From assembly GCF_010729665.1 (NCBI RefSeq), contig NZ_AP022610.1, positions 3,534,001 to 3,598,000 of the forward strand: a stretch of DNA of 64,000 nucleotides, read 5' to 3'. This document shows, piece by piece, positions 1-64,000 of the stretch (its first letter is position 1; each line of letters opens with the position of its first letter). The translations under genes were made by a program, and so were the position numbers. The notes below the pieces were generated by a model that was not told the DNA's origin, searched no databases, and worked only from the letters and a program-made list of their open reading frames with translations. This stretch comes from Mycolicibacterium madagascariense. Its GTDB lineage: Bacteria > Actinomycetota > Actinomycetes > Mycobacteriales > Mycobacteriaceae.

Positions 1-22
1 GTGACCACGGCGCCCAGCGGGC

Positions 23-1096
23 TCATGGGGTGGTGATCGAGCACCGTGCCTCCTCGAGATCCAGCTCGCGCAGGGCGATCGCGAACAGCTCCGACACGTC
101 GATGCCCCTGGCGGCGGCCATCATCGCGATGACACTGCTCGGGGCGTACGAGCAGTAGGGTCCGGCTTCGAGGAACCACGGTAGCCCGTCGGGGTCGATC
201 CGGAAGTCGAACAGGCTGTAGTGCCGGCAGCCGAGCGCCTCGTGGCAACGTCGCGCGGCCGCCCACACCGCGTCGGTGACGGGGTCGTCCTCGGGGACCA
301 GCCAGGCGCGCCGCGCGTCCTTCGCGACGAGGAACAGGTCGCCGTCACCCGAGCGGTCGAGTTTGTCCTCGCTGGTGCGGATCGGCTTGGAGTCCGGGTT
401 TACCGAGTACTCCTCGAGCGGCAGACAGACCAGCTCTCCGTCGCGAACGATGATGCCGCACCGCACTTCTCGGCCCAGCGGCACGTACGTCTCGACGAGC
501 GCGGCGCTGCCGTTGGCGAGCGCGTGGGCCACCGCGGGACCGTACTGCCGCTCGTCGCGCACCAGGGTCACGCCCATCGAGTTGTCACCGTCGACGGGCT
601 TGACGACCACCGGCAGCGGCAGCGGCGGCGGTCCGGGGGTCCGCACCACCTCACCCGCGGGCACGGCAACGCCGGCGGCGGCGACGATGGCCCTCGCGGC
701 GGCCTTGTCCGCGGCGATCGCCATGACCTCCGGCGGGTTGCCGACGATCGGGATGCCGAGGACGTCGAACAGCGCGCGGTAGGCGGTCATGCCGGGTCTG
801 CAGAACATCTGCGGCACCACGACGTCGATGCCGAGGCGCGCCACGTGCGCGATGGCGTCACTGGGCGACATGGGGACCGCCGCGGCCAGCGCCGGAGCGC
901 CCAGACCGGCGGGAAAGGTCCACGACCCGCCCGGCGCCACGTGCGCGAGGTGATGCTCGTAGCGCTCGTCGGAGGCCAGGGCCGCCAGCGCGCCGCCGGC
1001 GTAGAGCCGCGACAGGTCGGCGAAGAACTCGTCGACCGGCGACCCGACGAGGTGCAGCACCGACAGGGGCCGCCCGGCCGTGCCGTGCCCACCCAC
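23..1096 (-). CDS. mysD: MysD-type ATP-grasp ligase (D-Ala-D-Ala ligase homologue) of MAA biosynthesis
   Basis: The 357-residue protein has the D-Ala-D-Ala ligase form of the ATP-grasp fold. It shows a central lysine strand (VVVKPVDGDNSMGV, about residues 164-177), an acidic ATP/Mg region (LFDFRIDPDG) and the C-terminal motif EAGPYCSYAPSSV, which replaces the EVNT/PGFT motif of true Ddl. That ending is what I associate with MysD, the ligase that couples an amino acid such as Ser, Thr or Ala to mycosporine-glycine to give shinorine- or porphyra-334-like products. It starts at GTG 1096, one base after the mysC stop, and is the last gene of the minus-strand run. It is too divergent, and in the wrong context, to be the cell-wall Ddl. 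The amino-acid substrate cannot be read from sequence. Confidence 0.8.
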   Translation of the reverse strand: MGGHGTAGRPLSVLHLVGSPVDEFFADLSRLYAGGALAALASDERYEHHLAHVAPGGSWTFPAGLGAPALAAAVPMSPSDAIAHVARLGIDVVVPQMFCRPGMTAYRALFDVLGIPIVGNPPEVMAIAADKAAARAIVAAAGVAVPAGEVVRTPGPPPLPLPVVVKPVDGDNSMGVTLVRDERQYGPAVAHALANGSAALVETYVPLGREVRCGIIVRDGELVCLPLEEYSVNPDSKPIRTSEDKLDRSGDGDLFLVAKDARRAWLVPEDDPVTDAVWAAARRCHEALGCRHYSLFDFRIDPDGLPWFLEAGPYCSYAPSSVIAMMAAARGIDVSELFAIALRELDLEEARCSITTP

Positions 1097-1097
1097 G

Positions 1098-2480
1098 TCA
1101 GTCGCCTCCCTGCTCGACGAGTTTGCCGATGTTGAAGTCGATCTTCGTCCATCCCCGCCGCGCCCGCAGATTCTTCAGCAGCAGCGCGGGGATCTGCAGA
1201 TGGTGCTCCGCGAGATACGGCAGCGGATCCCACCAGGCGAAGATGGCGTCCTTGCCGCGCGCGATCGCCGCGGCCCGCTGCCTGCGCCCCGGCCGCGTGA
1301 TCAGCCGCCACAGCTCGTGGTAGATCCAGTGGGTCGGGCGCGACCCGGCGAGCGGGACGATGCCGCGGTGGCCGTCGTCGAGGTAGGCCGCCGCCACCTC
1401 GGGGTGGTCGTAGAACATCGTGATCGCCGAATGGGTGCGCGGGTTGCACTCGATGGCATACGGATGACCGTCGGCCGCCTCGATGAAGTCGAACGAGAGC
1501 TGGCCCGTCACGCCGAGCGCACCGACGAAGTCCTCGACCCAGGACCGGATCTCGGGTTTGTCGACGTGGGCGTAGTTGATCTGGAACGCCGAGGACTCGC
1601 AGCATCCGTACACCTGTAGCGAGCCGTTGCGCACGGTGCCGTGCGTGCAGTATTCGCGGCCCTGGACGAACTCCTGGAGGATCCACGGGTCCTCCGGCGA
1701 GATCGACAGCGACCGCGCGAAGGCGGCGTTGCGCTCGGGGGTGTCCCTGGACAACCTGGTCAGGTCCATCCGGCCGACCGGGTTGTAGGCGATCCGTTTC
1801 AGGATGTAGCTGCGCCCGGGCGGAAAGTCGAAGTCGACGACCTGCTGGGCGTCGGTGATCCTGGCGAAGTCGGGCACCCGCAGCCCCAAAGACCTTGCCA
1901 TGCGCGAGAATTCGGCCTTGTCGTCGAGCGCGCGCACCATCGTCGCGTCGACGTGCAGCACCTCGCAGTACGGGTCGAGCAGCGCGCGCGCGTCGGCTTC
2001 CGGCACGCTCGAGGCGGGGCTCGACACCGGGACGAAGACGTCGACCCGTTCCCGGCGGACCACGTCGAGCATGGCCTCGGCGTAACCGGGAGCCGTCGGC
2101 TCGGGCACGCTGTGGAAGGCGTCCACCGCGCGGGAGAACCGGTGGCCCGTGAGGCGGTACTTGGCCGACTCGACCAGCACCACCCGGTGCCCGGCCGAAT
2201 GGAACGATCTCGCCAGCTGCAGCGCCTTCGTCATCTTGCCGCCACTGATCAGAATCGTCCGACGCGCGCCGGAATCATTGTGCGCCAACGGGTCTCGACG
2301 CCCCGACGCGAGCGCGCCGCCGACCAGGATCAGGTCGACCGGCAGCGTGGCCAGCAGTGCGCCGAACACCGCGAACGTGCGGGCGGGGTTGGCGTCGCGC
2401 AGCCGCGGCCGGAGCGCCGCGGGCGCCGTGGTCGCAGTGGTCGCAGTGGTCGCCGAAGCGTGCTCGCGGATCGCCGTCAC
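1098..2480 (-). CDS. mysC: MysC, ATP-grasp ligase forming mycosporine-glycine
   Basis: This ATP-grasp protein of 460 residues carries RTILISGGKMTKALQLARSF near the N-terminus. It also has an ATP-binding core (DDKAEFSRMARSLGL, YILKRIAYNPVGRMD, WILQEFVQGREYCTHG) and a metal/phosphate end motif (LSFDFIEAADGHPYAIECNP). MysC proteins phosphorylate 4-deoxygadusol and attach glycine. I chose GTG at 2480 because it overlaps the mysB stop by four bases (GTGA), the same joint used between mysA and mysB. The first 30 or so residues are Ala/Thr-rich and a hydrophobic stretch (FAVFGALLATLPVDLILVGG) precedes the ATP-grasp part, so a membrane-associated N-terminus is possible. A carbamoyl-phosphate-synthase-like ligase outside MAA chemistry is the alternative, but the neighbours argue against it. 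Confidence 0.82.
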   Translation of the reverse strand: MTAIREHASATTATTATTAPAALRPRLRDANPARTFAVFGALLATLPVDLILVGGALASGRRDPLAHNDSGARRTILISGGKMTKALQLARSFHSAGHRVVLVESAKYRLTGHRFSRAVDAFHSVPEPTAPGYAEAMLDVVRRERVDVFVPVSSPASSVPEADARALLDPYCEVLHVDATMVRALDDKAEFSRMARSLGLRVPDFARITDAQQVVDFDFPPGRSYILKRIAYNPVGRMDLTRLSRDTPERNAAFARSLSISPEDPWILQEFVQGREYCTHGTVRNGSLQVYGCCESSAFQINYAHVDKPEIRSWVEDFVGALGVTGQLSFDFIEAADGHPYAIECNPRTHSAITMFYDHPEVAAAYLDDGHRGIVPLAGSRPTHWIYHELWRLITRPGRRQRAAAIARGKDAIFAWWDPLPYLAEHHLQIPALLLKNLRARRGWTKIDFNIGKLVEQGGD

Positions 2481-3319
2481 GCCGGCGTCCGCCGAATCAG
2501 CGTGAGGCCGTCGCGCAGCGGGATCACCACCTGCTCGACGCGGGGATCGTCGGTCAGCGCGGCGTTGAACTCCGCGATCGCCGCACCGTTGGCCGTGTGC
2601 GGGCCGTCGAGGTAGGGCTGGCCCTGCATGAGGGTGTTGTCGACGGCGATGACCGCACGTGGCCCCAGCAGACTGCTGTTCAGCAGGAAGTCGACGTAGC
2701 CGAGGTAGCCCGCCTTGTCGGCGTCGATGAACACGAAGTCGAACGGCGGTTCGGACCGGTCGGCCAGCCTGCGCAGGGTGTCCAGCGCAGGCCCGACCTC
2801 CACGGTGATCTTGCGACCGGCCGCCGACCGCGCGAACTGCTCGCGGGCGACGTCGGCGACGGCCTCGTCGATCTCGCAGGCCGTCACGACGCCGTCGGCG
2901 GGCAACTGCTCGGCCATCGCCAGCGCCGAGTAGCCGGTGAACATGCCGATCTCGAGCACCCTGGTGGCGTCGGCGAGGTGCAGCAGGAACTTCAGCACCT
3001 GCCCCTCGACGTGCCCGGAGAGCATCTCCTGCTCGAGGCGGCCACCACCCGCGGCGTCGGCGGTCCAGTCGATCGCACTGGTCCGGCTGGCCAGCTCGGC
3101 CAGATCCGCGGACTCGACCGTCGTGCACTGGTCGAGGTACGGATCCAGGCCGGCGGCCAGGTCCCGGGCCCGGCGCAACCGGTCGAGGAGGCCGGCGTCC
3201 GCGCCGGTCGCCCCCACCGCCTGGCAGAGCTCGTCGAGCTCGCGGGCCAGGATGGTGGTGGGGGTGACCGGACGCGGCGGGGCAAGCGTCCCGTTGGGTT
3301 CGGCGGCCGCCACGCTCAC
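2477..3319 (-). CDS. mysB: MysB, class I SAM O-methyltransferase making 4-deoxygadusol
   Basis: The gene encodes 280 residues of a caffeoyl-CoA-type O-methyltransferase. SAM motif I is [17 protein letters not shown], an acidic residue follows at ACEIDE, and the metal/substrate segment is [19 protein letters not shown]. In MAA clusters this enzyme methylates demethyl-4-deoxygadusol to 4-deoxygadusol. The start is GTG at 3319, overlapping the mysA stop in a GTGA joint; the open frame runs further upstream but only inside mysA. Its position directly between the cyclase and the ATP-grasp gene matches the mysA-mysB-mysC order known from cyanobacteria and Actinosynnema. Confidence 0.85.
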
Positions 3320-4539
3320 CTGGCCTCCCGCACCTCGGGCAGCGTGAAGACGTCCACGCCATCGCCCGCGCGCGGGAAGTCCAGGCAGATCTTCTTGTGC
3401 AGCTCGAGTGCGTCGGTCAGCTCGCCCGGGCTGACGTCGTTGAGGAAGCGGCAGCGCCCGATGGGATCGGGTACCGCGGCGCGCAGGATGCCGTCGCGGG
3501 TCTTGAGGATCGACGCCGTTGCCTGCTCGAGCAGCTCGGGGGTGAGGTACTCGCTGTCCAGCGCCAGGCCGAGTGAGCTCATGACGTTGAGCACCCGGTC
3601 CCGGTCGGCCACCGACAGGTGACCGCGACGCTCGGCCAGGGTCGTCGACAGCGCCATGTCGACATTGATGGCGTGACCGTGGAAGAACGGCACCGGCGGG
3701 GTGAGCTCGAGTGTCGGGCTCCACGTGTGCCCGAAGGCGATCACCCGATCGAGGTCGATCTCGTGCAGGTTGGGCGCCTCCAGTTCCAGCATGGTGGCGA
3801 TGGCCTGGTGGGTGATCCGCTCGGCGGCCGCCCGCAGCTCGGGGCTGCCGTCGACGTAGCCGAACCGGGTGCGCAGCAGGTCGGGCCCGTGCGCTTCGAG
3901 CAGCTCGAAGATCTCGGCGTTGCCGACGACGGCGATCTTGATGAGCTCGGCCATGCCGTTGCGCACCTGATCCTCGGGCAGAGTCGCCAGGAACGAGAAG
4001 TCCAGCAGCACCTTCTCCGACGCGTGGTAGGCGCCGAGGCGGTTCTTGTGCTTGCCGTGGTTGACGGCGACCTTGATCGACACGCTGGCGTCGATCAGCC
4101 CGATCAGCGTCGTGGGGATGCGGATGTAGGGCGTGCTGCGGCGGTAGCTCGCGCAGGCGAACCCGGCGACGTCCGTCGTCAGCCCACCGCCGACGACCAG
4201 CACCGGCTCGGTGCGCACCAGGCCGAACTCGTCGAAGCGGTCCACGATCCACTCGAAGGTCTCCAGCGACTTCGCGGTCTCGCGGATCTGCACCGGCAGG
4301 ACCGTCAGCGCGATGCCGTGGTGGTCGAAGTAGGCGCGGATGCGATCACCGTGGATGCGCAGCACGGTCTCGTCGATCACCATGAGCGCCCGACCGTAGC
4401 TGCGGTAGGAATCCGCCAGTGCGGTGCTCGCCACGTCGAAGACGCCGTCGACGTAGATCAGGTCGTACTCGATGCGTTCGTAACCCTTGACGTGGAACGC
4501 GCTGTCGCTGACCGTGACACTGGCCTGCATGTTGCTCAT
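3316..4539 (-). CDS. mysA: MysA, demethyl-4-deoxygadusol synthase (sugar phosphate cyclase)
   Basis: This 407-residue protein belongs to the dehydroquinate synthase superfamily. The NAD-binding segment is [15 protein letters not shown] (113-127), followed by [16 protein letters not shown] and [13 protein letters not shown]. Predicted zinc ligands are Glu198 (AELIK), His271 (AFGHTWSP) and His287 ([11 protein letters not shown]). The [13 protein letters not shown] and HGHAINVDM patterns point to the sedoheptulose-7-phosphate cyclases (EEVS/DDGS) rather than AroB. The companion O-methyltransferase and ATP-grasp genes favour DDGS, the entry enzyme of MAA synthesis. It starts at ATG 4539, 46 bp downstream of the HAD-like gene, and opens a run of four overlapping or adjacent genes. 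EEVS (valiolone) activity is the main alternative and needs active-site comparison to exclude. Confidence 0.87.
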
Positions 4540-4585
4540 CGGGCTGCTCCTAGGTCGATGGCTGGGGGATGGTCCGGGGCGGTGC

Positions 4586-5251
4586 TCACGACGTGGCCAT
4601 TCCGACCACCTTGGCGGCGTCGAGCGCGTTCACCGTCTCGGCGGCGGAGGCGAAGTCGCTGCCCGCCGTGTTCTCGTTCGGGAAGGCCACGCAATCGATG
4701 CCCGCTGCGGTCGCCGCCTTGACCCCACCGGGGTTGTCCTCGATGGCGACGGCGTGGCTCGCGTCTTCGCCGAGCTGCTCGAGCGCATAGGCGTAGGCGG
4801 CCGGATCCGGCTTGGGGGTCGAAACCTTGTCGAGGTCGACGATCAGGTCGAACGCGCCGGCGTCCAGGTGCGGCTCGAGCGCCGACAGCAGGGCGTCGAC
4901 GTTGGCCTTGGACGTCGTGGTGACCAGACCGAGCTTCTGACCGCTGCGCTTGACCTCCTCGACGACGTCGACCACGCCCTCGCGCGGGGAGATCGACGAC
5001 GAGGCGAGCAGGCTCTGGAAGATCTCGGACTTCTTGGCGTGCACGGCGGCGGCGTCGACGTCGGCCCCCTTGGCGGCCGCATAGTCGGCGATCCGCTGGG
5101 CGCCGCCGTTGGAGCCGAGCATGGAGCGGTAGTCGTCACGTGACCACTCCCAGTCCAGTCCGTACGCGGAGAACGCGTCGTTGAAGGCCTGACGTTGCAG
5201 CTCCGAGGTGTCGGCGAGGCTGCTGATGGATCCGAAGAGCACGGCTGGCAT
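4586..5251 (-). CDS. HAD-IA (CbbY-like) family protein lacking the catalytic Asp pair
   Basis: The 221-residue fold is that of a haloacid dehalogenase-like phosphatase. Motif II (LGLVTTTSK), motif III Lys ([12 protein letters not shown]) and motif IV ([12 protein letters not shown]) are all present. Motif I, normally FDLDGTLVDT, reads [10 protein letters not shown] (residues 6-15). The nucleophile Asp7 is Gly and the acid/base Asp9 is Ile, so ordinary HAD phosphate transfer should not work. The reading frame is intact and the rest is well conserved, so this is a divergent family rather than a decayed gene. It is the first gene of the operon that continues into mysA, 46 bp away. It may bind a sugar phosphate or act as a regulatory or assembly partner; that is inference. 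Confidence 0.8.
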
Positions 5252-5331
5252 GGGTTTCCTTCTCGAGATGATTCGGTGTCATCGGCGTCACGAATCGTGG
5301 CGTCGTCCGTTCGAAAACGCTGATGCCCCGT

Positions 5332-5364
5332 ACACTAGTGGAGTAAACGTTCAATAGTGAATGT
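5332..5364 (-). promoter_or_regulatory. Candidate promoter and TetR operator of the HAD-mysABCD operon
   Basis: Within the 205-bp divergent gap lies an imperfect palindrome at 5347-5364 (ACGTTCA, ATAG, TGAATGT; six of seven arm pairs match). Beside it is a perfect 8-bp palindrome, CACTAGTG, at 5333-5340. On the minus strand, TTCACT (5361-5356), an 18-bp spacer and TAGTGT (5337-5332) form a plausible -35/-10 pair, so a repressor bound at the larger palindrome would cover the -35. The divergent TetR gene is the natural candidate repressor. The rest of the gap shows nothing else I can name. Confidence 0.45.
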
Positions 5365-5456
5365 CAAGGCCATTACTGACTTGGGTGTTCATCAGTTAAC
5401 TTCCAGTCGACGCGTGTCACACGGCGCCGTCCGGCAGGCGAAGGAGATGCACTCTC

Positions 5457-6041
5457 GTGGCAGCGGCAGAGGGCAGGTCGGGCGAACCGGCCGAGGACGC
5501 ACGGGTGGCGCGCACCCGTGCCGACGTCGCCCGCGCCGCGCTGGAAGTCCTCACCACCGAGGGCTCTGACGCGGTGACGCACGCGCGGGTCGCCGAGCTC
5601 GCCGGCTACTCGAAGACGACGCTGTACGCGCACTGGCCCGGCCGCCTCGACCTGATCGCCATGGCGATCGAGACGCTCGGCGACATGCCGCACCACGAAC
5701 TCACCGGCGACCTCCGCGCCGACGTCATCGCCGAACTCCAGGTGTTCCGCAACGCGATCGACGAACTGCGGCTGGACCGCATCCTGGCGGGCATGGCGCA
5801 GTGGGCGTCGGTCGAGCAGATGGCGCAGATCAGGAACAAGGTCAACACCGACGGCCAGCATCAGATGTACGAGATGCTCTCCGACCGATTCTCCGGGCCT
5901 GCGCTCGAAGCGGTGGTGCAGATGCTGACCGGCGTCGTCGCCTGCCCGGCGCTGATGTATGGCCGACTGGCCTCCGACGACGTCATCACCGCCGCCGTCG
6001 ACATCGTGCTCGACGACGGCACCGGGCGCGGACCCCAGTAG
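5457..6041 (+). CDS. TetR family transcriptional regulator, probable regulator of the MAA operon
   Basis: This is a TetR-type protein of 194 residues. The DNA-binding helix-turn-helix lies near residues 38-61 (AVTHARVAELAGYSKTTLYA), followed by a variable ligand-binding C-terminal part. The GTG at 5457 is supported by a good ribosome site, AAGGAG at 5441-5446. It is transcribed away from the HAD-mysABCD run and shares its promoter region, where a palindrome sits on the predicted operon promoter. Divergent TetR genes usually repress themselves and their neighbour, so it probably controls MAA production. The inducer is unknown. It converges with the alcohol dehydrogenase gene downstream. Confidence 0.85.
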   Translation: MAAAEGRSGEPAEDARVARTRADVARAALEVLTTEGSDAVTHARVAELAGYSKTTLYAHWPGRLDLIAMAIETLGDMPHHELTGDLRADVIAELQVFRNAIDELRLDRILAGMAQWASVEQMAQIRNKVNTDGQHQMYEMLSDRFSGPALEAVVQMLTGVVACPALMYGRLASDDVITAAVDIVLDDGTGRGPQ

Positions 6042-6072
6042 TCCGGGCCCCCGGCCCGCCCGCCCATCCCCC

Positions 6073-7254
6073 TTAGGGCGTCAGGACGATCTTGACCGCG
6101 CCGTCCTGCTTCTTCTGGAAGATGTCGTAGGCGTGCGGCGCCTCGGCCAGCGGCAGCGTGTGCGTCGCGAAGTCGTCGACGCCGAGCGGATCCTCGTCGG
6201 TCAGCAGGGGCAGGATGTCGTCGACCCACCGCTTCACGTTCGCCTGCCCCATGTGCAGCTGGATCTGCTTGTCGAACAGGGTCAGCATCGGCAGCGGGTC
6301 GGCCATGCCGCCGTAGACCCCGCTCAGCGAGATCGTTCCGCCGCGGCGCACGACGTCGATGGCGGAGTAGAAGGCGCCGAGGCGGTCGACGCCCGCCTTC
6401 TGCATCATCGGCTTGGCCAGCGCGTCGGGCAGCAGACCGGTCAGCTGCTGGGCGACCTTCGCCACCGGCGAGCCGTGCGCCTCCATGCCGACCGCGTCGA
6501 TCACCGAGTCGGTGCCGCGCCCGTCGGTCATGTCCCGGATCGCGTCGCCGAGGTCGCCCTCGTGGTCGCGCAGGTCGACCGTCTCGATGCCGCGCGCCGC
6601 CGCCCTGGCCAACCGTTCCGGCACCCGGTCCACCGCGATGACGCGGTACCCGAGGTGCGCAGCGATCCGCGCGGCCATGTCGCCGATGGGCCCCAGGCCG
6701 AGCACCGTCACCGAACCGCCGTCGGGAATGGCCGCGTACTGCACGCCCTGCCACGCGGTGGGCAGCACGTCGGACAGGTAGACGAAGCGGGAGTCGGGCG
6801 GGCCGTCGGGCACCTTGACGTGGGTGAACTGCGCCTGCGGCACGCGGAGCAACTCGGCCTGACCGCCGGGCACCGAGCCGTAGAGCTCGGAGTAGCCGAA
6901 CAGCGCGGCGCCCATGCCCTGCTCGCGCACCTGCGTCGTCTCGCACTGGGTGAAGAGGTCCTGGTCGCACATGTAGCAGCTGCCACAGGAGATTTGGAAC
7001 GGGATCACCACCCGGTCGCCCACCGCCAGGTTGGTCACGCCGGCCCCGACCTCGCGCACGACGCCCATGGGCTCGTGGCCGAGGATGTCACCCGGGTTCA
7101 TGAACGCCCCGAGCACCTCGTACAGGTGCAGGTCGGATCCGCAGATGTTCGTCGACGTCACTTCGATGATCGCATCGGTCGGATCCTGAATGACCGGGTC
7201 CGGGACCGTGTCGACGCGGACGTCTCGCTTGCCGTGCCAGGTGACTGCCTTCAT
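6073..7254 (-). CDS. Zinc-dependent alcohol dehydrogenase (MDR superfamily, formaldehyde dehydrogenase-like)
   Basis: This medium-chain dehydrogenase has 393 residues. Catalytic zinc ligands are Cys38, His60 and Glu61 (NICGSDLH, GHEP). The structural zinc set is Cys90, Cys93, Cys96 and Cys104 (SCGSCYMCDQDLFTQC). The nucleotide-binding glycines are at 185-192 (GLGPIGDM). It resembles the glutathione-independent formaldehyde/alcohol dehydrogenase branch, and the substrate is not determinable here. The ATG at 7254 was chosen because an AGGAG site lies about 8 bases upstream; the open frame extends another 29 codons without a better start. A GC-rich dyad (CCGGG, CC, CCCGG) lies in the 31-bp gap to the convergent tetR gene and may help termination. 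Confidence 0.88.
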   Translation of the reverse strand: MKAVTWHGKRDVRVDTVPDPVIQDPTDAIIEVTSTNICGSDLHLYEVLGAFMNPGDILGHEPMGVVREVGAGVTNLAVGDRVVIPFQISCGSCYMCDQDLFTQCETTQVREQGMGAALFGYSELYGSVPGGQAELLRVPQAQFTHVKVPDGPPDSRFVYLSDVLPTAWQGVQYAAIPDGGSVTVLGLGPIGDMAARIAAHLGYRVIAVDRVPERLARAAARGIETVDLRDHEGDLGDAIRDMTDGRGTDSVIDAVGMEAHGSPVAKVAQQLTGLLPDALAKPMMQKAGVDRLGAFYSAIDVVRRGGTISLSGVYGGMADPLPMLTLFDKQIQLHMGQANVKRWVDDILPLLTDEDPLGVDDFATHTLPLAEAPHAYDIFQKKQDGAVKIVLTP

Positions 7255-7372
7255 CGAGGACTCCTCTCCGTTGCCGCGGTGGCGCGGCCCCTGAGCCTTA
7301 CCCCGCGCATCCGGGCACAAACCGGGTCGACGTAAACCCAAGTCGCAGAACCCGTTCGGGTGGGGCGACGGC

Positions 7373-7864
7373 TCAGTCCTCGGAGTGGGCGCGGAAGTCC
7401 TTCATCGCCTCGACCAGCGCGGCGAAGGCGCGGTGAGCGGCCTCGAGATCCTCGTCGGGCAGATCCGCCATGGCGACGTGGGTGTCGCGCGCCACGGCCG
7501 CGAAGAATCCGCGCACCGCGTCCGCACCGTGCGCGGTGGGACGGAGGATGACCTTGCGCCGGTCCCCCGGGTAGCTCTCCTTGTGCAGGAAGCCGCCCTC
7601 GGCCAGCCGATGCGCGAGCGAGGTGATGGCGGCGGCCGACAATCCCATCTGCTTGCGCAGCACCGTCGCCGTCATCTCCTCCGGCGTCGACTCCGAGACG
7701 ACCACGAAGATCAGCGCACGAAACTCGTTGTTGGACAACTGGGTTCGTTCGGCGAACTCGCGGGTGGTCCACTCCGTCTGGGCGGTCAGCTCGCGCAGGT
7801 CGGCACTGAGAAGGCGTTCGAGGTGGCGGCGGCGGGCGGCGTCGGTCACGTCGTGTCGATCCAT
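7373..7864 (-). CDS. MarR family transcriptional regulator
   Basis: The gene encodes a MarR protein of 163 residues with a winged helix. The recognition region is about VLRKQMGLSAAAITSLAHRL, followed by the wing GGFLHKESYPGDRRKVILRP. The start ATG 7864 is preceded by GC-rich leader DNA. An inverted repeat, GTCTGCG/CGCAGAC, lies at 7882-7899 and a larger dyad at 7941-7965; both are candidate autoregulatory sites. The next gene on the same strand upstream is the flavoprotein reductase, ending at 7976, so the dyads sit in a short 111-bp gap and may control this gene alone. The ligand is unknown. Confidence 0.85.
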   Translation of the reverse strand: MDRHDVTDAARRRHLERLLSADLRELTAQTEWTTREFAERTQLSNNEFRALIFVVVSESTPEEMTATVLRKQMGLSAAAITSLAHRLAEGGFLHKESYPGDRRKVILRPTAHGADAVRGFFAAVARDTHVAMADLPDEDLEAAHRAFAALVEAMKDFRAHSED

Positions 7865-7881
7865 GCGACCCCCCGGTGGAC

Positions 7882-7965
7882 GTCTGCGCGCACGCAGACC
7901 CTTCGCACGTCGAATTAACGGCAAAGACAAATACTACCGGATCGATAGGCTAGCTATACGTCGAT
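7882..7965 (-). promoter_or_regulatory. Nested inverted repeats upstream of the MarR gene
   Basis: There are two dyads in the 111-bp gap. The first, 7882-7899, has perfect 7-bp arms (GTCTGCG and CGCAGAC) and a 4-base loop, 18 bp before the start codon. The second, 7941-7965, has outer arms ATCGA/TCGAT around an inner ATAG...CTAT dyad at 7945-7957. MarR proteins bind dyads of this size in their own promoters, so these are the best operator candidates. No clear -35 box is visible. Confidence 0.4.
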
Positions 7966-7975
7966 CCGACGGGGG

Positions 7976-9346
7976 TCACTGCAGCGGGGTCAGCTCCTGC
8001 AGCAACGTGGGGACCAGCTCGCTTACCGTGGGATGGATGTGCATGGTCCGCGAGATCGCGGTGTAGGGCAGCTTGGCGGTCATCACGTCGAGGATGTCCT
8101 GCACCACCTCGTCGCCACCGACGCCGAGAATGGCCGCCCCGAGGATCTCGTGCGTGTCGGCGGCGACGACGACCTTCATGAAGCCCTGCGTCTCGCCCTT
8201 CTCGACCGCGCGACCGACCTTGGCCATCGGCAGCTTTCCGACCAGCGCCTCGCGACCGGACCGGCGCACCTCGTCGGCCGAGAGCCCGGCCCGCCCCAGC
8301 GGCGGGTCGATGTAGAGCGCGTAGGTCGGCACGCGGTCACTGACGCGGCGCGGGTCGCCGTCGAGCAGGTTGGCCGCGACGATCTCGAAGTCGTTGTAGG
8401 AGGTGTGGGTGAACGCCCCCTTGCCGTTGCAGTCGCCCATCGCCCAGACGCCCGGCACGGTCGTGCGCAGCTGATCGTCGACCACGACGTACCCGCGCGC
8501 GTCGGTCTCGATTCCGGCGACGTCGAGGCCGAGATCGTCGGTGTTGGGCCGCCGCCCCGTCGCCACCAGCAGGTGAGAGCCCTCGACGGGGTCGGCACCG
8601 TCGCGCGGATACAGGGCGAATCCGTTGTCCCGCTTGTCGATTCGCATACCGGTCGCACCGACGTGCACGTCGATGCCCTCGGCCTCCAGGATCTCCTGGA
8701 TCGCCGCGGACACGTCCTCGTCCTCGCGCGCGGTCACCCGCGGGCCGCGCTCGACCACGCTGACGCGCGCACCGAAGCGGCGGTACATCTGCGCGAACTC
8801 CAGGCCGATGTAGCTCCCCCCGATGATCACCAGGTGCTCGGGCAGCTCGTCGAGGTCCAGGATGCCGACGTTGGTGAGGTAGTCCACCTCGTCGAGGCCG
8901 GGAATGTTCGGCGCGGTCGCGCGGCCTCCGACGTTGAGGAAGATCTGGTCGGCCTCGAGCACCTGGTCGTCGACGCGCAGGGTGTGCGGGCCCTCGAACC
9001 GGGCGTGGCCGCGGATCAGGGTGCACCCGTCCATGCCCTCCAGCCAGGACTCGACGCCGTGGCGGTCGTCGAGCATGATCCTGTCCTTGCGGGCCTTGAC
9101 CGCCGCCATGTCGACGGTCACCTCGCCGGTGCCGATGCCGTACTGCGCGCCGCGGCGGGCGGTGTGCGCGGTGTGCGCGCTGGCGACCAGGGTCTTGGTG
9201 GGGATGCAGCCGTAGTTGACGCAGGTGCCGCCGACGAGCTTGCGTTCGATCACCGCGACGGTGCGGCCCTGCGCGGTGAGCCGGCCCGCCAGGGGTGGTC
9301 CGGCCTGCCCGGCACCGACGACGATGGCGTCGAATCTCGTTGTCAC
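7976..9346 (-). CDS. FAD-dependent pyridine nucleotide-disulfide oxidoreductase (mercuric-reductase-like, no mercury Cys pair)
   Basis: This flavoprotein has 456 residues and an N-terminal FAD motif (VVGAGQAGPPLAGRL). The redox-active pair is Cys42-Cys47 (GGTCVNYGCIPT). A second dinucleotide-binding motif (VIIGGSYIGLEFA) precedes the FAD-closing segment (VWAMGDCNGKGAFTHT). The C-terminal His438/Glu443 pair (HPTVSE) fits dimeric disulfide reductases. The vicinal C-terminal cysteines and the N-terminal heavy-metal domain of MerA are both absent, so mercury reduction is unlikely; the physiological disulfide is unknown. GTG 9346 is chosen 10 bp after the DUF4126 gene stop, which implies co-transcription with that membrane protein. 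The open frame extends upstream only into that gene. Confidence 0.85.
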   Translation of the reverse strand: MTTRFDAIVVGAGQAGPPLAGRLTAQGRTVAVIERKLVGGTCVNYGCIPTKTLVASAHTAHTARRGAQYGIGTGEVTVDMAAVKARKDRIMLDDRHGVESWLEGMDGCTLIRGHARFEGPHTLRVDDQVLEADQIFLNVGGRATAPNIPGLDEVDYLTNVGILDLDELPEHLVIIGGSYIGLEFAQMYRRFGARVSVVERGPRVTAREDEDVSAAIQEILEAEGIDVHVGATGMRIDKRDNGFALYPRDGADPVEGSHLLVATGRRPNTDDLGLDVAGIETDARGYVVVDDQLRTTVPGVWAMGDCNGKGAFTHTSYNDFEIVAANLLDGDPRRVSDRVPTYALYIDPPLGRAGLSADEVRRSGREALVGKLPMAKVGRAVEKGETQGFMKVVVAADTHEILGAAILGVGGDEVVQDILDVMTAKLPYTAISRTMHIHPTVSELVPTLLQELTPLQ

Positions 9347-9356
9347 GACCGCGATC

Positions 9357-9854
9357 TCAGCCGGTGAAGGGGGGCAGTGTGGAGGCGAGCGCCACGATTC
9401 CGAAACCGCCGAGGACGGCGATCGCGTCCTCCAGCAGAGCGATCGGCAGGTCTCGGCCCCCGTTGGCGGCGACGAGACGGCGCCGGGCCGCGTGACCACC
9501 GAGGGTGCCGAGGACGGCGCCGATGATTCCTCCGCCGATCGCGATGAACGTGTGGTGCCAGGCGCTGCCGATCACCGCCCCCGCGAACGCCCCCGTGACC
9601 ATCCTGGTGACGAATTGCGGTGGCGTCGTGCGGCTCGGCGTCTTCGGCAGCTGATCGGTCACCAGCTCCACGACGAGGAACACGGTCAGCACCGCGACGG
9701 TGATCCAGCTCCCCACCCAGTGCGACCACCGGTCGCTGGTGTCGAGCCAGCCGAGGTGGGCGCCCCACGCGACGACGGCGGGCGCCGTCATCGCCCGAAG
9801 TCCCGCGACGATGCCGATGAGGAGCGCCAGCCCGATTACGAATGCCTGTGTCAT
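9357..9854 (-). CDS. DUF4126 family integral membrane protein
   Basis: The protein has 165 residues. An N-terminal hydrophobic helix (ALLIGIVAGLRAMTAPAVVAW), further helices (ITVAVLTVFLVVELV, GAFAGAVIGSAW, IGGGIIGAVLGTLGG) and a last hydrophobic segment give four or five membrane spans. The LRAMTAP pattern near residue 20 is typical of DUF4126 proteins, whose function is not established. It starts at ATG 9854 with GGAGGCTCC just upstream. It lies 10 bp before the disulfide reductase, so a redox or membrane partnership is possible but unproven. Confidence 0.75.
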   Translation of the reverse strand: MTQAFVIGLALLIGIVAGLRAMTAPAVVAWGAHLGWLDTSDRWSHWVGSWITVAVLTVFLVVELVTDQLPKTPSRTTPPQFVTRMVTGAFAGAVIGSAWHHTFIAIGGGIIGAVLGTLGGHAARRRLVAANGGRDLPIALLEDAIAVLGGFGIVALASTLPPFTG

Positions 9855-9904
9855 GGAGCCTCCCGGCCGCTCGCGATTCTGGAGAAAGCTAACACCCGGG
9901 CCGG

Positions 9905-10756
9905 TTAGAAGCGGCAGAACCTGATGTCGGAGGCCAGAATGGCCTTCGCGCCGATGTCGGCCAGCTCGTCCATGATGGCGTTGACGGTGCGACGCGGAAC
10001 CAGGGCGCGCACCGCGACCCACGCCGGATCGGCCAGTGGAGCGATCGTCGGCGACTCCAGACCCGGCGTCACCGCCGTCGCGCGGTCCAAAACCGAACGC
10101 GGACAGTCGTAGTCGAGCATCAGGTACTGCTGCCCGAACACCACGCCCTGCACCCGTCCGGCGAGCTGGTCGCGCGCCTTGGCGGTGTCGGCGTCGGGGT
10201 CGGCCCGCTCGATGAGGATGGCCTCGGAGTCGCACAGCGGCTCCCCGAACGCCACCAGGCCGTGCAGGCCGAGCGTGCGGCCCGTGCCGACGATGTCGGC
10301 GATGACGTCGGCGAGGCCGAGCTGCACCGAGATCTCCACCGCGCCGTCGAGCCGGATGACGGTGGCCTCGATGCGCTTGGCGGCCAGGTCCTTTCGGACC
10401 AGGTTCGGGTAGGCGGTGGCGATGCGCATGCCCGCCAGGTCGGCGACGGCCCAGTCCCGGCCCGACGGCGCCGCGTAGCGGAACGTCGACGACCCGAAGC
10501 CGAGCGCCAGCCTTTCCCGAACGGGCGCGTCGGACTCGGCCGCGAGGTCGCGGCCGGTGATGCCGAAGTCCAACTCCCCCGAGCCGACGTAGATGGCGAT
10601 GTCCTTGGGGCGCAGGAAGAAGAACTCGACGCCGTTGGCGGGGTCGACGACGGTCAGGTCCTTGGGGTCGCGCCGGCGCCGGTAGCCCGCCTCGGACAGG
10701 ATCTCCGCGGCGGACTCGCTCAGCGCGCCCTTGTTGGGCACCGCCACCCGAAGCAT
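9905..10756 (-). CDS. hisG: ATP phosphoribosyltransferase HisG (long form)
   Basis: HisG (283 residues) condenses ATP with PRPP in the first step of histidine synthesis and is feedback-inhibited by histidine. The sequence is almost colinear with the M. tuberculosis enzyme as I remember it. It opens [14 protein letters not shown], has the PRPP region ([21 protein letters not shown]) and ends with the ACT-like regulatory domain and [12 protein letters not shown] 10756 matches the usual N-terminus. A GTG at 10765 would overlap the hisE stop as GTGA and add three residues, so translational coupling is likely either way. Confidence 0.96.
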
Positions 10757-10761
10757 GTCGG

Positions 10762-11043
10762 TCACAGCTTGGCGTACACGTCGTCGAGGGTCAGGCCGCG
10801 CGAGATCATCAGCACCTGAGTCCAGTAGAGCAGTTGGCTGATCTCGCCGGCCAGCGCGTCGTCGCCTTCGTGCTCGGCGGCGATCCACACCTCGCCGGCC
10901 TCCTCGAGGACCTTCTTGCCCAGCCCGTGCACGCCGCCGTCCAGCGCTGCGACGGTGCCACTGCCGGCCGGTCGAGAGCGCGCACGTTCACTGAGTTCGG
11001 CGAACAGCGCGTCGAAGGTCTTCACGGCAGGCGATTGTTCCAC
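10762..11043 (-). CDS. hisE: Phosphoribosyl-ATP pyrophosphatase HisE
   Basis: HisE hydrolyses phosphoribosyl-ATP, the second step of histidine synthesis, in the cytoplasm. The 93-residue all-alpha protein shows the MazG-like metal motif [17 protein letters not shown] and the following acidic helix ([19 protein letters not shown]). The length equals the known mycobacterial protein. It starts at GTG 11043 and precedes hisG, overlapping by four bases if hisG uses its upstream GTG. The paired hisE-hisG arrangement away from the main his operon is normal in mycobacteria. Confidence 0.96.
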
Positions 11044-11091
11044 GCCGCCGACGGCCGCGTCACGCCGGTTCGACCGCCGCGGGGCGCCCCG

Positions 11092-12573
11092 TCAGGCGTG
11101 CGCGGTGGGTTTGGCCGCGCTGAGGATCTGGCCGTGCATGTCCTCCAGCGACACGCCCTTGGTCTCCTGCACCCAGCGGAAGACGAAGAGGAACGACAGG
11201 ATCGCGCACAGTCCGTAGAAGCCGTAGGCGATGCCGAGGTGGTCCCGCAGGCCGGGGAAGCTCACCGTGATGGCCCAGTTGGCCGCCCACTGACCCGCCG
11301 CGGCCAGGCCCAGGGCCGCCGCGCGGATGCGGTTGGGGAACATCTCGCCGAGCAGCACCCACACCACCGGGCCCCACGACATGCCGAACGCGATGACGAA
11401 GACGTTGGCGGCCACCAGGGCGATGGGCCCCGCCGCGCCGTCCAGGTGTGGCTTGCCGTCGGCCCCCAGGGTCGCGGTGCCGAAGATGGCCGCCATCGTG
11501 ACGAGCGAGACGGCCATGCCCGTCGAGCCGATCAGCAGCAGCGGCTTGCGCCCGACCTTGTCGATCAGCGCGATCGCGATCAGCGTCGTGAGGATGTTGA
11601 CCACCGAGGTGATGACCGTGATCACGAACGAGTCGCCCTCGGAGAATCCGACGGCCTCCCACAGCACGTTGGAGTAGTAGAAGATCACGTTGATGCCGAC
11701 GAACTGCTGGAACACCGACAGGCCGAGGCCGACCCAGACGATGCCGTAGAACCCGAGGAAGCCGCCGCCCGGCTTGCGCATGTCGCGCCAGGACGGCTTG
11801 TCCTCGCGCTCCAGCGTCTCCCTGATCCGGTCGATGGTGATCTCGAGGTTCTTCTCCCCCAGCAGCATGCTGAGCACCCGGCGGGCCTCCGGAATCTTGT
11901 GGCTGGCCACGAGATAGCGCGGTGACTCCGGGATGGTGAACGCCAGCAGCCCGTAGACGATCGCCGGGATCATCATGATGAGGAACATCCAGCGCCAGGC
12001 CTCCATGCCCAGCCACAGCACCTCGTTGGCGCCCCCGGCGAGCTGCGCCAGGCCGTAGTCGATGGCCAGCGACAGGAAGATGCCGGTGACGATCGCGAGC
12101 TGCTGCAGCGACCCGAGCCGGCCCCTGATCCGCGGGGGTGACGTCTCGGCGATGTAGGCGGGGGCGATCACCGAGGCGATGCCGACGCCGATGCCACCCA
12201 CCACCCGGAACAGCACCACCAGTTCGACGTTGGGCGCCAGGCCGGTGCCGATCGCGCTGACGAAGAAGAACACCGCGGCGATCTTCATCACCGTGATGCG
12301 CCCGAGGCGGTCGGCGATGCGACCGGCGGTCATCGCGCCCACGGCAGCCCCCAGCAGGGCCGAGGCGACGGCGAAGCCGAGTGCGGCGTTGCCGATCCCG
12401 AAGTCCTCCTGGATCGAGGCGACCGCCCCGTTGATGACGGCGCTGTCGTAGCCGAACAGCAGGCCGCCGAGCGCCGCGACGGACGCGATGCGAATCGCGG
12501 TGCCACCGGAGGAGAACTCCTCGTCGGTGATCACCGACGGCCCGTCTCCGACGGGGGGTCCCTGGCCAGCCAT
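11092..12573 (-). CDS. glcP: MFS sugar/proton symporter, GlcP-like glucose permease
   Basis: This sugar-porter family protein of 493 residues has 12 predicted membrane spans. It shows the family signatures GRIADRLGRI after TM2, PESPRYLV at the end of the first half, QQFVGINVIFYYSN in TM7, DKVGRKPLL and the final QETKGVSLEDM. These residues are typical of hexose/proton symport. In M. smegmatis a glucose permease named GlcP lies between hisE and metH, and the same neighbourhood here supports the name. The ATG at 12573 is preceded by AAAGGACG. A TAGTGT box at 12620-12615 on the minus strand could be its -10. Confidence 0.8.
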   Translation of the reverse strand: MAGQGPPVGDGPSVITDEEFSSGGTAIRIASVAALGGLLFGYDSAVINGAVASIQEDFGIGNAALGFAVASALLGAAVGAMTAGRIADRLGRITVMKIAAVFFFVSAIGTGLAPNVELVVLFRVVGGIGVGIASVIAPAYIAETSPPRIRGRLGSLQQLAIVTGIFLSLAIDYGLAQLAGGANEVLWLGMEAWRWMFLIMMIPAIVYGLLAFTIPESPRYLVASHKIPEARRVLSMLLGEKNLEITIDRIRETLEREDKPSWRDMRKPGGGFLGFYGIVWVGLGLSVFQQFVGINVIFYYSNVLWEAVGFSEGDSFVITVITSVVNILTTLIAIALIDKVGRKPLLLIGSTGMAVSLVTMAAIFGTATLGADGKPHLDGAAGPIALVAANVFVIAFGMSWGPVVWVLLGEMFPNRIRAAALGLAAAGQWAANWAITVSFPGLRDHLGIAYGFYGLCAILSFLFVFRWVQETKGVSLEDMHGQILSAAKPTAHA

Positions 12574-12650
12574 GAAGCGTCCTTTCCGCAGCGCTGCGTG
12601 ATGCGAGTCACACCACACTAGGGCACATGACCGACGCAGATGGCCGTATC

Positions 12651-13355
12651 TCAGCTCCGGTCGGACACCGGCGCGTCGACCTCCGCGGCCAACCGTGCGT
12701 GGATGGCGCGCAGGGCCTCGGGGTCGACCTCGGCGAGCGAGGCGACGTGCTGCCGGCGCGGCCCGTCGGGCACCTCCACGTCGTTGGGCACCACCAGCAC
12801 CGGGCACCCCGCCGCCAGGGCGGCCTCAGACCCGGTGACCGAGTCCTCGATGGCGAGACACTCCTGCGGAGCGAAGCCCAGCAGGTGCGCCGCGCGCAGG
12901 TACGGGTCCGGCGCCGGCTTCGCGTGCTCGACCTCGTCGCCGCAGACCGACGCCGAGAAGTAGTGCGCCCCAATGCTCTTGAGGGCCCGCTCGGTCAGCG
13001 CGCGCTTGGTGTTGGTGACCAGGGCCATGGGGACGCCCGCCGCCGTCAGCGCGTCGAGCAACTCGCGCGCCCCCGGTAGCCACGTCAGCCCCTGCTCGAA
13101 GAGCTCACCGGTGTAGTCGTGCAACCAGTCCGAGGACTCGGCCATCGCCACCGGGTCCGGCTCCAGCCCGAGGTCGGAGTAGACGATGCGCATCAACCCC
13201 TGCGCGGAACTGCCGACCGTCGTCACCCGCACCTCGGGCGTCAACACCCCGCCGAGGCGGGCGTAGAGCGCCTGCAGCGAGACGTCCCACAGCTTTTCGG
13301 AGTCGACGAGCGTGCCGTCCATGTCGAACAGGACGCCCCTGAGCGTGGCAGGCAC
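12651..13355 (-). CDS. HAD-IA family phosphatase (beta-phosphoglucomutase-like)
   Basis: The protein has 234 residues with all HAD motifs intact. Nucleophile Asp11 and acid Asp13 lie in FDMDGTLVDSE, motif II is ALVTNTK, and the motif III lysine and motif IV are in HAKPAPDPYL and AIEDSVTGSEAA. A helical cap follows motif I. It begins at GTG 13355, six bases after the metH stop, so it is probably read through from metH. The substrate is likely a small sugar phosphate or nucleotide, but cannot be chosen from sequence. It contrasts with the HAD-like gene at 4586, which lacks both aspartates. Confidence 0.85.
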   Translation of the reverse strand: MPATLRGVLFDMDGTLVDSEKLWDVSLQALYARLGGVLTPEVRVTTVGSSAQGLMRIVYSDLGLEPDPVAMAESSDWLHDYTGELFEQGLTWLPGARELLDALTAAGVPMALVTNTKRALTERALKSIGAHYFSASVCGDEVEHAKPAPDPYLRAAHLLGFAPQECLAIEDSVTGSEAALAAGCPVLVVPNDVEVPDGPRRQHVASLAEVDPEALRAIHARLAAEVDAPVSDRS

Positions 13356-13361
13356 GAACGC

Positions 13362-17117
<3,756 letters not shown>

Positions 17118-17121
17118 GTGC

Positions 17122-17219
17122 ACTCCTTCCTCAGCGGAAGGCGTCCTTGACTCTGCCGAGCGTGGCGGAAGGCGGGGAAACCGACCCCGCTGAAACCGTT
17201 GCAACGCCTCTCGACCCCG
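17122..17219 (-). ncRNA. Probable S-adenosylhomocysteine (SAH) riboswitch in the metH leader
   Basis: Reading the minus strand, the leader contains CGAGAGGCGTTGCAAC (starting at 17217), close to the SAH aptamer core as I remember it (CGAGGAGCGYUGCRRC). A hairpin GCGGGG/CCCCGC (17190-17172) follows, then CCACGCTCGG, whose CTCGG pairs with TCGAG to close P1. AGGCGT (17209-17204) can pair with ACGCCT (17144-17139), replacing the consensus GAGCGC/GCGCUC pair by compensatory changes. CCTTCC (17141-17136) can instead pair with GGAAGG (17130-17125) of the ribosome site. The two pairings exclude each other, which predicts that SAH binding frees the ribosome site and turns metH on. An RNA covariance-model search was not possible here. 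Confidence 0.72.
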
Positions 17220-17222
17220 ACG

Positions 17223-17228
17223 AGTCTA
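17223..17228 (-). promoter_or_regulatory. Candidate -10 box of metH
   Basis: TAGACT on the minus strand fits the mycobacterial SigA TANNNT -10. Transcription would start about 7 bases on, near 17216, which is the 5' edge of the riboswitch P1 stem. No convincing -35 is seen at 17 bp. The remaining DNA up to the divergent PAC2 gene (17230-17423) is GC-rich with no other feature I recognise. Confidence 0.5.
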
Positions 17229-17423
17229 CGTCGTCACCCGATCGACGTCCTGGGACGCCCGACACCCCGCCGCGGCGGCCCCGGTCGGGATCGCCTCGGC
17301 GGTGCCGCCGTCGACAGCGTCAACCCGTGTGCCGCCGAACGTATTTCACGCCGCCGCGGCGGGAGCCCCGCGGACGCGCTCGCGCCGACCAGGCGATAGC
17401 CCTCACGGGTGCCGGGCAGGGCT

Positions 17424-17429
17424 TACGCT
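17424..17429 (+). promoter_or_regulatory. -10 box of a probable leaderless PAC2 transcript
   Basis: TACGCT ends 6 bases before the GTG at 17436. That distance is typical of mycobacterial leaderless promoters, in which transcription begins at the first base of the start codon. No ribosome binding site precedes the GTG, which agrees. Confidence 0.5.
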
Positions 17430-17435
17430 GGCCTG

Positions 17436-18296
17436 GTGACAGACCTGCCCGACCTGCAGGACACCATCATCGTGGCAGCCTTCGAAGGCTGGAACGACGC
17501 CGGTGACGCGGCCAGCGATGCGCTCGAACACCTCGACGTGATGTGGGAGGCCGAGACGATCGTGGAGATCGACGACGAGGCCTACTACGACTACCAGGTG
17601 AATCGCCCGGTGATCCGCCAGATCGACGGCGTGACCCGCGAGCTGGTGTGGCCGTCGATGCGCATCTCGCACTGCCGTCCCCCCGGCAGCGATCGCGACA
17701 TCGTGCTGATGCACGGCGTCGAGCCCAACATGCGGTGGCGGACGTTCTGTGCGGAGTTGCTGACCATCGCCGAGAAGCTCAACGTCGACACCGTGGTGAT
17801 CCTGGGCGCACTGCTCGCCGACACGCCCCACACCCGGCCGGTTCCGGTCTCGGGGGCGGCCTACTCCCCCGAGTCGGCCAAGTTCTTCGGCCTGGAGGAG
17901 ACGCGCTACGAGGGCCCGACCGGCATCGCCGGGGTGTTCCAGGACGCCTGCGTGGCGGCGGGCATCCCCGCGGTGACGTTCTGGGCGGCCGTTCCGCACT
18001 ACGTGTCGCAGCCACCCAATCCCAAGGCGACGGTGGCGTTGCTGCGCAGGGTCGAGGACGTGCTGGACATCGAGGTGCCCCTCGCCGATCTGCCGGTCCA
18101 GGCCGAGGAGTGGGAACAGGCCGTCACCGAGATGACGACCGAAGACGAGGAGATCGCCGAGTACGTGCAGTCCCTCGAGGAGCGCGGCGACGCCGAGGTC
18201 GACATGACCGAGGCGCTCGGCAAGATCGACGGCGACGCGCTGGCCGCGGAGTTCGAGCGCTATCTGCGCCGGCGCGGGCCCGGCTACCGGGGTTAG
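17436..18296 (+). CDS. PAC2 family protein (proteasome-assembly-chaperone-like)
   Basis: The 286-residue protein resembles the PAC2/DUF75 family found next to metH in mycobacteria. It has the N-terminal FEGWNDAGDAAS motif, the middle GALLADTPHTRPVPVSG segment and the GPTGIAGVFQDAC stretch typical of these proteins. A long acidic helical tail follows. The eukaryotic relatives help assemble proteasomes; the bacterial role is not known. GTG 17436 is chosen over an in-frame GTG at 17409 because a -10 box lies exactly where a leaderless start needs it. It is divergent from metH and converges with, and overlaps by four bases, the SDR gene. Confidence 0.85.
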   Translation: MTDLPDLQDTIIVAAFEGWNDAGDAASDALEHLDVMWEAETIVEIDDEAYYDYQVNRPVIRQIDGVTRELVWPSMRISHCRPPGSDRDIVLMHGVEPNMRWRTFCAELLTIAEKLNVDTVVILGALLADTPHTRPVPVSGAAYSPESAKFFGLEETRYEGPTGIAGVFQDACVAAGIPAVTFWAAVPHYVSQPPNPKATVALLRRVEDVLDIEVPLADLPVQAEEWEQAVTEMTTEDEEIAEYVQSLEERGDAEVDMTEALGKIDGDALAAEFERYLRRRGPGYRG

Positions 18297-19183
18297 TCCC
18301 CGGGGCCCGCGTGTTCGAGGGCCTCGGTGTGCTGGCTGGTCGAGCGCCCGAGGGCGGCGACCTCGGCGTCCATCCTCGGCAGCAGATCGGCGACGAAGCG
18401 CTGCACCGGCGCCTCTCCCACCGGGGTGGACAGCACTGGGCGCAACCAGCGGACCGCACCCACCCAGCCGGGGCAGTACACGCGGCGCTTGCGGTTCTCG
18501 ATGCCCGCGACGAACGCCGCACCGCACTTGCTCACCGACGTCGTCGCGTTGAGCGGGAACGGCAGCTTGGAGAGCATCTCGCCGAACGTGGACAGGTCGG
18601 CCCTGGTGTCGCGCACCATCGCGGTGTCGATCCAGGACATGTGCGCCGAGCCGACGGCGACCCCGCGGTGGGCGACCTCGAGCCGCAGCGCGTTGGCGAA
18701 CTGCTCGACCGCGGCCTTGCTGGCGTTGTAGGGCGCCAGCCCGGGGGCGGCGGCGAACGCCGCCAGCGACGACACGATGAGCACGTAGCCGCGACGCTCG
18801 ATGAGCGAGGGCAGCGCGGCGCGCACGGTGTGGAAGACGCCGAGCACGTTGACGTCCAGCAGCCGCTTGAACGCCTCGGGGTCGACCTGCAGGACCGAGC
18901 CGTAGCTGGCGATCCCGGCGTTGGCGACCACGACGTCGATGCCGCCGAAGCGCTCGACGGCCGCGGCGGCGGCCTTCTGCATCGAGGCCAGGTCGCGGAC
19001 GTCGGCATGGGCCGTCAGCACCCGGTCACCGCCGAGCGAGGAGGCCAGCGTCGCGAGCGCCGCGTCGTCGACGTCGGTCAGCAGCAGCCGGGCGCCCTTG
19101 GCGTGCAGCCGACGGGCGGCCTCCGCGCCGACGCCGGCGGCGCCACCGGTGATGAACACGACCTTCCCCGCGACTGAACCCAT
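18293..19183 (-). CDS. Short-chain dehydrogenase/reductase (SDR)
   Basis: This classical SDR has 296 residues. The coenzyme motif is ITGGAAGVGAEAARRL (11-26), NAG is at 88-90, the catalytic Ser is in VSSL (138-139), and Tyr152 and Lys156 are in YNASK. The acidic residue at the end of beta-2 (LLLTDVDD) suggests NAD preference. The C-terminal extension with a WVGAVRWLRPVL hydrophobic stretch may contact the membrane. It starts at ATG 19183, 10 bp after the mshC stop, so it is probably co-transcribed with mshC. The substrate is unknown. Mycobacterial neighbours at this locus are annotated simply as oxidoreductases. Confidence 0.88.
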   Translation of the reverse strand: MGSVAGKVVFITGGAAGVGAEAARRLHAKGARLLLTDVDDAALATLASSLGGDRVLTAHADVRDLASMQKAAAAAVERFGGIDVVVANAGIASYGSVLQVDPEAFKRLLDVNVLGVFHTVRAALPSLIERRGYVLIVSSLAAFAAAPGLAPYNASKAAVEQFANALRLEVAHRGVAVGSAHMSWIDTAMVRDTRADLSTFGEMLSKLPFPLNATTSVSKCGAAFVAGIENRKRRVYCPGWVGAVRWLRPVLSTPVGEAPVQRFVADLLPRMDAEVAALGRSTSQHTEALEHAGPGD

Positions 19184-19193
19184 GCGCGGAAAG

Positions 19194-20441
19194 CTACCCC
19201 AGGTGGAGCTGGACCCCCAGCAGGGCGTCGACGGCGGCGGCCACGGTGGCGGGGGCGCCGTCCACCCGACCGCCGTACTCCAGGGCGTCGGTTGCCCAAC
19301 CATCAAGTGCGGCAAGCGCTTTCGGGGTGTCGAGGTCGTCGGCGAGGTAGCGGCGCACGCGGGCCACCACGTCGTCGGCGTCGGGCCCGGCCGGCAGTGC
19401 CGTCGCTTCGCGCCACCGCAGCAACCGCTGCTGGGCCTCGGCGAGGACCGCGTCGCTCCACGACCGGTCCGCGCGGTAGTGCCCGGCCAGCAGACCGAGC
19501 CGGATGGCGGCCGGCTCGACGCCGTCGGCGCGCAGCCGCGACACCAGCACCAGGTTGCCGCGGCTCTTGCTCATCTTGTGGCCATCCCAGCCGATCATTC
19601 CGGCGTGCACGTAGTGCCGCGCGAAACGTCGCTCCCCGGTGGCGGATTCGGCGTGGGCGGCGGAGAACTCGTGGTGCGGGAAGATCAGGTCGCTGCCCCC
19701 GCCCTGGATGTCGAGATCGGTGCCGATGCGATCCAGGGCGATGGCTGCGCACTCGACGTGCCAGCCGGGTCGACCGGGACCGAACGGGGACGGCCAGCTC
19801 GGCTCGCCGGGCCGCTCCGCGCGCCACAGCAGCGCGTCCAGCTCGTCGTCCTTGCCGGCGCGGTCGGGGTCGCCGCCGCGTTCGCCGAACAGCCGCAGCA
19901 TGGTGTCGCGGTCATAGCCCGACTCGTAGCCGAACTGCATGGTGGCGTCGGCGTGGAAGTACACGTCCGGGTACTGCGCGTCCTCCACGACGTACGCCGC
20001 GCCCGACGCCAGCAGCTTCTCGACGAGCTGCACCACCTCGTCGATGGCGTCGGTGGCCGCGACGTAGTCATGGGGCGGGAGCACCCGCAGCGCCGCCATG
20101 TCCTCGCGGAACAGCTGCACCTCCCTCGCGCCGAGGTCACGCCAGTCGATGCCGTCGCGGGCGGCGCGTTCGAAGAGCGGGTCGTCGACGTCGGTGACGT
20201 TCTGCACGTACTTCACCCGCAGACCGCTGTCGAGCCACAGGCGGTAGACCAGGTCGAAGGTGAGGTAGGTGGCCGCATGGCCGAGGTGCGTCGCGTCGTA
20301 CGGGGTGATGCCGCAGACGTACATCGTGGCCGTGTCCCCCGGCGACACCGGGCGCACCTGGCGGTCGGCGGTGTCGAAGAGACGCAGCGCAGGTCCCCGG
20401 CCGGGCAGCTCGGGAACGGTCGGCGCACCCCACGATTGCAT
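19194..20441 (-). CDS. mshC: MshC, cysteine:GlcN-Ins ligase of mycothiol biosynthesis
   Basis: MshC activates cysteine with ATP and joins it to the amino group of GlcN-inositol, giving the direct precursor of mycothiol, the actinobacterial glutathione substitute. The 415 residues resemble cysteinyl-tRNA synthetase without its C-terminal tRNA-binding part. Visible are the zinc/cysteine ligands Cys43, Cys231 and His256, a HLGH form of the HIGH motif (52-55) and KMSKS (289-293). Its length separates it from CysS, which is longer. It starts at ATG 20441. The open frame continues upstream, but conservation with MshC begins here. Confidence 0.95.
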
Positions 20442-20572
20442 GGCTCCGACTCTAGGGATCTCGTTCTCCTCACGTGCGGGGTGGCGGGCGTTCCGCGGGG
20501 CTCGCCTTTGAAGGGACCTCGCTTGAACGGACAATGCGGCGGGCCGATCCATTCCCCGGCCGCGACGACGGG

Positions 20573-21304
20573 TCAGTAGATCGATCGGATCGCGTCGAGC
20601 AGGGTGGTCGCCAGCTCCGGCCTGCACATCACGAAGTCGGGAAGGTACGGGTCGGGACGGTTGTAGCGCAGCGGTGACCCGTCCAGGCGCGAGGCGTGCA
20701 GACCGGCCGCCTGCACGACTCCCGCCGGCGCCGCCGAGTCCCACTCGTACTGTCCACCCGCGTGGACGTAGGCGTCGACGTCGCCGCGCACGACGGCCAT
20801 GGCCTTGGCGCCCGCCGATCCGATCCCGACGAGCTCGACGTCGAGCATGTCGCGCAGCCACCAGAGCACCGTCGGCGGCCGGTTGCGACTCGTCGCGATC
20901 CGGATCGGGCCCGGGCGGCGCGGCGGCGGGGCGGTGACCGTGTCGGTGCGGTACACCGCGCCGACGGCGGGCAGCCCGACCGCCGCGTCGGTGATGCGGC
21001 CCGCGTCGTCGCCGTCGGCGCGCTGCCACAGCGCGACGTGCACCGCCCAGTCCGTGCGGCCGCGCGTCGAGAACTCGTTGGTCCCGTCGACGGGGTCGAC
21101 GATCCAGACCCGGTCGGCGTCGAGCCGGCTCAGGTCGTCGGCCGCCTCCTCCGAGAGCACGGCGTCACCGGGCCGGTGCTCGCGCAGCCGGTCCAGGATC
21201 AAGGCGTTGGCCAGGCGGTCGCCGGCATCGCCGAGGTCGTAGTAGTCACCGAAGCCGAGCTCGGCGCGCAGCGCCACCAGCAACTCGCCTGCCTCGGCGG
21301 CCAC
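20573..21304 (-). CDS. cysQ: CysQ, 3'(2'),5'-bisphosphate nucleotidase / inositol-phosphatase fold
   Basis: This magnesium-dependent, lithium-sensitive phosphatase family member has 243 residues. Metal ligands appear as SEE (51-53) and DPVDGTNEF (70-78), followed by [11 protein letters not shown] and the C-terminal [15 protein letters not shown]. In mycobacteria CysQ removes PAP formed by sulfate assimilation and can act on inositol phosphate, which fits its place beside mshC. GTG 21304 is the only usual start, yet conserved helix residues (DAALAAA) lie just upstream in the same open frame. An ATT at 21337 would restore them. The start is therefore uncertain. Confidence 0.9.
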
Positions 21305-21342
21305 GGCGGCGGCGAGCGCCGCGTCGCCCGTGCTAATCGGGG

Positions 21343-22020
21343 CTACTTGGGCGTGGCGCCGGGAGCGCGCACGACCATCGGCACCGCGGGGAAGTGCGCG
21401 GCCATCTCCGAGCGACAGCGGCGCAGCGCGGCCGTGCCGTAGCCGCGGTGGCGGTAGTCGGGATGAATCCAGATCCGGACGTTGACCTCACCGCCGACGA
21501 GTTCGCCGAACACCATGCCCACCTTGGCCGCACCGGGGTGGCTGCCCTCCTCGGCGACGAACCACACGGCCTCCTCGTTCGACACCCGGCCCAGGGCGGC
21601 GCCGATCTCCTCGTCGAGGTCACCGGCGGGCGCGCCCGATCCGTCGCCCTTGGCGCCGACGTCGGTCGTGCGCGCGGCGAACAGGTCACGGTCGAGGTCG
21701 GAGGAGAACGCCCGCAAGACCAGGCCCTCGCCCGAACTCGCGGGCCGCTCGCCGAGGGTGAAGGTGAGCTGCTTGTTCAGGTCGTCCAGTTCGGTGGCGA
21801 TGCGGCGGCGCGAGTCCTTGGTGAGCTGATCGAACGCCATGGTCATCACCGCCTCGCCCCCGAGGGCCGACGTGTCGAGCAGCGCGCCGATCGAGGCGAC
21901 GGCGGCGGCGCGGTCCTCGGCTTCGACGATGACGTCGAGGACCTCGTGGCGGCGGTCGAGTGCCTTCTGGAGGGCGTCGGCGATTTCCCGACGGGCGGCG
22001 GCGCGGTCATGATCGGTCAT
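21343..22020 (-). CDS. GNAT acetyltransferase with a GyrA-like coiled N-terminal region
   Basis: The protein has 225 residues in two parts. Residues about 11-85 read like the helical C-gate segment of GyrA/ParC. They contain [32 protein letters not shown] and [19 protein letters not shown] in the same order as in gyrase. Residues about 95-225 form a GNAT domain with the acetyl-CoA loop [12 protein letters not shown]. The region therefore looks like a fusion of a dimerisation coil with an acetyltransferase. The substrate is unknown, and an effect on gyrase is only a guess. It starts at ATG 22020. The cysQ gene follows within 40 bp. Confidence 0.75.
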
Positions 22021-22078
22021 GTCGAAGAGCGTAGAACACGCCACCGGAAGGGCGCGGCGAAGCGGGAGGGGCGAGCGA

Positions 22079-22918
22079 CTAGAAGGCCGGCCAGGGAATG
22101 GGTCGGCGCCGGTTCGGCGACGGCATCACCGGATGCGCGAGCAGACCGACGGCCCTGGCGTACAGCGCGTCGATCTCGCGGTGGGTGAGGTGTGGGCGCA
22201 GCGTCTCGTCCAGGTCACCCAGCAGCGCGTCCCGCAGAACCGCCACGGCCGCCAGTGCCTCGTCGTCGACGGGCTTGCCCGCCCAGCCCCACAGCACCGT
22301 GCGCAGCTTGTCCTCGGTGTGCAGGCTGACGCCGTGGTCGACGCCGTACACGTTGCCGTCCACGCAGGACAGGATGTGCCCGCCCTTGCGATCGGCGTTG
22401 TTGATGAGGACGTCGAACACGGCCATCCGCCGCAGCCGGTCGTCGTCGGCGTGGACGAGGGTCACCTCGGCACCGGCGTAGTCGTAGGCCTGCACGATGG
22501 GCAGGAACCCCGGCGGGATGCCGTCCACGGGCAGCAGGTCCACCAGATCGGGCCCGGCCGGTGGTTCGTCGACCGGATCCCCGTCGTCGAGGGCGTCACC
22601 GGGCTGATCCACCCACCGCTGCACCATGCCGCGTCCGGCCGGGCCGTCGCGAACCACGGTGTAGGGCACCACGTTCCAGCCCATGGCGGCCGACACCAGG
22701 TACGCCGACACCTCGCGGCCCGCCAGGGTGCCGTCCGGGAAGTCCCACAGCGGCGCCTCGCCGGCGACCGGCTTGTACACGCAGTGGGCCTGACGCTCCC
22801 CGTAGTTCGCCTCGCAGAGGAACGTCGCGTTGCTCGCCGATCGAATACGTCCGATCACCGTCAGGTCGCCGCAGCGGATGACCTCGTCGTCACCGTCGCG
22901 CTCAGGTGTCGGCGTCAT
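22079..22918 (-). CDS. SCO1664 family protein (kinase-fold-like, unknown function)
   Basis: This conserved actinobacterial protein has 279 residues and is remembered as the SCO1664 family, next to a DUF3090 gene. It contains a nucleotide-binding-like strand (HCVYKPVAGEAPLWDFP), RRMAVFDVLINNADRKGGHIL and GVDHGVSLH. These resemble the catalytic and metal loops (D..N, DHG) of HipA/PI4-kinase-like folds, so phosphotransferase activity is possible. ATG 22918 overlaps the DUF3090 gene by 17 bp, which means tight coupling. Function is not established. Confidence 0.75.
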   Translation of the reverse strand: MTPTPERDGDDEVIRCGDLTVIGRIRSASNATFLCEANYGERQAHCVYKPVAGEAPLWDFPDGTLAGREVSAYLVSAAMGWNVVPYTVVRDGPAGRGMVQRWVDQPGDALDDGDPVDEPPAGPDLVDLLPVDGIPPGFLPIVQAYDYAGAEVTLVHADDDRLRRMAVFDVLINNADRKGGHILSCVDGNVYGVDHGVSLHTEDKLRTVLWGWAGKPVDDEALAAVAVLRDALLGDLDETLRPHLTHREIDALYARAVGLLAHPVMPSPNRRRPIPWPAF

Positions 22919-23489
22919 CGTCGGATTCCGCAAGGGCTCCTCGGCGATATCCGTTGGTGCGCACGCAGATGTGGCCCGCGGGGTCCAGCGGCTCGTCGCA
23001 GAGCGGACAGGGCGGGCGGCCCGCGGAGATGACCCGGTTCGAGCGGGCGGCGAACTCGCGCGCGGACTCCGGGCTGAGGAAGACGCGGACGGCGTCGGGG
23101 CCGTCCTCGGCGTCGTCCAGCACGACCGACGCGTCGAACTCCGTGTCCGACACCGCAAGCAGCTCGACGACGATCGTCTGCGCCTCGGAGTCCCAGCCCA
23201 GACCCATCGTGCCGACGCGGAATTCGGCGTCGACGGGGGTGACCAGCGGGCTGAGGTCCTCGATCTGCCCGGTCTCCGGTGGCACCGGGGTGCCGAAGCG
23301 GCGGTTGATCTCCAGCAGCAGCGCGTCGATGCGCTCGGCGAGCACCGCCACCTGTTGCTTCTCGAGGATCACCGACACCACCCGGTCGTCGTGAACGGCC
23401 TGCAGATAGAACGTGCGGTCGCCCGGCTGCCCGACGGTCCCGGCCACGAAGCGGTCGGGAGAGCGGAAGACGTGAATCGAGCGGGTCAT
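22902..23489 (-). CDS. DUF3090 family protein with C-terminal zinc ribbon
   Basis: This 195-residue protein begins TRSIHVFRSPDRFVAGTVGQ, typical of DUF3090. It ends with a compact zinc-binding pattern, CPLCDEPLDPAGHICVR, in which two Cys and a His/Cys pair are spaced as in a small zinc finger. It is always a neighbour of the SCO1664 gene and of a histidine phosphatase in actinobacteria, so the three probably act together. The function is unknown. It starts at ATG 23489, 65 bp after the phosphatase gene. Confidence 0.8.
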   Translation of the reverse strand: MTRSIHVFRSPDRFVAGTVGQPGDRTFYLQAVHDDRVVSVILEKQQVAVLAERIDALLLEINRRFGTPVPPETGQIEDLSPLVTPVDAEFRVGTMGLGWDSEAQTIVVELLAVSDTEFDASVVLDDAEDGPDAVRVFLSPESAREFAARSNRVISAGRPPCPLCDEPLDPAGHICVRTNGYRRGALAESDDDADT

Positions 23490-23554
23490 GGCACCTCTCA
23501 AAATACCGGTATCGGCACCGCATCCGTAATTCGAGCGGCGGCCGCGTCGGGCGC

Positions 23555-24232
23555 TCAGTCGGTGGAGCCGCCGACCACCGCGTCCCCGGAGGGTTCCGGC
23601 TTGGCGGCGAGGGCGGCCGTGAGCGCGGGCCCCGTGTGGTTCACGTGGAGCACGAACGGGCGCACCGCGGTGTAGCGGATGACGCTCATGGAGGCCGGGT
23701 CGGCGGTGATGCGCTGGAAGCCGTCCAGGTGGACGCCCAGCGCGTCGGCCACGATGGACTTGATGACGTCGCCGTGCGTGCAGGCGATCCACAGGACGTC
23801 GCCTTCGTGCTGCTCGGACAGGGTGCGATCGTGCTCGCGGACCGCGGCGACCGCCCTGGCCTGAACCTGCGCGAGGCCCTCACCCTCCGGGAACACCGCG
23901 GCGCTGGGATGCTGCTGCACGACCGACCACAGCGGCTCCTTCACCAGGTCGCCGATCTTGCGTCCGGTCCAGGCGCCGTAGTCGACCTCGGAGAGCCGCT
24001 CGTCCACCTCGGGCTCCAGCCCGAGGGCCGCGGCGAGCGGGGCAACCGTTCGCTCACAGCGCAGCAGCGGAGACCGCACGATGGCCTTGACGGGCAGCTC
24101 GCCGATCCGGGCGATCACCGATTCGGCTTGCTCACGGCCCTTGTCGTCGAGGTCGACGCCCTCGGAGCGACCGGCGAGCGTGTGGGCGGTGTTGGACGTG
24201 GAGCGGCCGTGCCGCAGCAGGATGACGGTCAT
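23555..24232 (-). CDS. Histidine phosphatase superfamily (phosphoglycerate-mutase-like) protein
   Basis: The gene encodes a 225-residue phosphatase with the RHG motif at 7-9 (catalytic His8), a second half-site SPLLRCERT, the acid residue in LSEVDYGAWTG and the distal His in CTHGD. This is the acid-phosphatase branch rather than glycolytic mutase, because the protein is short and lacks the mutase loop. ATG 24232 overlaps the stop of an 11-codon minicistron by ATGA. That minicistron ends a three-unit repeat chain from the uppP stop, so translation is probably coupled to uppP. Confidence 0.88.
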   Translation of the reverse strand: MTVILLRHGRSTSNTAHTLAGRSEGVDLDDKGREQAESVIARIGELPVKAIVRSPLLRCERTVAPLAAALGLEPEVDERLSEVDYGAWTGRKIGDLVKEPLWSVVQQHPSAAVFPEGEGLAQVQARAVAAVREHDRTLSEQHEGDVLWIACTHGDVIKSIVADALGVHLDGFQRITADPASMSVIRYTAVRPFVLHVNHTGPALTAALAAKPEPSGDAVVGGSTD

Positions 24233-24328
24233 CGGGCGGGCCTCGGCGGGGTGGGCGGATTCACTGCGCGGGCCTCGGTGGGGTGGGAGTAATCACTGGG
24301 CGGGCCTCGGCGGGTTGGGCGGATTCAC
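24229..24328 (-). repeat. Three tandem 32-bp repeats forming a minicistron chain between uppP and the phosphatase gene
   Basis: On the plus strand three similar 31-bp units begin at 24236, 24268 and 24300, exactly 32 bp apart. On the coding (minus) strand each unit holds a complete 12-codon frame. These run 24328-24293 ([11 protein letters not shown]), 24296-24261 (VITPTPPRPAQ) and 24264-24229 (VNPPTPPRPAR). The first GTG overlaps the uppP stop, each stop overlaps the next GTG as GTGA, and the last stop overlaps the phosphatase ATG as ATGA. CCGAGG precedes each start as a weak ribosome site. The pattern is that of mycobacterial interspersed repetitive units (MIRU). Confidence 0.85.
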
Positions 24329-25155
24329 TGCGCGGCCACCGTTCCGGTGCCGAGCGCCACCAGCAGCGCCACCCCGAGGATCACTCGGTAGCCGACGAAC
24401 CAGTACATGCCGTGGCGGACCAGGAACCGCAGGAACCACGCGACGGCGGCGTAGCCGATGACGAAGGCGATGACGATCGAGACGAGCAGCTGCGGGCCGG
24501 TGGTGCTCAGGCCCGTGCCCGACGGGTGGAACGCATCGGGCAGCGAGAACAGGCCCGACGCGAGCACGGCCGGGATCGCGAGCAGGAAGCCGAACCGGGC
24601 GGCCGCCGCCCGCTGCTGGCCCAGGAACAGGCCCGCGCTGATCGTCGCACCCGACCGCGACACCCCGGGCACCAACGCCAGGCATTGCGCGAGACCGATG
24701 AGAATCGCGTCGCGCCAGGTGAATTCGTCGATGGGCCGGGTCTTCCTGCCGACGTACTCGGCCGCGGCGATGACGCCGGAGAACACGATGAGCGCGGTCG
24801 CGATGATCCACAGATTGCGGACGTCGTTGCGGATGTAGTGCTTGAAGATCAGGCCCGCGGCCGCGATGGGGATCGTGCCGATGATCACCCACCAGCCCAG
24901 CCAGTAGTCCGGGGTGCGGCGGGCGGGGTCGCGCAGGCCGCCGAACCAGGCGGCCAGGATGCGGCCGATGTCGCGGGCGAAGTAGATGAGCACCGCCAGC
25001 TCGGTGCCGAGCTGACAGACGGCGGTGAACGACGCGCCGGCGTCGTCGGCGAAGAACACCTGGGACACGATCGCGAGGTGGGCCGAGGAGGACACGGGGA
25101 GGAACTCGGTCAGACCCTGGACGACGGACAGCACGATCACCTGCAGCCACGACAT
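24325..25155 (-). CDS. uppP: Undecaprenyl-diphosphatase UppP (BacA)
   Basis: UppP recycles the lipid carrier of peptidoglycan and arabinogalactan synthesis by dephosphorylating polyprenyl diphosphate at the membrane, and confers bacitracin tolerance. The protein (276 residues from ATG 25155) is polytopic. Its two signature loops are [15 protein letters not shown] and [13 protein letters not shown]. The usual SSSGHL reads SSSAHL here, a mild change beside the conserved His. A GTG at 25164 would add three residues. Its stop codon begins the 32-bp repeat chain leading to the phosphatase gene. Confidence 0.93.
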
Positions 25156-25192
25156 GTCCGTCACGGGTCAAGACCGTACCGTGGCGGCGCGC

Positions 25193-25504
25193 TCAGCGAA
25201 CCGAGCGCGGTACCCGTTGGGCGTCGGCGACCGCATCGCGGACGGCGGCGGTGAGGCTGCGTTCGTCGGAGGCGTCGACGTGGGCCACGCTGCGCTGGGC
25301 GGTAGCGACGACGTCCTCGGCCTGGGGCACCGGCCCGGCCAGACGCGGCCGATAGACCTCGACGTGAAGCGTTTGCTTGTCGACGTGGAAGGAGAATGTG
25401 CGGCCGTCCCCGACCCGGCCGAATCCGCTGGCGTGCACGCCCGTCGAGACGAACTCGACGCCGAAGTCGGTGTCCGACACGTCGTCGCCGGCGGCGAGGG
25501 TCAT
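25193..25504 (-). CDS. Conserved mycobacterial hypothetical protein
   Basis: I do not recognise a named domain in this 103-residue soluble protein. It begins MTLAAGDDVSDTDFGVEFVS, is rich in short beta-like stretches (TFSFHVDKQTLHVEVYRP) and has a helical C-terminal half. The same position, between uppP and lppL, holds a conserved hypothetical gene in M. tuberculosis. ATG 25504 fits because the upstream in-frame sequence lies in the divergent lppL promoter region. It is probably co-transcribed with uppP, 37 bp downstream. Confidence 0.65.
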   Translation of the reverse strand: MTLAAGDDVSDTDFGVEFVSTGVHASGFGRVGDGRTFSFHVDKQTLHVEVYRPRLAGPVPQAEDVVATAQRSVAHVDASDERSLTAAVRDAVADAQRVPRSVR

Positions 25505-25542
25505 GGCCGAACCATACCGTCGGAACCACGACCGGACGTGCC

Positions 25543-25548
25543 TAAACT
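25543..25548 (+). promoter_or_regulatory. Candidate -10 box of lppL
   Basis: TAAACT fits TANNNT and would place the transcript start near 25555, about 40 bases before the TTG start codon. No clear -35 element is visible. It lies in the 89-bp gap shared with the divergent hypothetical gene. Confidence 0.4.
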
Positions 25549-25593
25549 GGCCATTCGATCGCCATCCGAAGTCCACGCACCGAGAGCTACCCT

Positions 25594-26625
25594 TTGCCAC
25601 TTCACGCAACACCGAAGAGTCTCCTAGCTCACAGCGCCCTGGTGGTAGTGACGATGGTTGCCGCCCTGGCCTGTTCGACCAAGACGGCCGACGCACCCCC
25701 TCCGACGATCGCCCCCGCACGGGCGGCCGTCTCGCCGGCGGTGACGCAGCGACCCGACGGCACCGTGGTGCCGCTGGCCGACGCGGGCGTGGCCGCCGTG
25801 TTCGACCCGGTCACCTCGGCGCTGGTGGTCCTGGGTCGCACGGCCGCGGGCGGGTCGACCATCACGATCGTCCCGACCTCCGGCGCACCGCGGACCCTGC
25901 CGTTGCCGGCCGTCGCGACGGCGATCGTCACAGACGGCGACGGCACCGTCTGCGCGGCGGTCAGGGGCGGCTACTTCCGGGTGGGACTGCGGCCGGGTGA
26001 CGCCGTGCGGAGGTTCGACGTAGACGGCGAGCGCGACACCGACTTCACCGCCATCGCCCGGCGCGCCGACGGCAAGCTGGTGCTCGGCAGCACCGTGGGT
26101 GCCGTCTACACGCTGGGCTCGGACACCGCGGTCGCCGCGAAACTGCAGATCTTCGCCCGAGTGGACGCGCTCGTCGCGAGGGGCAACGTCGTCGCGGTCC
26201 TCGACCGCGGCCAGACGTCGGTCACCACGGTCGACGAGTCGGGCACCTCGGCCGACCACGCCCTGCGCGCCGGTGAGGGCGCCACCACGATGGTCGCCGA
26301 TCCGGCCGGTCGACTGCTGGTCGCCGACACTCGCGGCGACGGGCTGCTGGTCTTCGGATCGGATCCGCTGCTGCTGCGTCAGCGCTACCCGGTACCGGGC
26401 GCGCCCTACGGGTTGGCGGGCTCCCAGCGGCTGGCCTGGGTGTCCGAGACGGCGACGAACACCGTGGTTGGTTACGATCTGGCCACTGGCATACCCGTCG
26501 AGAAGGTGCGACATCGAACCGTGCAACAACCGAACTCGCTGGCCGTCGACGACAGGACCGGCACGCTCTACGTGGTGTCCGGTTCGGGAGCGGGCGTGCA
26601 GGTGATCCCGGGGGCGCCGCGATGA
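25594..26625 (+). CDS. lppL: LppL-like lipoprotein with beta-propeller-type repeats
   Basis: The protein has 343 residues. An N-terminal hydrophobic stretch ends in a lipobox (VAALACS) with Cys27 as the expected lipidation site, so it should be anchored outside the membrane. The remainder is made of repeated blade-like segments ([61 protein letters not shown]) that suggest a beta-propeller. The start is TTG 25594, since no ATG or GTG lies before the signal peptide. Its stop overlaps the DUF5703 start by ATGA. The position before pyrD matches lppL of M. tuberculosis. Function is unknown. Confidence 0.85.
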
Positions 26626-26879
26626 GCGGCCATCAGCGCGGCCGCATGCCCGCGGCGTGGGAGGCCGACCTCTCCGACGAATACGACTGGGTGCCACTGC
26701 GGCTGCCGCCGGACGTGACGCGCGTATCGGCGTCGATCCGGTTGTCGATCGAGGCCGAGTACCGCGGCTGGGAGCTCACCAGGGTTCGGTTGTACACCGA
26801 CGGAAGTCGACGAGTGTTGTTGCGCCGCAGGAAGTCTGCGTCGGACTGGGCGCGCGTCGACGACCAGCCGACGTCGTGA
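26622..26879 (+). CDS. DUF5703-like small protein
   Basis: The protein has 85 residues. A core ([43 protein letters not shown]) matches the small actinobacterial family I remember as DUF5703, of unknown function. It is basic at the C-terminus and soluble. ATG 26622 overlaps the lppL stop and its own stop overlaps the pyrD GTG, so lppL, this gene and pyrD form a three-gene translationally coupled set. Confidence 0.75.
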
Positions 26880-27952
26880 TCTACCGCGCGCTGCGCCGGA
26901 TCTTCTTCCTGGTTCCCCCGGAGCGGATCCACATGCTGGTCTTCGCGTTCCTGCGGGTGATTACCGCCCCGCGGCCGCTGCGCGCAGCCCTGACGCGGTG
27001 GCTCGCGCCCCGCGACCCGGCGTTGGCGACCACGGTGTTCGGCGTGCGGTTCCCCGGACCGCTCGGCCTGGCGGCGGGCTTCGACAAGGACGGCTCGGGC
27101 CTCAAGACCTGGGGCGCACTGGGTTTCGGCTACGCCGAGGTCGGCACCGTCACCGCGCACGCCCAACCGGGCAACCCGCAGCCGCGGATGTTTCGGCTGG
27201 CCGACGACCGCGCGCTGCTCAACCGCATGGGCTTCAACAATCATGGGGCCGGTGAACTGGCGCTCAAGCTGAGCCGTCACGTCTGCGAGGTGCCCATCGG
27301 GGCCAACATCGGCAAGACGAAGGCGACGGCACCCGAGGACGCCGTCGGCGACTACGCCGAGAGCGCCCGCCTGGTGGGCCCCCTGGCCGCGTTCCTCGTC
27401 GTCAACGTCAGCTCCCCCAACACGCCGGGCCTGCGCGATCTGCAGGCCGTCGAGACGCTGCGGCCCATCCTGACCGCGGTACGCGCGCAGACGTCGACCC
27501 CGGTGCTGGTGAAGATCGCTCCCGACCTGTCCGACGCCGACGTCGACGCGATCGCCGACCTGGCAATCGAACTGGGGTTGGCGGGGATCGTCGCGACCAA
27601 CACCACGGTGTCGCGCGACGGCCTGCGCACCCCCGGCGTGGGCGAGCTGGGCGCGGGCGGCGTCTCGGGCCCGCCGGTCGCGCGGCGGTCCCTGGAGGTG
27701 TTGCGGCGGCTGTACGCGCGGGTCGGCGGTCGGCTGGTGCTCGTCAGCGTCGGCGGCATCGAGACCGCCGACGACGCGTGGGAGCGCATCACCGCGGGGG
27801 CCTCCCTGCTGCAGGGCTACACCGGCTTCGTCTACGGCGGAGGCCTGTGGGCCAAGCACGTTCACGACGGCCTGGCCGCGCGCCTGCACGCGGGCGGCTT
27901 CGCCACCCTGGCCGACGCCGTGGGCTCAGCCGCCCGGCGCGAGCAGACGTAA
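26876..27952 (+). CDS. pyrD: Dihydroorotate dehydrogenase (quinone), class 2
   Basis: PyrD oxidises dihydroorotate to orotate in pyrimidine synthesis, passing electrons to menaquinone. The 358 residues include the N-terminal membrane-binding helices of class 2 enzymes ([19 protein letters not shown]). They also show FMN and substrate motifs: [29 protein letters not shown], the catalytic-loop Ser in [23 protein letters not shown], and [14 protein letters not shown] with [12 protein letters not shown] 26876 overlaps the preceding stop by GTGA. A hairpin follows immediately after the stop. Confidence 0.96.
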
Positions 27953-27983
27953 AGGGCCCTGTTTGGTGCCCATTGAGGGCCCT
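27953..27983. terminator. Hairpin between convergent pyrD and PEBP genes
   Basis: Two copies of the 8-bp palindrome AGGGCCCT (27953-27960 and 27976-27983) flank a 15-base loop directly after the pyrD stop. The stem can form on either strand. There is no T-run, as is usual in mycobacteria, so it may serve as a bidirectional terminator for the two convergent genes. Confidence 0.55.
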
Positions 27984-28002
27984 CTGCGGCTGCTCGCGGG
28001 GG

Positions 28003-28536
28003 TCAGGACTCCGACTTCTCGTAGGTGCCGTGGATGACGGCCCGTGCGATCGCGTGGCTGAACAGGTTGAAGCCGAGGTAGGCGGGCGTCGCGTCGTCGG
28101 GCAGGTCGAGCTTCTCGACGTCCACCGCGTGCACGGCGATGAAGTACCGGTGCGGGCCGTGCCCCGGCGGCGGTGCGGCGCCGATGAAGCGCTTGAGCCC
28201 CGCGTCGTTGGAGAGGGTCAGGGCGTCGCCGGGGAAGCCGTTCTGACTGCCGTCGCCCACCCCCGCCGGGAGTTCCGTCACCGTCGCGGGCAGGTTGGCC
28301 ACCGCCCAGTGCCAGAAGCCCGACCCCGTCGGCGCGTCGGGGTCATACATCGTGACCGCGAAGCTGCGGGTCTCCTCGGGAAATCCCGACCAGCTCAGCT
28401 GCGGCGAGACGTCCGATCCTCCCGCGCCCATGATGCCGCTGACCTGATCGTTGGCCAACGGTTGGCCGTCGGTCACCGACTCGGACGTCAGCGTAAAGCT
28501 GGGCAGCTCGGGAAGGGAGTCGTACGGGGTGCTCAT
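28003..28536 (-). CDS. PEBP / YbhB-YbcL family protein
   Basis: This 177-residue phosphatidylethanolamine-binding-protein fold has the ligand-pocket signatures [27 protein letters not shown] and [10 protein letters not shown], with [14 protein letters not shown] near the end. The mycobacterial homologue at the same place is called TB18.6. The family binds small anionic ligands or inhibits proteases and kinases; the bacterial role is unclear. The start is ATG 28536. The M20 peptidase gene ends 22 bp upstream on the same strand, so the two may be co-transcribed. Confidence 0.9.
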
Positions 28537-28558
28537 GGAATCCTCTCGGTCGACGCGA

Positions 28559-29893
28559 TCAGCAGTTCAGCAGGAAGTGTTGCAGGACCTGGGTCCCGAA
28601 CGTCAGCGACTCGACGGGTACCCGCTCGTCGACGCCATGGAACAGCGCGGCGAAGTCGAGTTCCGGCGGCAGCCGCAGCGGGATGAACCCGAAGCACCGG
28701 ATGCCAAGGCGCGCAAAGTGTTTGGCGTCAGTCCCGCCGGAGAGCATGTAGGGCACGATGCGGGCGTCGGGGTCGACCGTCAGCAGCGAGGCGTCCATCG
28801 CGTCGACCAGATCCCCGTCGAACGTGGTCTCATACGCCGGCAGCGACGTGATCCACTCGCGAGTCACGTCCGGGCCGATCAGCTCGTCGATGGTCCTCTC
28901 GAATTCGGGCAGGCGGCCCGGCAGCACGCGGCAGTCGACGACGGCCTCCGCGGTTCCCGGGATGACGTTGGCCTTGTAGCCGGCCTTGAGCATCGTCGGG
29001 TTCGCGGAGTCGCGCAGGGTCGCACCGACGATGCGCGCGAGCGGCCCCAACTTCGCGATCGTGCCGTCGACGTCCGGCGAGGCGGCATCGAACGCATGCC
29101 CGGTCTCCTCGCCGACGGCGGTCAGGAACTGGGCCACCGGGTCGGTCAGCACCAGCGGGAACGTGTGGTTGCCCAGCCGAGCGACCGCGGCGGCCAGGAT
29201 GGTGACGGCGTTCTCGTCGTGCACGAACGACCCGTGGCCGGCGCGGCCGTGGGCGGTGAGCCGCATCCACTGCATGCCCTTCTCGGCGGTCTCGATGAGG
29301 TAGAGCCGCTTCTCCCCGCCGTCGCGGCGCGGCACCGTCAGCGAGAAGCCGCCGACCTCGCCGATGGCCTCCGTGATCCCGTCGAACAGATCGGGCCGGT
29401 GGTCGACCAGCCACCCGCAGCCGTACTTGCCGCCGGCCTCCTCGTCGGCGACGAAGGCGAACACCAGATCCCGCGGCGGCACGATCGCATTGCGCTTCAT
29501 GTGCCGTGCGACCGCGATCATCATGCCGATCATGTTCTTCATGTCGATCGCGCCACGGCCCCAGACGTACCCGTCCTTCACCGCGCCCGAGAAGGGGTGC
29601 ACGCTCCAGTCGGCGGCCACGGCGGGCACGACGTCGAGGTGGCCGTGGACGAGCAGCGCGCCGCGGCTCGGGTCGGCCCCACGCAGCCTGGCGACGACGT
29701 TCCCGCGGCCGGGCGCCCCCGACTCGATGTACTCGCACTCGTAGCCGACCTGCTCGAGCTGCTCGGCCACCCAGCGTGCGCACGCCTCCTCACCCGCCGT
29801 GGTCTCCGGCTCACCGGTGTTCGACGTGTCGAACCGGATCAGCGAGCTGACGAGCTCCACGACCTCGTCGCTCGCCTGCGCAGTTTCAGTCAC
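28559..29893 (-). CDS. dapE2: M20 family metallopeptidase (DapE2/ArgE-like)
   Basis: This di-zinc amidohydrolase of 444 residues shows [12 protein letters not shown] (metal His/Asp), [10 protein letters not shown] (bridging Asp) and [12 protein letters not shown] (catalytic Glu and metal Glu). A distal His lies in GGTDAKHF. The family removes N-acyl groups from amino acids or peptides; the name dapE2 follows the mycobacterial gene at this site and does not prove succinyl-diaminopimelate activity. The start is GTG 29893, because the in-frame open sequence upstream is Pro/Gly-rich and unlike the family. A tRNA gene lies 75 bp away on the opposite strand. Confidence 0.85.
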
Positions 29894-29968
29894 GGTCCCA
29901 TTCGTACCACCCGGAGGGCGGCCGGGTTTTGGTCCGGGCACCCCGTTCGGTTAGCCTTAGTCGCTCTT

Positions 29969-30054
29969 GTCCGAGTGGCGGAATGGCAGACGCGCTAGCT
30001 TGAGGTGCTAGTGCCCTATTAACGGGCGTGGGGGTTCAAGTCCCCCCTCGGACA
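29969..30054 (+). tRNA. tRNA-Leu (anticodon GAG)
   Basis: The 86-base class II tRNA has acceptor stem GTCCGAG/CTCGGAC with discriminator A. The anticodon stem CTAGC/GCTAG holds the loop TTGAGGT, giving anticodon GAG (leucine CUC). A long variable arm (GCCC...GGGC) is present, and the T arm GGGGG-TTCAAGT-CCCCC is intact. CCA is not encoded. Its 3' end is repeated 2.08 kb downstream, so it served as an integration site and remains whole. Confidence 0.97.
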
Positions 30055-30085
30055 CTCTCTTCACGACACGCGGCGGGCGAAGTCC
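30040..30085 (+). repeat. Left attachment-site-like direct repeat (attL)
   Basis: The copy spans the 3' half of the T arm and acceptor stem of tRNA-Leu plus 31 bp beyond. Allowing one more mismatch, similarity to the right copy extends 5 bases further into the T loop. On the minus strand it also contains the last codons of the esterase gene (DFARRVS, stop), which here are a stranded fragment. Confidence 0.8.
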
Positions 30086-30248
30086 TGACCCGCCGACGCG
30101 TGAATACGAGGCAATCGCCACATCGACATCCACCCGAAGTTCGAAGACCCGCAGCCTTCCGCGCCTACGTAGTCCAACCCAACGCCGACTAGACGACGTG
30201 GCACCCGGCAACACGACCGCGACCCTCTCTGGGCGTTACCGCCATGCG

Positions 30249-30278
30249 TTCGGTGTTCGGTAACGACCGAACACCGAA
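30249..30278 (+). promoter_or_regulatory. Perfect 30-bp palindrome, probable operator of the AbiE-like operon
   Basis: The arms TTCGGTGTTCGGT (30249-30261) and ACCGAACACCGAA (30266-30278) match perfectly around the 4-base spacer AACG. Each arm is itself a direct repeat of TTCGGT, so the site offers four half-sites. It ends 19 bp before the GTG of the first gene. AbiEi antitoxins repress their own promoter by binding inverted repeats, which fits. The rest of 30086-30248 shows no gene. Confidence 0.7.
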
Positions 30279-30297
30279 ACCGTGCGATGATCTTCGG

Positions 30298-31356
30298 GTG
30301 ACGAGATCGCCCCACGCCGACCCGAACGCGGTCGAGGAACTCGCCGACGCCGTGGCCACGGTGGGGCTCGACTTCGTGCGCCCGGACGAAGCCGGCGATG
30401 TACCTGCGGACGGGGTCCTCGTCCTGCCCGACGACCGCCAGCTGCTCGTCGAGATCGAGACGTCGTCACTCGTGACCACGAAGGGCCTGCGGGATCAGCT
30501 ACGACTGTGGAGTCACCGACGGCGCGCGAACACCATCGGCGTCGTCGTGGCCGACCGCATCACCGCCGATGCCCGCGAAGAGCTCCGCGCTGCCGGGTGG
30601 AGCTGGCTGGACACTCGCGGTCACCTACGACTCGCCGCCGACGGACTGCTGATAGACGCGAACGTGCCGGCTGCCCTGCACGCGCCACGCCGACGCGAAC
30701 CGTTCGCGGGTCGGGTTGGTATCGAAGTGGCGTCAGCCATGCTGCTCACACCCGAACGGGCGGTCTCCATTCGTCCACTCGCCGCGCAGATCGGCCGCGC
30801 CCCCAGCTCGGTGTCCGCCACGATCGCCGCGTTCCGTGACGCCAACCTGGTCACTCCGGCCGGGCTCCCCAGAACACCAGAGCTCTTCTGGGAGTTGGCG
30901 TCACGGTGGCGGCCCACCGAACTCGCCATCGCCCTCGAGCCGCGAGACGGTGGCCTGCTCACAGCGCTTCGAGTGAACTTCGACGACTTCGACGAGCCGG
31001 GATGGGCGCTCGGTGATTCGCGCGCGGCCGCCGTGTACGGCGCGCCCATCGCGATCAAATCGAACCATCCGCCGGTGCTGTACGTTCCGGACCAGCAGGT
31101 GATGCGCCGCGCTGCCCAACTGCTCGTACCGGCGCGCGAGGACTCCACGCCTACAGCCGTCGTGCGCGTTGCACCCACGCCCCTCGTATGCACGCACCGG
31201 CAAGACCCGAGCAGTTTCCCCGGTAACGGGAACGGTGAGCACTGGCCCATGACCCGCCCCCTCTTCGTGGCTCTCGACCTCGTTCAGGACCCAGGTCGAG
31301 GGCGCGAGATAGTGGATGGCTGGACTCCCCCAGAACCGTGGTCCCGTGTCTGGTAA
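30298..31356 (+). CDS. AbiEi-like antitoxin/transcriptional regulator with PD-(D/E)XK-like N-terminal part
   Basis: The protein has 352 residues. The N-terminal 110 contain PADGVLVLPDDRQLLVEIET and GWSWLDTRGHLRL, reminiscent of a restriction-endonuclease-like fold with Glu52 and Glu54. A winged helix follows at about 141-190 (VSIRPLAAQIGRAPSSVSAT). The C-terminal half resembles the AbiEi effector part. I start at GTG 30298; an ATG at 30244 would place the palindrome inside the coding region. It overlaps the nucleotidyltransferase gene by 41 bp and should repress the operon and neutralise its partner. A stand-alone DNA-binding regulator is the alternative. Confidence 0.6.
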   Translation: MTRSPHADPNAVEELADAVATVGLDFVRPDEAGDVPADGVLVLPDDRQLLVEIETSSLVTTKGLRDQLRLWSHRRRANTIGVVVADRITADAREELRAAGWSWLDTRGHLRLAADGLLIDANVPAALHAPRRREPFAGRVGIEVASAMLLTPERAVSIRPLAAQIGRAPSSVSATIAAFRDANLVTPAGLPRTPELFWELASRWRPTELAIALEPRDGGLLTALRVNFDDFDEPGWALGDSRAAAVYGAPIAIKSNHPPVLYVPDQQVMRRAAQLLVPAREDSTPTAVVRVAPTPLVCTHRQDPSSFPGNGNGEHWPMTRPLFVALDLVQDPGRGREIVDGWTPPEPWSRVW

Positions 31357-32104
31357 TCAGCAGCAGACCCCGCGGGTGGAACTGCTGGGCGCCCAGATGA
31401 CCGCACTGGCAGACGCAATCCGCACCACCCAGATGCTGACCGGTCAACCCGTGACGGTGATCGGAGGCCTGGCGGTCATATGCCGACTCAGCAGCCCGCA
31501 TCGAGCTACCAGCGACCTCGACATCGTCAACCGCCGCAGCGACGACCAAGTGCCTCAGCTCGAAATGCTGATCGCGAAGAGCGAGCCGGTCGAAGGACGC
31601 AATGCCGCGTTGGTCACGACCAAGGCTGGAAAGGTGATCGTCGACGTCCTGGAAGTGGCCGACGCCGATTTGCATCCGCTGCCCGACGATCCCACCGGCC
31701 GACTCTTCGTCCTGTCTCACGCCTGGGCTGCGGCCACCGCGACTCCCGTCATCATCGGCGTACGCGGACAGCCAGACATCGCGGTCGCCGTTTCCGAGCC
31801 CGGCCCGCTGATCGCCATGAAACTCCAAGCGACCTTCGATCGCGGCAAGGCCAAGGAGGGCACGGACCTGCTCGACGTCGTCCGTCTCACCCTGGATCGA
31901 CAGTCGGGACCCGCAGTGCGAGAACAGCTTTCACGGGCCGAGTCCCAACTCGCGCAAGATGTCGCACGACACGTGGAGTTCTGCCTCGACGCACGCGCCG
32001 ACCGATCACTATCGCTGATCAACGCCATCCCGGAAGGCGCCGACGTACGTCTCGATGACATCCACCTCGTCGCCGAACTACTCAGCGGGGCGCTCGACCA
32101 CTGA
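31316..32104 (+). CDS. AbiEii-like nucleotidyltransferase, probable toxin
   Basis: This 262-residue protein has the minimal nucleotidyltransferase signature: GG at 50-51 (TVIGGLAV), followed by Asp67 and Asp69 in ATSDLDIV. Downstream is the helical MKLQATFDRGKAKEGTDLLDV segment seen in AbiEii/DUF1814 proteins. Such enzymes are toxins of type IV pairs, which act by nucleotide transfer (to tRNA acceptor ends in the mycobacterial MenT relatives). ATG 31316 overlaps the antitoxin gene by 41 bp; a GTG at 31346 is also possible. The stop lies 20 bp before the right repeat, so the gene fills the island to its edge. Confidence 0.7.
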   Translation: MAGLPQNRGPVSGNQQQTPRVELLGAQMTALADAIRTTQMLTGQPVTVIGGLAVICRLSSPHRATSDLDIVNRRSDDQVPQLEMLIAKSEPVEGRNAALVTTKAGKVIVDVLEVADADLHPLPDDPTGRLFVLSHAWAAATATPVIIGVRGQPDIAVAVSEPGPLIAMKLQATFDRGKAKEGTDLLDVVRLTLDRQSGPAVREQLSRAESQLAQDVARHVEFCLDARADRSLSLINAIPEGADVRLDDIHLVAELLSGALDH

Positions 32105-32123
32105 CCGCGCACCCCGCTTTCAC

Positions 32124-32169
32124 GTCCCCCCTCGGACACGCTCTTCACGACACGCGGCGGGCGAAGTCC
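32124..32169 (+). repeat. Right attachment-site-like direct repeat (attR)
   Basis: This copy matches 30040-30085 at 45 of 46 positions; base 32140 is G against T at 30056. Its left part is a loose tRNA 3' end (CTCGGACA) with no tRNA body, and its right part is the functional 3' end of the esterase gene. Sequence similarity stops sharply at 32169. Confidence 0.8.
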
Positions 32170-33227
32170 GCCACGTCGCGCAGGGCCCGCGCGAACAGTT
32201 CGGGCACGGCCGCCCCCATCAGCATCTCGCCCGCGTGACCCATGCCGTTGAACGTGTGACCGGTCGCATCCACCCCGGCCCGCTGCAGCGCCCGCAGATA
32301 CGCCAGACCCTCGTCCCGCAGCGGGTCGATCTCGTCGGTCGTGACGACGTGGGGCGGCAGGCCCCGCAGATCCTCCTCCGACGCAAAGTACGGCCAGGCC
32401 AGCGGGTCGGCGGCGTGCTGGCCGCTGGGGTCGTAGAGCGTCGCCATCAGCGTCATGATCGACGGGCTGAGGACGTAGCCCTCGTTCTCGACCAGGGAGG
32501 GCAGCGCGGGATCGGGCTCGTCGTAGCGCCCGAAGATGAAGGGCACCTGGGCGTAGACGCCGTCGAGGTGGTCGATGCGGCCCTCGCGCTTGGCCTTCAG
32601 CGCTGTCGCCAGCGACAGGTTGCCGCCGCCGGACTCCCCCGTGACGACGATGGACGTCACGCCGAGCCCCTCGCGCTGGCCGTGCATCCAGTCCAGCGCG
32701 GCGGCGCAGTCGTCGAGTCCGGCGGGGAACGGGTGGGGGCCGAGCGCGCCGCCGGAGTTGCGGAACTCCACGCCGACCACCAGCGCGCCCTGGGCGGCGA
32801 GGTGGCCGCGCCACAGCGCCGCGGACTCGTCGACGGCCTTCAGGATGGCCATGCCGCCGCCGTGCAGGTGCAGCAGCCCCGGCAACGGACCGGCCACGCC
32901 GATGGGGCGGTGGACGTACAGCTCGATGTCGTTGCCGTCGACCCCGGTGATGCTCAGCGTCCGCATCTCGACGCCGGACGCACGCGGCACGTCGGCCAGC
33001 AGCGTGGCGAACGACTGGTCGAAGGCGTGCTCGGCCGCCAGCGCCACGGCCAGCAGCTCGTCGAGCGGCGAGCGTCTGCTGACGGGCAGCTCGGCGGCCC
33101 GCCCGGCCAGGCCGAGGGGGGCGAGCGCCGCCACCATCCTCGGGTCCGCCCGCGGGTCGGTGCGCAGCTCCATGGCCGGGTCTCCGAGGCGACCGGGCAG
33201 CGTGACGTCGAACGTGGGTGCGGCCAT
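32145..33227 (-). CDS. Alpha/beta hydrolase (hormone-sensitive-lipase type esterase)
   Basis: The gene encodes 360 residues with the oxyanion motif LLHLHGGGMAIL, the nucleophile elbow VTGESGGGN, and a late Asp/His pair in DEIDPLRDEG and MGHAGE. This is the HSL/acetyl-hydrolase family acting on short acyl esters. ATG 33227 is the first start of the conserved region. The last eight codons lie inside the right island repeat and are repeated at 30060-30083, yet the gene reads through to its own stop, so the island did not break it. Confidence 0.88.
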   Translation of the reverse strand: MAAPTFDVTLPGRLGDPAMELRTDPRADPRMVAALAPLGLAGRAAELPVSRRSPLDELLAVALAAEHAFDQSFATLLADVPRASGVEMRTLSITGVDGNDIELYVHRPIGVAGPLPGLLHLHGGGMAILKAVDESAALWRGHLAAQGALVVGVEFRNSGGALGPHPFPAGLDDCAAALDWMHGQREGLGVTSIVVTGESGGGNLSLATALKAKREGRIDHLDGVYAQVPFIFGRYDEPDPALPSLVENEGYVLSPSIMTLMATLYDPSGQHAADPLAWPYFASEEDLRGLPPHVVTTDEIDPLRDEGLAYLRALQRAGVDATGHTFNGMGHAGEMLMGAAVPELFARALRDVADFARRVS

Positions 33228-33494
33228 GTCGCGAACCTACTCCAGCACTCCGACGACCCGGGCCGTCGGCGCACCGCTGGCCGCCGCCATCCCCCATCCA
33301 CGGCGGGTCATCTCACCGAAGCCATGGGGCACAACGGGATTCGGCTCGGGGACGGCGACGGTGGCGGCGCGCCGGGTGGGCGGCCGTCGAGAAGGGCGCC
33401 CGGCTTCGACGCAGTTGCACACCCGTCCGCGACCCGTCGGGCGCGGTAGCTTCTCCGGGCCCGAGCGGCACACGACACGATCAAGGAGCTCGAC

Positions 33495-34193
33495 ATGGGT
33501 AGGACCAGGCAGGCCGGGCACGCGACCCTCCGGTCCGTCGAGACGGGCCCGCACAGTGCCACCCGCGGCAGGCCGGCCACGTCCGGCGACGTCGCGACCA
33601 CCGCCGCCGACCGTCGCGTCTTCGTCCGTCGGTGGCTCCGGCGGCCGGCCCGAGTGGGCGCCATTGCGCCGAGCTCACCCGCGCTGGCACGGGCGATCTG
33701 CTCGTCGCTGCCCGAGAACGGCCATCCCACCGTGGTGGAACTCGGCCCGGGCACCGGGGTCTTCACCGGGGAGATCCAGCGCCGACTCGGCGGGCGGGGT
33801 CGCCACCTTGCCATCGAGGTCGACGCGACGTTCGCCGCCCTGCTGCGAGGCCGCTTCGACGGCGCGGAGATCGTCGAGGACGACGCCAGCCGGCTGCCGG
33901 ACATCCTGGCCACCCGCGGGGTCGGCCGGGTCGACCACGTCGTCTGCGGCCTGCCGTGGGCGATCCTTCCCGACGCCTCGCAGACCCGCCTGCTCGAGGC
34001 CACCGCGGCGGCGCTGAACCCTCGCGGGTCCTTCGCCACCTTCGCCTACCTGCACGCCACGCCCATGACGGCGGCCCGCCGGTTCCGTCGGCTGCTGGAG
34101 GCCTCGTTCGAGGAGGTCATCGCGGGGCGGACGGTGTGGGGCAACTGCCCACCGGCGTTGGTGCTGCACGCATTTCGCCCCAGGCGCGGTTGA
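33495..34193 (+). CDS. SAM-dependent methyltransferase (phospholipid/rRNA-methyltransferase-like)
   Basis: This 232-residue class I methyltransferase has the segment RVGAIAPSSPALARAI, characteristic of PmtA-type phospholipid N-methyltransferases and related KsgA-like proteins. SAM motif I is VVELGPGTGVFTGEI, motif II IEVDATFAALL, and the motif IV region VCGLPWAILP. An N-terminal 45-residue disordered arm is basic. ATG 33495 has AAGGAG eight bases upstream. The 267-bp gap before it holds no other gene I can support. The substrate is uncertain; lipid headgroup methylation is a reasonable guess. Confidence 0.75.
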   Translation: MGRTRQAGHATLRSVETGPHSATRGRPATSGDVATTAADRRVFVRRWLRRPARVGAIAPSSPALARAICSSLPENGHPTVVELGPGTGVFTGEIQRRLGGRGRHLAIEVDATFAALLRGRFDGAEIVEDDASRLPDILATRGVGRVDHVVCGLPWAILPDASQTRLLEATAAALNPRGSFATFAYLHATPMTAARRFRRLLEASFEEVIAGRTVWGNCPPALVLHAFRPRRG

Positions 34194-34372
34194 CCGCCCG
34201 ACGCCGCACCGGCGCGAATCGCGCGACGACACTCCGTCGGGACCCGGGCCCAGCCGCTTCACAGCGCGTTGGCCGGGTTTCGACAGATCGGACGTCCATT
34301 GTGATCTCGGGCCTGCCCGCACGGGGCCCGTCGCCTGCCCGCCTCGCCGGTCACGTCGGAAGTGGTTGCACG

Positions 34373-35101
34373 ATGGCGCCTTTGACTCGCCGGATGTTCC
34401 TGGGTACCTGTGCGCTCGGCGCCTTCGCGGCGAGGGCCTCGGTGGCCGCGGCGGGAGCACGTCCCGCACCCGCGCCGCAGGCCCGCCCTCCGGCGCCGAA
34501 CATACTGACCCGCCTGCCCGGTGACGGCAATCAGCTGGCCCTGACGGTCGACGACGGCTGCAGCACCGCCGACGTCACGGCGCTTGGCCGATTCTGCGCC
34601 GACACCGGCACGCGCATGACGTTCTTCGTCAACGGAATCAACCCGTCGTGGACGGTGAACGCGGGACTGCTCCGACCCATGGTCGCCTCGGGTCAGATCC
34701 AAATGGGCAACCACACGTGGTCCCATCCCCACATCACGACGCTCACGCCGGCCGCGCTCGACCGCGAGATCAGCCGCAACGCCGACTTCCTGCGCGACAC
34801 CTACGGCGTCGACGGAACCCCCTACTTCCGGCCGCCCTACGGTAGTCACGACGCGGCGACCGACCGCATCGCCGCCGCACACGGCTACACCACCATCGCG
34901 ATGTGGAGTGCCGAGGTCGGGGATTCCCGACCCATCGACGAGGCAGGTTTGATCGCCAACGCGCATGGTGCGTTCGCACCCCAGCAGATCGTGCTCGCGC
35001 ACGCCAACCTCGCCCCGATCAGTCACGTCCTGCCGCAGTGGGCGGGCATCATCGCCGCGAAGGGACTGACGACCGTCACCCTCGACGACGTGTTCGCATG
35101 A
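34373..35101 (+). CDS. Secreted polysaccharide deacetylase (NodB domain)
   Basis: The gene encodes 242 residues with a twin-arginine-like signal (LTRRMFLGTCALGAFAARA) and a low-complexity Ala/Pro spacer, then a NodB fold. The fold shows catalytic and metal aspartates 60-61 (TVDDGCST), metal histidines 114 and 118 (NHTWSHPH) and the substrate loop YFRPPYGSHD. It probably removes acetyl groups from peptidoglycan or another cell-surface glycan outside the membrane. ATG 34373 is chosen because the signal peptide begins there; the frame is open far upstream only in the shadow of the previous gene. Confidence 0.88.
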   Translation: MAPLTRRMFLGTCALGAFAARASVAAAGARPAPAPQARPPAPNILTRLPGDGNQLALTVDDGCSTADVTALGRFCADTGTRMTFFVNGINPSWTVNAGLLRPMVASGQIQMGNHTWSHPHITTLTPAALDREISRNADFLRDTYGVDGTPYFRPPYGSHDAATDRIAAAHGYTTIAMWSAEVGDSRPIDEAGLIANAHGAFAPQQIVLAHANLAPISHVLPQWAGIIAAKGLTTVTLDDVFA

Positions 35102-35126
35102 CGACGAATCGCGTTGGCGCGGTTGA

Positions 35127-35990
35127 TCATTCGATCGACGGCAAGGCCACCTCGCCGCGGACGCCGACGACGGTGTCACCCGCCACCCACACCTGATCGT
35201 CCTCCAGGTTCACGTACACGCGACCGCGACGTCCCAGCCGCGTGCCCTGCGCCGCGACGTAGGAGGTCGGCAGGTGGCCGGCGGCGATGAGCCACTGGCC
35301 CAGGGCGGCGTTGAGACTGCCGGTGACCGGGTCCTCCGATGCCGCCTCGGTGCTGGTGAACGCCCTCACCTCGACGTCGGCGTCGCTGGTCCCGGGTCGG
35401 TGCGGACCGACCACGCCGATGGTGGGAAACCGGCCCGCCCGCGGCAGCACCGGATCGAGGGCGAGCACGTGATCCGCGGACGCCAGCAACAGCGCGACCC
35501 ACCCGGGTCCGTTGTCCGCCCACTGGGCGTCGACGACGTCGGACGGCGCGACACCCACGGCGGCGGCGACCTCGGCGACGTCGTCGGGGGCCACCGGTCC
35601 ACCCCGCAGCAGTGGCGGCGCGGCGAAGGCCCAGCGGCCCGCGACGTTGCGCAACCGCACCAGTCCCACACCGCACTCCTGGACCAGGACGCCGTCCGAG
35701 CGCGCGACGCCCCCGGCCGCCAGCCACGCTCGCGCCGAACCGAGCGTCGGGTGCCCGGCGAAGGGCAGCTCGCGAGCGGTCGTGAAGATACGGAGCCGGT
35801 AGTCGGCCTCGGGGTCGGTCGGCGTCAGGAGGAACGTGGTCTCGCTGAGGTTGGTCCAGCGCGCGAACGCCGCCATCTGCTCTTCGGGCAGATCGTCGCA
35901 GTCATGGACGACGGCAACGGGATTGCCGTAGGTGAATCTGGAGGTGAAGACGTCGACCTGGGAGAATTGGTGCACGGGCCACCCTGGCAC
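35127..35990 (-). CDS. PhzF family isomerase-like protein
   Basis: The protein has 287 residues with the two-domain diaminopimelate-epimerase fold of PhzF. The conserved start is FTYGNPVAVV, the catalytic-type Glu50 lies in LSETTFLL, and the strand LPFAGHPTLGSA follows. A second half (EDPVTGSLNAALGQWL) completes the pseudo-symmetry. PhzF proteins isomerise aromatic or amino-acid-derived substrates; no phenazine genes are near, so the substrate is unknown. It starts at GTG 35990 and converges with the deacetylase gene. Confidence 0.88.
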   Translation of the reverse strand: MPGWPVHQFSQVDVFTSRFTYGNPVAVVHDCDDLPEEQMAAFARWTNLSETTFLLTPTDPEADYRLRIFTTARELPFAGHPTLGSARAWLAAGGVARSDGVLVQECGVGLVRLRNVAGRWAFAAPPLLRGGPVAPDDVAEVAAAVGVAPSDVVDAQWADNGPGWVALLLASADHVLALDPVLPRAGRFPTIGVVGPHRPGTSDADVEVRAFTSTEAASEDPVTGSLNAALGQWLIAAGHLPTSYVAAQGTRLGRRGRVYVNLEDDQVWVAGDTVVGVRGEVALPSIE

Positions 35991-36027
35991 GGGTCACGCC
36001 GACGAGACAACCGCTTTACGACGCGAC

Positions 36028-36061
36028 GGACCCCGCGGACACAATGCGGTCCGCGGGGTCC
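36028..36061 (-). terminator. Strong hairpin terminator after the small secreted protein gene
   Basis: Perfect 13-bp arms (GGACCCCGCGGAC at 36028-36040 and its complement at 36049-36061) surround an 8-base loop. The hairpin begins 12 bp after the stop of the minus-strand gene at 36074 and lies before the phzF-like start. There is no T-run; hairpin-only terminators are common in mycobacteria. Confidence 0.7.
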
Positions 36062-36073
36062 TCGCTTCGTCGA

Positions 36074-36334
36074 CTAGCTGCGCGGGTCGGTGCCGTTGTA
36101 GGCGGGTCCACCCGGGCCGATGCCGTTGGCGCCGCTGGTGTTCGGGACGCAGGTGCCACCCGAGTTCCCGGTGGTCGTTCCGCCCGCCGAGGTGCTGGTG
36201 CCCACGGTGTTGCAGCCGCCGCTCACCCCCGGGTCCGCTGCGGCCGGGGCCGCGAATCCGATGAGTGCTGCTGCGCTAACTCCCATGACGGCGAGTGCCG
36301 CACGGCCGGTCCATGAAGATGATGTTTGGTTCAT
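36074..36334 (-). CDS. Small secreted Gly/Thr/Ser-rich protein
   Basis: The 86-residue product has a clear signal peptide (WTGRAALAVMGVSAAALIGF, then APAAADPG, probably cut after ADA-like AAA). The mature part of about 54 residues is rich in Gly, Thr, Ser and Asn, with two cysteines (GGCNTVGTS, GGTCVPNTSG) that could form one disulfide. I do not recognise a family with an established function, though similar small proteins occur in mycobacteria. The start is ATG 36334. A strong hairpin follows it, so it is a single-gene transcript. The 222-bp gap upstream shows nothing further. Confidence 0.65.
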   Translation of the reverse strand: MNQTSSSWTGRAALAVMGVSAAALIGFAAPAAADPGVSGGCNTVGTSTSAGGTTTGNSGGTCVPNTSGANGIGPGGPAYNGTDPRS

Positions 36335-36556
36335 GTGTCCGGCATACCTGCGTAACACGGGCGCCAAACCGGCGTCGTCGACATCAAGATCGCAGTGGTC
36401 AAGGGCCGCAACGAGTTCGGTGCAGCTCAGGGCCGGTTTCGAGAACCATTGCCCGACCGTCGATGTCGGACACCCCACATTTCGCCCACGTGGGGGAATA
36501 TTCGATCATGAACGCCCGCAACGACATTGCGATGACCGGTTGAGCTGCGACGATGC

Positions 36557-36694
36557 TCAGCTCTGCGGCGCCGATGACGGCTTGTCGGGGGGCGAGGCGG
36601 CACTGCCCCCGTCTTCGGGCTGCAATTCGGCTGAGCCGTCGTCTTCTTCGGCCGCCAGGTGCTCTTCGGTGCGGGGTTCCTGCGGATTGGTCAT
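36557..36694 (-). CDS. Small acidic hypothetical protein, 45 residues
   Basis: A short frame starts at ATG 36694 with a GAAGAGAA ribosome site and ends at TGA 36557. It begins MTNPQEPRTEEHLAAEEDDG. The product is acidic, Pro/Ser/Glu-rich and probably disordered. Codon use fits the high-G+C third-position pattern of the neighbours. I know of similar short acidic frames in mycobacteria but no function. It lies between nasN and the small secreted protein gene on the same strand. Confidence 0.5.
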   Translation of the reverse strand: MTNPQEPRTEEHLAAEEDDGSAELQPEDGGSAASPPDKPSSAPQS

Positions 36695-36786
36695 GGAATC
36701 GTTCTCTTCTGTGCGTGTCGACCGAACCGGTGCGGCGCTCGACGGGGAAGGGAACGTACCCCGCGCTGGGCTGCGTCAACCCAGGA

Positions 36787-39700
36787 CTAGTACACGTCGC
36801 GCACGTAGCGCTTGGCGGCGACGAGTTCACGCTTGTAGTCGTGGGCGGCCTCCTGGGACAGCCGACCGTGGGTGCAGATGATCGTCGTCAGCGCGTCGTC
36901 GACGTCCTTGGCCATCCGGGTGGCATCGCCGCAGACGTAGAAGTGCGCGCCGTCCTCGAGCCAGCGCCAGACGTCGGCGCCGTAGTCGAGCATCTTGTGC
37001 TGGACGTACACGCGTTCGGGTTGGTCCCGCGAGAACGCCAGATCCAGTCTGCTGAGCAGGCCGTCGCGGACCATGTCCTCCAGATCGGCTCGGTAGTAGA
37101 AGTTCTCGGCCCGATGCTGGTCGCCGAAGAACAGCCAGTTGCGACCCCGCTCCCCGCGGGCGCGCCGCTCCTGCAGGAAACCGCGGAACGGCGCGACGCC
37201 CGTTCCCGGTCCGACCATGATCATGGGCACCGAACCGTCCTCGGGCGGACGGAAGTGCGGTGACGGCTGCAGGAACACCGGAGCATGCGACGCCCGGTCG
37301 GCCAGGAAGGTCGAGGACACCCCGCCGCGCTCGCGGCCCCGCACACTGCGATACCGCACCACCGACACCGTCAGCTGCACCTCGTGCGGACTGACCAGGG
37401 GGCTCGACGAGATCGAGTACGACCGCGGCGTCAACCGGATCAGCGCCTTCAGCCAGTCGGCGGCCTCGGCGTCGACCCCGAACTCCTCGATGACGTCCAG
37501 CGCGTTGCGGCCACGCAGCCAGCGTTCCCGGTCCGCCTTGGGGGCGCGCAGCACCCCGGCGTCGCGGTCCCGGCATCGCTCGGCCAGGAAGCTCAGCAGC
37601 CCCGGCGTGACGCGGCAGACGTCGAAGGAGTCAGTGAGCGCCGCGCGCAGCGCCACCTCGGCGCCGTCGATCTCGACCCGCGCGGTCCCGTCCAGATTCG
37701 TCGCCGCCAGCCACGCGTCGACCACCTCGGGGTCATTGCTGACGAATACCCCCAGCGCATCGCCGACGGAGTAGTCGAGGCGGTGCTCCGACACGTCGAA
37801 GCCGAAGTGCCGCACCTCCTTCGCCGCACCCGCCGGAGTGAGGGAAACGTTGCGGCACAACGGCACCGAGACCGGATGGGTGCGCGTGAACGGCGGCGCC
37901 GCCGCGGTGCCATTCGACGGCGCAGCGGTGCCGTTCGACGCGGGCGCCGCGGTGCCATTCGACGGCGCGACGAGCTCGCTGATCGTCGCGGCCCAGTTCG
38001 CCATGGGCTCGTCGTCGTAGGCCTCGCACTCGGCGCGCTCGGCCAGGCGCGTCGCCCCGAGGTCGGAGAGCCTGCGGTCCAGGGACTTGGCATGCCCGCA
38101 GAAGTCGTCGTAGGAGCGGTCGCCGATGCCGAGCACGGCGTACCGCACGCCGTCGAGATCGGGCGCCTCGTCGGACTCCAGGCGCGTCCAGAACCCCGCG
38201 CCGTTGTCCGGCGGCCCGCCGTCGCCGAAGGTGCTGGTGACGATCACCACGTCACCGCTCAGGTCCGTGACCGAGACGTCGTCCATGTTGGCCAGCCGCG
38301 CCCCGGCGATTCCCCCGGCGACCCGACCCGCGAATTCCTCGGCGTTGCCGGTCTGCGACGCCCACAGCACGAGCGGCCCGTCGCCGGGCGTCTCCGATGC
38401 GGCCTCCTCCGTCGCGTCGGGCGCGCGCGAGTGCGTGCCGGCAAGCAGTCCGTCGACCCACAACCGCACCTCCGTACGCACCGGAGCCGTCGCGGGTAGG
38501 ACGGGAACGCCGGGCGCACCCCCGGGGATGCCGGCGAAGAACCCTGCGAGATAGGTCTTCTCGGCCTCTTCGAGCGTGGGCGGCGGGCGGTCCGCTAGCC
38601 CCAGCGCGGCGGGTCCGGGAGTCTCGACGGGCAGCGGACGCAACGCCACGGCGCAGACCTTGAACTCCGGCTGCAGCGAGTCCTTGTCGACGGCATCGTT
38701 CGTGAGGGCGTTGATGGCGAGGTACTCGCCGTGCTCGTCGTTCCAGTGGAACGGGACGAAGCAATTGCCCTGGCGCACACGGTCGGTCACCACGGCGGGC
38801 AGCACGGCCCGGCCGCGGCGCGACACCAGCTCGATGCGTCGACCGTCGAGGATGCCCTGGGCTGCGGCGTCCTCGGGATGGACTTCGACGAAGGGGCCGG
38901 GGTTGAGCTTGTTGAGCTTCGCGACCTTGCCGGTCTTGGTCAACGTGTGCCACTGGTGTTGCAGCCGACCGGTATTCAGCACCACGGGATAGTCGTCGTC
39001 GGGCAGTTCGCGGGCGTCCATGTGCGGCCGCGGATGGAAGACGGCCCGCCGTGACGGCGTCGGAAACGCCAGCCGGGGTCGGTGCCCGCTGGGGTCGGTG
39101 AAGAGGTCCTGGCTCACGCCGTCGTTGAGGTAGCGCACCGGGTGGCGGTCCTCGACGCCGCCCGGTTGATCGCGCGGGGGCGCCGGCCACTGCACGGGCG
39201 TCTCCCGCAGCCGGTCGTAGGTGATGCCGCGAAGGTCGTAACCCGTTCGCGTGTTGGAGAATTGGCGGATCTCGTCGAAGACCTCTGCGCTGGAGGCGAA
39301 GTCGAAGTGCTCGCCGAAGCCGAGATGCGTGGCGACGTCACAGATCAACCGCCAGTCGGGGCGCGCCTCGCCGGCGGGTTCGATCGACTGGCGCAGCAGG
39401 GTCAGCGTGCGGTCGGAGTTCACCATCACCGCGTCCGACTCGGCCCACAGCGCAGCGGGCAGGACGATGTCGGCGTAGTGGTTGGTGGCCGTCGAGGCGT
39501 AGGCATCCTGGGTGATCACCAGCTCGGCCGCCTCGAGGCCGGCGATCACGGTGCTCCGGTTCGCCACGCTGACAACGGGATTGGTGCAGATGATCCAGCA
39601 GGCCTTGATGTCGCCTGCGGACATCCGCGCGAACATCTCGACGGTGCCGGGCCCGACCTCGGTGCGGATCGTCCCCGGGGCGACGTTCCACGTGCGTTCC

Positions 39701-40809
39701 ACGAACGCGCGGTCGTCGGCCGAGGTGACCACCCGCTGACCGGGCAGACCCGGTCCCATGTAGCCCATCTCGCGCCCGCCCATGGCGTTCGGTTGGCCCG
39801 TCAGGGACATCGGCCCGCTGCCCGGACGGCAGATGGCGCCCGTCGCGAGGTGCAGGTTGCAGATCGCATTGCTGTTCCAGGTGCCGTGAGTGCTCTGGTT
39901 GAGGCCCATCGTCCAGCACGTCACCCACTCCCCCGCGTCGGCGATCATCGTTGCGGCCGTGCGGATGTCGTCCTCGGAGAGCCCCGTCACGGCCGACACG
40001 ACGTCCGGTGGGTAGTCGGCGAGGAACGCCGGCATGGCGTCCCAGCCCTCGGTGTGCTCGGCGATGAAGTCGTCGTCGATGGCGCCGGCCTCGACCAGTA
40101 GATGGAGCAGGCCGTTGAGCAGCGCCAGGTCGGTTCCCGGCGCGATCTGCAGGAACAGATCGGCCTGGTCGACGGTCGTGGTGCGGCGCGGATCGACCAC
40201 GATCAGCTTGGCGCCCGCCTTGAGCCGGTCGAGCATGCGCAGGTACAGGATGGGATGGCAGTCGGCCATGTTGGAGCCGATGACGAAGAAGAGGTCGGTG
40301 CGATCGAAGTCGGCGTAGGAGCCCGGGGGTCCATCGGCGCCGAGGGACTGCTTGTAACCCGTTCCCGCACTGGCCATGCAGAGCCGGGAGTTGGACTCGA
40401 TGTGGACCGTGCGCAGGAAACCCTTGGCCAGCTTCGTCGCGAGGTACTGCGCCTCGATCGACATCTGACCGGACACGTACAGGGCCACGGCGTCGGGTCC
40501 GTGTTCGGCGACGATCTCCCGCAGCCGCGAGGCCGCCCGTGCGACCGCCTCGTCCACCGGTGTCGGCGTCGCCGGACCGCCTCGGGTGTCACGCACCAGC
40601 GCGGTCGCGAGCCTGTCCTCGGTGGCGTTCATCATCTCGAGGTGCGTGACGCCCTTGGTGCACAGCCGCCCCGCGTTGGTGGGGTGGCGGGTATCGCCGG
40701 ACACCCTGGTGATGACGGGCGCCCCGCCCTCGGCATCCGTGCGGGTCGTGACCTCGATGCCACAGCCGACACCGCAGTAGGAACACGCGGTCCTGGTCGT
40801 GGCCGTCAC
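36787..40809 (-). CDS. nasN: Fused assimilatory nitrate reductase (Mo-bisPGD + flavodoxin + FNR), NasN type
   Basis: This single 1340-residue chain joins a molybdenum nitrate reductase to a CysJ-like electron-supply module. The N-terminal [4Fe-4S] ligands are Cys9, Cys12, Cys16 and Cys50, and the Mo ligand is probably Cys144. The bis-MGD part extends to about 720. A flavodoxin-like domain (VLWASQTGNAEEFAGRVAGG) spans about 813-947. A repetitive NGTAAP linker (948-973) leads to an FAD/NADPH reductase to the end (RSYSISSSPL, GPGTGVAPFRGF, FYVCGDATRMAKDV). It should reduce nitrate with NADPH directly in the cytoplasm. I recall the M. smegmatis homologue being named NasN. It lies five bases after narK. 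Confidence 0.9.
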   Translation of the reverse strand: MTATTRTACSYCGVGCGIEVTTRTDAEGGAPVITRVSGDTRHPTNAGRLCTKGVTHLEMMNATEDRLATALVRDTRGGPATPTPVDEAVARAASRLREIVAEHGPDAVALYVSGQMSIEAQYLATKLAKGFLRTVHIESNSRLCMASAGTGYKQSLGADGPPGSYADFDRTDLFFVIGSNMADCHPILYLRMLDRLKAGAKLIVVDPRRTTTVDQADLFLQIAPGTDLALLNGLLHLLVEAGAIDDDFIAEHTEGWDAMPAFLADYPPDVVSAVTGLSEDDIRTAATMIADAGEWVTCWTMGLNQSTHGTWNSNAICNLHLATGAICRPGSGPMSLTGQPNAMGGREMGYMGPGLPGQRVVTSADDRAFVERTWNVAPGTIRTEVGPGTVEMFARMSAGDIKACWIICTNPVVSVANRSTVIAGLEAAELVITQDAYASTATNHYADIVLPAALWAESDAVMVNSDRTLTLLRQSIEPAGEARPDWRLICDVATHLGFGEHFDFASSAEVFDEIRQFSNTRTGYDLRGITYDRLRETPVQWPAPPRDQPGGVEDRHPVRYLNDGVSQDLFTDPSGHRPRLAFPTPSRRAVFHPRPHMDARELPDDDYPVVLNTGRLQHQWHTLTKTGKVAKLNKLNPGPFVEVHPEDAAAQGILDGRRIELVSRRGRAVLPAVVTDRVRQGNCFVPFHWNDEHGEYLAINALTNDAVDKDSLQPEFKVCAVALRPLPVETPGPAALGLADRPPPTLEEAEKTYLAGFFAGIPGGAPGVPVLPATAPVRTEVRLWVDGLLAGTHSRAPDATEEAASETPGDGPLVLWASQTGNAEEFAGRVAGGIAGARLANMDDVSVTDLSGDVVIVTSTFGDGGPPDNGAGFWTRLESDEAPDLDGVRYAVLGIGDRSYDDFCGHAKSLDRRLSDLGATRLAERAECEAYDDEPMANWAATISELVAPSNGTAAPASNGTAAPSNGTAAAPPFTRTHPVSVPLCRNVSLTPAGAAKEVRHFGFDVSEHRLDYSVGDALGVFVSNDPEVVDAWLAATNLDGTARVEIDGAEVALRAALTDSFDVCRVTPGLLSFLAERCRDRDAGVLRAPKADRERWLRGRNALDVIEEFGVDAEAADWLKALIRLTPRSYSISSSPLVSPHEVQLTVSVVRYRSVRGRERGGVSSTFLADRASHAPVFLQPSPHFRPPEDGSVPMIMVGPGTGVAPFRGFLQERRARGERGRNWLFFGDQHRAENFYYRADLEDMVRDGLLSRLDLAFSRDQPERVYVQHKMLDYGADVWRWLEDGAHFYVCGDATRMAKDVDDALTTIICTHGRLSQEAAHDYKRELVAAKRYVRDVY

Positions 40810-40814
40810 GTCGA

Positions 40815-42254
40815 TCAGCTGGCTCCGACCGGGGCGGAGGCGCGGCCCACGTCCTCACCGGTGACCGCCCTGACCGACTTCAGCCGCAGGAACACGACCC
40901 AGGTGACCACGGCGCAGATGACGTAGAAGATCAGGAAGACCCAGAACGCGTTGGTCGCCGACTTCGCCGCGCCGACGTAGGACACCCGCAGCGCGATGTT
41001 GATGAACACGCCGCCGAGCGCGCCGATCGCGCCGGCGAACCCGATCAGCGCGCCGGACATGCGACGGGACCACGCCGCCTTCTCCTCCGCGGACAGACCG
41101 TCCTTGTCCTGAGCCTTCGCCTCGAAGATCGACGGGATCATCTTGTACGTCGAGCCGTTGCCGATGCCGGACAGGATGAACAGCAGGATGAAACCGGTGA
41201 CGTACCCGGCCATCTGGCCACTGGTGGGCGCGCCCTTCGTGGCGTCGTCACTGGTGCCCGCAGCGACGAGGATGCCCGCGGCGAAGATCATCGCGATGAA
41301 GGTGTATAGCGTGATCCGGCCCCCTCCGATGCGATCGGCGAACTTGCCTCCCACGGGGCGGGCGATCGAGCCGAGCAACGGACCGAGGAACGAGAGCTGA
41401 GCCGCGTGCAGCGACGCCTGCGCGGCGGTGTCACCCCCGGCGAGGTAGTTGATCTGCAGCACCTGACCGAAGGCGAACGAGAAGCCGATGAACGACCCGA
41501 ACGTCCCGATGTAGAGGAAGCTCATCACCCAGGAGTGCCGGTAGCGCAACGCTTCCGCCAGCGCGCCGAAGTTCGACTTCTGATTGCGCAGGTTGTCCAT
41601 GAACAGCGCCGCGCCCAGGGCGGCGCACGCGATGAGCACCAGGTACACCGCGCACACCAGCTCGGGGTCGGTATTGCTGACGGTGGCGATCACCAGCAGG
41701 CCGATCAACTGGATGACCGGCACGCCGATGTTGCCGCCCCCGGCGTTGAGTCCCAGCGCCCAGCCCTTCAGCCGTTGCGGAAAGAACGCGTTGATGTTCG
41801 TCATCGACGACGCGAAGTTGCCGCCGCCCAGTCCCGCGAACCCGGCGACCACCATGAAGGTGGTGTAGGACGTGCCGGGATGCAGCATCACGTACAGCGT
41901 CATCAGGGTCGGGATCAACAGCAGCAGCGCACTGACGATCGTCCAGTTGCGCCCACCGAACCGCGCCGGCGCCACGGTGTACGGGATCCGCAGGAACGCC
42001 CCGACCAGCGTCGGCATGGCGACCAGATAGAACTTGCCCGCAGCGTCGATGTGATAGACGTTCTGCGGCATGAACAGCACCATCACCGACCAGATCGACC
42101 AGATCGAGAAGCCGACGTGTTCGGCGACGATCGACCAGATCAGGTTGCGGGTGGCGATCTTCTTCCCGCCCGCCTCCCAGGCCTGCACGTCCTCGGCGTC
42201 CCAGTGCTCGATGTCACGGCTGCGCCGCAGACCATCGGCGTTCCTTGTGCTCAT
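40815..42254 (-). CDS. narK: NarK-type nitrate/nitrite MFS transporter
   Basis: This major-facilitator protein has 479 residues and 12 predicted spans. The two nitrate-signature glycine-rich helices are GFAGLGGGNFASSMTNINAFFP and its second-half counterpart around LSGIGNGSTYKMIP. TM2 carries an arginine in AFLRIPYTVAP of the kind that binds nitrate. An N-terminal hydrophilic arm of about 30 residues contains the family WDAEDVQAWEAGG motif. It is the first gene of the narK-nasN operon and diverges from the nirB set, so it imports nitrate for assimilation and may export nitrite. Confidence 0.92.
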   Translation of the reverse strand: MSTRNADGLRRSRDIEHWDAEDVQAWEAGGKKIATRNLIWSIVAEHVGFSIWSIWSVMVLFMPQNVYHIDAAGKFYLVAMPTLVGAFLRIPYTVAPARFGGRNWTIVSALLLLIPTLMTLYVMLHPGTSYTTFMVVAGFAGLGGGNFASSMTNINAFFPQRLKGWALGLNAGGGNIGVPVIQLIGLLVIATVSNTDPELVCAVYLVLIACAALGAALFMDNLRNQKSNFGALAEALRYRHSWVMSFLYIGTFGSFIGFSFAFGQVLQINYLAGGDTAAQASLHAAQLSFLGPLLGSIARPVGGKFADRIGGGRITLYTFIAMIFAAGILVAAGTSDDATKGAPTSGQMAGYVTGFILLFILSGIGNGSTYKMIPSIFEAKAQDKDGLSAEEKAAWSRRMSGALIGFAGAIGALGGVFINIALRVSYVGAAKSATNAFWVFLIFYVICAVVTWVVFLRLKSVRAVTGEDVGRASAPVGAS

Positions 42255-42415
42255 GGAACCATGTCTACGAGCGGGCAGTTCCGCGTCGATTTCGCGTCCG
42301 TGACCAATGTGTCAACAGCGGCTCACCGCCCGCGACGAACGCAGGTGCGGAACGGGATTCACGAATGACGCCACCACGAAACGAACTCGAAACACTCTGA
42401 CTCGATGGTGGAGCC
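42255..42415. promoter_or_regulatory. Divergent nitrate-gene control region with GlnR-box-like half-sites
   Basis: The 161-bp gap between narK and the nirB set contains two GAAAC elements exactly 11 bp apart (42378-42382 and 42389-42393). It also contains a GTGAC-N6-GTCAA arrangement around 42300. GlnR sites in actinobacteria are built from gTnAC and GaAAC half-sites spaced 11 bp apart, so control by nitrogen status is likely, but neither site is a full match. A binding-matrix scan was not possible. Confidence 0.35.
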
Positions 42416-42769
42416 ATGAGCGACGGCAGCACACCACGATTCCTGCAGGGCGCCTTCGACTTCCTTGGCAAGGGCCTGACCGAACCGGTACCGATCGACG
42501 ACGCGCTGCGCTACGTGGTGCCTGCCGGTGCCATCACTCAACCGGTGTACTTCCGGGGCGGCAACTCCAGCGACGAGATGGTGACCGTCGTGCTGGTCCG
42601 GGACGGAAAGCCCATGCGCTACTTCCCCATTGCCGCCAAGGGTGCGACGCACGTCGCCCTGCGGGTCGTGGAGGACCTCCTCGGTGACACCGCCATCGAG
42701 CTGTACGTCGCCGCGCCCGCCGGGTGCGCCGGCACCGTGGTCATCGACCTCGGCCTGGTGGAGCTCTGA
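42416..42769 (+). CDS. Conserved hypothetical protein preceding nirB
   Basis: I do not recognise a domain in this 117-residue protein. It is soluble and rich in beta-like stretches (ALRYVVPAGAITQPVYFRGG, MVTVVLVRDGKPMRYFPI, AIELYVAAPAGCAGTVVIDL). It has no metal-binding cysteine pattern. It is probably coupled to nirB, since its stop and the nirB start share a base (TGATG). This tight placement suggests a role in nitrite reductase expression, assembly or nitrate response. Its ATG lies just downstream of GlnR-like half-sites. Confidence 0.7.
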   Translation: MSDGSTPRFLQGAFDFLGKGLTEPVPIDDALRYVVPAGAITQPVYFRGGNSSDEMVTVVLVRDGKPMRYFPIAAKGATHVALRVVEDLLGDTAIELYVAAPAGCAGTVVIDLGLVEL

Positions 42770-45228
42770 TGCGGCTGGTCGTGGTCGGCAACGGCATGGC
42801 GGGCGTGCGGGCCATCGAGGAGGTGCTGGCGCGCGGCGGCGGTGAGCGGTTCGACGTCACGGTGTTCGGTGACGAGCCCTACGGCAACTACAACCGCATC
42901 CTGCTCTCCAATGTGCTTGCCGGCAGCGATGATCCGGCCGAGATCTACCTCAACGGGGTCGACTGGTACCGCGAGAACGGCATCGATCTGCGTGCCGGGG
43001 TCCGGGTGGTGCGCATCGACACGTTCGCCCACCTGGTCCACGCCGACGACGGCAGCAGCGTCCGCTACGACAAACTGATCCTCGCCACCGGCAGCCGGTC
43101 GTTCTTCCCTCCGATGTCCGGCCTGTGGGCCGACGACAAGACCCTCGCCGACGGCGTCTTCGGATTTCGCACGCTCGACGACACCGCGGCGATGATCGCC
43201 GAAGCCGCCCGCCGGACCAAGGCCGTCGTCATCGGCGGTGGCCTGCTGGGCCTGGAGGCCGCCCGGGGTCTGCAGAACCGCGGCCTGACCGTCGACGTGG
43301 TGCATTCCGGCCCGACGCTGATGAATGCCCAACTCGACGATCTCGCCGGCGCGATCCTACGAAAGTCCGTGGAGGACCTGGGAATCGGCGTGCTGCTGAA
43401 CAAGCGCACGACGGGCGTGGTCGTCGAGGACGGCAGGCTCGCCGGCGTCACGTTCGCCGACGGGGACCGCGTCGACTGCGACATGCTCGTCATCGCGGCC
43501 GGGATTCGCCCCAACGTCGGACTGGCCCAGCGCGCCGGTCTCACCGTCGAACGCGCCATCGTGACCGATGACCACATGCGCTCCATCGACGACGACGACG
43601 TCTACGTCGTCGGTGAGTGCGCGCAGCACCGCGGCCAGGTCTACGGGTTGGTGGCACCGCTGTGGGAGCAGGCCAAGGTGCTGGCCGACCATCTGACCGG
43701 AGTCGACCCGAAGGCCGCCTACCACGGGTCGAGGGTCGCCACGAAGTTGAAGGTCGCCGGTGTCGACGTGGCGTCGATGGGCGTCAAGGCGCCCGAGCAC
43801 GAGGACGACGAGTTCGTCCAGTACTCCGAACCGCGGCACGGTGTGTACAAGACCATCGTCATCCGCGACGGCAAACTGGTGGGCGCGACCCTGGTCGGCG
43901 ACGTCAGCAAGGTGTCGTTCCTGACCCAGGCCTTCGACAGCGGCCTGCCACTGCCCGACGAGCGCGTCTCGCTGATGTTCGACATCGGCACGCCCGACGT
44001 GGGTGTCGGCGTCGCCGAACTCGCCGACGACGCTCAGGTCTGCAACTGCAACGGCGTCTCCAAGGGCGCCCTGGCGGCCTGCGTCGCGGCAGGCGAGACG
44101 TCGGTCAGCGGTGTCATGGCGAAGACCAAGGCGGGCAAGGGGTGCGGTTCGTGCAAGGAACTGGTCGCCCAGATCGTGGAGTGGGCCGCAGGCGGCGAGG
44201 TGACCGAGGATCCGTCGGCGAACTGGTACGTCCCCGGCGTCCCCTACGACAAGCCCGAGTTGATGCGGCTCATCCGCGAGCTCGAATTGCACTCCGTGTC
44301 ATCGGTGTTCGCGGCCCTGACTCCCGACGGCAAGCCGCACGCCGGCTCCAAGATGGCGCTGTCGTCGCTGCTGGAGATGATGTGGGGCGCTGACTTCGTC
44401 GACGAGACCGACGCCCGGTTCATCAACGACCGGGTCCACGCCAACATCCAGCGCGACGGCACGTTCTCGGTGGTCCCGCAGATGAAGGGTGGGGTCACCA
44501 GCGCCGACCAGCTGCGCCGCATCGCCGACGTCGCCGACAAGTACGCGATCCCGATGATCAAGCTGACCGGTGGTCAGCGCATCGACCTCCTCGGGGTGCG
44601 CAAGGAGGACCTGCCCGCCGTGTGGAGCGATCTCGACATGCCGTCGGGCTACGCCTACGGCAAGAGCTTCCGCACCGTGAAGACCTGTGTCGGCAGCGAC
44701 TTCTGCCGGTTCGGCGTCGGGGACTCCACGGCGCTCGGCATCGCGATCGAGGAGCGCTACCAGGGGCTCGCCAGCCCGGCCAAGATGAAGCTCGCGGTCA
44801 CCGGCTGCCCCCGCAACTGCGCCGAGGCGCTGTGCAAGGACCTCGGGGTGGTGGCCGTCGACGGCGGCAAGTGGGAGATCTACGTCGGCGGCGCGGCGGG
44901 CGCCCACGTCCGCAAGGGCGACCTACTGGCCACCGTCGACAGCCCCGCCGAGGTCATGACCTTGACCGGACGTTTCCTGCAGTACTACCGCGAGAACGCC
45001 AACTGGCTGGAGCGCACGTACGCCTGGGTCCCGCGGTTGGGGATCGAGAAGATCCGTGCCGTGGTGGTCGACGACGCCGACGGCATCGCCGAGGAGCTCG
45101 ACGCCGCGATGGCGAAATCAGTTGCCTCCTATCGTGATCCGTGGCAGGACGGCAAGCAGCCGGTCACCGAGGGACAGTTCCGGTCGTCGTTGCCGCTGTT
45201 GCCGCTGCCCGCCGTGCCGGTCCGATGA
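42769..45228 (+). CDS. nirB: Assimilatory nitrite reductase large subunit NirB
   Basis: NirB (819 residues) reduces nitrite to ammonium with NADH. The N-terminal FAD/NAD reductase domain has VVVGNGMAGVRAIEEVL and VIGGGLLGLEAARGL. A BFD-like [2Fe-2S] segment follows (CNCNGVSKGAL and CGSCKELV). The siroheme/[4Fe-4S] domain has KTCVGSDFCRFG and TGCPRNCAEALC. The order of domains and the length fit the mycobacterial enzyme. ATG 42769 overlaps the preceding stop by one base. Its own stop overlaps the first of two repeat-borne minicistrons that lead to nirD. Confidence 0.95.
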   Translation: MRLVVVGNGMAGVRAIEEVLARGGGERFDVTVFGDEPYGNYNRILLSNVLAGSDDPAEIYLNGVDWYRENGIDLRAGVRVVRIDTFAHLVHADDGSSVRYDKLILATGSRSFFPPMSGLWADDKTLADGVFGFRTLDDTAAMIAEAARRTKAVVIGGGLLGLEAARGLQNRGLTVDVVHSGPTLMNAQLDDLAGAILRKSVEDLGIGVLLNKRTTGVVVEDGRLAGVTFADGDRVDCDMLVIAAGIRPNVGLAQRAGLTVERAIVTDDHMRSIDDDDVYVVGECAQHRGQVYGLVAPLWEQAKVLADHLTGVDPKAAYHGSRVATKLKVAGVDVASMGVKAPEHEDDEFVQYSEPRHGVYKTIVIRDGKLVGATLVGDVSKVSFLTQAFDSGLPLPDERVSLMFDIGTPDVGVGVAELADDAQVCNCNGVSKGALAACVAAGETSVSGVMAKTKAGKGCGSCKELVAQIVEWAAGGEVTEDPSANWYVPGVPYDKPELMRLIRELELHSVSSVFAALTPDGKPHAGSKMALSSLLEMMWGADFVDETDARFINDRVHANIQRDGTFSVVPQMKGGVTSADQLRRIADVADKYAIPMIKLTGGQRIDLLGVRKEDLPAVWSDLDMPSGYAYGKSFRTVKTCVGSDFCRFGVGDSTALGIAIEERYQGLASPAKMKLAVTGCPRNCAEALCKDLGVVAVDGGKWEIYVGGAAGAHVRKGDLLATVDSPAEVMTLTGRFLQYYRENANWLERTYAWVPRLGIEKIRAVVVDDADGIAEELDAAMAKSVASYRDPWQDGKQPVTEGQFRSSLPLLPLPAVPVR

Positions 45229-45292
45229 GCGCTTGCGCGAAGAGCCGAGGACACCGATGAGCGCTTGCGCGAAGAGCCGAGGATCAGAATGA
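45222..45292 (+). repeat. Two tandem 32-bp repeats forming a minicistron chain between nirB and nirD
   Basis: Identical 30-bp copies lie at 45222-45251 and 45254-45283, a 32-bp period. Each holds ATG plus 10 codons and a stop: 45225-45260 (MSACAKSRGHR) and 45257-45292 (MSACAKSRGSE). The first ATG overlaps the nirB stop, its stop overlaps the second ATG, and that stop overlaps the nirD ATG, always as ATGA. A CCGAGGA ribosome site lies 6-8 bases before each next start. The sequence resembles repeats common in mycobacterial genomes (MIRU class). Confidence 0.88.
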
Positions 45293-45606
45293 CGGACGTC
45301 ACGGTCGGTCACGTCGACGAGATCCCGGTCGGTGAGGGCCGTACGTTCGCCGTCGACGGCGAGCAGATCGCGGTCTACCGCCTGCGCGACGGGAGCCTGC
45401 GCGCGCTCGGCGCGGTGTGTCCGCACCGCGGCGGTCCGCTGGCCGACGGCCTCGCCGACGACGACGTCGTGGTCTGCCCGCTGCACGGGATCGGCTACGA
45501 CCTCGCCACGGGTGCCGAGACGTCGGGCACCGGGCCGGGGGTGTGCTCCCACCCGGTCACCGCCGACGACGACGGATCCATCCGGCTGACACTCGAATGC
45601 CGTTGA
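45289..45606 (+). CDS. nirD: Assimilatory nitrite reductase small subunit NirD (Rieske)
   Basis: This Rieske [2Fe-2S] protein of 105 residues has ligands Cys44/His46 (CPHRGG) and Cys63/His66 (CPLHGIGYDLATG). NirD accompanies NirB in NADH-dependent nitrite reduction. ATG 45289 is preferred because it is the ATGA partner of the last repeat minicistron and GAGGA precedes it. An upstream in-frame ATG at 45265 would fall inside the repeat. Confidence 0.93.
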   Translation: MTDVTVGHVDEIPVGEGRTFAVDGEQIAVYRLRDGSLRALGAVCPHRGGPLADGLADDDVVVCPLHGIGYDLATGAETSGTGPGVCSHPVTADDDGSIRLTLECR

Positions 45607-45643
45607 GGCAATCGACCTTTCGGCAACCCCGTCGATGAACGCC

Positions 45644-46036
45644 TCACTCCGGCGGCTTCACCGCCAGCACGGGTTTGGGACAGTTGAGGATCAGCTGCTG
45701 TGATGCGCTGCCGAGGAGGAGCTTGCCGACCGGGTTGCGGTGGCGAATGCCGATGACCAGCAGTTCGGCGTCGTCGTCGGCCATCATCTCCAGCAGGGCG
45801 TCGACCGCATAGACCCCGACGGGCTGGCGCACCTCGAACGGAACGCCGGACGCGGCCAACGTGGACTCGAGGTCGTGCACCTGCCGCTGATGGGCGAAGG
45901 CAGCATCGACGTAGGAGTCGCCCTGCGTCGAGTTGCAGACCAGCAGCGCGGTGTTGCGCACCTTGGCCTCCGCGATCGCTGCCTCCAGCGCAGCGGCGCC
46001 GAACCGGTCCGTGGTGTACCCGACGACGATCGTCAC
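45644..46036 (-). CDS. Universal stress protein (UspA family), last gene of the tct operon
   Basis: The protein has 130 residues with a single Usp domain. The first strand is TIVVGYTTD and the nucleotide-binding tail is [36 protein letters not shown], matching the G-x-G...GS pattern of ATP-binding Usps. GTG 46036 overlaps the tctA stop by GTGA, so it is made together with the transporter. A Usp tied to a solute-binding transporter has a precedent in TeaD of the Halomonas TeaABC system, where it tunes uptake; a similar role is inferred. Confidence 0.85.
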
Positions 46037-47574
46037 GCTTGCGCCTTCTCTCTCTGATCCCGGTCGTCCTCGACGATCAGGAGCGTCTCCTCACTGCGGT
46101 GCACCAGCTTGAGCACCAACGGCGCCAGTAGCAGCAGGGCCATGCACACGTACACGACGACCGCGACGGGCTCGGTGAACAGACTGCCCCAGTCGCCCCC
46201 ACCCAGCTGCAGACTTTGGCGTAATTGGCGTTCGATGCGGGGGCCGAGGATGACGCCGATGATGAGCGGCAGCACCGGTAAACCGAAGCGCCGCATCATC
46301 AATCCGAGCAGCCCGAAGATGAGCAGCAGCGCCAGGTCGAGCGGTTGGATGTTGACCGCGAACGCGCCGAGGGTCGCGAAGAACAGGATGCCCGCGTACA
46401 GGTACGGCCGGGGCGTGCGCAGCAGCTTCGCCCACAGCGGCGCCAGCGGCAGGTTCAGCACCAGCAGCAGGAAGTTGCCGATGAACAGACTCGCGATGAG
46501 CGTCCAGATCAGCAGCGGCTCCTTGTCGAAGAGCGTGGGCCCCGGCTGAATTCCGTAGGACACGAACGCGGTCAGCATGACCGCCGCGGTCGCGTTGGTG
46601 GGCAGTCCGAGTGACAGCATCGGCACCAGGGTGCCCGCGGCGGAGGCGTTGTTGGCCGCCTCGGGCCCGGCGACGCCCTCGATCGCACCCTTGCCGAACT
46701 CCTCGGGATGCGTGGAGAGCTTCTTCTCGGTGATGTAGGACAGGAACGTCGGCAACTCCGCACCACCGGCGGGCAGGGCACCGAACGGAAACCCGAACGC
46801 GGTTCCGCGCAGCCACGGCTTCCAGGACCGTCGCCAGTCGCTGCGGCCCATCCACGGCCTGCCGACCGGAATCACCTCGGCGGGCTTCTGCCGCAGATGG
46901 GCGGCCACCCAGAGTGCCTCGCCGACGGCGAAGATGGCGACCGCGATGACCACGATGTCGATGCCGTCGGACAGCTGCGGGATGCCGAGGGTCGCGCGGG
47001 CCTGACCGGTGAGGAAGTCGATGCCGACCAGGCCGATCGCCAGCCCGAGCAGCAGCGAGATGCCGCCGCGCAGCTTGGACGAGCCCAGCACCGCGGTCAC
47101 GGCCACCAGCGCGAACACCATGATCGCGAGGTACGACGGCGCGCCGAGGGTGACGGCGAACCGCGAGACCGCGGGGGCGAACAGCACCAGCAGCATCGTG
47201 CCGATGCTGCCCGCGACGAAGGACCCGATGGCCGCCGTCGCGAGGGCCTGCGCCGCTCGACCCGCCTTGGCCATCCGGTTGCCCTCGATCGCGGTGATCA
47301 CCGACGACGACTCACCAGGGGTGTTGAGCAGAATGGACGTGGTCGATCCGCCGTACATGCCGCCGTAGAAGATGCCCGCGAACATGATGAACGCCGCGCT
47401 GGGGCTCACGTTGTAGGTGATGGGGAGCAGCAGCGCCACCGTCATCGCGGGGCCGATGCCCGGCAGCACCCCGACCGCGGTGCCCAGCAGCACGCCGATC
47501 ACGGCGTAGAGCAGATTCATCGGCGTGGCGGCCTGCTCGAAACCCTGCAGCAGCCAACCCAGATTGTCCAGCAT
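46033..47574 (-). CDS. tctA: TctA, large membrane subunit of a tripartite tricarboxylate transporter
   Basis: TctA (513 residues, about 12 membrane spans) forms the transport channel. Visible signatures are the glycine-rich [20 protein letters not shown] and [24 protein letters not shown] near the N-terminus, and the repeat of this element in the second half ([21 protein letters not shown] and [17 protein letters not shown]). ATG 47574 overlaps the tctB stop. It depends on the lipoprotein TctC to deliver the substrate, probably a tri- or dicarboxylate such as citrate. Confidence 0.92.
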
Positions 47575-48089
47575 CACAGAATCCCATCCAAGATCCCTGC
47601 GGGCAGCGGGATTCCGAGCCCTGAGTAGAACGCGTAGAAACTCCCGACGCTGAGGACGGCGCCGATCAGGACGTTGCGGACGTGGTGCCTGCTGCCGAGC
47701 ACGGTCGCGCACCCGGCGAACATCAGGGCACCGCTGATGGCCCAGCCGAGCGGATTCACCAGCAGGATCATGGCCACGAAGATGCCGACCAGGAGTCCGA
47801 CCGTCCGCCAGTCACTGGGCATGTCGGGATCGATGTCCTCACCCGCGTCGGCCTCCCCCTTCGAGCCGCGCGGGATCGCGATGGCCAGGATCACCGACAG
47901 GACGATCAACCCGACGCCGATGGCGACCGGAAAGAGCTTGGGCCCCACGGGATCTACCTTCGCGTACCCGCCGGGCAGGGTGAGCGCGTCGTAGACGAGG
48001 AAGGCCCCGACGGCGACGAGCACGGCGCACACCAGATACTGGGCGCGGTCCACGGTCGGTCGCTGCGCGGCGTCGATCGGCCCGGTCAC
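47574..48089 (-). CDS. tctB: TctB, small membrane subunit of the tricarboxylate transporter
   Basis: TctB has 171 residues with four predicted membrane spans ([62 protein letters not shown], a final [20 protein letters not shown]). A hydrophilic loop after span 2 is acidic. This is the poorly conserved partner of TctA. GTG 48089 overlaps the tctC stop by GTGA. The open frame runs further upstream but only inside tctC. Confidence 0.85.
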
Positions 48090-49084
48090 AGCAACCCCAG
48101 CTCGGTCAGCGTCGAGGACACGCGCTGGTCCTGATCCCGCAGGAACCGTTCGAACGGCTCTCCGGTCATGAACGCGTCGGTCCAGCCGTTCTTCACCAGT
48201 GCCGCCTTCCACGCATCGGTGCCGTGCAGTTCCTCGAGCGCCGTCACCAGCGCGCGCTTGGACTGCTCTGAAATCCCCGGCGGAGCGAGCACGCCCCGCC
48301 AGTTGGTGAAGGTGAGATCGATCCCGGCCTCCTTCAGGGTCGGCGCGTCGATGCCCTCGGCCCGCTGGTCACCCGACACGGCGAGGACCCTGACCTGGCC
48401 GGCCTCGATCTGGTCGACGTACTCGCCCAGTCCGGAGGTGCCCGCGGCGATCTTCTTGCCGAGCAGCGCGGTGAGGAGGTCTCCGCCGCCGTCGTAGGAG
48501 ATGAAGTTGACCTTCCTCGGATCGACCCCGACCGCACGCGCCGTCTCCATGGGAAACAGGTGGTCGGGTCCGCCGGGGGATGATCCGCCGCCGATGGTGA
48601 CCCTGGCCGGATCGGCCTTCCACGCCGCGACGAAGTCGGCGATGGTCCTGAAGGGCGAGTCCGCGGGGACGAGTACGCCCTCCTGCTCCTCGACGACCTT
48701 GGCGAGCGCAGTTGCGTTGGTGGCCAGGGCCTTCGAGCCGTTGGTGTACACGGCGCCGACCACGCCGAGGCCCATCATCATCACGAGGTCGCCGTTGCCC
48801 TCCTCGTTCATCAGACGAGCCATCGCCACCGTGCCGCCTGCGCCGATGACGTTGAACACCTCGACGCGGCCCGTGATGTCCTCGTCCTCCATGATCTTGA
48901 CGGCGGTGCGGGCGGTGAGGTCGTAACCGCCGCCAGGGCTGTTGGGCACCATCATCCGCAGACGGTGCAGCCCGGGTTCGTCGCTGCCGCGGGTCACCCC
49001 GCACGCCGTCGCCGTGGCGGCGCACACCGCGAGGCCGACGAGCAACGCCAGCCATCGCAGCGACCGCGCCGGTCGTGTTCTCAT
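48086..49084 (-). CDS. tctC: TctC, solute-binding lipoprotein of the tricarboxylate transporter
   Basis: This extracytoplasmic binding protein has 332 residues. The signal peptide ends in a lipobox (TATACG, Cys28), so it is tethered outside the membrane. The core has the Bug-family pattern: MMVPNSPGGGYDLTAR, NVIGAGGTVAMARL, TIGGGSSPGGPDHLF and VLAPPGISEQ. It starts at ATG 49084 and leads tctC-tctB-tctA-usp. The 86-bp gap upstream is shared with the divergent sensor kinase gene, the usual place for a regulator target. The substrate is unproven, probably a carboxylate. Confidence 0.9.
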   Translation of the reverse strand: MRTRPARSLRWLALLVGLAVCAATATACGVTRGSDEPGLHRLRMMVPNSPGGGYDLTARTAVKIMEDEDITGRVEVFNVIGAGGTVAMARLMNEEGNGDLVMMMGLGVVGAVYTNGSKALATNATALAKVVEEQEGVLVPADSPFRTIADFVAAWKADPARVTIGGGSSPGGPDHLFPMETARAVGVDPRKVNFISYDGGGDLLTALLGKKIAAGTSGLGEYVDQIEAGQVRVLAVSGDQRAEGIDAPTLKEAGIDLTFTNWRGVLAPPGISEQSKRALVTALEELHGTDAWKAALVKNGWTDAFMTGEPFERFLRDQDQRVSSTLTELGLL

Positions 49085-49170
49085 CAGGGCCGTCCCCCTT
49101 CACTTGGTGTGATGCTCAGCAATACTGAACCCTGGAGTGACACAGGTCACTGTTACGGACGAAGAGGAAG

Positions 49171-50802
49171 TTGTGGTCATTGCGGTCACCATGGGCGACG
49201 CGAAGCCTGGCCGGCCAGTTCTTGATGTTTCAGCTGCTGGTGGTCGCGGTCGTGCTCGGTGCCGTCGCCGCGGTGTCGGTGCACCAGTCCACCAGGGAGT
49301 TTCGCGACGTCGCCGGTCAGCGAATGATTGCCGTCGCGGAGAACCTGGCGTCCACGCCGATCGTGCGCGACCGGTTCGCCGACCCGTTCGCCGCGCAGCT
49401 GCTGGCGCCCGACGTGGACCGGGCCGTGGCCCTGTCCGGGGCGAACGTCGCCGAGATCGCGACGCCGGCGGGTCTGGTCACGGTGTCCTCGGATCCCTCG
49501 CGGAACGGGCGGAGGCTGGACCTGACCCACAGCACGGCCATTCACGGGCGGGCATGGTTCGGCGATCTGGACGTCGACGGCGTCCACGGCCTGGCCGGGC
49601 AGGTACCGATCAACGACGCGAACGGCGTCGTCCTGGCGGTCGTCTCGGTCTCGCAGCGCTACCCCTCGCCGTGGCAACTGCTCAGCGGCGCGGGCGAACG
49701 TCTGCTGGTGTACCTGGGGCTCGGGGCGGCCCTGGGCCTGCTCGCGTCGTGGCTGCTGTCGCGCCGCATCAAGCGCCAGACGCGCGGGCTCGAGATCGCC
49801 GACATCGCCGGGCTGGCCGAACACCGGGATGCGTTGTTGCACAGCATCGGTGAGGGCGTGGTCGCGGTCAACAACGACGGCGTCATCACGGTGGTGAACG
49901 ACAGCGCCCAGCTCCTGCTCGACGTCGCCGCCGACGCCGTGGGCCGCCAGGTCGACGCCGTTGGGCTCGATCCGACGGTGGCCGAGTTCCTGTCCTCCGG
50001 CGGCGACGACCGCGACGTCGTGATCGTCACCCGCACCAGGGTGCTGGCCCTGAACCGACGGGCCGCCAGTAGTCAGGGCCGTGGGATCGGTACCGTGACG
50101 ACGATGCGGGACAGCACCGAGCTGGCGTCCATGCAGGGTCAGCTGTCATCGCACAAGAGCGTCACCGACACCCTGCGCGCGCAAACCCACGAGTTCGCCA
50201 ATCAGCTGCACACCATCTCCGGGCTGGTACAGCTCGGCGAATACGACTCCGTCCACCACTTCGTCGGTGACCTGACCAGGCGGCGCGCCGAGCTCAACGA
50301 CGCGGTGACGAGGCACGTCGCCGACCCCGCCGTCGCGGCACTGCTGATCGCGAAGACATCACTCGCCGCCGAAAGCGGTGTGGCGCTGAGCATTACCCCG
50401 GACTCGCGCCTGTCGGCGTTGCATCCTGCGCTGGCGACCGACGTGATCACGCTGCTGGGCAACCTGATCGACAATGCGGTCGACGTCTCGGAGGGATCGG
50501 CCGCGGCGCGGGTCACCGTCCACCTGGACGACGCCGACGGCATGCTCCTGTCCGTCACCGACTCGGGACCCGGTGTGCCGCAACGCCTTCGGGAGCAGAT
50601 CTTCGCCCGCGGGGTCACCTCCAAACCCGACGTGCCGGGCGGCCGCGGCATCGGGCTGGCGCTGGTGCGCCTCGTCAGCGTCCAACTCGGGGGCACGGTG
50701 CACGTCGCCGACGCGCCGCTCGGCGGTGCGTGCTTCACCGTGCGGTTACCGCCGGCGCGACTCGCCGGCGCCGTCGCCACCGGACGGCCCGATCGTGCGT
50801 GA
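49171..50802 (+). CDS. CitA/DcuS-type sensor histidine kinase
   Basis: The 543-residue kinase has TM1 at about 15-37 and an extracytoplasmic PAS-like sensor of about 135 residues. TM2 lies at about 178-196, followed by a cytoplasmic PAS domain (LLHSIGEGVVAVNNDGVIT) and a histidine box with His340 (THEFANQLHTISGL). The ATPase domain shows NLIDNAVDVSEG, DSGPGVP and GGRGIGLALV. This family senses extracellular di- or tricarboxylates and drives uptake genes. TTG 49171 directly follows GAGGAAG; a second TTG at 49180 has better spacing. It diverges from tctCBA and overlaps the response regulator gene by 8 bp. Confidence 0.9.
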   Translation: MWSLRSPWATRSLAGQFLMFQLLVVAVVLGAVAAVSVHQSTREFRDVAGQRMIAVAENLASTPIVRDRFADPFAAQLLAPDVDRAVALSGANVAEIATPAGLVTVSSDPSRNGRRLDLTHSTAIHGRAWFGDLDVDGVHGLAGQVPINDANGVVLAVVSVSQRYPSPWQLLSGAGERLLVYLGLGAALGLLASWLLSRRIKRQTRGLEIADIAGLAEHRDALLHSIGEGVVAVNNDGVITVVNDSAQLLLDVAADAVGRQVDAVGLDPTVAEFLSSGGDDRDVVIVTRTRVLALNRRAASSQGRGIGTVTTMRDSTELASMQGQLSSHKSVTDTLRAQTHEFANQLHTISGLVQLGEYDSVHHFVGDLTRRRAELNDAVTRHVADPAVAALLIAKTSLAAESGVALSITPDSRLSALHPALATDVITLLGNLIDNAVDVSEGSAAARVTVHLDDADGMLLSVTDSGPGVPQRLREQIFARGVTSKPDVPGGRGIGLALVRLVSVQLGGTVHVADAPLGGACFTVRLPPARLAGAVATGRPDRA

Positions 50803-51478
50803 GGTGCTCGTCGTCGACGACGACTTCATGGTCGCCGACATCCACCGCAGGTTCGTCGACCGCGTCGACGGCTTCACCACGGCGGCCACCGCTACGAGCG
50901 GTGCGCAGGCACTGGAGATGGCGGCCGCACTGCGGCCCGACCTCATCCTGCTCGACGTCTACCTTCCCGACGTGACGGGGCTGGAGGTCCTGCAACGACT
51001 GCGTGCGGGCGGTGACTCCGTCGGCGTCATCATGATCACCGCGGCGCGCGAGCTCGACACCGTCACCGGCGCCCTCGATGGAGGCGCCGCGGACTACCTC
51101 ATCAAACCGTTCGAGTTCCCGCAGCTGCGCGCGAAGCTCGAGGCGTTCGCCGCCCGAGCCGACGCCCTGGCATCGGCGAGGGGTGTCGACCAGACGCTGA
51201 TCGACACGCTGTTCGGCGGACCGGTCGCGACCCCGACGGCGGCGACCGACGACGTCCTGCCGAAGGGACTCGGCGCGGTGACCGGACGCCTGGTGCTCGA
51301 CGCGGTGCGCGACGCGGGCGAGGCGTCCGCCGCCGAATGTGCTGAGCGCGTGGGCATCTCGAGGGTCAGCGCGCGGCGGTACCTCGAACACTTCCTGGGC
51401 ACGGGTGCGGTGGAGCTGCGCCTGCAGTACGGGGCAGGGCGACCCGAGCGGCGCTACCGCGTCGCTGGCGCACAATAG
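50795..51478 (+). CDS. CitB/DcuR-type response regulator
   Basis: The protein has 227 residues with a receiver domain. Acidic residues 8-10 (VVDDD), phospho-acceptor Asp54 (LLDVYLP) and the conserved Lys in DYLIKPFEF are all seen. The C-terminal helix-turn-helix is ASAAECAERVGISRVSARRYLEHF. GTG 50795 overlaps the kinase gene by 8 bp. The pair should switch on the divergent tct operon when its carboxylate is sensed. Confidence 0.9.
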   Translation: MREVLVVDDDFMVADIHRRFVDRVDGFTTAATATSGAQALEMAAALRPDLILLDVYLPDVTGLEVLQRLRAGGDSVGVIMITAARELDTVTGALDGGAADYLIKPFEFPQLRAKLEAFAARADALASARGVDQTLIDTLFGGPVATPTAATDDVLPKGLGAVTGRLVLDAVRDAGEASAAECAERVGISRVSARRYLEHFLGTGAVELRLQYGAGRPERRYRVAGAQ

Positions 51479-51482
51479 TGGC

Positions 51483-52184
51483 ATGACGCCCACCGCCGAG
51501 AACGTTCGAGTCGAGTCGCTGCAGGAGGCCGAACGCAAGGCTCGGCAGCTGTTCGACGAGGTGGTCGGCCGGGGGTTGATCGTGCCCGGCGTCGGTGAGC
51601 GCGAGCTCAGCGACCAGATCCGCGACCTCGCCGACGAGCTGTTCGGCACCCGGCGGTTCTGGCACAAGCGGATCGTGCGGGCCGGCGCGCACACCATGTC
51701 GCCCTATGCGGACAACCCGCCCGACGGCGTCATCGGAGCCGACGACATCGTGTTCCTCGACTTCGGCCCCATCTTCGCCGAGTGGGAGGCCGACTTCGGC
51801 AGGACCTACGTGCTGGGTGACGATCCCGCCAAGCATCGGCTCGCCGACGACCTGCCGCGGATCTGGGAGGCGGGTCGGGAGTACTTCGTCACGCACCCGA
51901 ACGTGACGGGCGCCGAGATGTTCTCCTACGTCACCGGGCTGATCGACGACGCTGGGTACGGGCATCCCGCCGAACACGTCGGGCACCTCGTCGGAGAGTT
52001 CCCGCACGAACGCATCGCGGGCGACGAGCTGGAGAGTTACCTCACCCCGCCGAACGTCCATCCGATGCGCCGGACCGACGCCGCAGGTCGGGACTGCCAC
52101 TGGATTCTGGAGGTCCACCTGGTCGATCGGCAGCGGGGCTTCGGTGGCTTCTACGAACAGCTCCTCGACGTCCCGCCGACCTGA
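51483..52184 (+). CDS. M24 family metallopeptidase-like protein (aminopeptidase P / creatinase fold)
   Basis: The protein has 233 residues of the pita-bread fold. Candidate metal residues are Asp in IVFLDFGP and EADFGRTYV, His in GHLVGEFPH, Glu in WILEVHLVD and a final region reaching FYEQLLDV. The chain lacks the usual N-terminal domain, so it is a short single-domain form. ATG 51483 lies four bases after the response regulator stop. Its last 143 bp lie opposite the 3' end of the convergent DUF2784 gene. Confidence 0.8.
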   Translation: MTPTAENVRVESLQEAERKARQLFDEVVGRGLIVPGVGERELSDQIRDLADELFGTRRFWHKRIVRAGAHTMSPYADNPPDGVIGADDIVFLDFGPIFAEWEADFGRTYVLGDDPAKHRLADDLPRIWEAGREYFVTHPNVTGAEMFSYVTGLIDDAGYGHPAEHVGHLVGEFPHERIAGDELESYLTPPNVHPMRRTDAAGRDCHWILEVHLVDRQRGFGGFYEQLLDVPPT

Positions 52185-52533
52185 CCTTCGCCGCGAACAG
52201 CACCCATGACGCGACGACGACCACCAGCACCAGCCCCATCACCACGTACTGATAGCGCTGCGGGTACCACACCCCGGTGATGTAGTGGTCGATGAAGCCG
52301 TCCGACGCGAGCGGCGGCATGCCGGCTCGCTCGCGCTCCCACCGCTCCAACGCCGTCAGTGGACAGATGAAGTCGACGATCTCGATCGCCACGCACCAGA
52401 TGACGACCGGAACGTGCAGCCAGATGGTCTTCGGCCACCGCAGCGCCAGGAAACCACCCAGCACGCCGTAGAACACGAAGGCGAAGTGCGCGGCCACGGT
52501 CACCGCGACGAGAATCCGGAAGAAGTCAGCCAT
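52042..52533 (-). CDS. DUF2784 family membrane protein
   Basis: This 163-residue protein has four hydrophobic segments (FFRILVAVTVAAHFAFVFYGVLGG, TIWLHVPVVIWCVAIEIV, and a final YVVMGLVLVVVVASWVLFA). The ALRWPKTIWLHVP and CPLTALERWERERAG motifs are typical of DUF2784. The last 45 or so residues are basic, Arg/Ser-rich and unlike the family. They are encoded antisense to the M24 gene, so this tail may be an accident of a lost stop codon. ATG 52533 is chosen; a GTG three codons earlier is possible. Confidence 0.75.
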   Translation of the reverse strand: MADFFRILVAVTVAAHFAFVFYGVLGGFLALRWPKTIWLHVPVVIWCVAIEIVDFICPLTALERWERERAGMPPLASDGFIDHYITGVWYPQRYQYVVMGLVLVVVVASWVLFAAKVRSAGRRGAVRRSHRSPAADRPGGPPESSGSPDLRRRSGASDGRSAG

Positions 52534-52630
52534 CACCAACACCTACGATTCGTGCCTTGCTCGGACCCTCCACGATACCGCTCCACCCTGGGTGCGGGCC
52601 GTCCGACGCGAAGAGGTGGCCGATCCCCCG

Positions 52631-52636
52631 TATCCT
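52631..52636 (+). promoter_or_regulatory. -10 box of a probable leaderless amidotransferase transcript
   Basis: TATCCT lies 6 bases before the GTG at 52643, the spacing of mycobacterial leaderless genes. No ribosome binding site is present upstream. Confidence 0.5.
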
Positions 52637-52642
52637 CGAGCG

Positions 52643-53353
52643 GTGGCGAAGAAGGTGCTGTTCCTCTACAACGACCCGACCGCAGCGGAGGCGATGCTCG
52701 GTGACGCCTTCGTCGAATGCGGTTATGACACCCACACTTTCGAGATCGTCACCGCCGAGGGCGCGGCGGACCCCCGGTTCGACGTGACCCTTCCCGACCC
52801 CCGCGACTACGACGCGGTCGTTCCCCTGGGCTCGCGCTGGTCGGTCAACGACGGCGCCCACGGGATGGCGTGGATCACCTCGGAGGTCGCGATGGTCCGC
52901 GACGCGCACGAGGCGGGGGTGCCGCTGCTGGGGGTGTGCTTCGGCGGCCAGCTCCTCGCCCATGCGCTGGGAGGCTCCGTCGAGCGCTCGCCGGCCCCTG
53001 AAATCGGTTGGTACGACGTCGATTCCGCGCGCACCGACCTCGTTCCCCAGGGTCCGTGGTTCGAGTGGCACTTCGACCGGTTCACGGTGCCCCCCGGCGC
53101 CGTCGAGGTCGCGAGAACGGGCAGCGCACCGCAGGCCTTCGTCATGGGCCGCACCATGGGCCTGCAGTTCCACCCCGAGGTCGACGAGGGGCTGCTCGAG
53201 CTCTGGTTGGCCGGCGACGGCGCCGCCGAGATCGAGCGGCTCGGCCGCACCGCCGACCAGTTGCGCGACCTGACGCGCCGGGAGCTCGACGCCGCCACCA
53301 AGCGGGTGCACCGCCTGGTCCGCAGCTTCGTGGAGACCGTCGCTCAGAGCTGA
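52643..53353 (+). CDS. Class I glutamine amidotransferase-like protein
   Basis: The gene encodes 236 residues with the nucleophile Cys99 in LLGVCFGGQLLAHALGG and the His of the triad in GLQFHPEVDEGLL (about 174), followed by the Glu two residues on. It is a stand-alone GATase1 domain resembling GMP-synthase-like amidotransferases; the acceptor is unknown. GTG 52643 is set by the leaderless promoter signal, although an in-frame GTG at 52592 exists. The 3' end overlaps the convergent epimerase gene by 10 bp. Confidence 0.88.
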   Translation: MAKKVLFLYNDPTAAEAMLGDAFVECGYDTHTFEIVTAEGAADPRFDVTLPDPRDYDAVVPLGSRWSVNDGAHGMAWITSEVAMVRDAHEAGVPLLGVCFGGQLLAHALGGSVERSPAPEIGWYDVDSARTDLVPQGPWFEWHFDRFTVPPGAVEVARTGSAPQAFVMGRTMGLQFHPEVDEGLLELWLAGDGAAEIERLGRTADQLRDLTRRELDAATKRVHRLVRSFVETVAQS

Positions 53354-54711
53354 GCGTGGCCCAGCTGGTGGGCCAGCGCGTCCCCGATCACGGGCTGCCG
53401 GAAGCGGTGACCGACCTTCAGCAGCGCTGCCGGTTGGACCCGCTGATTGGCCTCGGCCAGCTCGCGCACACCCTGGCTGCCCAGGAGGAGCCGCGGCCCG
53501 AAGGACGGCACCGGAAGGATGGCGGGCCGGTGCAGCACGTGCGCCAACGCCTTCGTGTACTCGGTGTTGCGCACCGGATTCGGCGCCACCGCGTTCACCG
53601 GGCCGGTCAGACGGTCGTCGTACAGGGCGCGGTAGTACACGTCGACGAGGTCGTCGATGCCGATCCACGACAGCCACTGCCGGCCACTGCCGAGCCGTCC
53701 GCCGACCCCGGCGCTGAACAGCGGCCGCAACAGTCGCAGCGTGCCGCCCCTGGCGGCCTGGACGATGCCCGTCCGCACCGCGACGGTCCGCAACCCGGCC
53801 TCGGCGGCGGGGGTGGCCGCCACCTCCCAGTCCGCGACCACGTCGGCGAGGAAACCGTCGCCCTTCGAGGCGTCCTCGGCCAGTTCGACGTCGCCGCGGT
53901 CGTATCCGTAGAACCCGATCGCCGAGGCCGTGACGAAGGCCCGCAGGCCGTCCGACCCGCGGGCCGCGAGCTCGGCGAGCTTCCTGGTGGGCTCGATGCG
54001 ACTGTCGCGGATCGCCGCGCGGTGGGCGTCGGTGAACCTGCCGGCGATCGACGCGCCCGCGAGGTGCACGACGGCGTCCACCCCGTCCAGCAGGTCGGCG
54101 GCGGGTGCGTCGGGATCCCACTGCCGTTCGTCCGGCCCGACGGCGCGGTGGCGGACCAGGCGGATCACCCGGTGGCCACCCGAGGTGAGCAGGGCGGTCA
54201 GGGCCGACCCGACGAGGCCGGACGCGCCGGTGACGGCGACGGTGATGGGCGCCAGCCCGGCGTCGGCCGCGTCGCGGTGCGCGGCGAGATCGTCGGCGAG
54301 CTGCTGGTGCCGGTAGACGAACGTCGGGCGCAGGCCCGCGGCCGGGATCGGTGCCTCGACGCGGTCGTGCACCCGGGTGGCGTCGGGCCCGTCGGCGATG
54401 AAATCGTGTGTGTGCCGCCACATTCCGATGACCCGCGGCGGCCAGGAGCGCAGGCCGTCCGACGAGAGCTGGTCGACGAAGCGGTGCGGTGGGTCGAAGT
54501 CCGCGCTCTGATGCTGCGCCACCCACCGCAACCCGCCGGGCAGCCCGAGCACGGCGCGACCGTTGGCCAGCGACGACGCCTCGGCGACCACCGTCATCGG
54601 CTGCCACGGGGGCACCAGGCGCGGCATCGCGCCGGGCCGGGTGTGCCAGGCGAACACCTCCTCGAGCGGATGGTCGACGACGCTTTCGAACTCGATGCTC
54701 ACGACGTCCAT
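53344..54711 (-). CDS. SRPBCC-fused NAD-dependent epimerase (TIGR01777/SDR39U1 type)
   Basis: The protein has 455 residues. Residues 1-155 form a START/SRPBCC-like domain (SIEFESVVDHPLEEVFAWHTRPG) and residues 156-455 an atypical extended SDR (ITVAVTGASGLVGSALTALL, VHLAGASIAGRF, GFYGYDRGD, and the terminal NRVQPAALLKVGHRF segment). This two-domain arrangement is the normal form in actinobacteria. The function is unknown; homologues have been linked to cell division and chloroplast development. It starts at ATG 54711, 71 bp from the divergent hydrolase gene. Confidence 0.88.
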   Translation of the reverse strand: MDVVSIEFESVVDHPLEEVFAWHTRPGAMPRLVPPWQPMTVVAEASSLANGRAVLGLPGGLRWVAQHQSADFDPPHRFVDQLSSDGLRSWPPRVIGMWRHTHDFIADGPDATRVHDRVEAPIPAAGLRPTFVYRHQQLADDLAAHRDAADAGLAPITVAVTGASGLVGSALTALLTSGGHRVIRLVRHRAVGPDERQWDPDAPAADLLDGVDAVVHLAGASIAGRFTDAHRAAIRDSRIEPTRKLAELAARGSDGLRAFVTASAIGFYGYDRGDVELAEDASKGDGFLADVVADWEVAATPAAEAGLRTVAVRTGIVQAARGGTLRLLRPLFSAGVGGRLGSGRQWLSWIGIDDLVDVYYRALYDDRLTGPVNAVAPNPVRNTEYTKALAHVLHRPAILPVPSFGPRLLLGSQGVRELAEANQRVQPAALLKVGHRFRQPVIGDALAHQLGHAQL

Positions 54712-54781
54712 TCGTAGCGGGTGTCGGCGCGGATGGCCACCACGCCCCAACCGCGGTGCCCGCGGCGACGAATCACCAAAC

Positions 54782-55381
54782 GTGAATTCCCCCGTCACGG
54801 CGGGCGTTCTCGTCCTTCCCGGCGGCAAACCGAGAAGCGACGAGCCGTCCCGCGCGTTGCAGCTGGCCAACCTCCGGATCGACCTGATCGTGCAGTCACT
54901 GCGGCGGCGGGTGGGCGCCGGCGTCGAGGTGCGACAGGTGCGGTACCGGCTCAGGGGATGGAACGAGGGAGCCCTGGACGCCGTGCGCGACGGCCGGGCG
55001 GCGCTGCACGCGCTGAGCGAGACCGTCGGCGACGGCCCGGTGGTCGTCGTCGGGCATTCGATGGGCGGCCGGGTCGCGGCGCATCTGGCAGCCGAGGGAG
55101 GCGTCGCTGCCGTCGCTGCCCTCGCGCCGTGGTGGCCGACGAACGACGCCGACCTGATCCCTCCGTCGTGCCGGTTGCTCACCATGCACGGCACCGCCGA
55201 CACGTGGACCGATCCCGTCGCCTCCCGGCGGCAGACCGAACGGGCCGCCGCCCGCGGCGTCGACGCCACCTGGGTCGGGTTCCCCGGCGCGGGACACTTC
55301 CTGCTGAAGGACTACGCCCGGTGGCATCGGCTCACCGCCGACTTCGTCATCGCGCAGTGGTCGGAGCGGTCGCAGACCTAG
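54782..55381 (+). CDS. Alpha/beta hydrolase (KANL3/Tex30-like)
   Basis: This 199-residue alpha/beta hydrolase has the nucleophile elbow VVVGHSMGGRVAAHLA. An oxyanion loop lies near GVLVLPGGKP, and an acid and histidine pair in MHGTADTWTDP and GAGHFLLKDY. The small size and lack of a lid suggest a broad esterase. GTG 54782 begins the conserved strand; no SD-like motif is obvious. The substrate is unknown. Confidence 0.83.
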   Translation: MNSPVTAGVLVLPGGKPRSDEPSRALQLANLRIDLIVQSLRRRVGAGVEVRQVRYRLRGWNEGALDAVRDGRAALHALSETVGDGPVVVVGHSMGGRVAAHLAAEGGVAAVAALAPWWPTNDADLIPPSCRLLTMHGTADTWTDPVASRRQTERAAARGVDATWVGFPGAGHFLLKDYARWHRLTADFVIAQWSERSQT

Positions 55382-55397
55382 CGACCACCACCCGGTG

Positions 55398-55769
55398 TCA
55401 GTCGCGCGCGTCCTTGGTGGTCGTCGCCTCGTCGTGCGCCTCGACGCCGACGGCCGAAGTCTCCGGCTCGTCGTGCTCGACGTGGCTGACGGTCGTCTCG
55501 GCGTCGGACGGCTCGTCGGGATAGTCCTCGGTGACCTCGGACTCCGGCACCGCGGGCATGACGGTCGTGTCGTGGTCGTGGGTGTCGTCGGCGTCGACGT
55601 CACCCTCGGTGGTGCGCGAACGCTCCCGCAGCGCGTCGACGATCAACAGCACGACGCCGATCACGCTCGCCCCGATGCACACCCAGGCGATCAGCTCATT
55701 GCTGGTGACGACCGCCGTCACCAGGGCCGCGAGGCCAATGACGGCAAGGACGAGCGCAACGATGAGCAT
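55398..55769 (-). CDS. Two-TM membrane protein with acidic cytoplasmic-type tail
   Basis: This 123-residue protein has two close membrane spans (LIVALVLAVIGLAALVTAVVTS and IAWVCIGASVIGVVLLIVDAL). A long tail follows, rich in Asp, Glu, His and Thr (EGDVDADDTHDHDTT, DEPSDAETTVSHVEHDEPE), which is probably disordered. The equivalent position beside wag31 holds a transmembrane hypothetical gene in M. tuberculosis. Its start ATG 55769 is 19 bp after the wag31 stop, so it is co-transcribed with the polar growth factor and may be part of that machinery. Confidence 0.75.
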   Translation of the reverse strand: MLIVALVLAVIGLAALVTAVVTSNELIAWVCIGASVIGVVLLIVDALRERSRTTEGDVDADDTHDHDTTVMPAVPESEVTEDYPDEPSDAETTVSHVEHDEPETSAVGVEAHDEATTTKDARD

Positions 55770-55788
55770 CAGTCAGTCTGCCTAACGG

Positions 55789-56613
55789 TCAGTTGTTTCC
55801 CCGGTTGAACTGGTTGAACCCGCCGCCGTCGTTGTTGGCCGTCGAGTCGACCGGAGCCGCCGACCCGCGCTGGCCGAGCTCTTCGAGCTGCGACTCCAGG
55901 TACGTCTTGAGCCGGGTCCGGTATTCGCGCTCGAAGGTCCGCAGCTGCTCGAGCCTGCCCTCCAGCACGGTGCGCTGCTGGTTGATGGTGCCCATGATCT
56001 CGGAGTGCTTGCGCTCGGCATCGGCCTGCAGGGCGTCGGCCTTCTCCTGCGCCTGCCGCAGCTGAGCCTCCGAACGCGTCTGCGCGTCGGCCAGCAGGGC
56101 GTCGGCGCGGGCCTTGGCCTCCGACACCGTGGTCTCCGCGGTGTGGCGGGCCTCGCTGACCATGGCGTCGGCCTGGGCGCGGGCATCGGCGAGCAGCTTG
56201 TCGGACTCCGCCTTGGCGGTACCGGTCAGACGGTCGGCGGTGTCCTGCGCCAGACCGAGGATCTTCGCGGCCCTGACGTGGGAGTCCTCGCTGGCCGGCG
56301 CGGCGGCGACGGGCTGCGGCGGCGCCTCGTACGCCGGCTGGGGCGCGGCGACGGGCTCGGGCTCCGGCTCGGGCTGCTGGTACTGCGGGATCGACTGCGT
56401 CGCCTGGACGCCGCTGCCGGAACGCGCGGAGGCGAGGTCCTGGTCGAGCTCGGACACGCGCTGGCGGAGATCGGCGTTCTCCTCGATGAGACGAGTCAGC
56501 TCGTTCTCGACCAGGTCGAGGAACGCGTCGACCTCGTCCTCGTTGTAACCGCGCTTACCGATCGGCGGCTTGCTGAACGCGACGTTGTGCACGTCGGCTG
56601 GTGTGAGCGGCAT
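55789..56613 (-). CDS. wag31: Wag31 (DivIVA), polar growth scaffold
   Basis: Wag31 (274 residues) marks cell poles and directs new wall synthesis. The N-terminal DivIVA lipid-binding domain ([33 protein letters not shown]) is followed by a proline/glutamine-rich linker (about 80-115). A long coiled coil has heptad-like Ala/Glu/Arg repeats ([22 protein letters not shown]), and the tail reaches [12 protein letters not shown] 56613 begins the canonical [10 protein letters not shown]. The upstream 184 bp carry a -10-like box and an inverted repeat. Confidence 0.97.
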
Positions 56614-56635
56614 CGTCTGCCCCCTTGAGGTCTGG

Positions 56636-56659
56636 ACCGGCAACCGGTGTCAAAGTGTA
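56636..56659 (-). promoter_or_regulatory. Candidate -10 box and leader inverted repeat of wag31
   Basis: TACACT on the minus strand (56659-56654) fits a -10. Downstream, in the leader, ACCGG and CCGGT (56636-56648) form an inverted repeat around three bases, 23 bp before the start codon. The rest of the 184-bp gap to yggT has AT-richer patches but no recognisable gene. Confidence 0.4.
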
Positions 56660-56797
56660 GAGCCATGCTGGAGTAACTGGCGTCCATCCTGTCACAGCAG
56701 ACCCGGCGGTTGCTGGTGAGGTCCAGAAATAAGAGCGATTTTCACAGTACGAGCAGGCCACGTCGGGCGTGCCAAGCCTCCCAGGGCTAGCTCGAGG

Positions 56798-57082
56798 TTA
56801 CTGGCTCCACGCCAGTTCCATGCCGATGAATGCGGCCAGCAGCAGCACCATGATCGACAGGTCGAAACGCACCGCACCTATCGTGAGCTGGGGAATCAAG
56901 CGGCGCAGGAGCTTCACCGGCGGGTCGGTCACCGTCATGATCACCTCGAGGACGACGACCATGAAGCCCCGCGGCCGCCAGTCCCTGCTGAACGAGCGCA
57001 CGAATTCGACGACCACCCGTGCGATCAGCAGCAACCAGAAGGCGAACAGCACGAAGCCCAGGATCGAGAAGAACAGGGACAA
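56798..57082 (-). CDS. yggT: YggT family membrane protein
   Basis: The gene encodes 94 residues with two membrane spans (LFFSILGFVLFAFWLLLIARVVVEF and FDLSIMVLLLAAFIGMELAW). Between them is the YggT signature VIMTVTDPPVKLLRRLIPQL. It is always found between sepF and wag31 in actinobacteria, which suggests a role at the division septum. TTG 57082 is chosen; no ATG or GTG precedes the first span in frame. Confidence 0.9.
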   Translation of the reverse strand: MSLFFSILGFVLFAFWLLLIARVVVEFVRSFSRDWRPRGFMVVVLEVIMTVTDPPVKLLRRLIPQLTIGAVRFDLSIMVLLLAAFIGMELAWSQ

Positions 57083-57200
57083 CGGTGCGACCTCACTCCA
57101 GGCGGTGGTGACAGTGGTGACGACGGGGAGGCGAGTCGGGCCGGACTCGCCTCGTCAGCCTACCCGTCCGGCCCTCGTCACCCGTGGTCGTGCGCCCGGT

Positions 57201-57863
57201 TCACTGATAGGCGTAGAAGCCCGCCTCGGCGATGCGCCGGCGCTCGTCGGCGGTGACGTCGACGTCGGCCGGGGAGAGCAGGAACACCTTGGTCGCGACC
57301 TTGTCGAACGAGCCGCGCAGAGCGAACGCGAGTCCGGCCGCGAAGTCGACCAGGCGCTTGGCGTCGGCGTTGTCCATCGACACCAGGTCCATGATCACCG
57401 GCGTGCCGTCGCGGAAGCGCTCACCGATGGTGCGGGCCTCGCTGTAGTCCTTGGGGCGCAGCGTGGTGATCTTCGCCAGCGGGCTGCCCTCCTCGAACAG
57501 CGCGGCCATCCGGCGCGGCTCCATCGCCACGGCACCGTTGGTCGCCCCGCGCAGGGTGTTGAAGCGCGGGCGTTCGAATTCGCGGCGGCCGCGGAACGAG
57601 GGCTCGTCGAGGTAGCTGCCGCGGTATCCCGCTGGGGCGCCTGCCATTTCGCGTTCGAATTCGCGGCTGCTCACGCGGTCCATGCGGTCGTCGTAGCCGG
57701 CGGGACGGGCGTCGTACCCGCGGCCGTCGTCGTCGAAGCGCTCGTCCCGGGCGCGACGGGGGTACGCGCGGGGCGAACGCTCCTCGTCGTCGTAGTACTC
57801 GTCGTCGTAATCGTCCATCGGAGCCATGCCAAAGTAGGCCTTGACCTTATGCAGTGTGCTCAT
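57201..57863 (-). CDS. sepF: SepF, FtsZ membrane anchor
   Basis: SepF (220 residues) bundles FtsZ filaments and ties them to the membrane. The N-terminal amphipathic stretch ([16 protein letters not shown]) is the expected membrane-binding element. A disordered Asp/Tyr/Arg-rich linker ([18 protein letters not shown]) leads to the conserved C-terminal domain ([48 protein letters not shown]). The start is ATG 57863, 19 bp after the yggS stop. Confidence 0.96.
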
Positions 57864-57882
57864 CGGAGACCCTTCTGATGAC

Positions 57883-58695
57883 TCATGACCGTGTTGTCTG
57901 TGATGAAGATGTGACTGGAGTGACTACTCCGGGTGACGTTAGAGGACGTTGACCCATAAGCGCGGTACCGACACGCACACAGGTCGAGCCGTGTCGTACC
58001 GCCGTCTCGAGGTCACCCGACATTCCCGCGGAGAGACCGAGCCGTTGCTGGTAGGAAGCCTGTACCCGCCGCAGTTCCTCCTCTAAACGCGTGAATGCCG
58101 CTGTGACGTCAGCATTTATCGGAGGGATCGCCATGAGCCCGACGAACTCGAGCCCGTCGGTGGCGTCGGCGAGCGCGCACAGGTCGTCCACGAGGTGCGG
58201 CTGCTGCACGTCGACGCCCCCGCGGGCCTCGTCGCCGTCCAGACTCACCTGCAGGTAGACCCGCAGCGGCTCGGCACGCAGCCCCTCGGACATGGCCGCC
58301 ACCGCCCCCCTGCCGAGCGCCTCGACGAGCGGGGCGCCGTCCACCGAATGCGCGGCGTACGCCCAGCGCGCCACCGCGCGGGCCTTCTTGCGCTGAATGC
58401 TGCCGATCATGTGCCAGCGGATCGTCGGCGCGGGGTCCTCCCCCGAGGAACTCTCGGCCAGCTCGGCGATCTTCTTCGACGCCTCCTGCTCGCGCGATTC
58501 GCCGAAGGAGCGGCAGCCGAGGTCGATCAGCGTCGCGATGTCGGAGAACGGGAAGAACTTCGTGACGGGCAGCAGCTCGACGTCGGCCGGGTCGCGGCCG
58601 GCCGCCGTCGCGGCGTCCGCGATGCGGGTCCGTAGCGCGGCCAGGGCTTCGGCGAGTTCGGCGGCGCGGGCGGAAGTCGTTGCGGCCACGGTCAT
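57883..58695 (-). CDS. yggS: YggS/PLPBP family pyridoxal-phosphate-binding protein
   Basis: The gene encodes 270 residues of the alanine-racemase-like TIM barrel with the PLP lysine Lys46 in [10 protein letters not shown]. Further segments are [26 protein letters not shown], a FVGLMAIPP loop and [10 protein letters not shown] at the phosphate site. This family maintains vitamin B6 balance and has no racemase activity. ATG 58695 overlaps the pgeF stop by ATGA. The conserved order in mycobacteria is ftsZ-pgeF-yggS-sepF. Confidence 0.93.
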
Positions 58696-59399
58696 TCCAT
58701 CCACACGAGGGACGCCAACCGCCCGGTCGGCGCACCCCGCCGATGACTGAACAGGGCGGGATCGTCGAACGTGCAGCGCGGATCGACGCCCACCGAGGCG
58801 ACGCCCACGTCGGCCAGCTGTTTGGCGATTCCGGCCCGCAGGTCGAGTCCGGCGGTCCCCCGCGACGTCGTCGTCCGACTGCCGGGCAGCGCCGCCTCGA
58901 CCTCGTCGGCCATCGCGTCGGGCACCTCGTAGTTGCGTCCGCTGACGGCGGGACCGAGCAGGACCGACACGTCCTCGACGTGCGCGCCCTTGGCGACCAT
59001 CGCTTCGATCGCGCGGGCGACGACGCCCTTCTGGGCCCCGACCCGCCCGGCGTGCACGGCGGCCACGACCCCCGCACGCGCGTCGGACATGAGCAGCGGG
59101 ACGCAGTCGGCGGTCACGACCGCCAGTGCGAGTCGCGGCGTCGCCGTCACGAGTCCGTCGGCGTCGTCGATGGTGTGGCCGACGGGTCCGTCGACCGTCA
59201 CGACGCGATCGCCGTGCACCTGGTTCATCCACACGATGCGGTGTTCGCCGAGCCCGATGGCCGCCGCGAGGCGGGACCGATTGGCCCCCACCGCGACCGG
59301 ATCGTCGCCCACGTGATCACCGAGGTTGAAGGAGTCGAACGGCGCGGCGGAGGCGCCGCCTGCCCTGGTGGTCGTCACCCGACGGATGCGGAAGGTCAC
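58692..59399 (-). CDS. pgeF: PgeF-like (YfiH/laccase-domain) peptidoglycan editing factor
   Basis: The 235-residue protein belongs to the copper/zinc-binding YfiH family. Metal and substrate motifs are VWMNQVHGDRV, LAVVTADCVPLLM and VAAVHAGRVGAQKGV, with the late SHRRG. PgeF is thought to remove wrongly incorporated residues (for example L-Ser) from peptidoglycan precursors. The usual HAGWRG reads HAGRVG, as in many actinobacteria. GTG 59399 is chosen; it ends 34 bp from ftsZ. It is coupled to yggS downstream. Confidence 0.9.
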   Translation of the reverse strand: MTFRIRRVTTTRAGGASAAPFDSFNLGDHVGDDPVAVGANRSRLAAAIGLGEHRIVWMNQVHGDRVVTVDGPVGHTIDDADGLVTATPRLALAVVTADCVPLLMSDARAGVVAAVHAGRVGAQKGVVARAIEAMVAKGAHVEDVSVLLGPAVSGRNYEVPDAMADEVEAALPGSRTTTSRGTAGLDLRAGIAKQLADVGVASVGVDPRCTFDDPALFSHRRGAPTGRLASLVWME

Positions 59400-59433
59400 G
59401 GTGCCAGTATCCCGGCCGTCGACTCGCCGCAGG

Positions 59434-60576
59434 TCAGTGGCGCATGAAGGGTGGCACGTCGACGTCGTCGTCATCGTCGCCACCGCCGCCGATGCTCACC
59501 GTCGCACCGTTGGTGTGCAGCGGAACGCTGGCGGGATCGATCGACTCGAACGCCGACGACGTGACCTTGCCGGCCCGGCCGGGCGTGATGCCCCCGGCAG
59601 CCGATCCCACGACGGGCTTGCGGCTGGGTCCGGCGGCGTCGAAGCCCGCGGCGATCACCGTGACGCGCACCTCGTCGCCGAGGGAGTCGTCGATGACGGT
59701 GCCGAAGATGATGTTGGCCTCGGGGTGGGCCGCGTCCTGCACCAGCGACGCGGCCTCGTTGATCTCGAACAGGCCGAGATCGCTGCCGCCCGCGACCGAC
59801 AGCAGCACGCCCTGGGCGCCCTCCATCGACGCCTCCAGCAGCGGTGAATTGATGGCCGTCTCGGCCGCCTTCAGCGCGCGGCCGTCGCCGCGGGCCGACC
59901 CGATGCCCATCAGCGCGGTGCCCGCACCGCTCATGACGCCCTTGACGTCGGCGAAGTCGACGTTGATCAGGCCGGGCGTCGTGATGAGGTCGGTGATGCC
60001 CTGCACGCCGTTGAGCAGCACCTCGTCGGCGCTGCGGAACGCGTCCATGAGCGAGACGGCGGCGTCGCCCATCTGCAGCAGGCGGTCGTTGGGGATCACG
60101 ATGAGCGTGTCGCAGCTCTCGCGCAGCGCCGCGATGCCCGACTCGGCCTGGTTGGACCGGCGCTTGCCCTCGAACGAGAAGGGCCGCGTGACGACCCCGA
60201 CCGTCAGCGCGCCGAGCTTGCGGGCGATCGTCGCGACGACCGGGGCGCCGCCGGTGCCGGTGCCACCGCCCTCACCCGCGGTGACGAACACCATGTCGGC
60301 GCCGCGCAGCAGTTCCTCGATGTCGTCCTTGGCGTCCTCGGCGGCCTTGCGACCCACCTCCGGGTCGGCGCCGGCGCCTAGGCCACGGGTCGAATCGCGG
60401 CCGACGTCGAGCTTGACGTCGGCGTCGCTCATCAACAACGCCTGCGCGTCGGTGTTGATGGCGATGAACTCGACGCCCTTCAGGCCCTGTTCGATCATGC
60501 GGTTGACGGCGTTGACGCCGCCGCCACCGATGCCGACCACCTTTATGACAGCGAGATAGTTGTGCGGGGGTGTCAT
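59434..60576 (-). CDS. ftsZ: FtsZ, cell-division tubulin homologue
   Basis: FtsZ (380 residues) polymerises with GTP to form the division ring. The N-terminal half is nearly identical to the mycobacterial reference as I remember it. The GTP motif is GGGTGTG (103-109), and the T7 loop lies near [16 protein letters not shown] variable linker is followed by the conserved C-terminal tail [10 protein letters not shown], which binds SepF and FtsW. ATG 60576 begins [13 protein letters not shown]. The gap to ftsQ is 145 bp and probably holds its own promoter, as is usual. Confidence 0.98.
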
Positions 60577-60721
60577 CGGTAGGTTCCTCCTGTGCAAACC
60601 CTCAACCTCAACCACAGGCTTAGAGTTATGTCAAGTAGTGTCGCGCAAAAAGAACGGTAGGGCGAGCGCGCGACGTATCGGCGCAGGCGCGCCGCGACAC
60701 GCCGCGTGATTTTCCGCGGCG

Positions 60722-61633
60722 TTACTTGACGGTCGGCAGATCGGGACTGGACACGTCGTACGTCGTCCCCGGCTGAGTCAGCAGCGCACCGAGTTTGAGG
60801 GCCTTCTCGTCGGTGCGATCGGTGGTCCCCCAGATCACCTGCCGCCCGTCGACCAGCGTCAGCGTGATCGACGCGACCGACGGCGCCGCGATGCGGGCGA
60901 CCTGACTGGCCACCTCCGGCCGCAGTGCGGTCAGCACCTGCAGCGCCGCAAGGGTGGGCAGGTCCGTCGGGCCCGGCGTGTCGACGTCCAGATACGGCAG
61001 CCCCGGCGGCGGCGGTGCCGTCGCGAAGTCGACGCCGTCGCGGTCGAACAGGTGCGGCCCGTCCGGATAGTCCTTGACCACCACGGGGATTCGCTCGACG
61101 ATGGTGATCCGCAGCGTCGAGGGATACTCGCGTTGCACGCGGACGGTGGCCACCCGGCGGATGGCCGCGACGCGGTCGGCGACGGCGTCGGTGTCGATCT
61201 GCAGCAGCGGGGTGTTCGGTGCCACCGCGGCCGCCTGCTCCACCTCGTCCTGGGTCAGGGTGACCAGCCCGGTGATCTGCGTGACGCGCGCCGACATGAT
61301 GGGCGTGAAGTACAGCAGCAGCCCCGCGCCGACCACCAGCACGCTCACCAGTGCCGACCACATCAGCGCCTTGAGGCCCCGAATGAGGCCGCGCGCAGGT
61401 GGTTTCGGCTCGTCGGAGGAACGGGCGGTGACCCGTCGCTTGGCCTCGCGCCTGGCGTTCTCGATTGCGATCGCCCGCTCCTGGGCCGCGCGGCGCTCCT
61501 CGCGTTCGCGCCTGGCCCTGCGCCGGGGACCCTCGAACTCACCCGTGCCGGCCTCGTCGGGCGCCTCGTCGAGCTGAGCGGCCGGGTCGGCCTCGGCCTC
61601 CTCGGTGGTGGGCGTGTCGGTCGGTTCGGTCAC
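60722..61633 (-). CDS. ftsQ: FtsQ, division-site membrane protein
   Basis: FtsQ (303 residues) links cytoplasmic and outer parts of the divisome. An N-terminal cytoplasmic arm rich in Arg/Glu ([20 protein letters not shown]) precedes one membrane span (about 92-110, [20 protein letters not shown]). The POTRA domain follows ([41 protein letters not shown]) and then the FtsQ/DivIB beta domain. GTG 61633 overlaps the murC stop by GTGA. Confidence 0.93.
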
Positions 61634-63087
61634 GACGGCCGCGCCCCGGGGACGTCGCGGCTCGCGCGCCGCTGCACGGCGGCCAGGATCTCGGCGCCGA
61701 GCAGGGTGACGTCCCCCGCCCCCATCGTCACCACGACGTCACCCGGCCGCGCCGAGGCCGCCACCAGGTCCGCGACCGCCGAGAAGTCGGGCACGTACCG
61801 CTTCGCCACGGTGACGTGCTCGGCGACGCTGGCCCCGCTGACGCCGGCGATGGGCTGCTCACGCGCGGCGTACACGTCGAGTACGAACACCTCGTCGGCG
61901 CGGCTGAGCGCCTGGCCGAACTCCGCGGCGAAGGTCTGCGTCCGCGAGTAGAGGTGCGGCTGGAACACCACGAGGGAGCGGCCGTGCCCGGCGACGTCCC
62001 GCAGCGCCTCGAGCGTGGCGTTCACCTCGGTGGGATGGTGGGCGTAGTCGTCGAACACCCGGACCCCCGCCGCCGTCCCCACCGACTCGAAGCGACGGCG
62101 GACGCCCTCGAACGCGGCGAGCCCGTCGAGTACGGTCACCACGTCCGCCCCGGCCCGTGTCGCCGCCAGCAGCGCCCCGAGGGCGTTGAGGGCCATGTGC
62201 CTGCCGGGGACCGCGAGCCGCATGCCCCGCGGTTGCGCGTCGCCCGCGAGCTGCACGGTCGCGACGCTGCCGGTGCCCTGCTGCTCCCACTTCACCAGCG
62301 CCGCAGCCAGATTCGCGTCGGCACCGTCGTCGCGCGGGGTGCCGTAGCGGAGCACCAGGACCCCGTCGGCCGCGGCGCGGTCGGCCAGCGCCGCCGCCCC
62401 GGGATCGTCGACGCACACGACGAGGGCGCCACCCGGGCGCAACCGCGCGACGAAGCGGTCGAACACCGACGCGTAGGCCTGCGCACTGCCGAAGAAGTCG
62501 AGGTGGTCGGCCTCGACGTTGGTGACGACCGCGACGTCGGGGGTGTACTCCAGCAGCGAGCCGTCGCTCTCGTCGGCCTCGGCGACGAAGCATTCGCCGC
62601 TGCCGTAGTGGGCGTTGGTGCCCGCCTCGCCGAGGTCGCCACCGACCGCGAACGACGGATCGAACCCGCTGCGCTGCAACGCCACGATCACCATCGACGT
62701 GGTGGTCGTCTTGCCGTGGGTGCCGGTCACCATCACCGTCGTGTAGCCGTCCATCAACCGGGCCAGCACCTCGGGGCGCAGGATGACCGGAATTCCCCGG
62801 CGCCGCGCCTCGACCAACTCGGGATTGTCCTTGGGGATGGCGGCATGCGTGCTGACGACGACGGTGGGCCCACCGGGCAGCATGTCCAGCGACGACGCGT
62901 CGTGACCGATCCGCACCTGGGCGCCGCGGGCCCGCAAGGCCGCCACGCCCCGCGACTCCTTCGCGTCGGACCCCGAGACCTCCCCGCCCCGGTCCAGCAG
63001 GATGCGGGCGATGCCCGACATGCCCGCGCCGCCGATGCCGACCATGTGCACGCGCTGCAGTTGCGGCGGCAGCACCCGCGGTGTCAT
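61630..63087 (-). CDS. murC: UDP-N-acetylmuramate-L-alanine ligase MurC
   Basis: MurC (485 residues) adds L-alanine to UDP-MurNAc in the cytoplasm. It shows the N-terminal nucleotide fold ([17 protein letters not shown]), the P-loop GTHGKTTT (122-129), [10 protein letters not shown], the [14 protein letters not shown] region and the C-terminal [15 protein letters not shown] 63087 overlaps the murG stop by ATGA and its own stop overlaps ftsQ, so the three genes are coupled. Confidence 0.97.
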
Positions 63088-64000
63088 CGCGACGCCCCCC
63101 GGACCTGGCTGGCGACCTCGAGTGCCACTTCGGCGACCCGGCGCGCGGCGTCGGGGTGGCCGGCGAGCGTGGCCGCGGTCGTCATGTCGGACAGGCGCTG
63201 GGGGTCCCCGAGCAGCACGCGGACGGTCTCGGCGACGAACGCCGAGGTCAGGTCGGCGTCGGACACCAGCATTCCGCCACCCGCACCGACGACCGGAAGC
63301 GCGTTGAGCCGCTGTTCGCCGTTGCCGATCGGCAGCGGAACGTACACCGCGGGCAGCCCGACGGCCGTCACCTCGGCCACCGTCATCGCGCCTGATCGAC
63401 AGATCGCGAGGTCGGCGGCGGCGTAGGCGAGGTCCATCCGGCTGAGGTACGGCACCGCGACGTAGGGCGGGTCGCCGGGGGCCCGCTCGCGTAGGTCGAG
63501 CTCGTTCTTGGGCCCGTGGGCGTGCAGGACCGAAATGCCCGCGGCGGCAAGCTCTTCGGCGGCCCCGGCGACCGCGCGGTTGAGCGACTGCGCCCCCTGG
63601 GACCCGCCGAACACCAGCAGCACCCGGGCGTCGTCGGCGAACCCGAAGTGCGCGCGGGCCTGCGCGCGCAGCGCGGCGCGGTCCAGGGACGTGATGGCCT
63701 CGCGGACCGGTACGCCCACCACCTCGACGTTGGGCAGCCCCGGCGCGGGCACCGCGGACAGCACCCGCCGCGCGGTGCGGGCACCGACGCGGTTCGCCCA
63801 CCCCGCGCTGGCGTTCGCCTCGTGGACCACGACGGGCACCCGGTGCCTGCCGAGCGCGCCCCCGCGGGCCGCGAGGTAGGCGGGCAGGGCGACGTAGCCG
63901 CCGAAGCCGATCACGACGTCGGCGCCGACCCGGTCGAAGATGGCGCGGGTCTCGCGGACCGCGGTGCGCACGCGCAGCGGCAGCCGGGCGAGGTCACCCG
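63084..64000 (-). CDS. murG: MurG glycosyltransferase, 5' end beyond the window
   Basis: This is the C-terminal part (about 305 residues) of the GT28 enzyme that adds GlcNAc to lipid I at the membrane. Visible are [15 protein letters not shown], the nucleotide-sugar loop [15 protein letters not shown] and the C-terminal binding site [24 protein letters not shown]. The frame stays open to base 64000, so roughly the first 70 residues, including the N-terminal glycine loops, are missing from view rather than lost. It is the first visible gene of murG-murC-ftsQ. Confidence 0.95.

Follow-up and report, generated by a model that had tools for sequence, protein, structure and literature searches.

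The 64,000-nt stretch of Mycolicibacterium madagascariense DNA analysed here (GCF_010729665.1, contig NZ_AP022610.1, forward strand, 3,534,001-3,598,000; hereafter the window) contains an AbiE-like gene pair that lies by itself between two copies of the 3' end of a tRNA-Leu(GAG) gene. This raises the question of how so small a unit came to this site and what could have kept it there. The features concerned are collected in Table 1.

Table 1. Features of the island at tRNA-Leu(GAG) and of its chromosomal neighbours (positions in the window)
Feature	Position	Strand	Method or support
M20 peptidase gene, chromosomal left neighbour	28559..29941	-	PF01546
tRNA-Leu(GAG), intact, target gene	29969..30055	+	ARAGORN
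Left copy of the repeat: 3' end of the tRNA, followed by 30-31 bp duplicating the hydrolase 3' end	30035..30085	+	
Non-coding stretch common to larger elements at tRNA-Leu(GAG)	30120..30171	+	blastn
Probable operator: inverted repeat of 13 bp, perfect, with a 4-bp spacer	30249..30278	.	sequence
Regulator/antitoxin-like gene, 352 aa	30298 (GTG)..31356	+	
AbiEii-like nucleotidyltransferase (NTase) gene, probable toxin	31316..32104	+	
Right repeat copy, holding the hydrolase gene end	32119..32169	+	
Alpha/beta hydrolase gene, chromosomal right neighbour	32145..33227	-	PF07859

The initial annotation had described a 46-bp direct repeat with one mismatch (51 bp with two), the left copy of which is the end of an intact tRNA-Leu(GAG), with nothing but an operator palindrome, a regulator and an NTase gene between the copies. 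The positions of the repeat were reproduced, the tRNA was called by ARAGORN, and no further gene-sized ORF was recognised between the copies, where the longer ORFs listed are, on reading, overlapping frames of the two pair genes. In its 51-bp form the repeat encloses 2,033 bp and begins again 14 bp past the NTase stop; the regulator and NTase genes overlap, with the regulator first. The repeat scored 43, whereas 100 dinucleotide shuffles of both flanks gave 12 at most; it scored 45 under another scoring, in which 644 shifted control positions gave a single score of 24 and otherwise at most 15. A chance origin was rejected on these scores. The right copy includes the last codons and the stop of the hydrolase gene (32145), and both neighbours are intact after insertion, since the left copy completes the tRNA and the right copy completes the hydrolase gene. 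The M20 peptidase on the other side of the tRNA has a match at E<=1e-100 in 145 of the 148 genomes searched. The description of the island as integrase-free was also borne out: the three integrases searched gave best alignments of E >1 in the island, the same three queries revealed no integrase stub in the window, and no PF00589 match lies near the island among the matches listed (4 of the genome's 10).

Comparison of the tRNA-Leu locus across the genus, which the initial annotation had proposed as a check on insertion, turned up empty sites in two genomes. In G035 and G136, the hydrolases of which are 79-80% identical to that of the window, 29 and 20 bp separate the end of the hydrolase gene from the tRNA and the island is absent. 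The pair was found near tRNA-Leu(GAG) in none of the 20 relatives fetched. With six candidates scored per genome, an NTase relative at E<=1e-10 was present in ten of the 396 genomes of the genus, the window's own included, and the other 386 gave no match at this threshold. Insertion at the tRNA 3' end is upheld by the empty sites, by these 386 genomes and by the nearest relatives of the pair, which end in the same tRNA-end copy; the 2-kb unit is a real acquired island. It is very improbable that the pair is ancestral at the locus and the repeat a chance or secondary product. A distant clade does have a conserved right-hand neighbour, as would be seen under vertical inheritance, but the empty sites contradict this explanation, the absence of the pair from all 20 fetched relatives and of an NTase match from 386 genomes speaks against it, and the repeat scores far above shuffled sequence. 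For the window's own clade, an ancestral location was rejected on the empty sites and the genomes without an NTase match.

The identity of the pair was examined next to the AbiE type IV system, which it resembles, in the part of the source drawn on here (PMC3985639), by a regulator gene that precedes the gene of a DUF1814-type NTase, by an inverted repeat in the promoter and by GG-x15-DhD with the motif II arginine. AbiE toxins arrest growth, and their antitoxins lift the arrest without contact with the toxin. Motifs I and II, hG[G/S]-x15-DhD plus arginine, are represented by G50, G51, R63, D67 and D69 in all 34 aligned NTases. Motif III, whose lysine is found as KLxAaxxR in COG4849 in the same part of that source, may be represented by K169 and R176, both found in 34/34, the aromatic position being I, T or V in most. 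K180 is likewise invariant, and motif IV has D184 and D187 in every sequence, with T (33) or S (1) at residue 183. In contrast to AbiE as that part of the source describes it, K or R directly before DxxD is absent from all 34, the window NTase falls below the Pfam cut-off (16.9 bits against AbiEii, cut-off 22.5), and the window regulator has an extra NucS/Mrr-like N-terminal region and a winged helix in mid-protein, not at the N-terminus. PF08843 was matched at E<=0.01 by 14 of the 34 aligned NTase relatives (best 1.4e-6). The regulator matched no AbiEi model. The earlier type IV call holds for most DUF1814 motifs and for the 14 relatives that match PF08843, but not for the Pfam score of the NTase itself or for the regulator. 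Because most DUF1814 (AbiEii) motifs are present and the score is below the cut-off, 'AbiE-like' is, on sequence, the right name for the pair; it was not classed as a full AbiE member, since features tested for were absent. The NTase is 262 aa long from ATG 31316, or 252 aa from GTG 31346.

GTG 30298 is the most likely start of the regulator and gives a length like that of its relatives; this start is preferred because the longer frame from ATG 30244 crosses the inverted repeat. Palindromes resembling this inverted repeat precede the pair in relatives. The protein consists of the NucS/Mrr-like region, the mid-protein winged helix (at about residues 140-190 of the regulator relatives) and a conserved C-terminal part, and an N-terminal winged helix as in AbiEi is not the layout of this family. 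Two regulator relatives have a NucS_C match above the cut-off in the N-terminal region, and a D..(E/Q)xK nuclease-like motif is represented by D38 (16/17 aligned members), E/Q52 (14/17) and K54 (16/17). The window regulator, with E at position 54, is the sole exception to the lysine; if the N-terminal region is enzymatic in relatives, the window copy is probably dead. In the MenAT report (PMC11375011), mycobacterial DUF1814-type NTases are likewise combined with one of several unrelated antitoxin families. No MenT structure was among the PDB matches of the window NTase family profile, the sole match being 5uvd_A (E 0.01).

The closest pairs point to the larger structure from which the island may derive. 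The window is 85.9% identical to G209 over 2002 bp (window 30126-32120) and 87.3% identical to G188 over 1877 bp (window 30246-32120). The closest NTase relatives (90-91% identical) stop about 140 bp short of another tRNA 3'-end copy; in G209 and G188 about 120 bp follow the aligned part before the core is reached, and this tail is missing from the window. The G209 pair forms the distal cargo of an element measuring 29.7 kb and adjoins a copy of the tRNA end at that distance from the tRNA itself; a full-length serine integrase match lies at the tRNA. The window pair and the G209 pair share the tRNA, the orientation and the element end, and the rest is missing in the window. In G188 the tRNA is on another contig and the extent of the element is not traceable. 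The non-coding stretch 30120-30171 matches sequence to the left of the G209 pair and also the G045 and G056 loci (81-89% over 43-46 bp).

These comparisons favour the reading that the 2-kb unit is a CIME-like remnant of a larger integrase-bearing integrative element, reduced to its AbiE-like pair, and we hold it to be the probable explanation. A larger element with an integrase would have entered at the tRNA-Leu(GAG) 3' end and then lost its integrase, its genes for replication and transfer and, at its right end, about 120 bp, while the pair, situated at the element end away from the tRNA, was retained. Through the 13-bp inverted repeat the regulator probably acts as a repressor of the operon to which it belongs, and it probably also neutralises the NTase toxin, so that losing the pair would be penalised and the remnant would persist. 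That integration and transfer genes were formerly present is suggested by the G209 element and the shared relic at 30120-30171. We infer toxin-antitoxin activity, selection to keep the pair and the order in which parts were deleted. The support for a remnant comprises the repeat, the empty sites, the G209 element, the shared relic 30120-30171, the series of small islands, two of which keep integrase stubs, the series at tRNA-Ala(GGC) and the reported stabilisation of an ICE by AbiE in Streptococcus suis. Against it stand the right-end motif next to the core, which is conserved in other elements and absent from the window, and the lack of an integrase stub in the window in the search with three integrases.

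The tRNA-Leu(GAG) gene is a recurrent target in the genus. Its core occurs away from the tRNA in 80 of the 396 genomes by a pattern that misses copies like the window's own, and a reversed control pattern occurred in none; 15 of the 80 are unplaced, with the copy and the tRNA on different contigs or no tRNA match. By distances worked out by hand, 12 core copies share a contig with the tRNA and are less than 5 kb away from it. They delimit 12 small islands, and in none of these did any of the three integrases searched occur intact, intact meaning a full-length tblastn match and not an HMM hit. Eight of the 12 carry a toxin-antitoxin pair, five of them with little else. VapBC is found in L231, L233, L251, L253 and L260, an HTH plus PIN pair in L232, ParE with an antitoxin in L234 and AbiEi plus AbiEii in L256. 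The pair is nearly the sole content in L231, L232, L234, L251 and L260. Pfam supports the cargo of L231, L232, L234 (antitoxin below its cut-off) and L256, and the remaining VapBC assignments rest on 87-96% identity to L231. VapC ends 110-112 bp before the core end in 6 of 26 distinct att contexts. Two small islands retain C-terminal stubs of a serine integrase at the tRNA end (residues 465-548 in L251, 478-548 in L254). Counting against the remnant explanation, L235, L252, L254 and L255 (4/12) have no recognised pair, and L233, L253 and L256 contain further ORFs beside it. The earlier remark that integrase-free islands of this size are rarely described needs a qualification, since small integrase-free islands are recurrent at tRNA-Leu(GAG).

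G142 (8.8 kb), G395 (12.7 kb), G019 (13 kb) and G209 (29.7 kb) carry larger elements at this tRNA, each with a full-length match to a serine integrase next to the tRNA, and the L240 serine integrase has a PF07508 match. When the ends of these four elements are joined, the sequence CGTGTCG..core..CGACACG is obtained, an inverted repeat of the kind expected in a serine-integrase attP. Elements of 8.6 and 9.0 kb at the same tRNA (L151 and L152, in G054 and G078) have a tyrosine integrase beside the tRNA and each contain a capsid-like ORF, named by eye; they were rejected as the source of the window ends, their core lying further left (GGGGTTCAAGTCC...ACA).

The recurrence of small islands also gives room to another explanation, which we consider unlikely, namely that the unit is a genuine minimal cassette. 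Toxin-antitoxin pairs would then lie between recombination sites, stack in tandem much like integron cassettes and be mobilised in trans by an integrase supplied from another element with the same ends. Small islands with differing cargo do share both ends (left CAATTTnTTAGCT..., right CGTGTCG...GGCCAAG-core), and in M. helveticum an AbiE-like pair is followed in tandem by a VapBC unit (L066:4105-5406), each ending in a copy of the tRNA-Leu core. Neither conserved end is found in the window, however, the stubs of L251 and L254 suggest deletion, and no excision was seen. Furthermore, the CAATTT left end is also found in two larger islands, L257 (7.2 kb) and L258 (10.2 and 7.3 kb), in which the toxin-antitoxin queries had no match, so that this end is not specific to toxin-antitoxin cassettes.

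The length of the repeat bears on the remnant reading and on a third one. The repeat was confirmed as the boundary of the island, but it is longer than usual at this site, where the shared core is 18-21 bp in nine of the 12 other small islands and the repeat reaches 29 bp in L256, 58 in L231 and 114 in L235. In the window 31 bp extend to the right of the core, a direction of extension also seen in L231 and L235, and the window's extension is native hydrolase-side sequence that is present at both island ends. After plain integration and an internal deletion, the tRNA should be followed by sequence of the element, so this counts against a remnant. It would fit an insertion by illegitimate or homologous recombination that duplicated 51 bp of target without a site-specific recombinase, as would the lack of conserved element ends in the window. 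Nevertheless, the boundary lies exactly at the tRNA 3' end, which is the target of many elements, and the nearest relatives stop at the same core, and we judge an insertion of this kind to be improbable. That recombination inside a former tandem array extended the repeat is a guess.

Related pairs occur at other sites. The set of 74 loci comprises the window, 64 further loci and nine more, five of which are duplicates (L141, L142, L143, L145, L147), and with these duplicates counted the regulator gene adjoins the NTase gene in 71 of the 74. After exclusion of the five duplicates and of four loci with <100 bp of one flank, direct repeats scoring at least 16 within 450 bp on both sides were found at 9 of 65 loci, as against 1 of 644 shifted positions. 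Two of the nine, L067 and L084, represent operator copies rather than att sites, L100 is degenerate, and L089, whose repeat stands further out, is not counted. In L067 (6913-6945 and 8780-8812) and L084 (6941-6973 and 8813-8845) the pair is flanked on either side by an operator-like palindrome.

At tRNA-Ala(GGC) the states run from a whole element to a broken gene. G394 has a 25.4-kb element with a tyrosine integrase and a related pair, G309 (43-bp repeat) and G120 (57 bp, 2 mismatches) have pair-only islands, and in G401 a broken NTase gene is adjoined by an integrase-like fragment. L097 has the left flank common to tRNA-Ala(GGC) loci. Identity is higher between the islands than between their left flanks (85.7 vs 78.8% and 92.6 vs 77.8%), which also favours a mobile cassette. 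The TGACGACA repeats, candidate integrase arm sites, were seen at the ends of tRNA-Ala elements and not in the window. By eye, a similar ORF of about 500 aa adjoins the integrase in G394 (L149, L150) and G209 (L238, L239), the integrase being of the tyrosine type in the former and of the serine type in the latter.

Pair-only islands are also found at the 3' end of ychF, a gene identified for L088 from PF06071 and PF01926. Of 13 scanned loci, seven have the ychF 3' end directly upstream of the pair and three have it at a greater distance. Among 39 Amycolatopsis regions (40 hand-picked from 80 with known carriers included, less one in which the gene end was not found), six have the pair after ychF, one with a perfect 24-bp second copy, a count that is not a frequency. 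Several toxin-antitoxin units in tandem at L082 and a 1.14-kb RHH/Doc unit at L168 are further points for the cassette explanation. At L082 (4805-8851) AbiEi_4 plus AbiEii, a Fic/Doc protein and then a window-type pair follow ychF, with ychF-end repeats. At L168 two ORFs, called RHH-like and Doc-like for their resemblance to L082, lie between ychF-end copies at most 1.14 kb past the ychF stop, and the last codons of the Doc-like ORF are inside the second copy. The wider proposition, that toxin-antitoxin pairs between gene-3'-end copies are a general class of integrase-free cassettes in Actinobacteria, moved in trans by end-sharing integrases and stacking in tandem at tRNA-Leu(GAG), tRNA-Ala(GGC) and ychF, seems doubtful to us; if it were true, addiction alone would sustain a mobile unit.

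Among known systems, the remnant comes closest to the cis-mobilizable elements (CIMEs), which, in the part of PMC5704250 considered, are bounded by att-like repeats at a gene 3' end, lack genes for integration and transfer, and occur where larger relatives and accretion in tandem are also found. CIMEs retain functional attL and attR and are mobilised in cis by an accreted element. The att-like direct repeats at both ends of the window unit lie at a known integration site. Unlike a CIME, the unit contains only one 2-kb toxin-antitoxin-like pair and has lost one end motif; it was not filed as a proven CIME, because its repeats are putative attL and attR sites. In the portion of PMC11062541 drawn on here, AbiE is reported to stabilise an integrative element, ICESsuHN105 of Streptococcus suis; that ICE is complete, whereas the rest of the element is gone in the window. 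The window pair may serve in maintenance or in phage defence.

The more interesting result is that toxin-antitoxin-carrying remnants recur at several sites. A literature search of titles and abstract openings, with subscription journals and supplements outside its scope, found no toxin-antitoxin-only islands at these sites. With a series in which whole element, lone pair and broken remnant stand at defined positions in related bacteria, the old idea that toxin-antitoxin modules stabilise surrounding DNA can be tested by comparing genomes. Were addiction to matter, survival beyond the loss of integrase, replication and transfer genes should be more frequent for the pair than for other cargo. 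Such remnants would also be one possible origin for the solitary chromosomal toxin-antitoxin pairs beside tRNA genes.

Phage carriage was rejected, as no relative was confirmed in viral contigs or in phage records. The distant pair relatives L116-L128 have a conserved right-hand neighbour in common, and five of them share the left flank, with a detected tRNA-Ser or tRNA-Leu upstream in four of the five. In three Asanoa loci, tRNA-Ala(CGC) lies 5 bp beyond the NTase match, and two Rhodococcus plasmids carry relatives of 44-45% identity.
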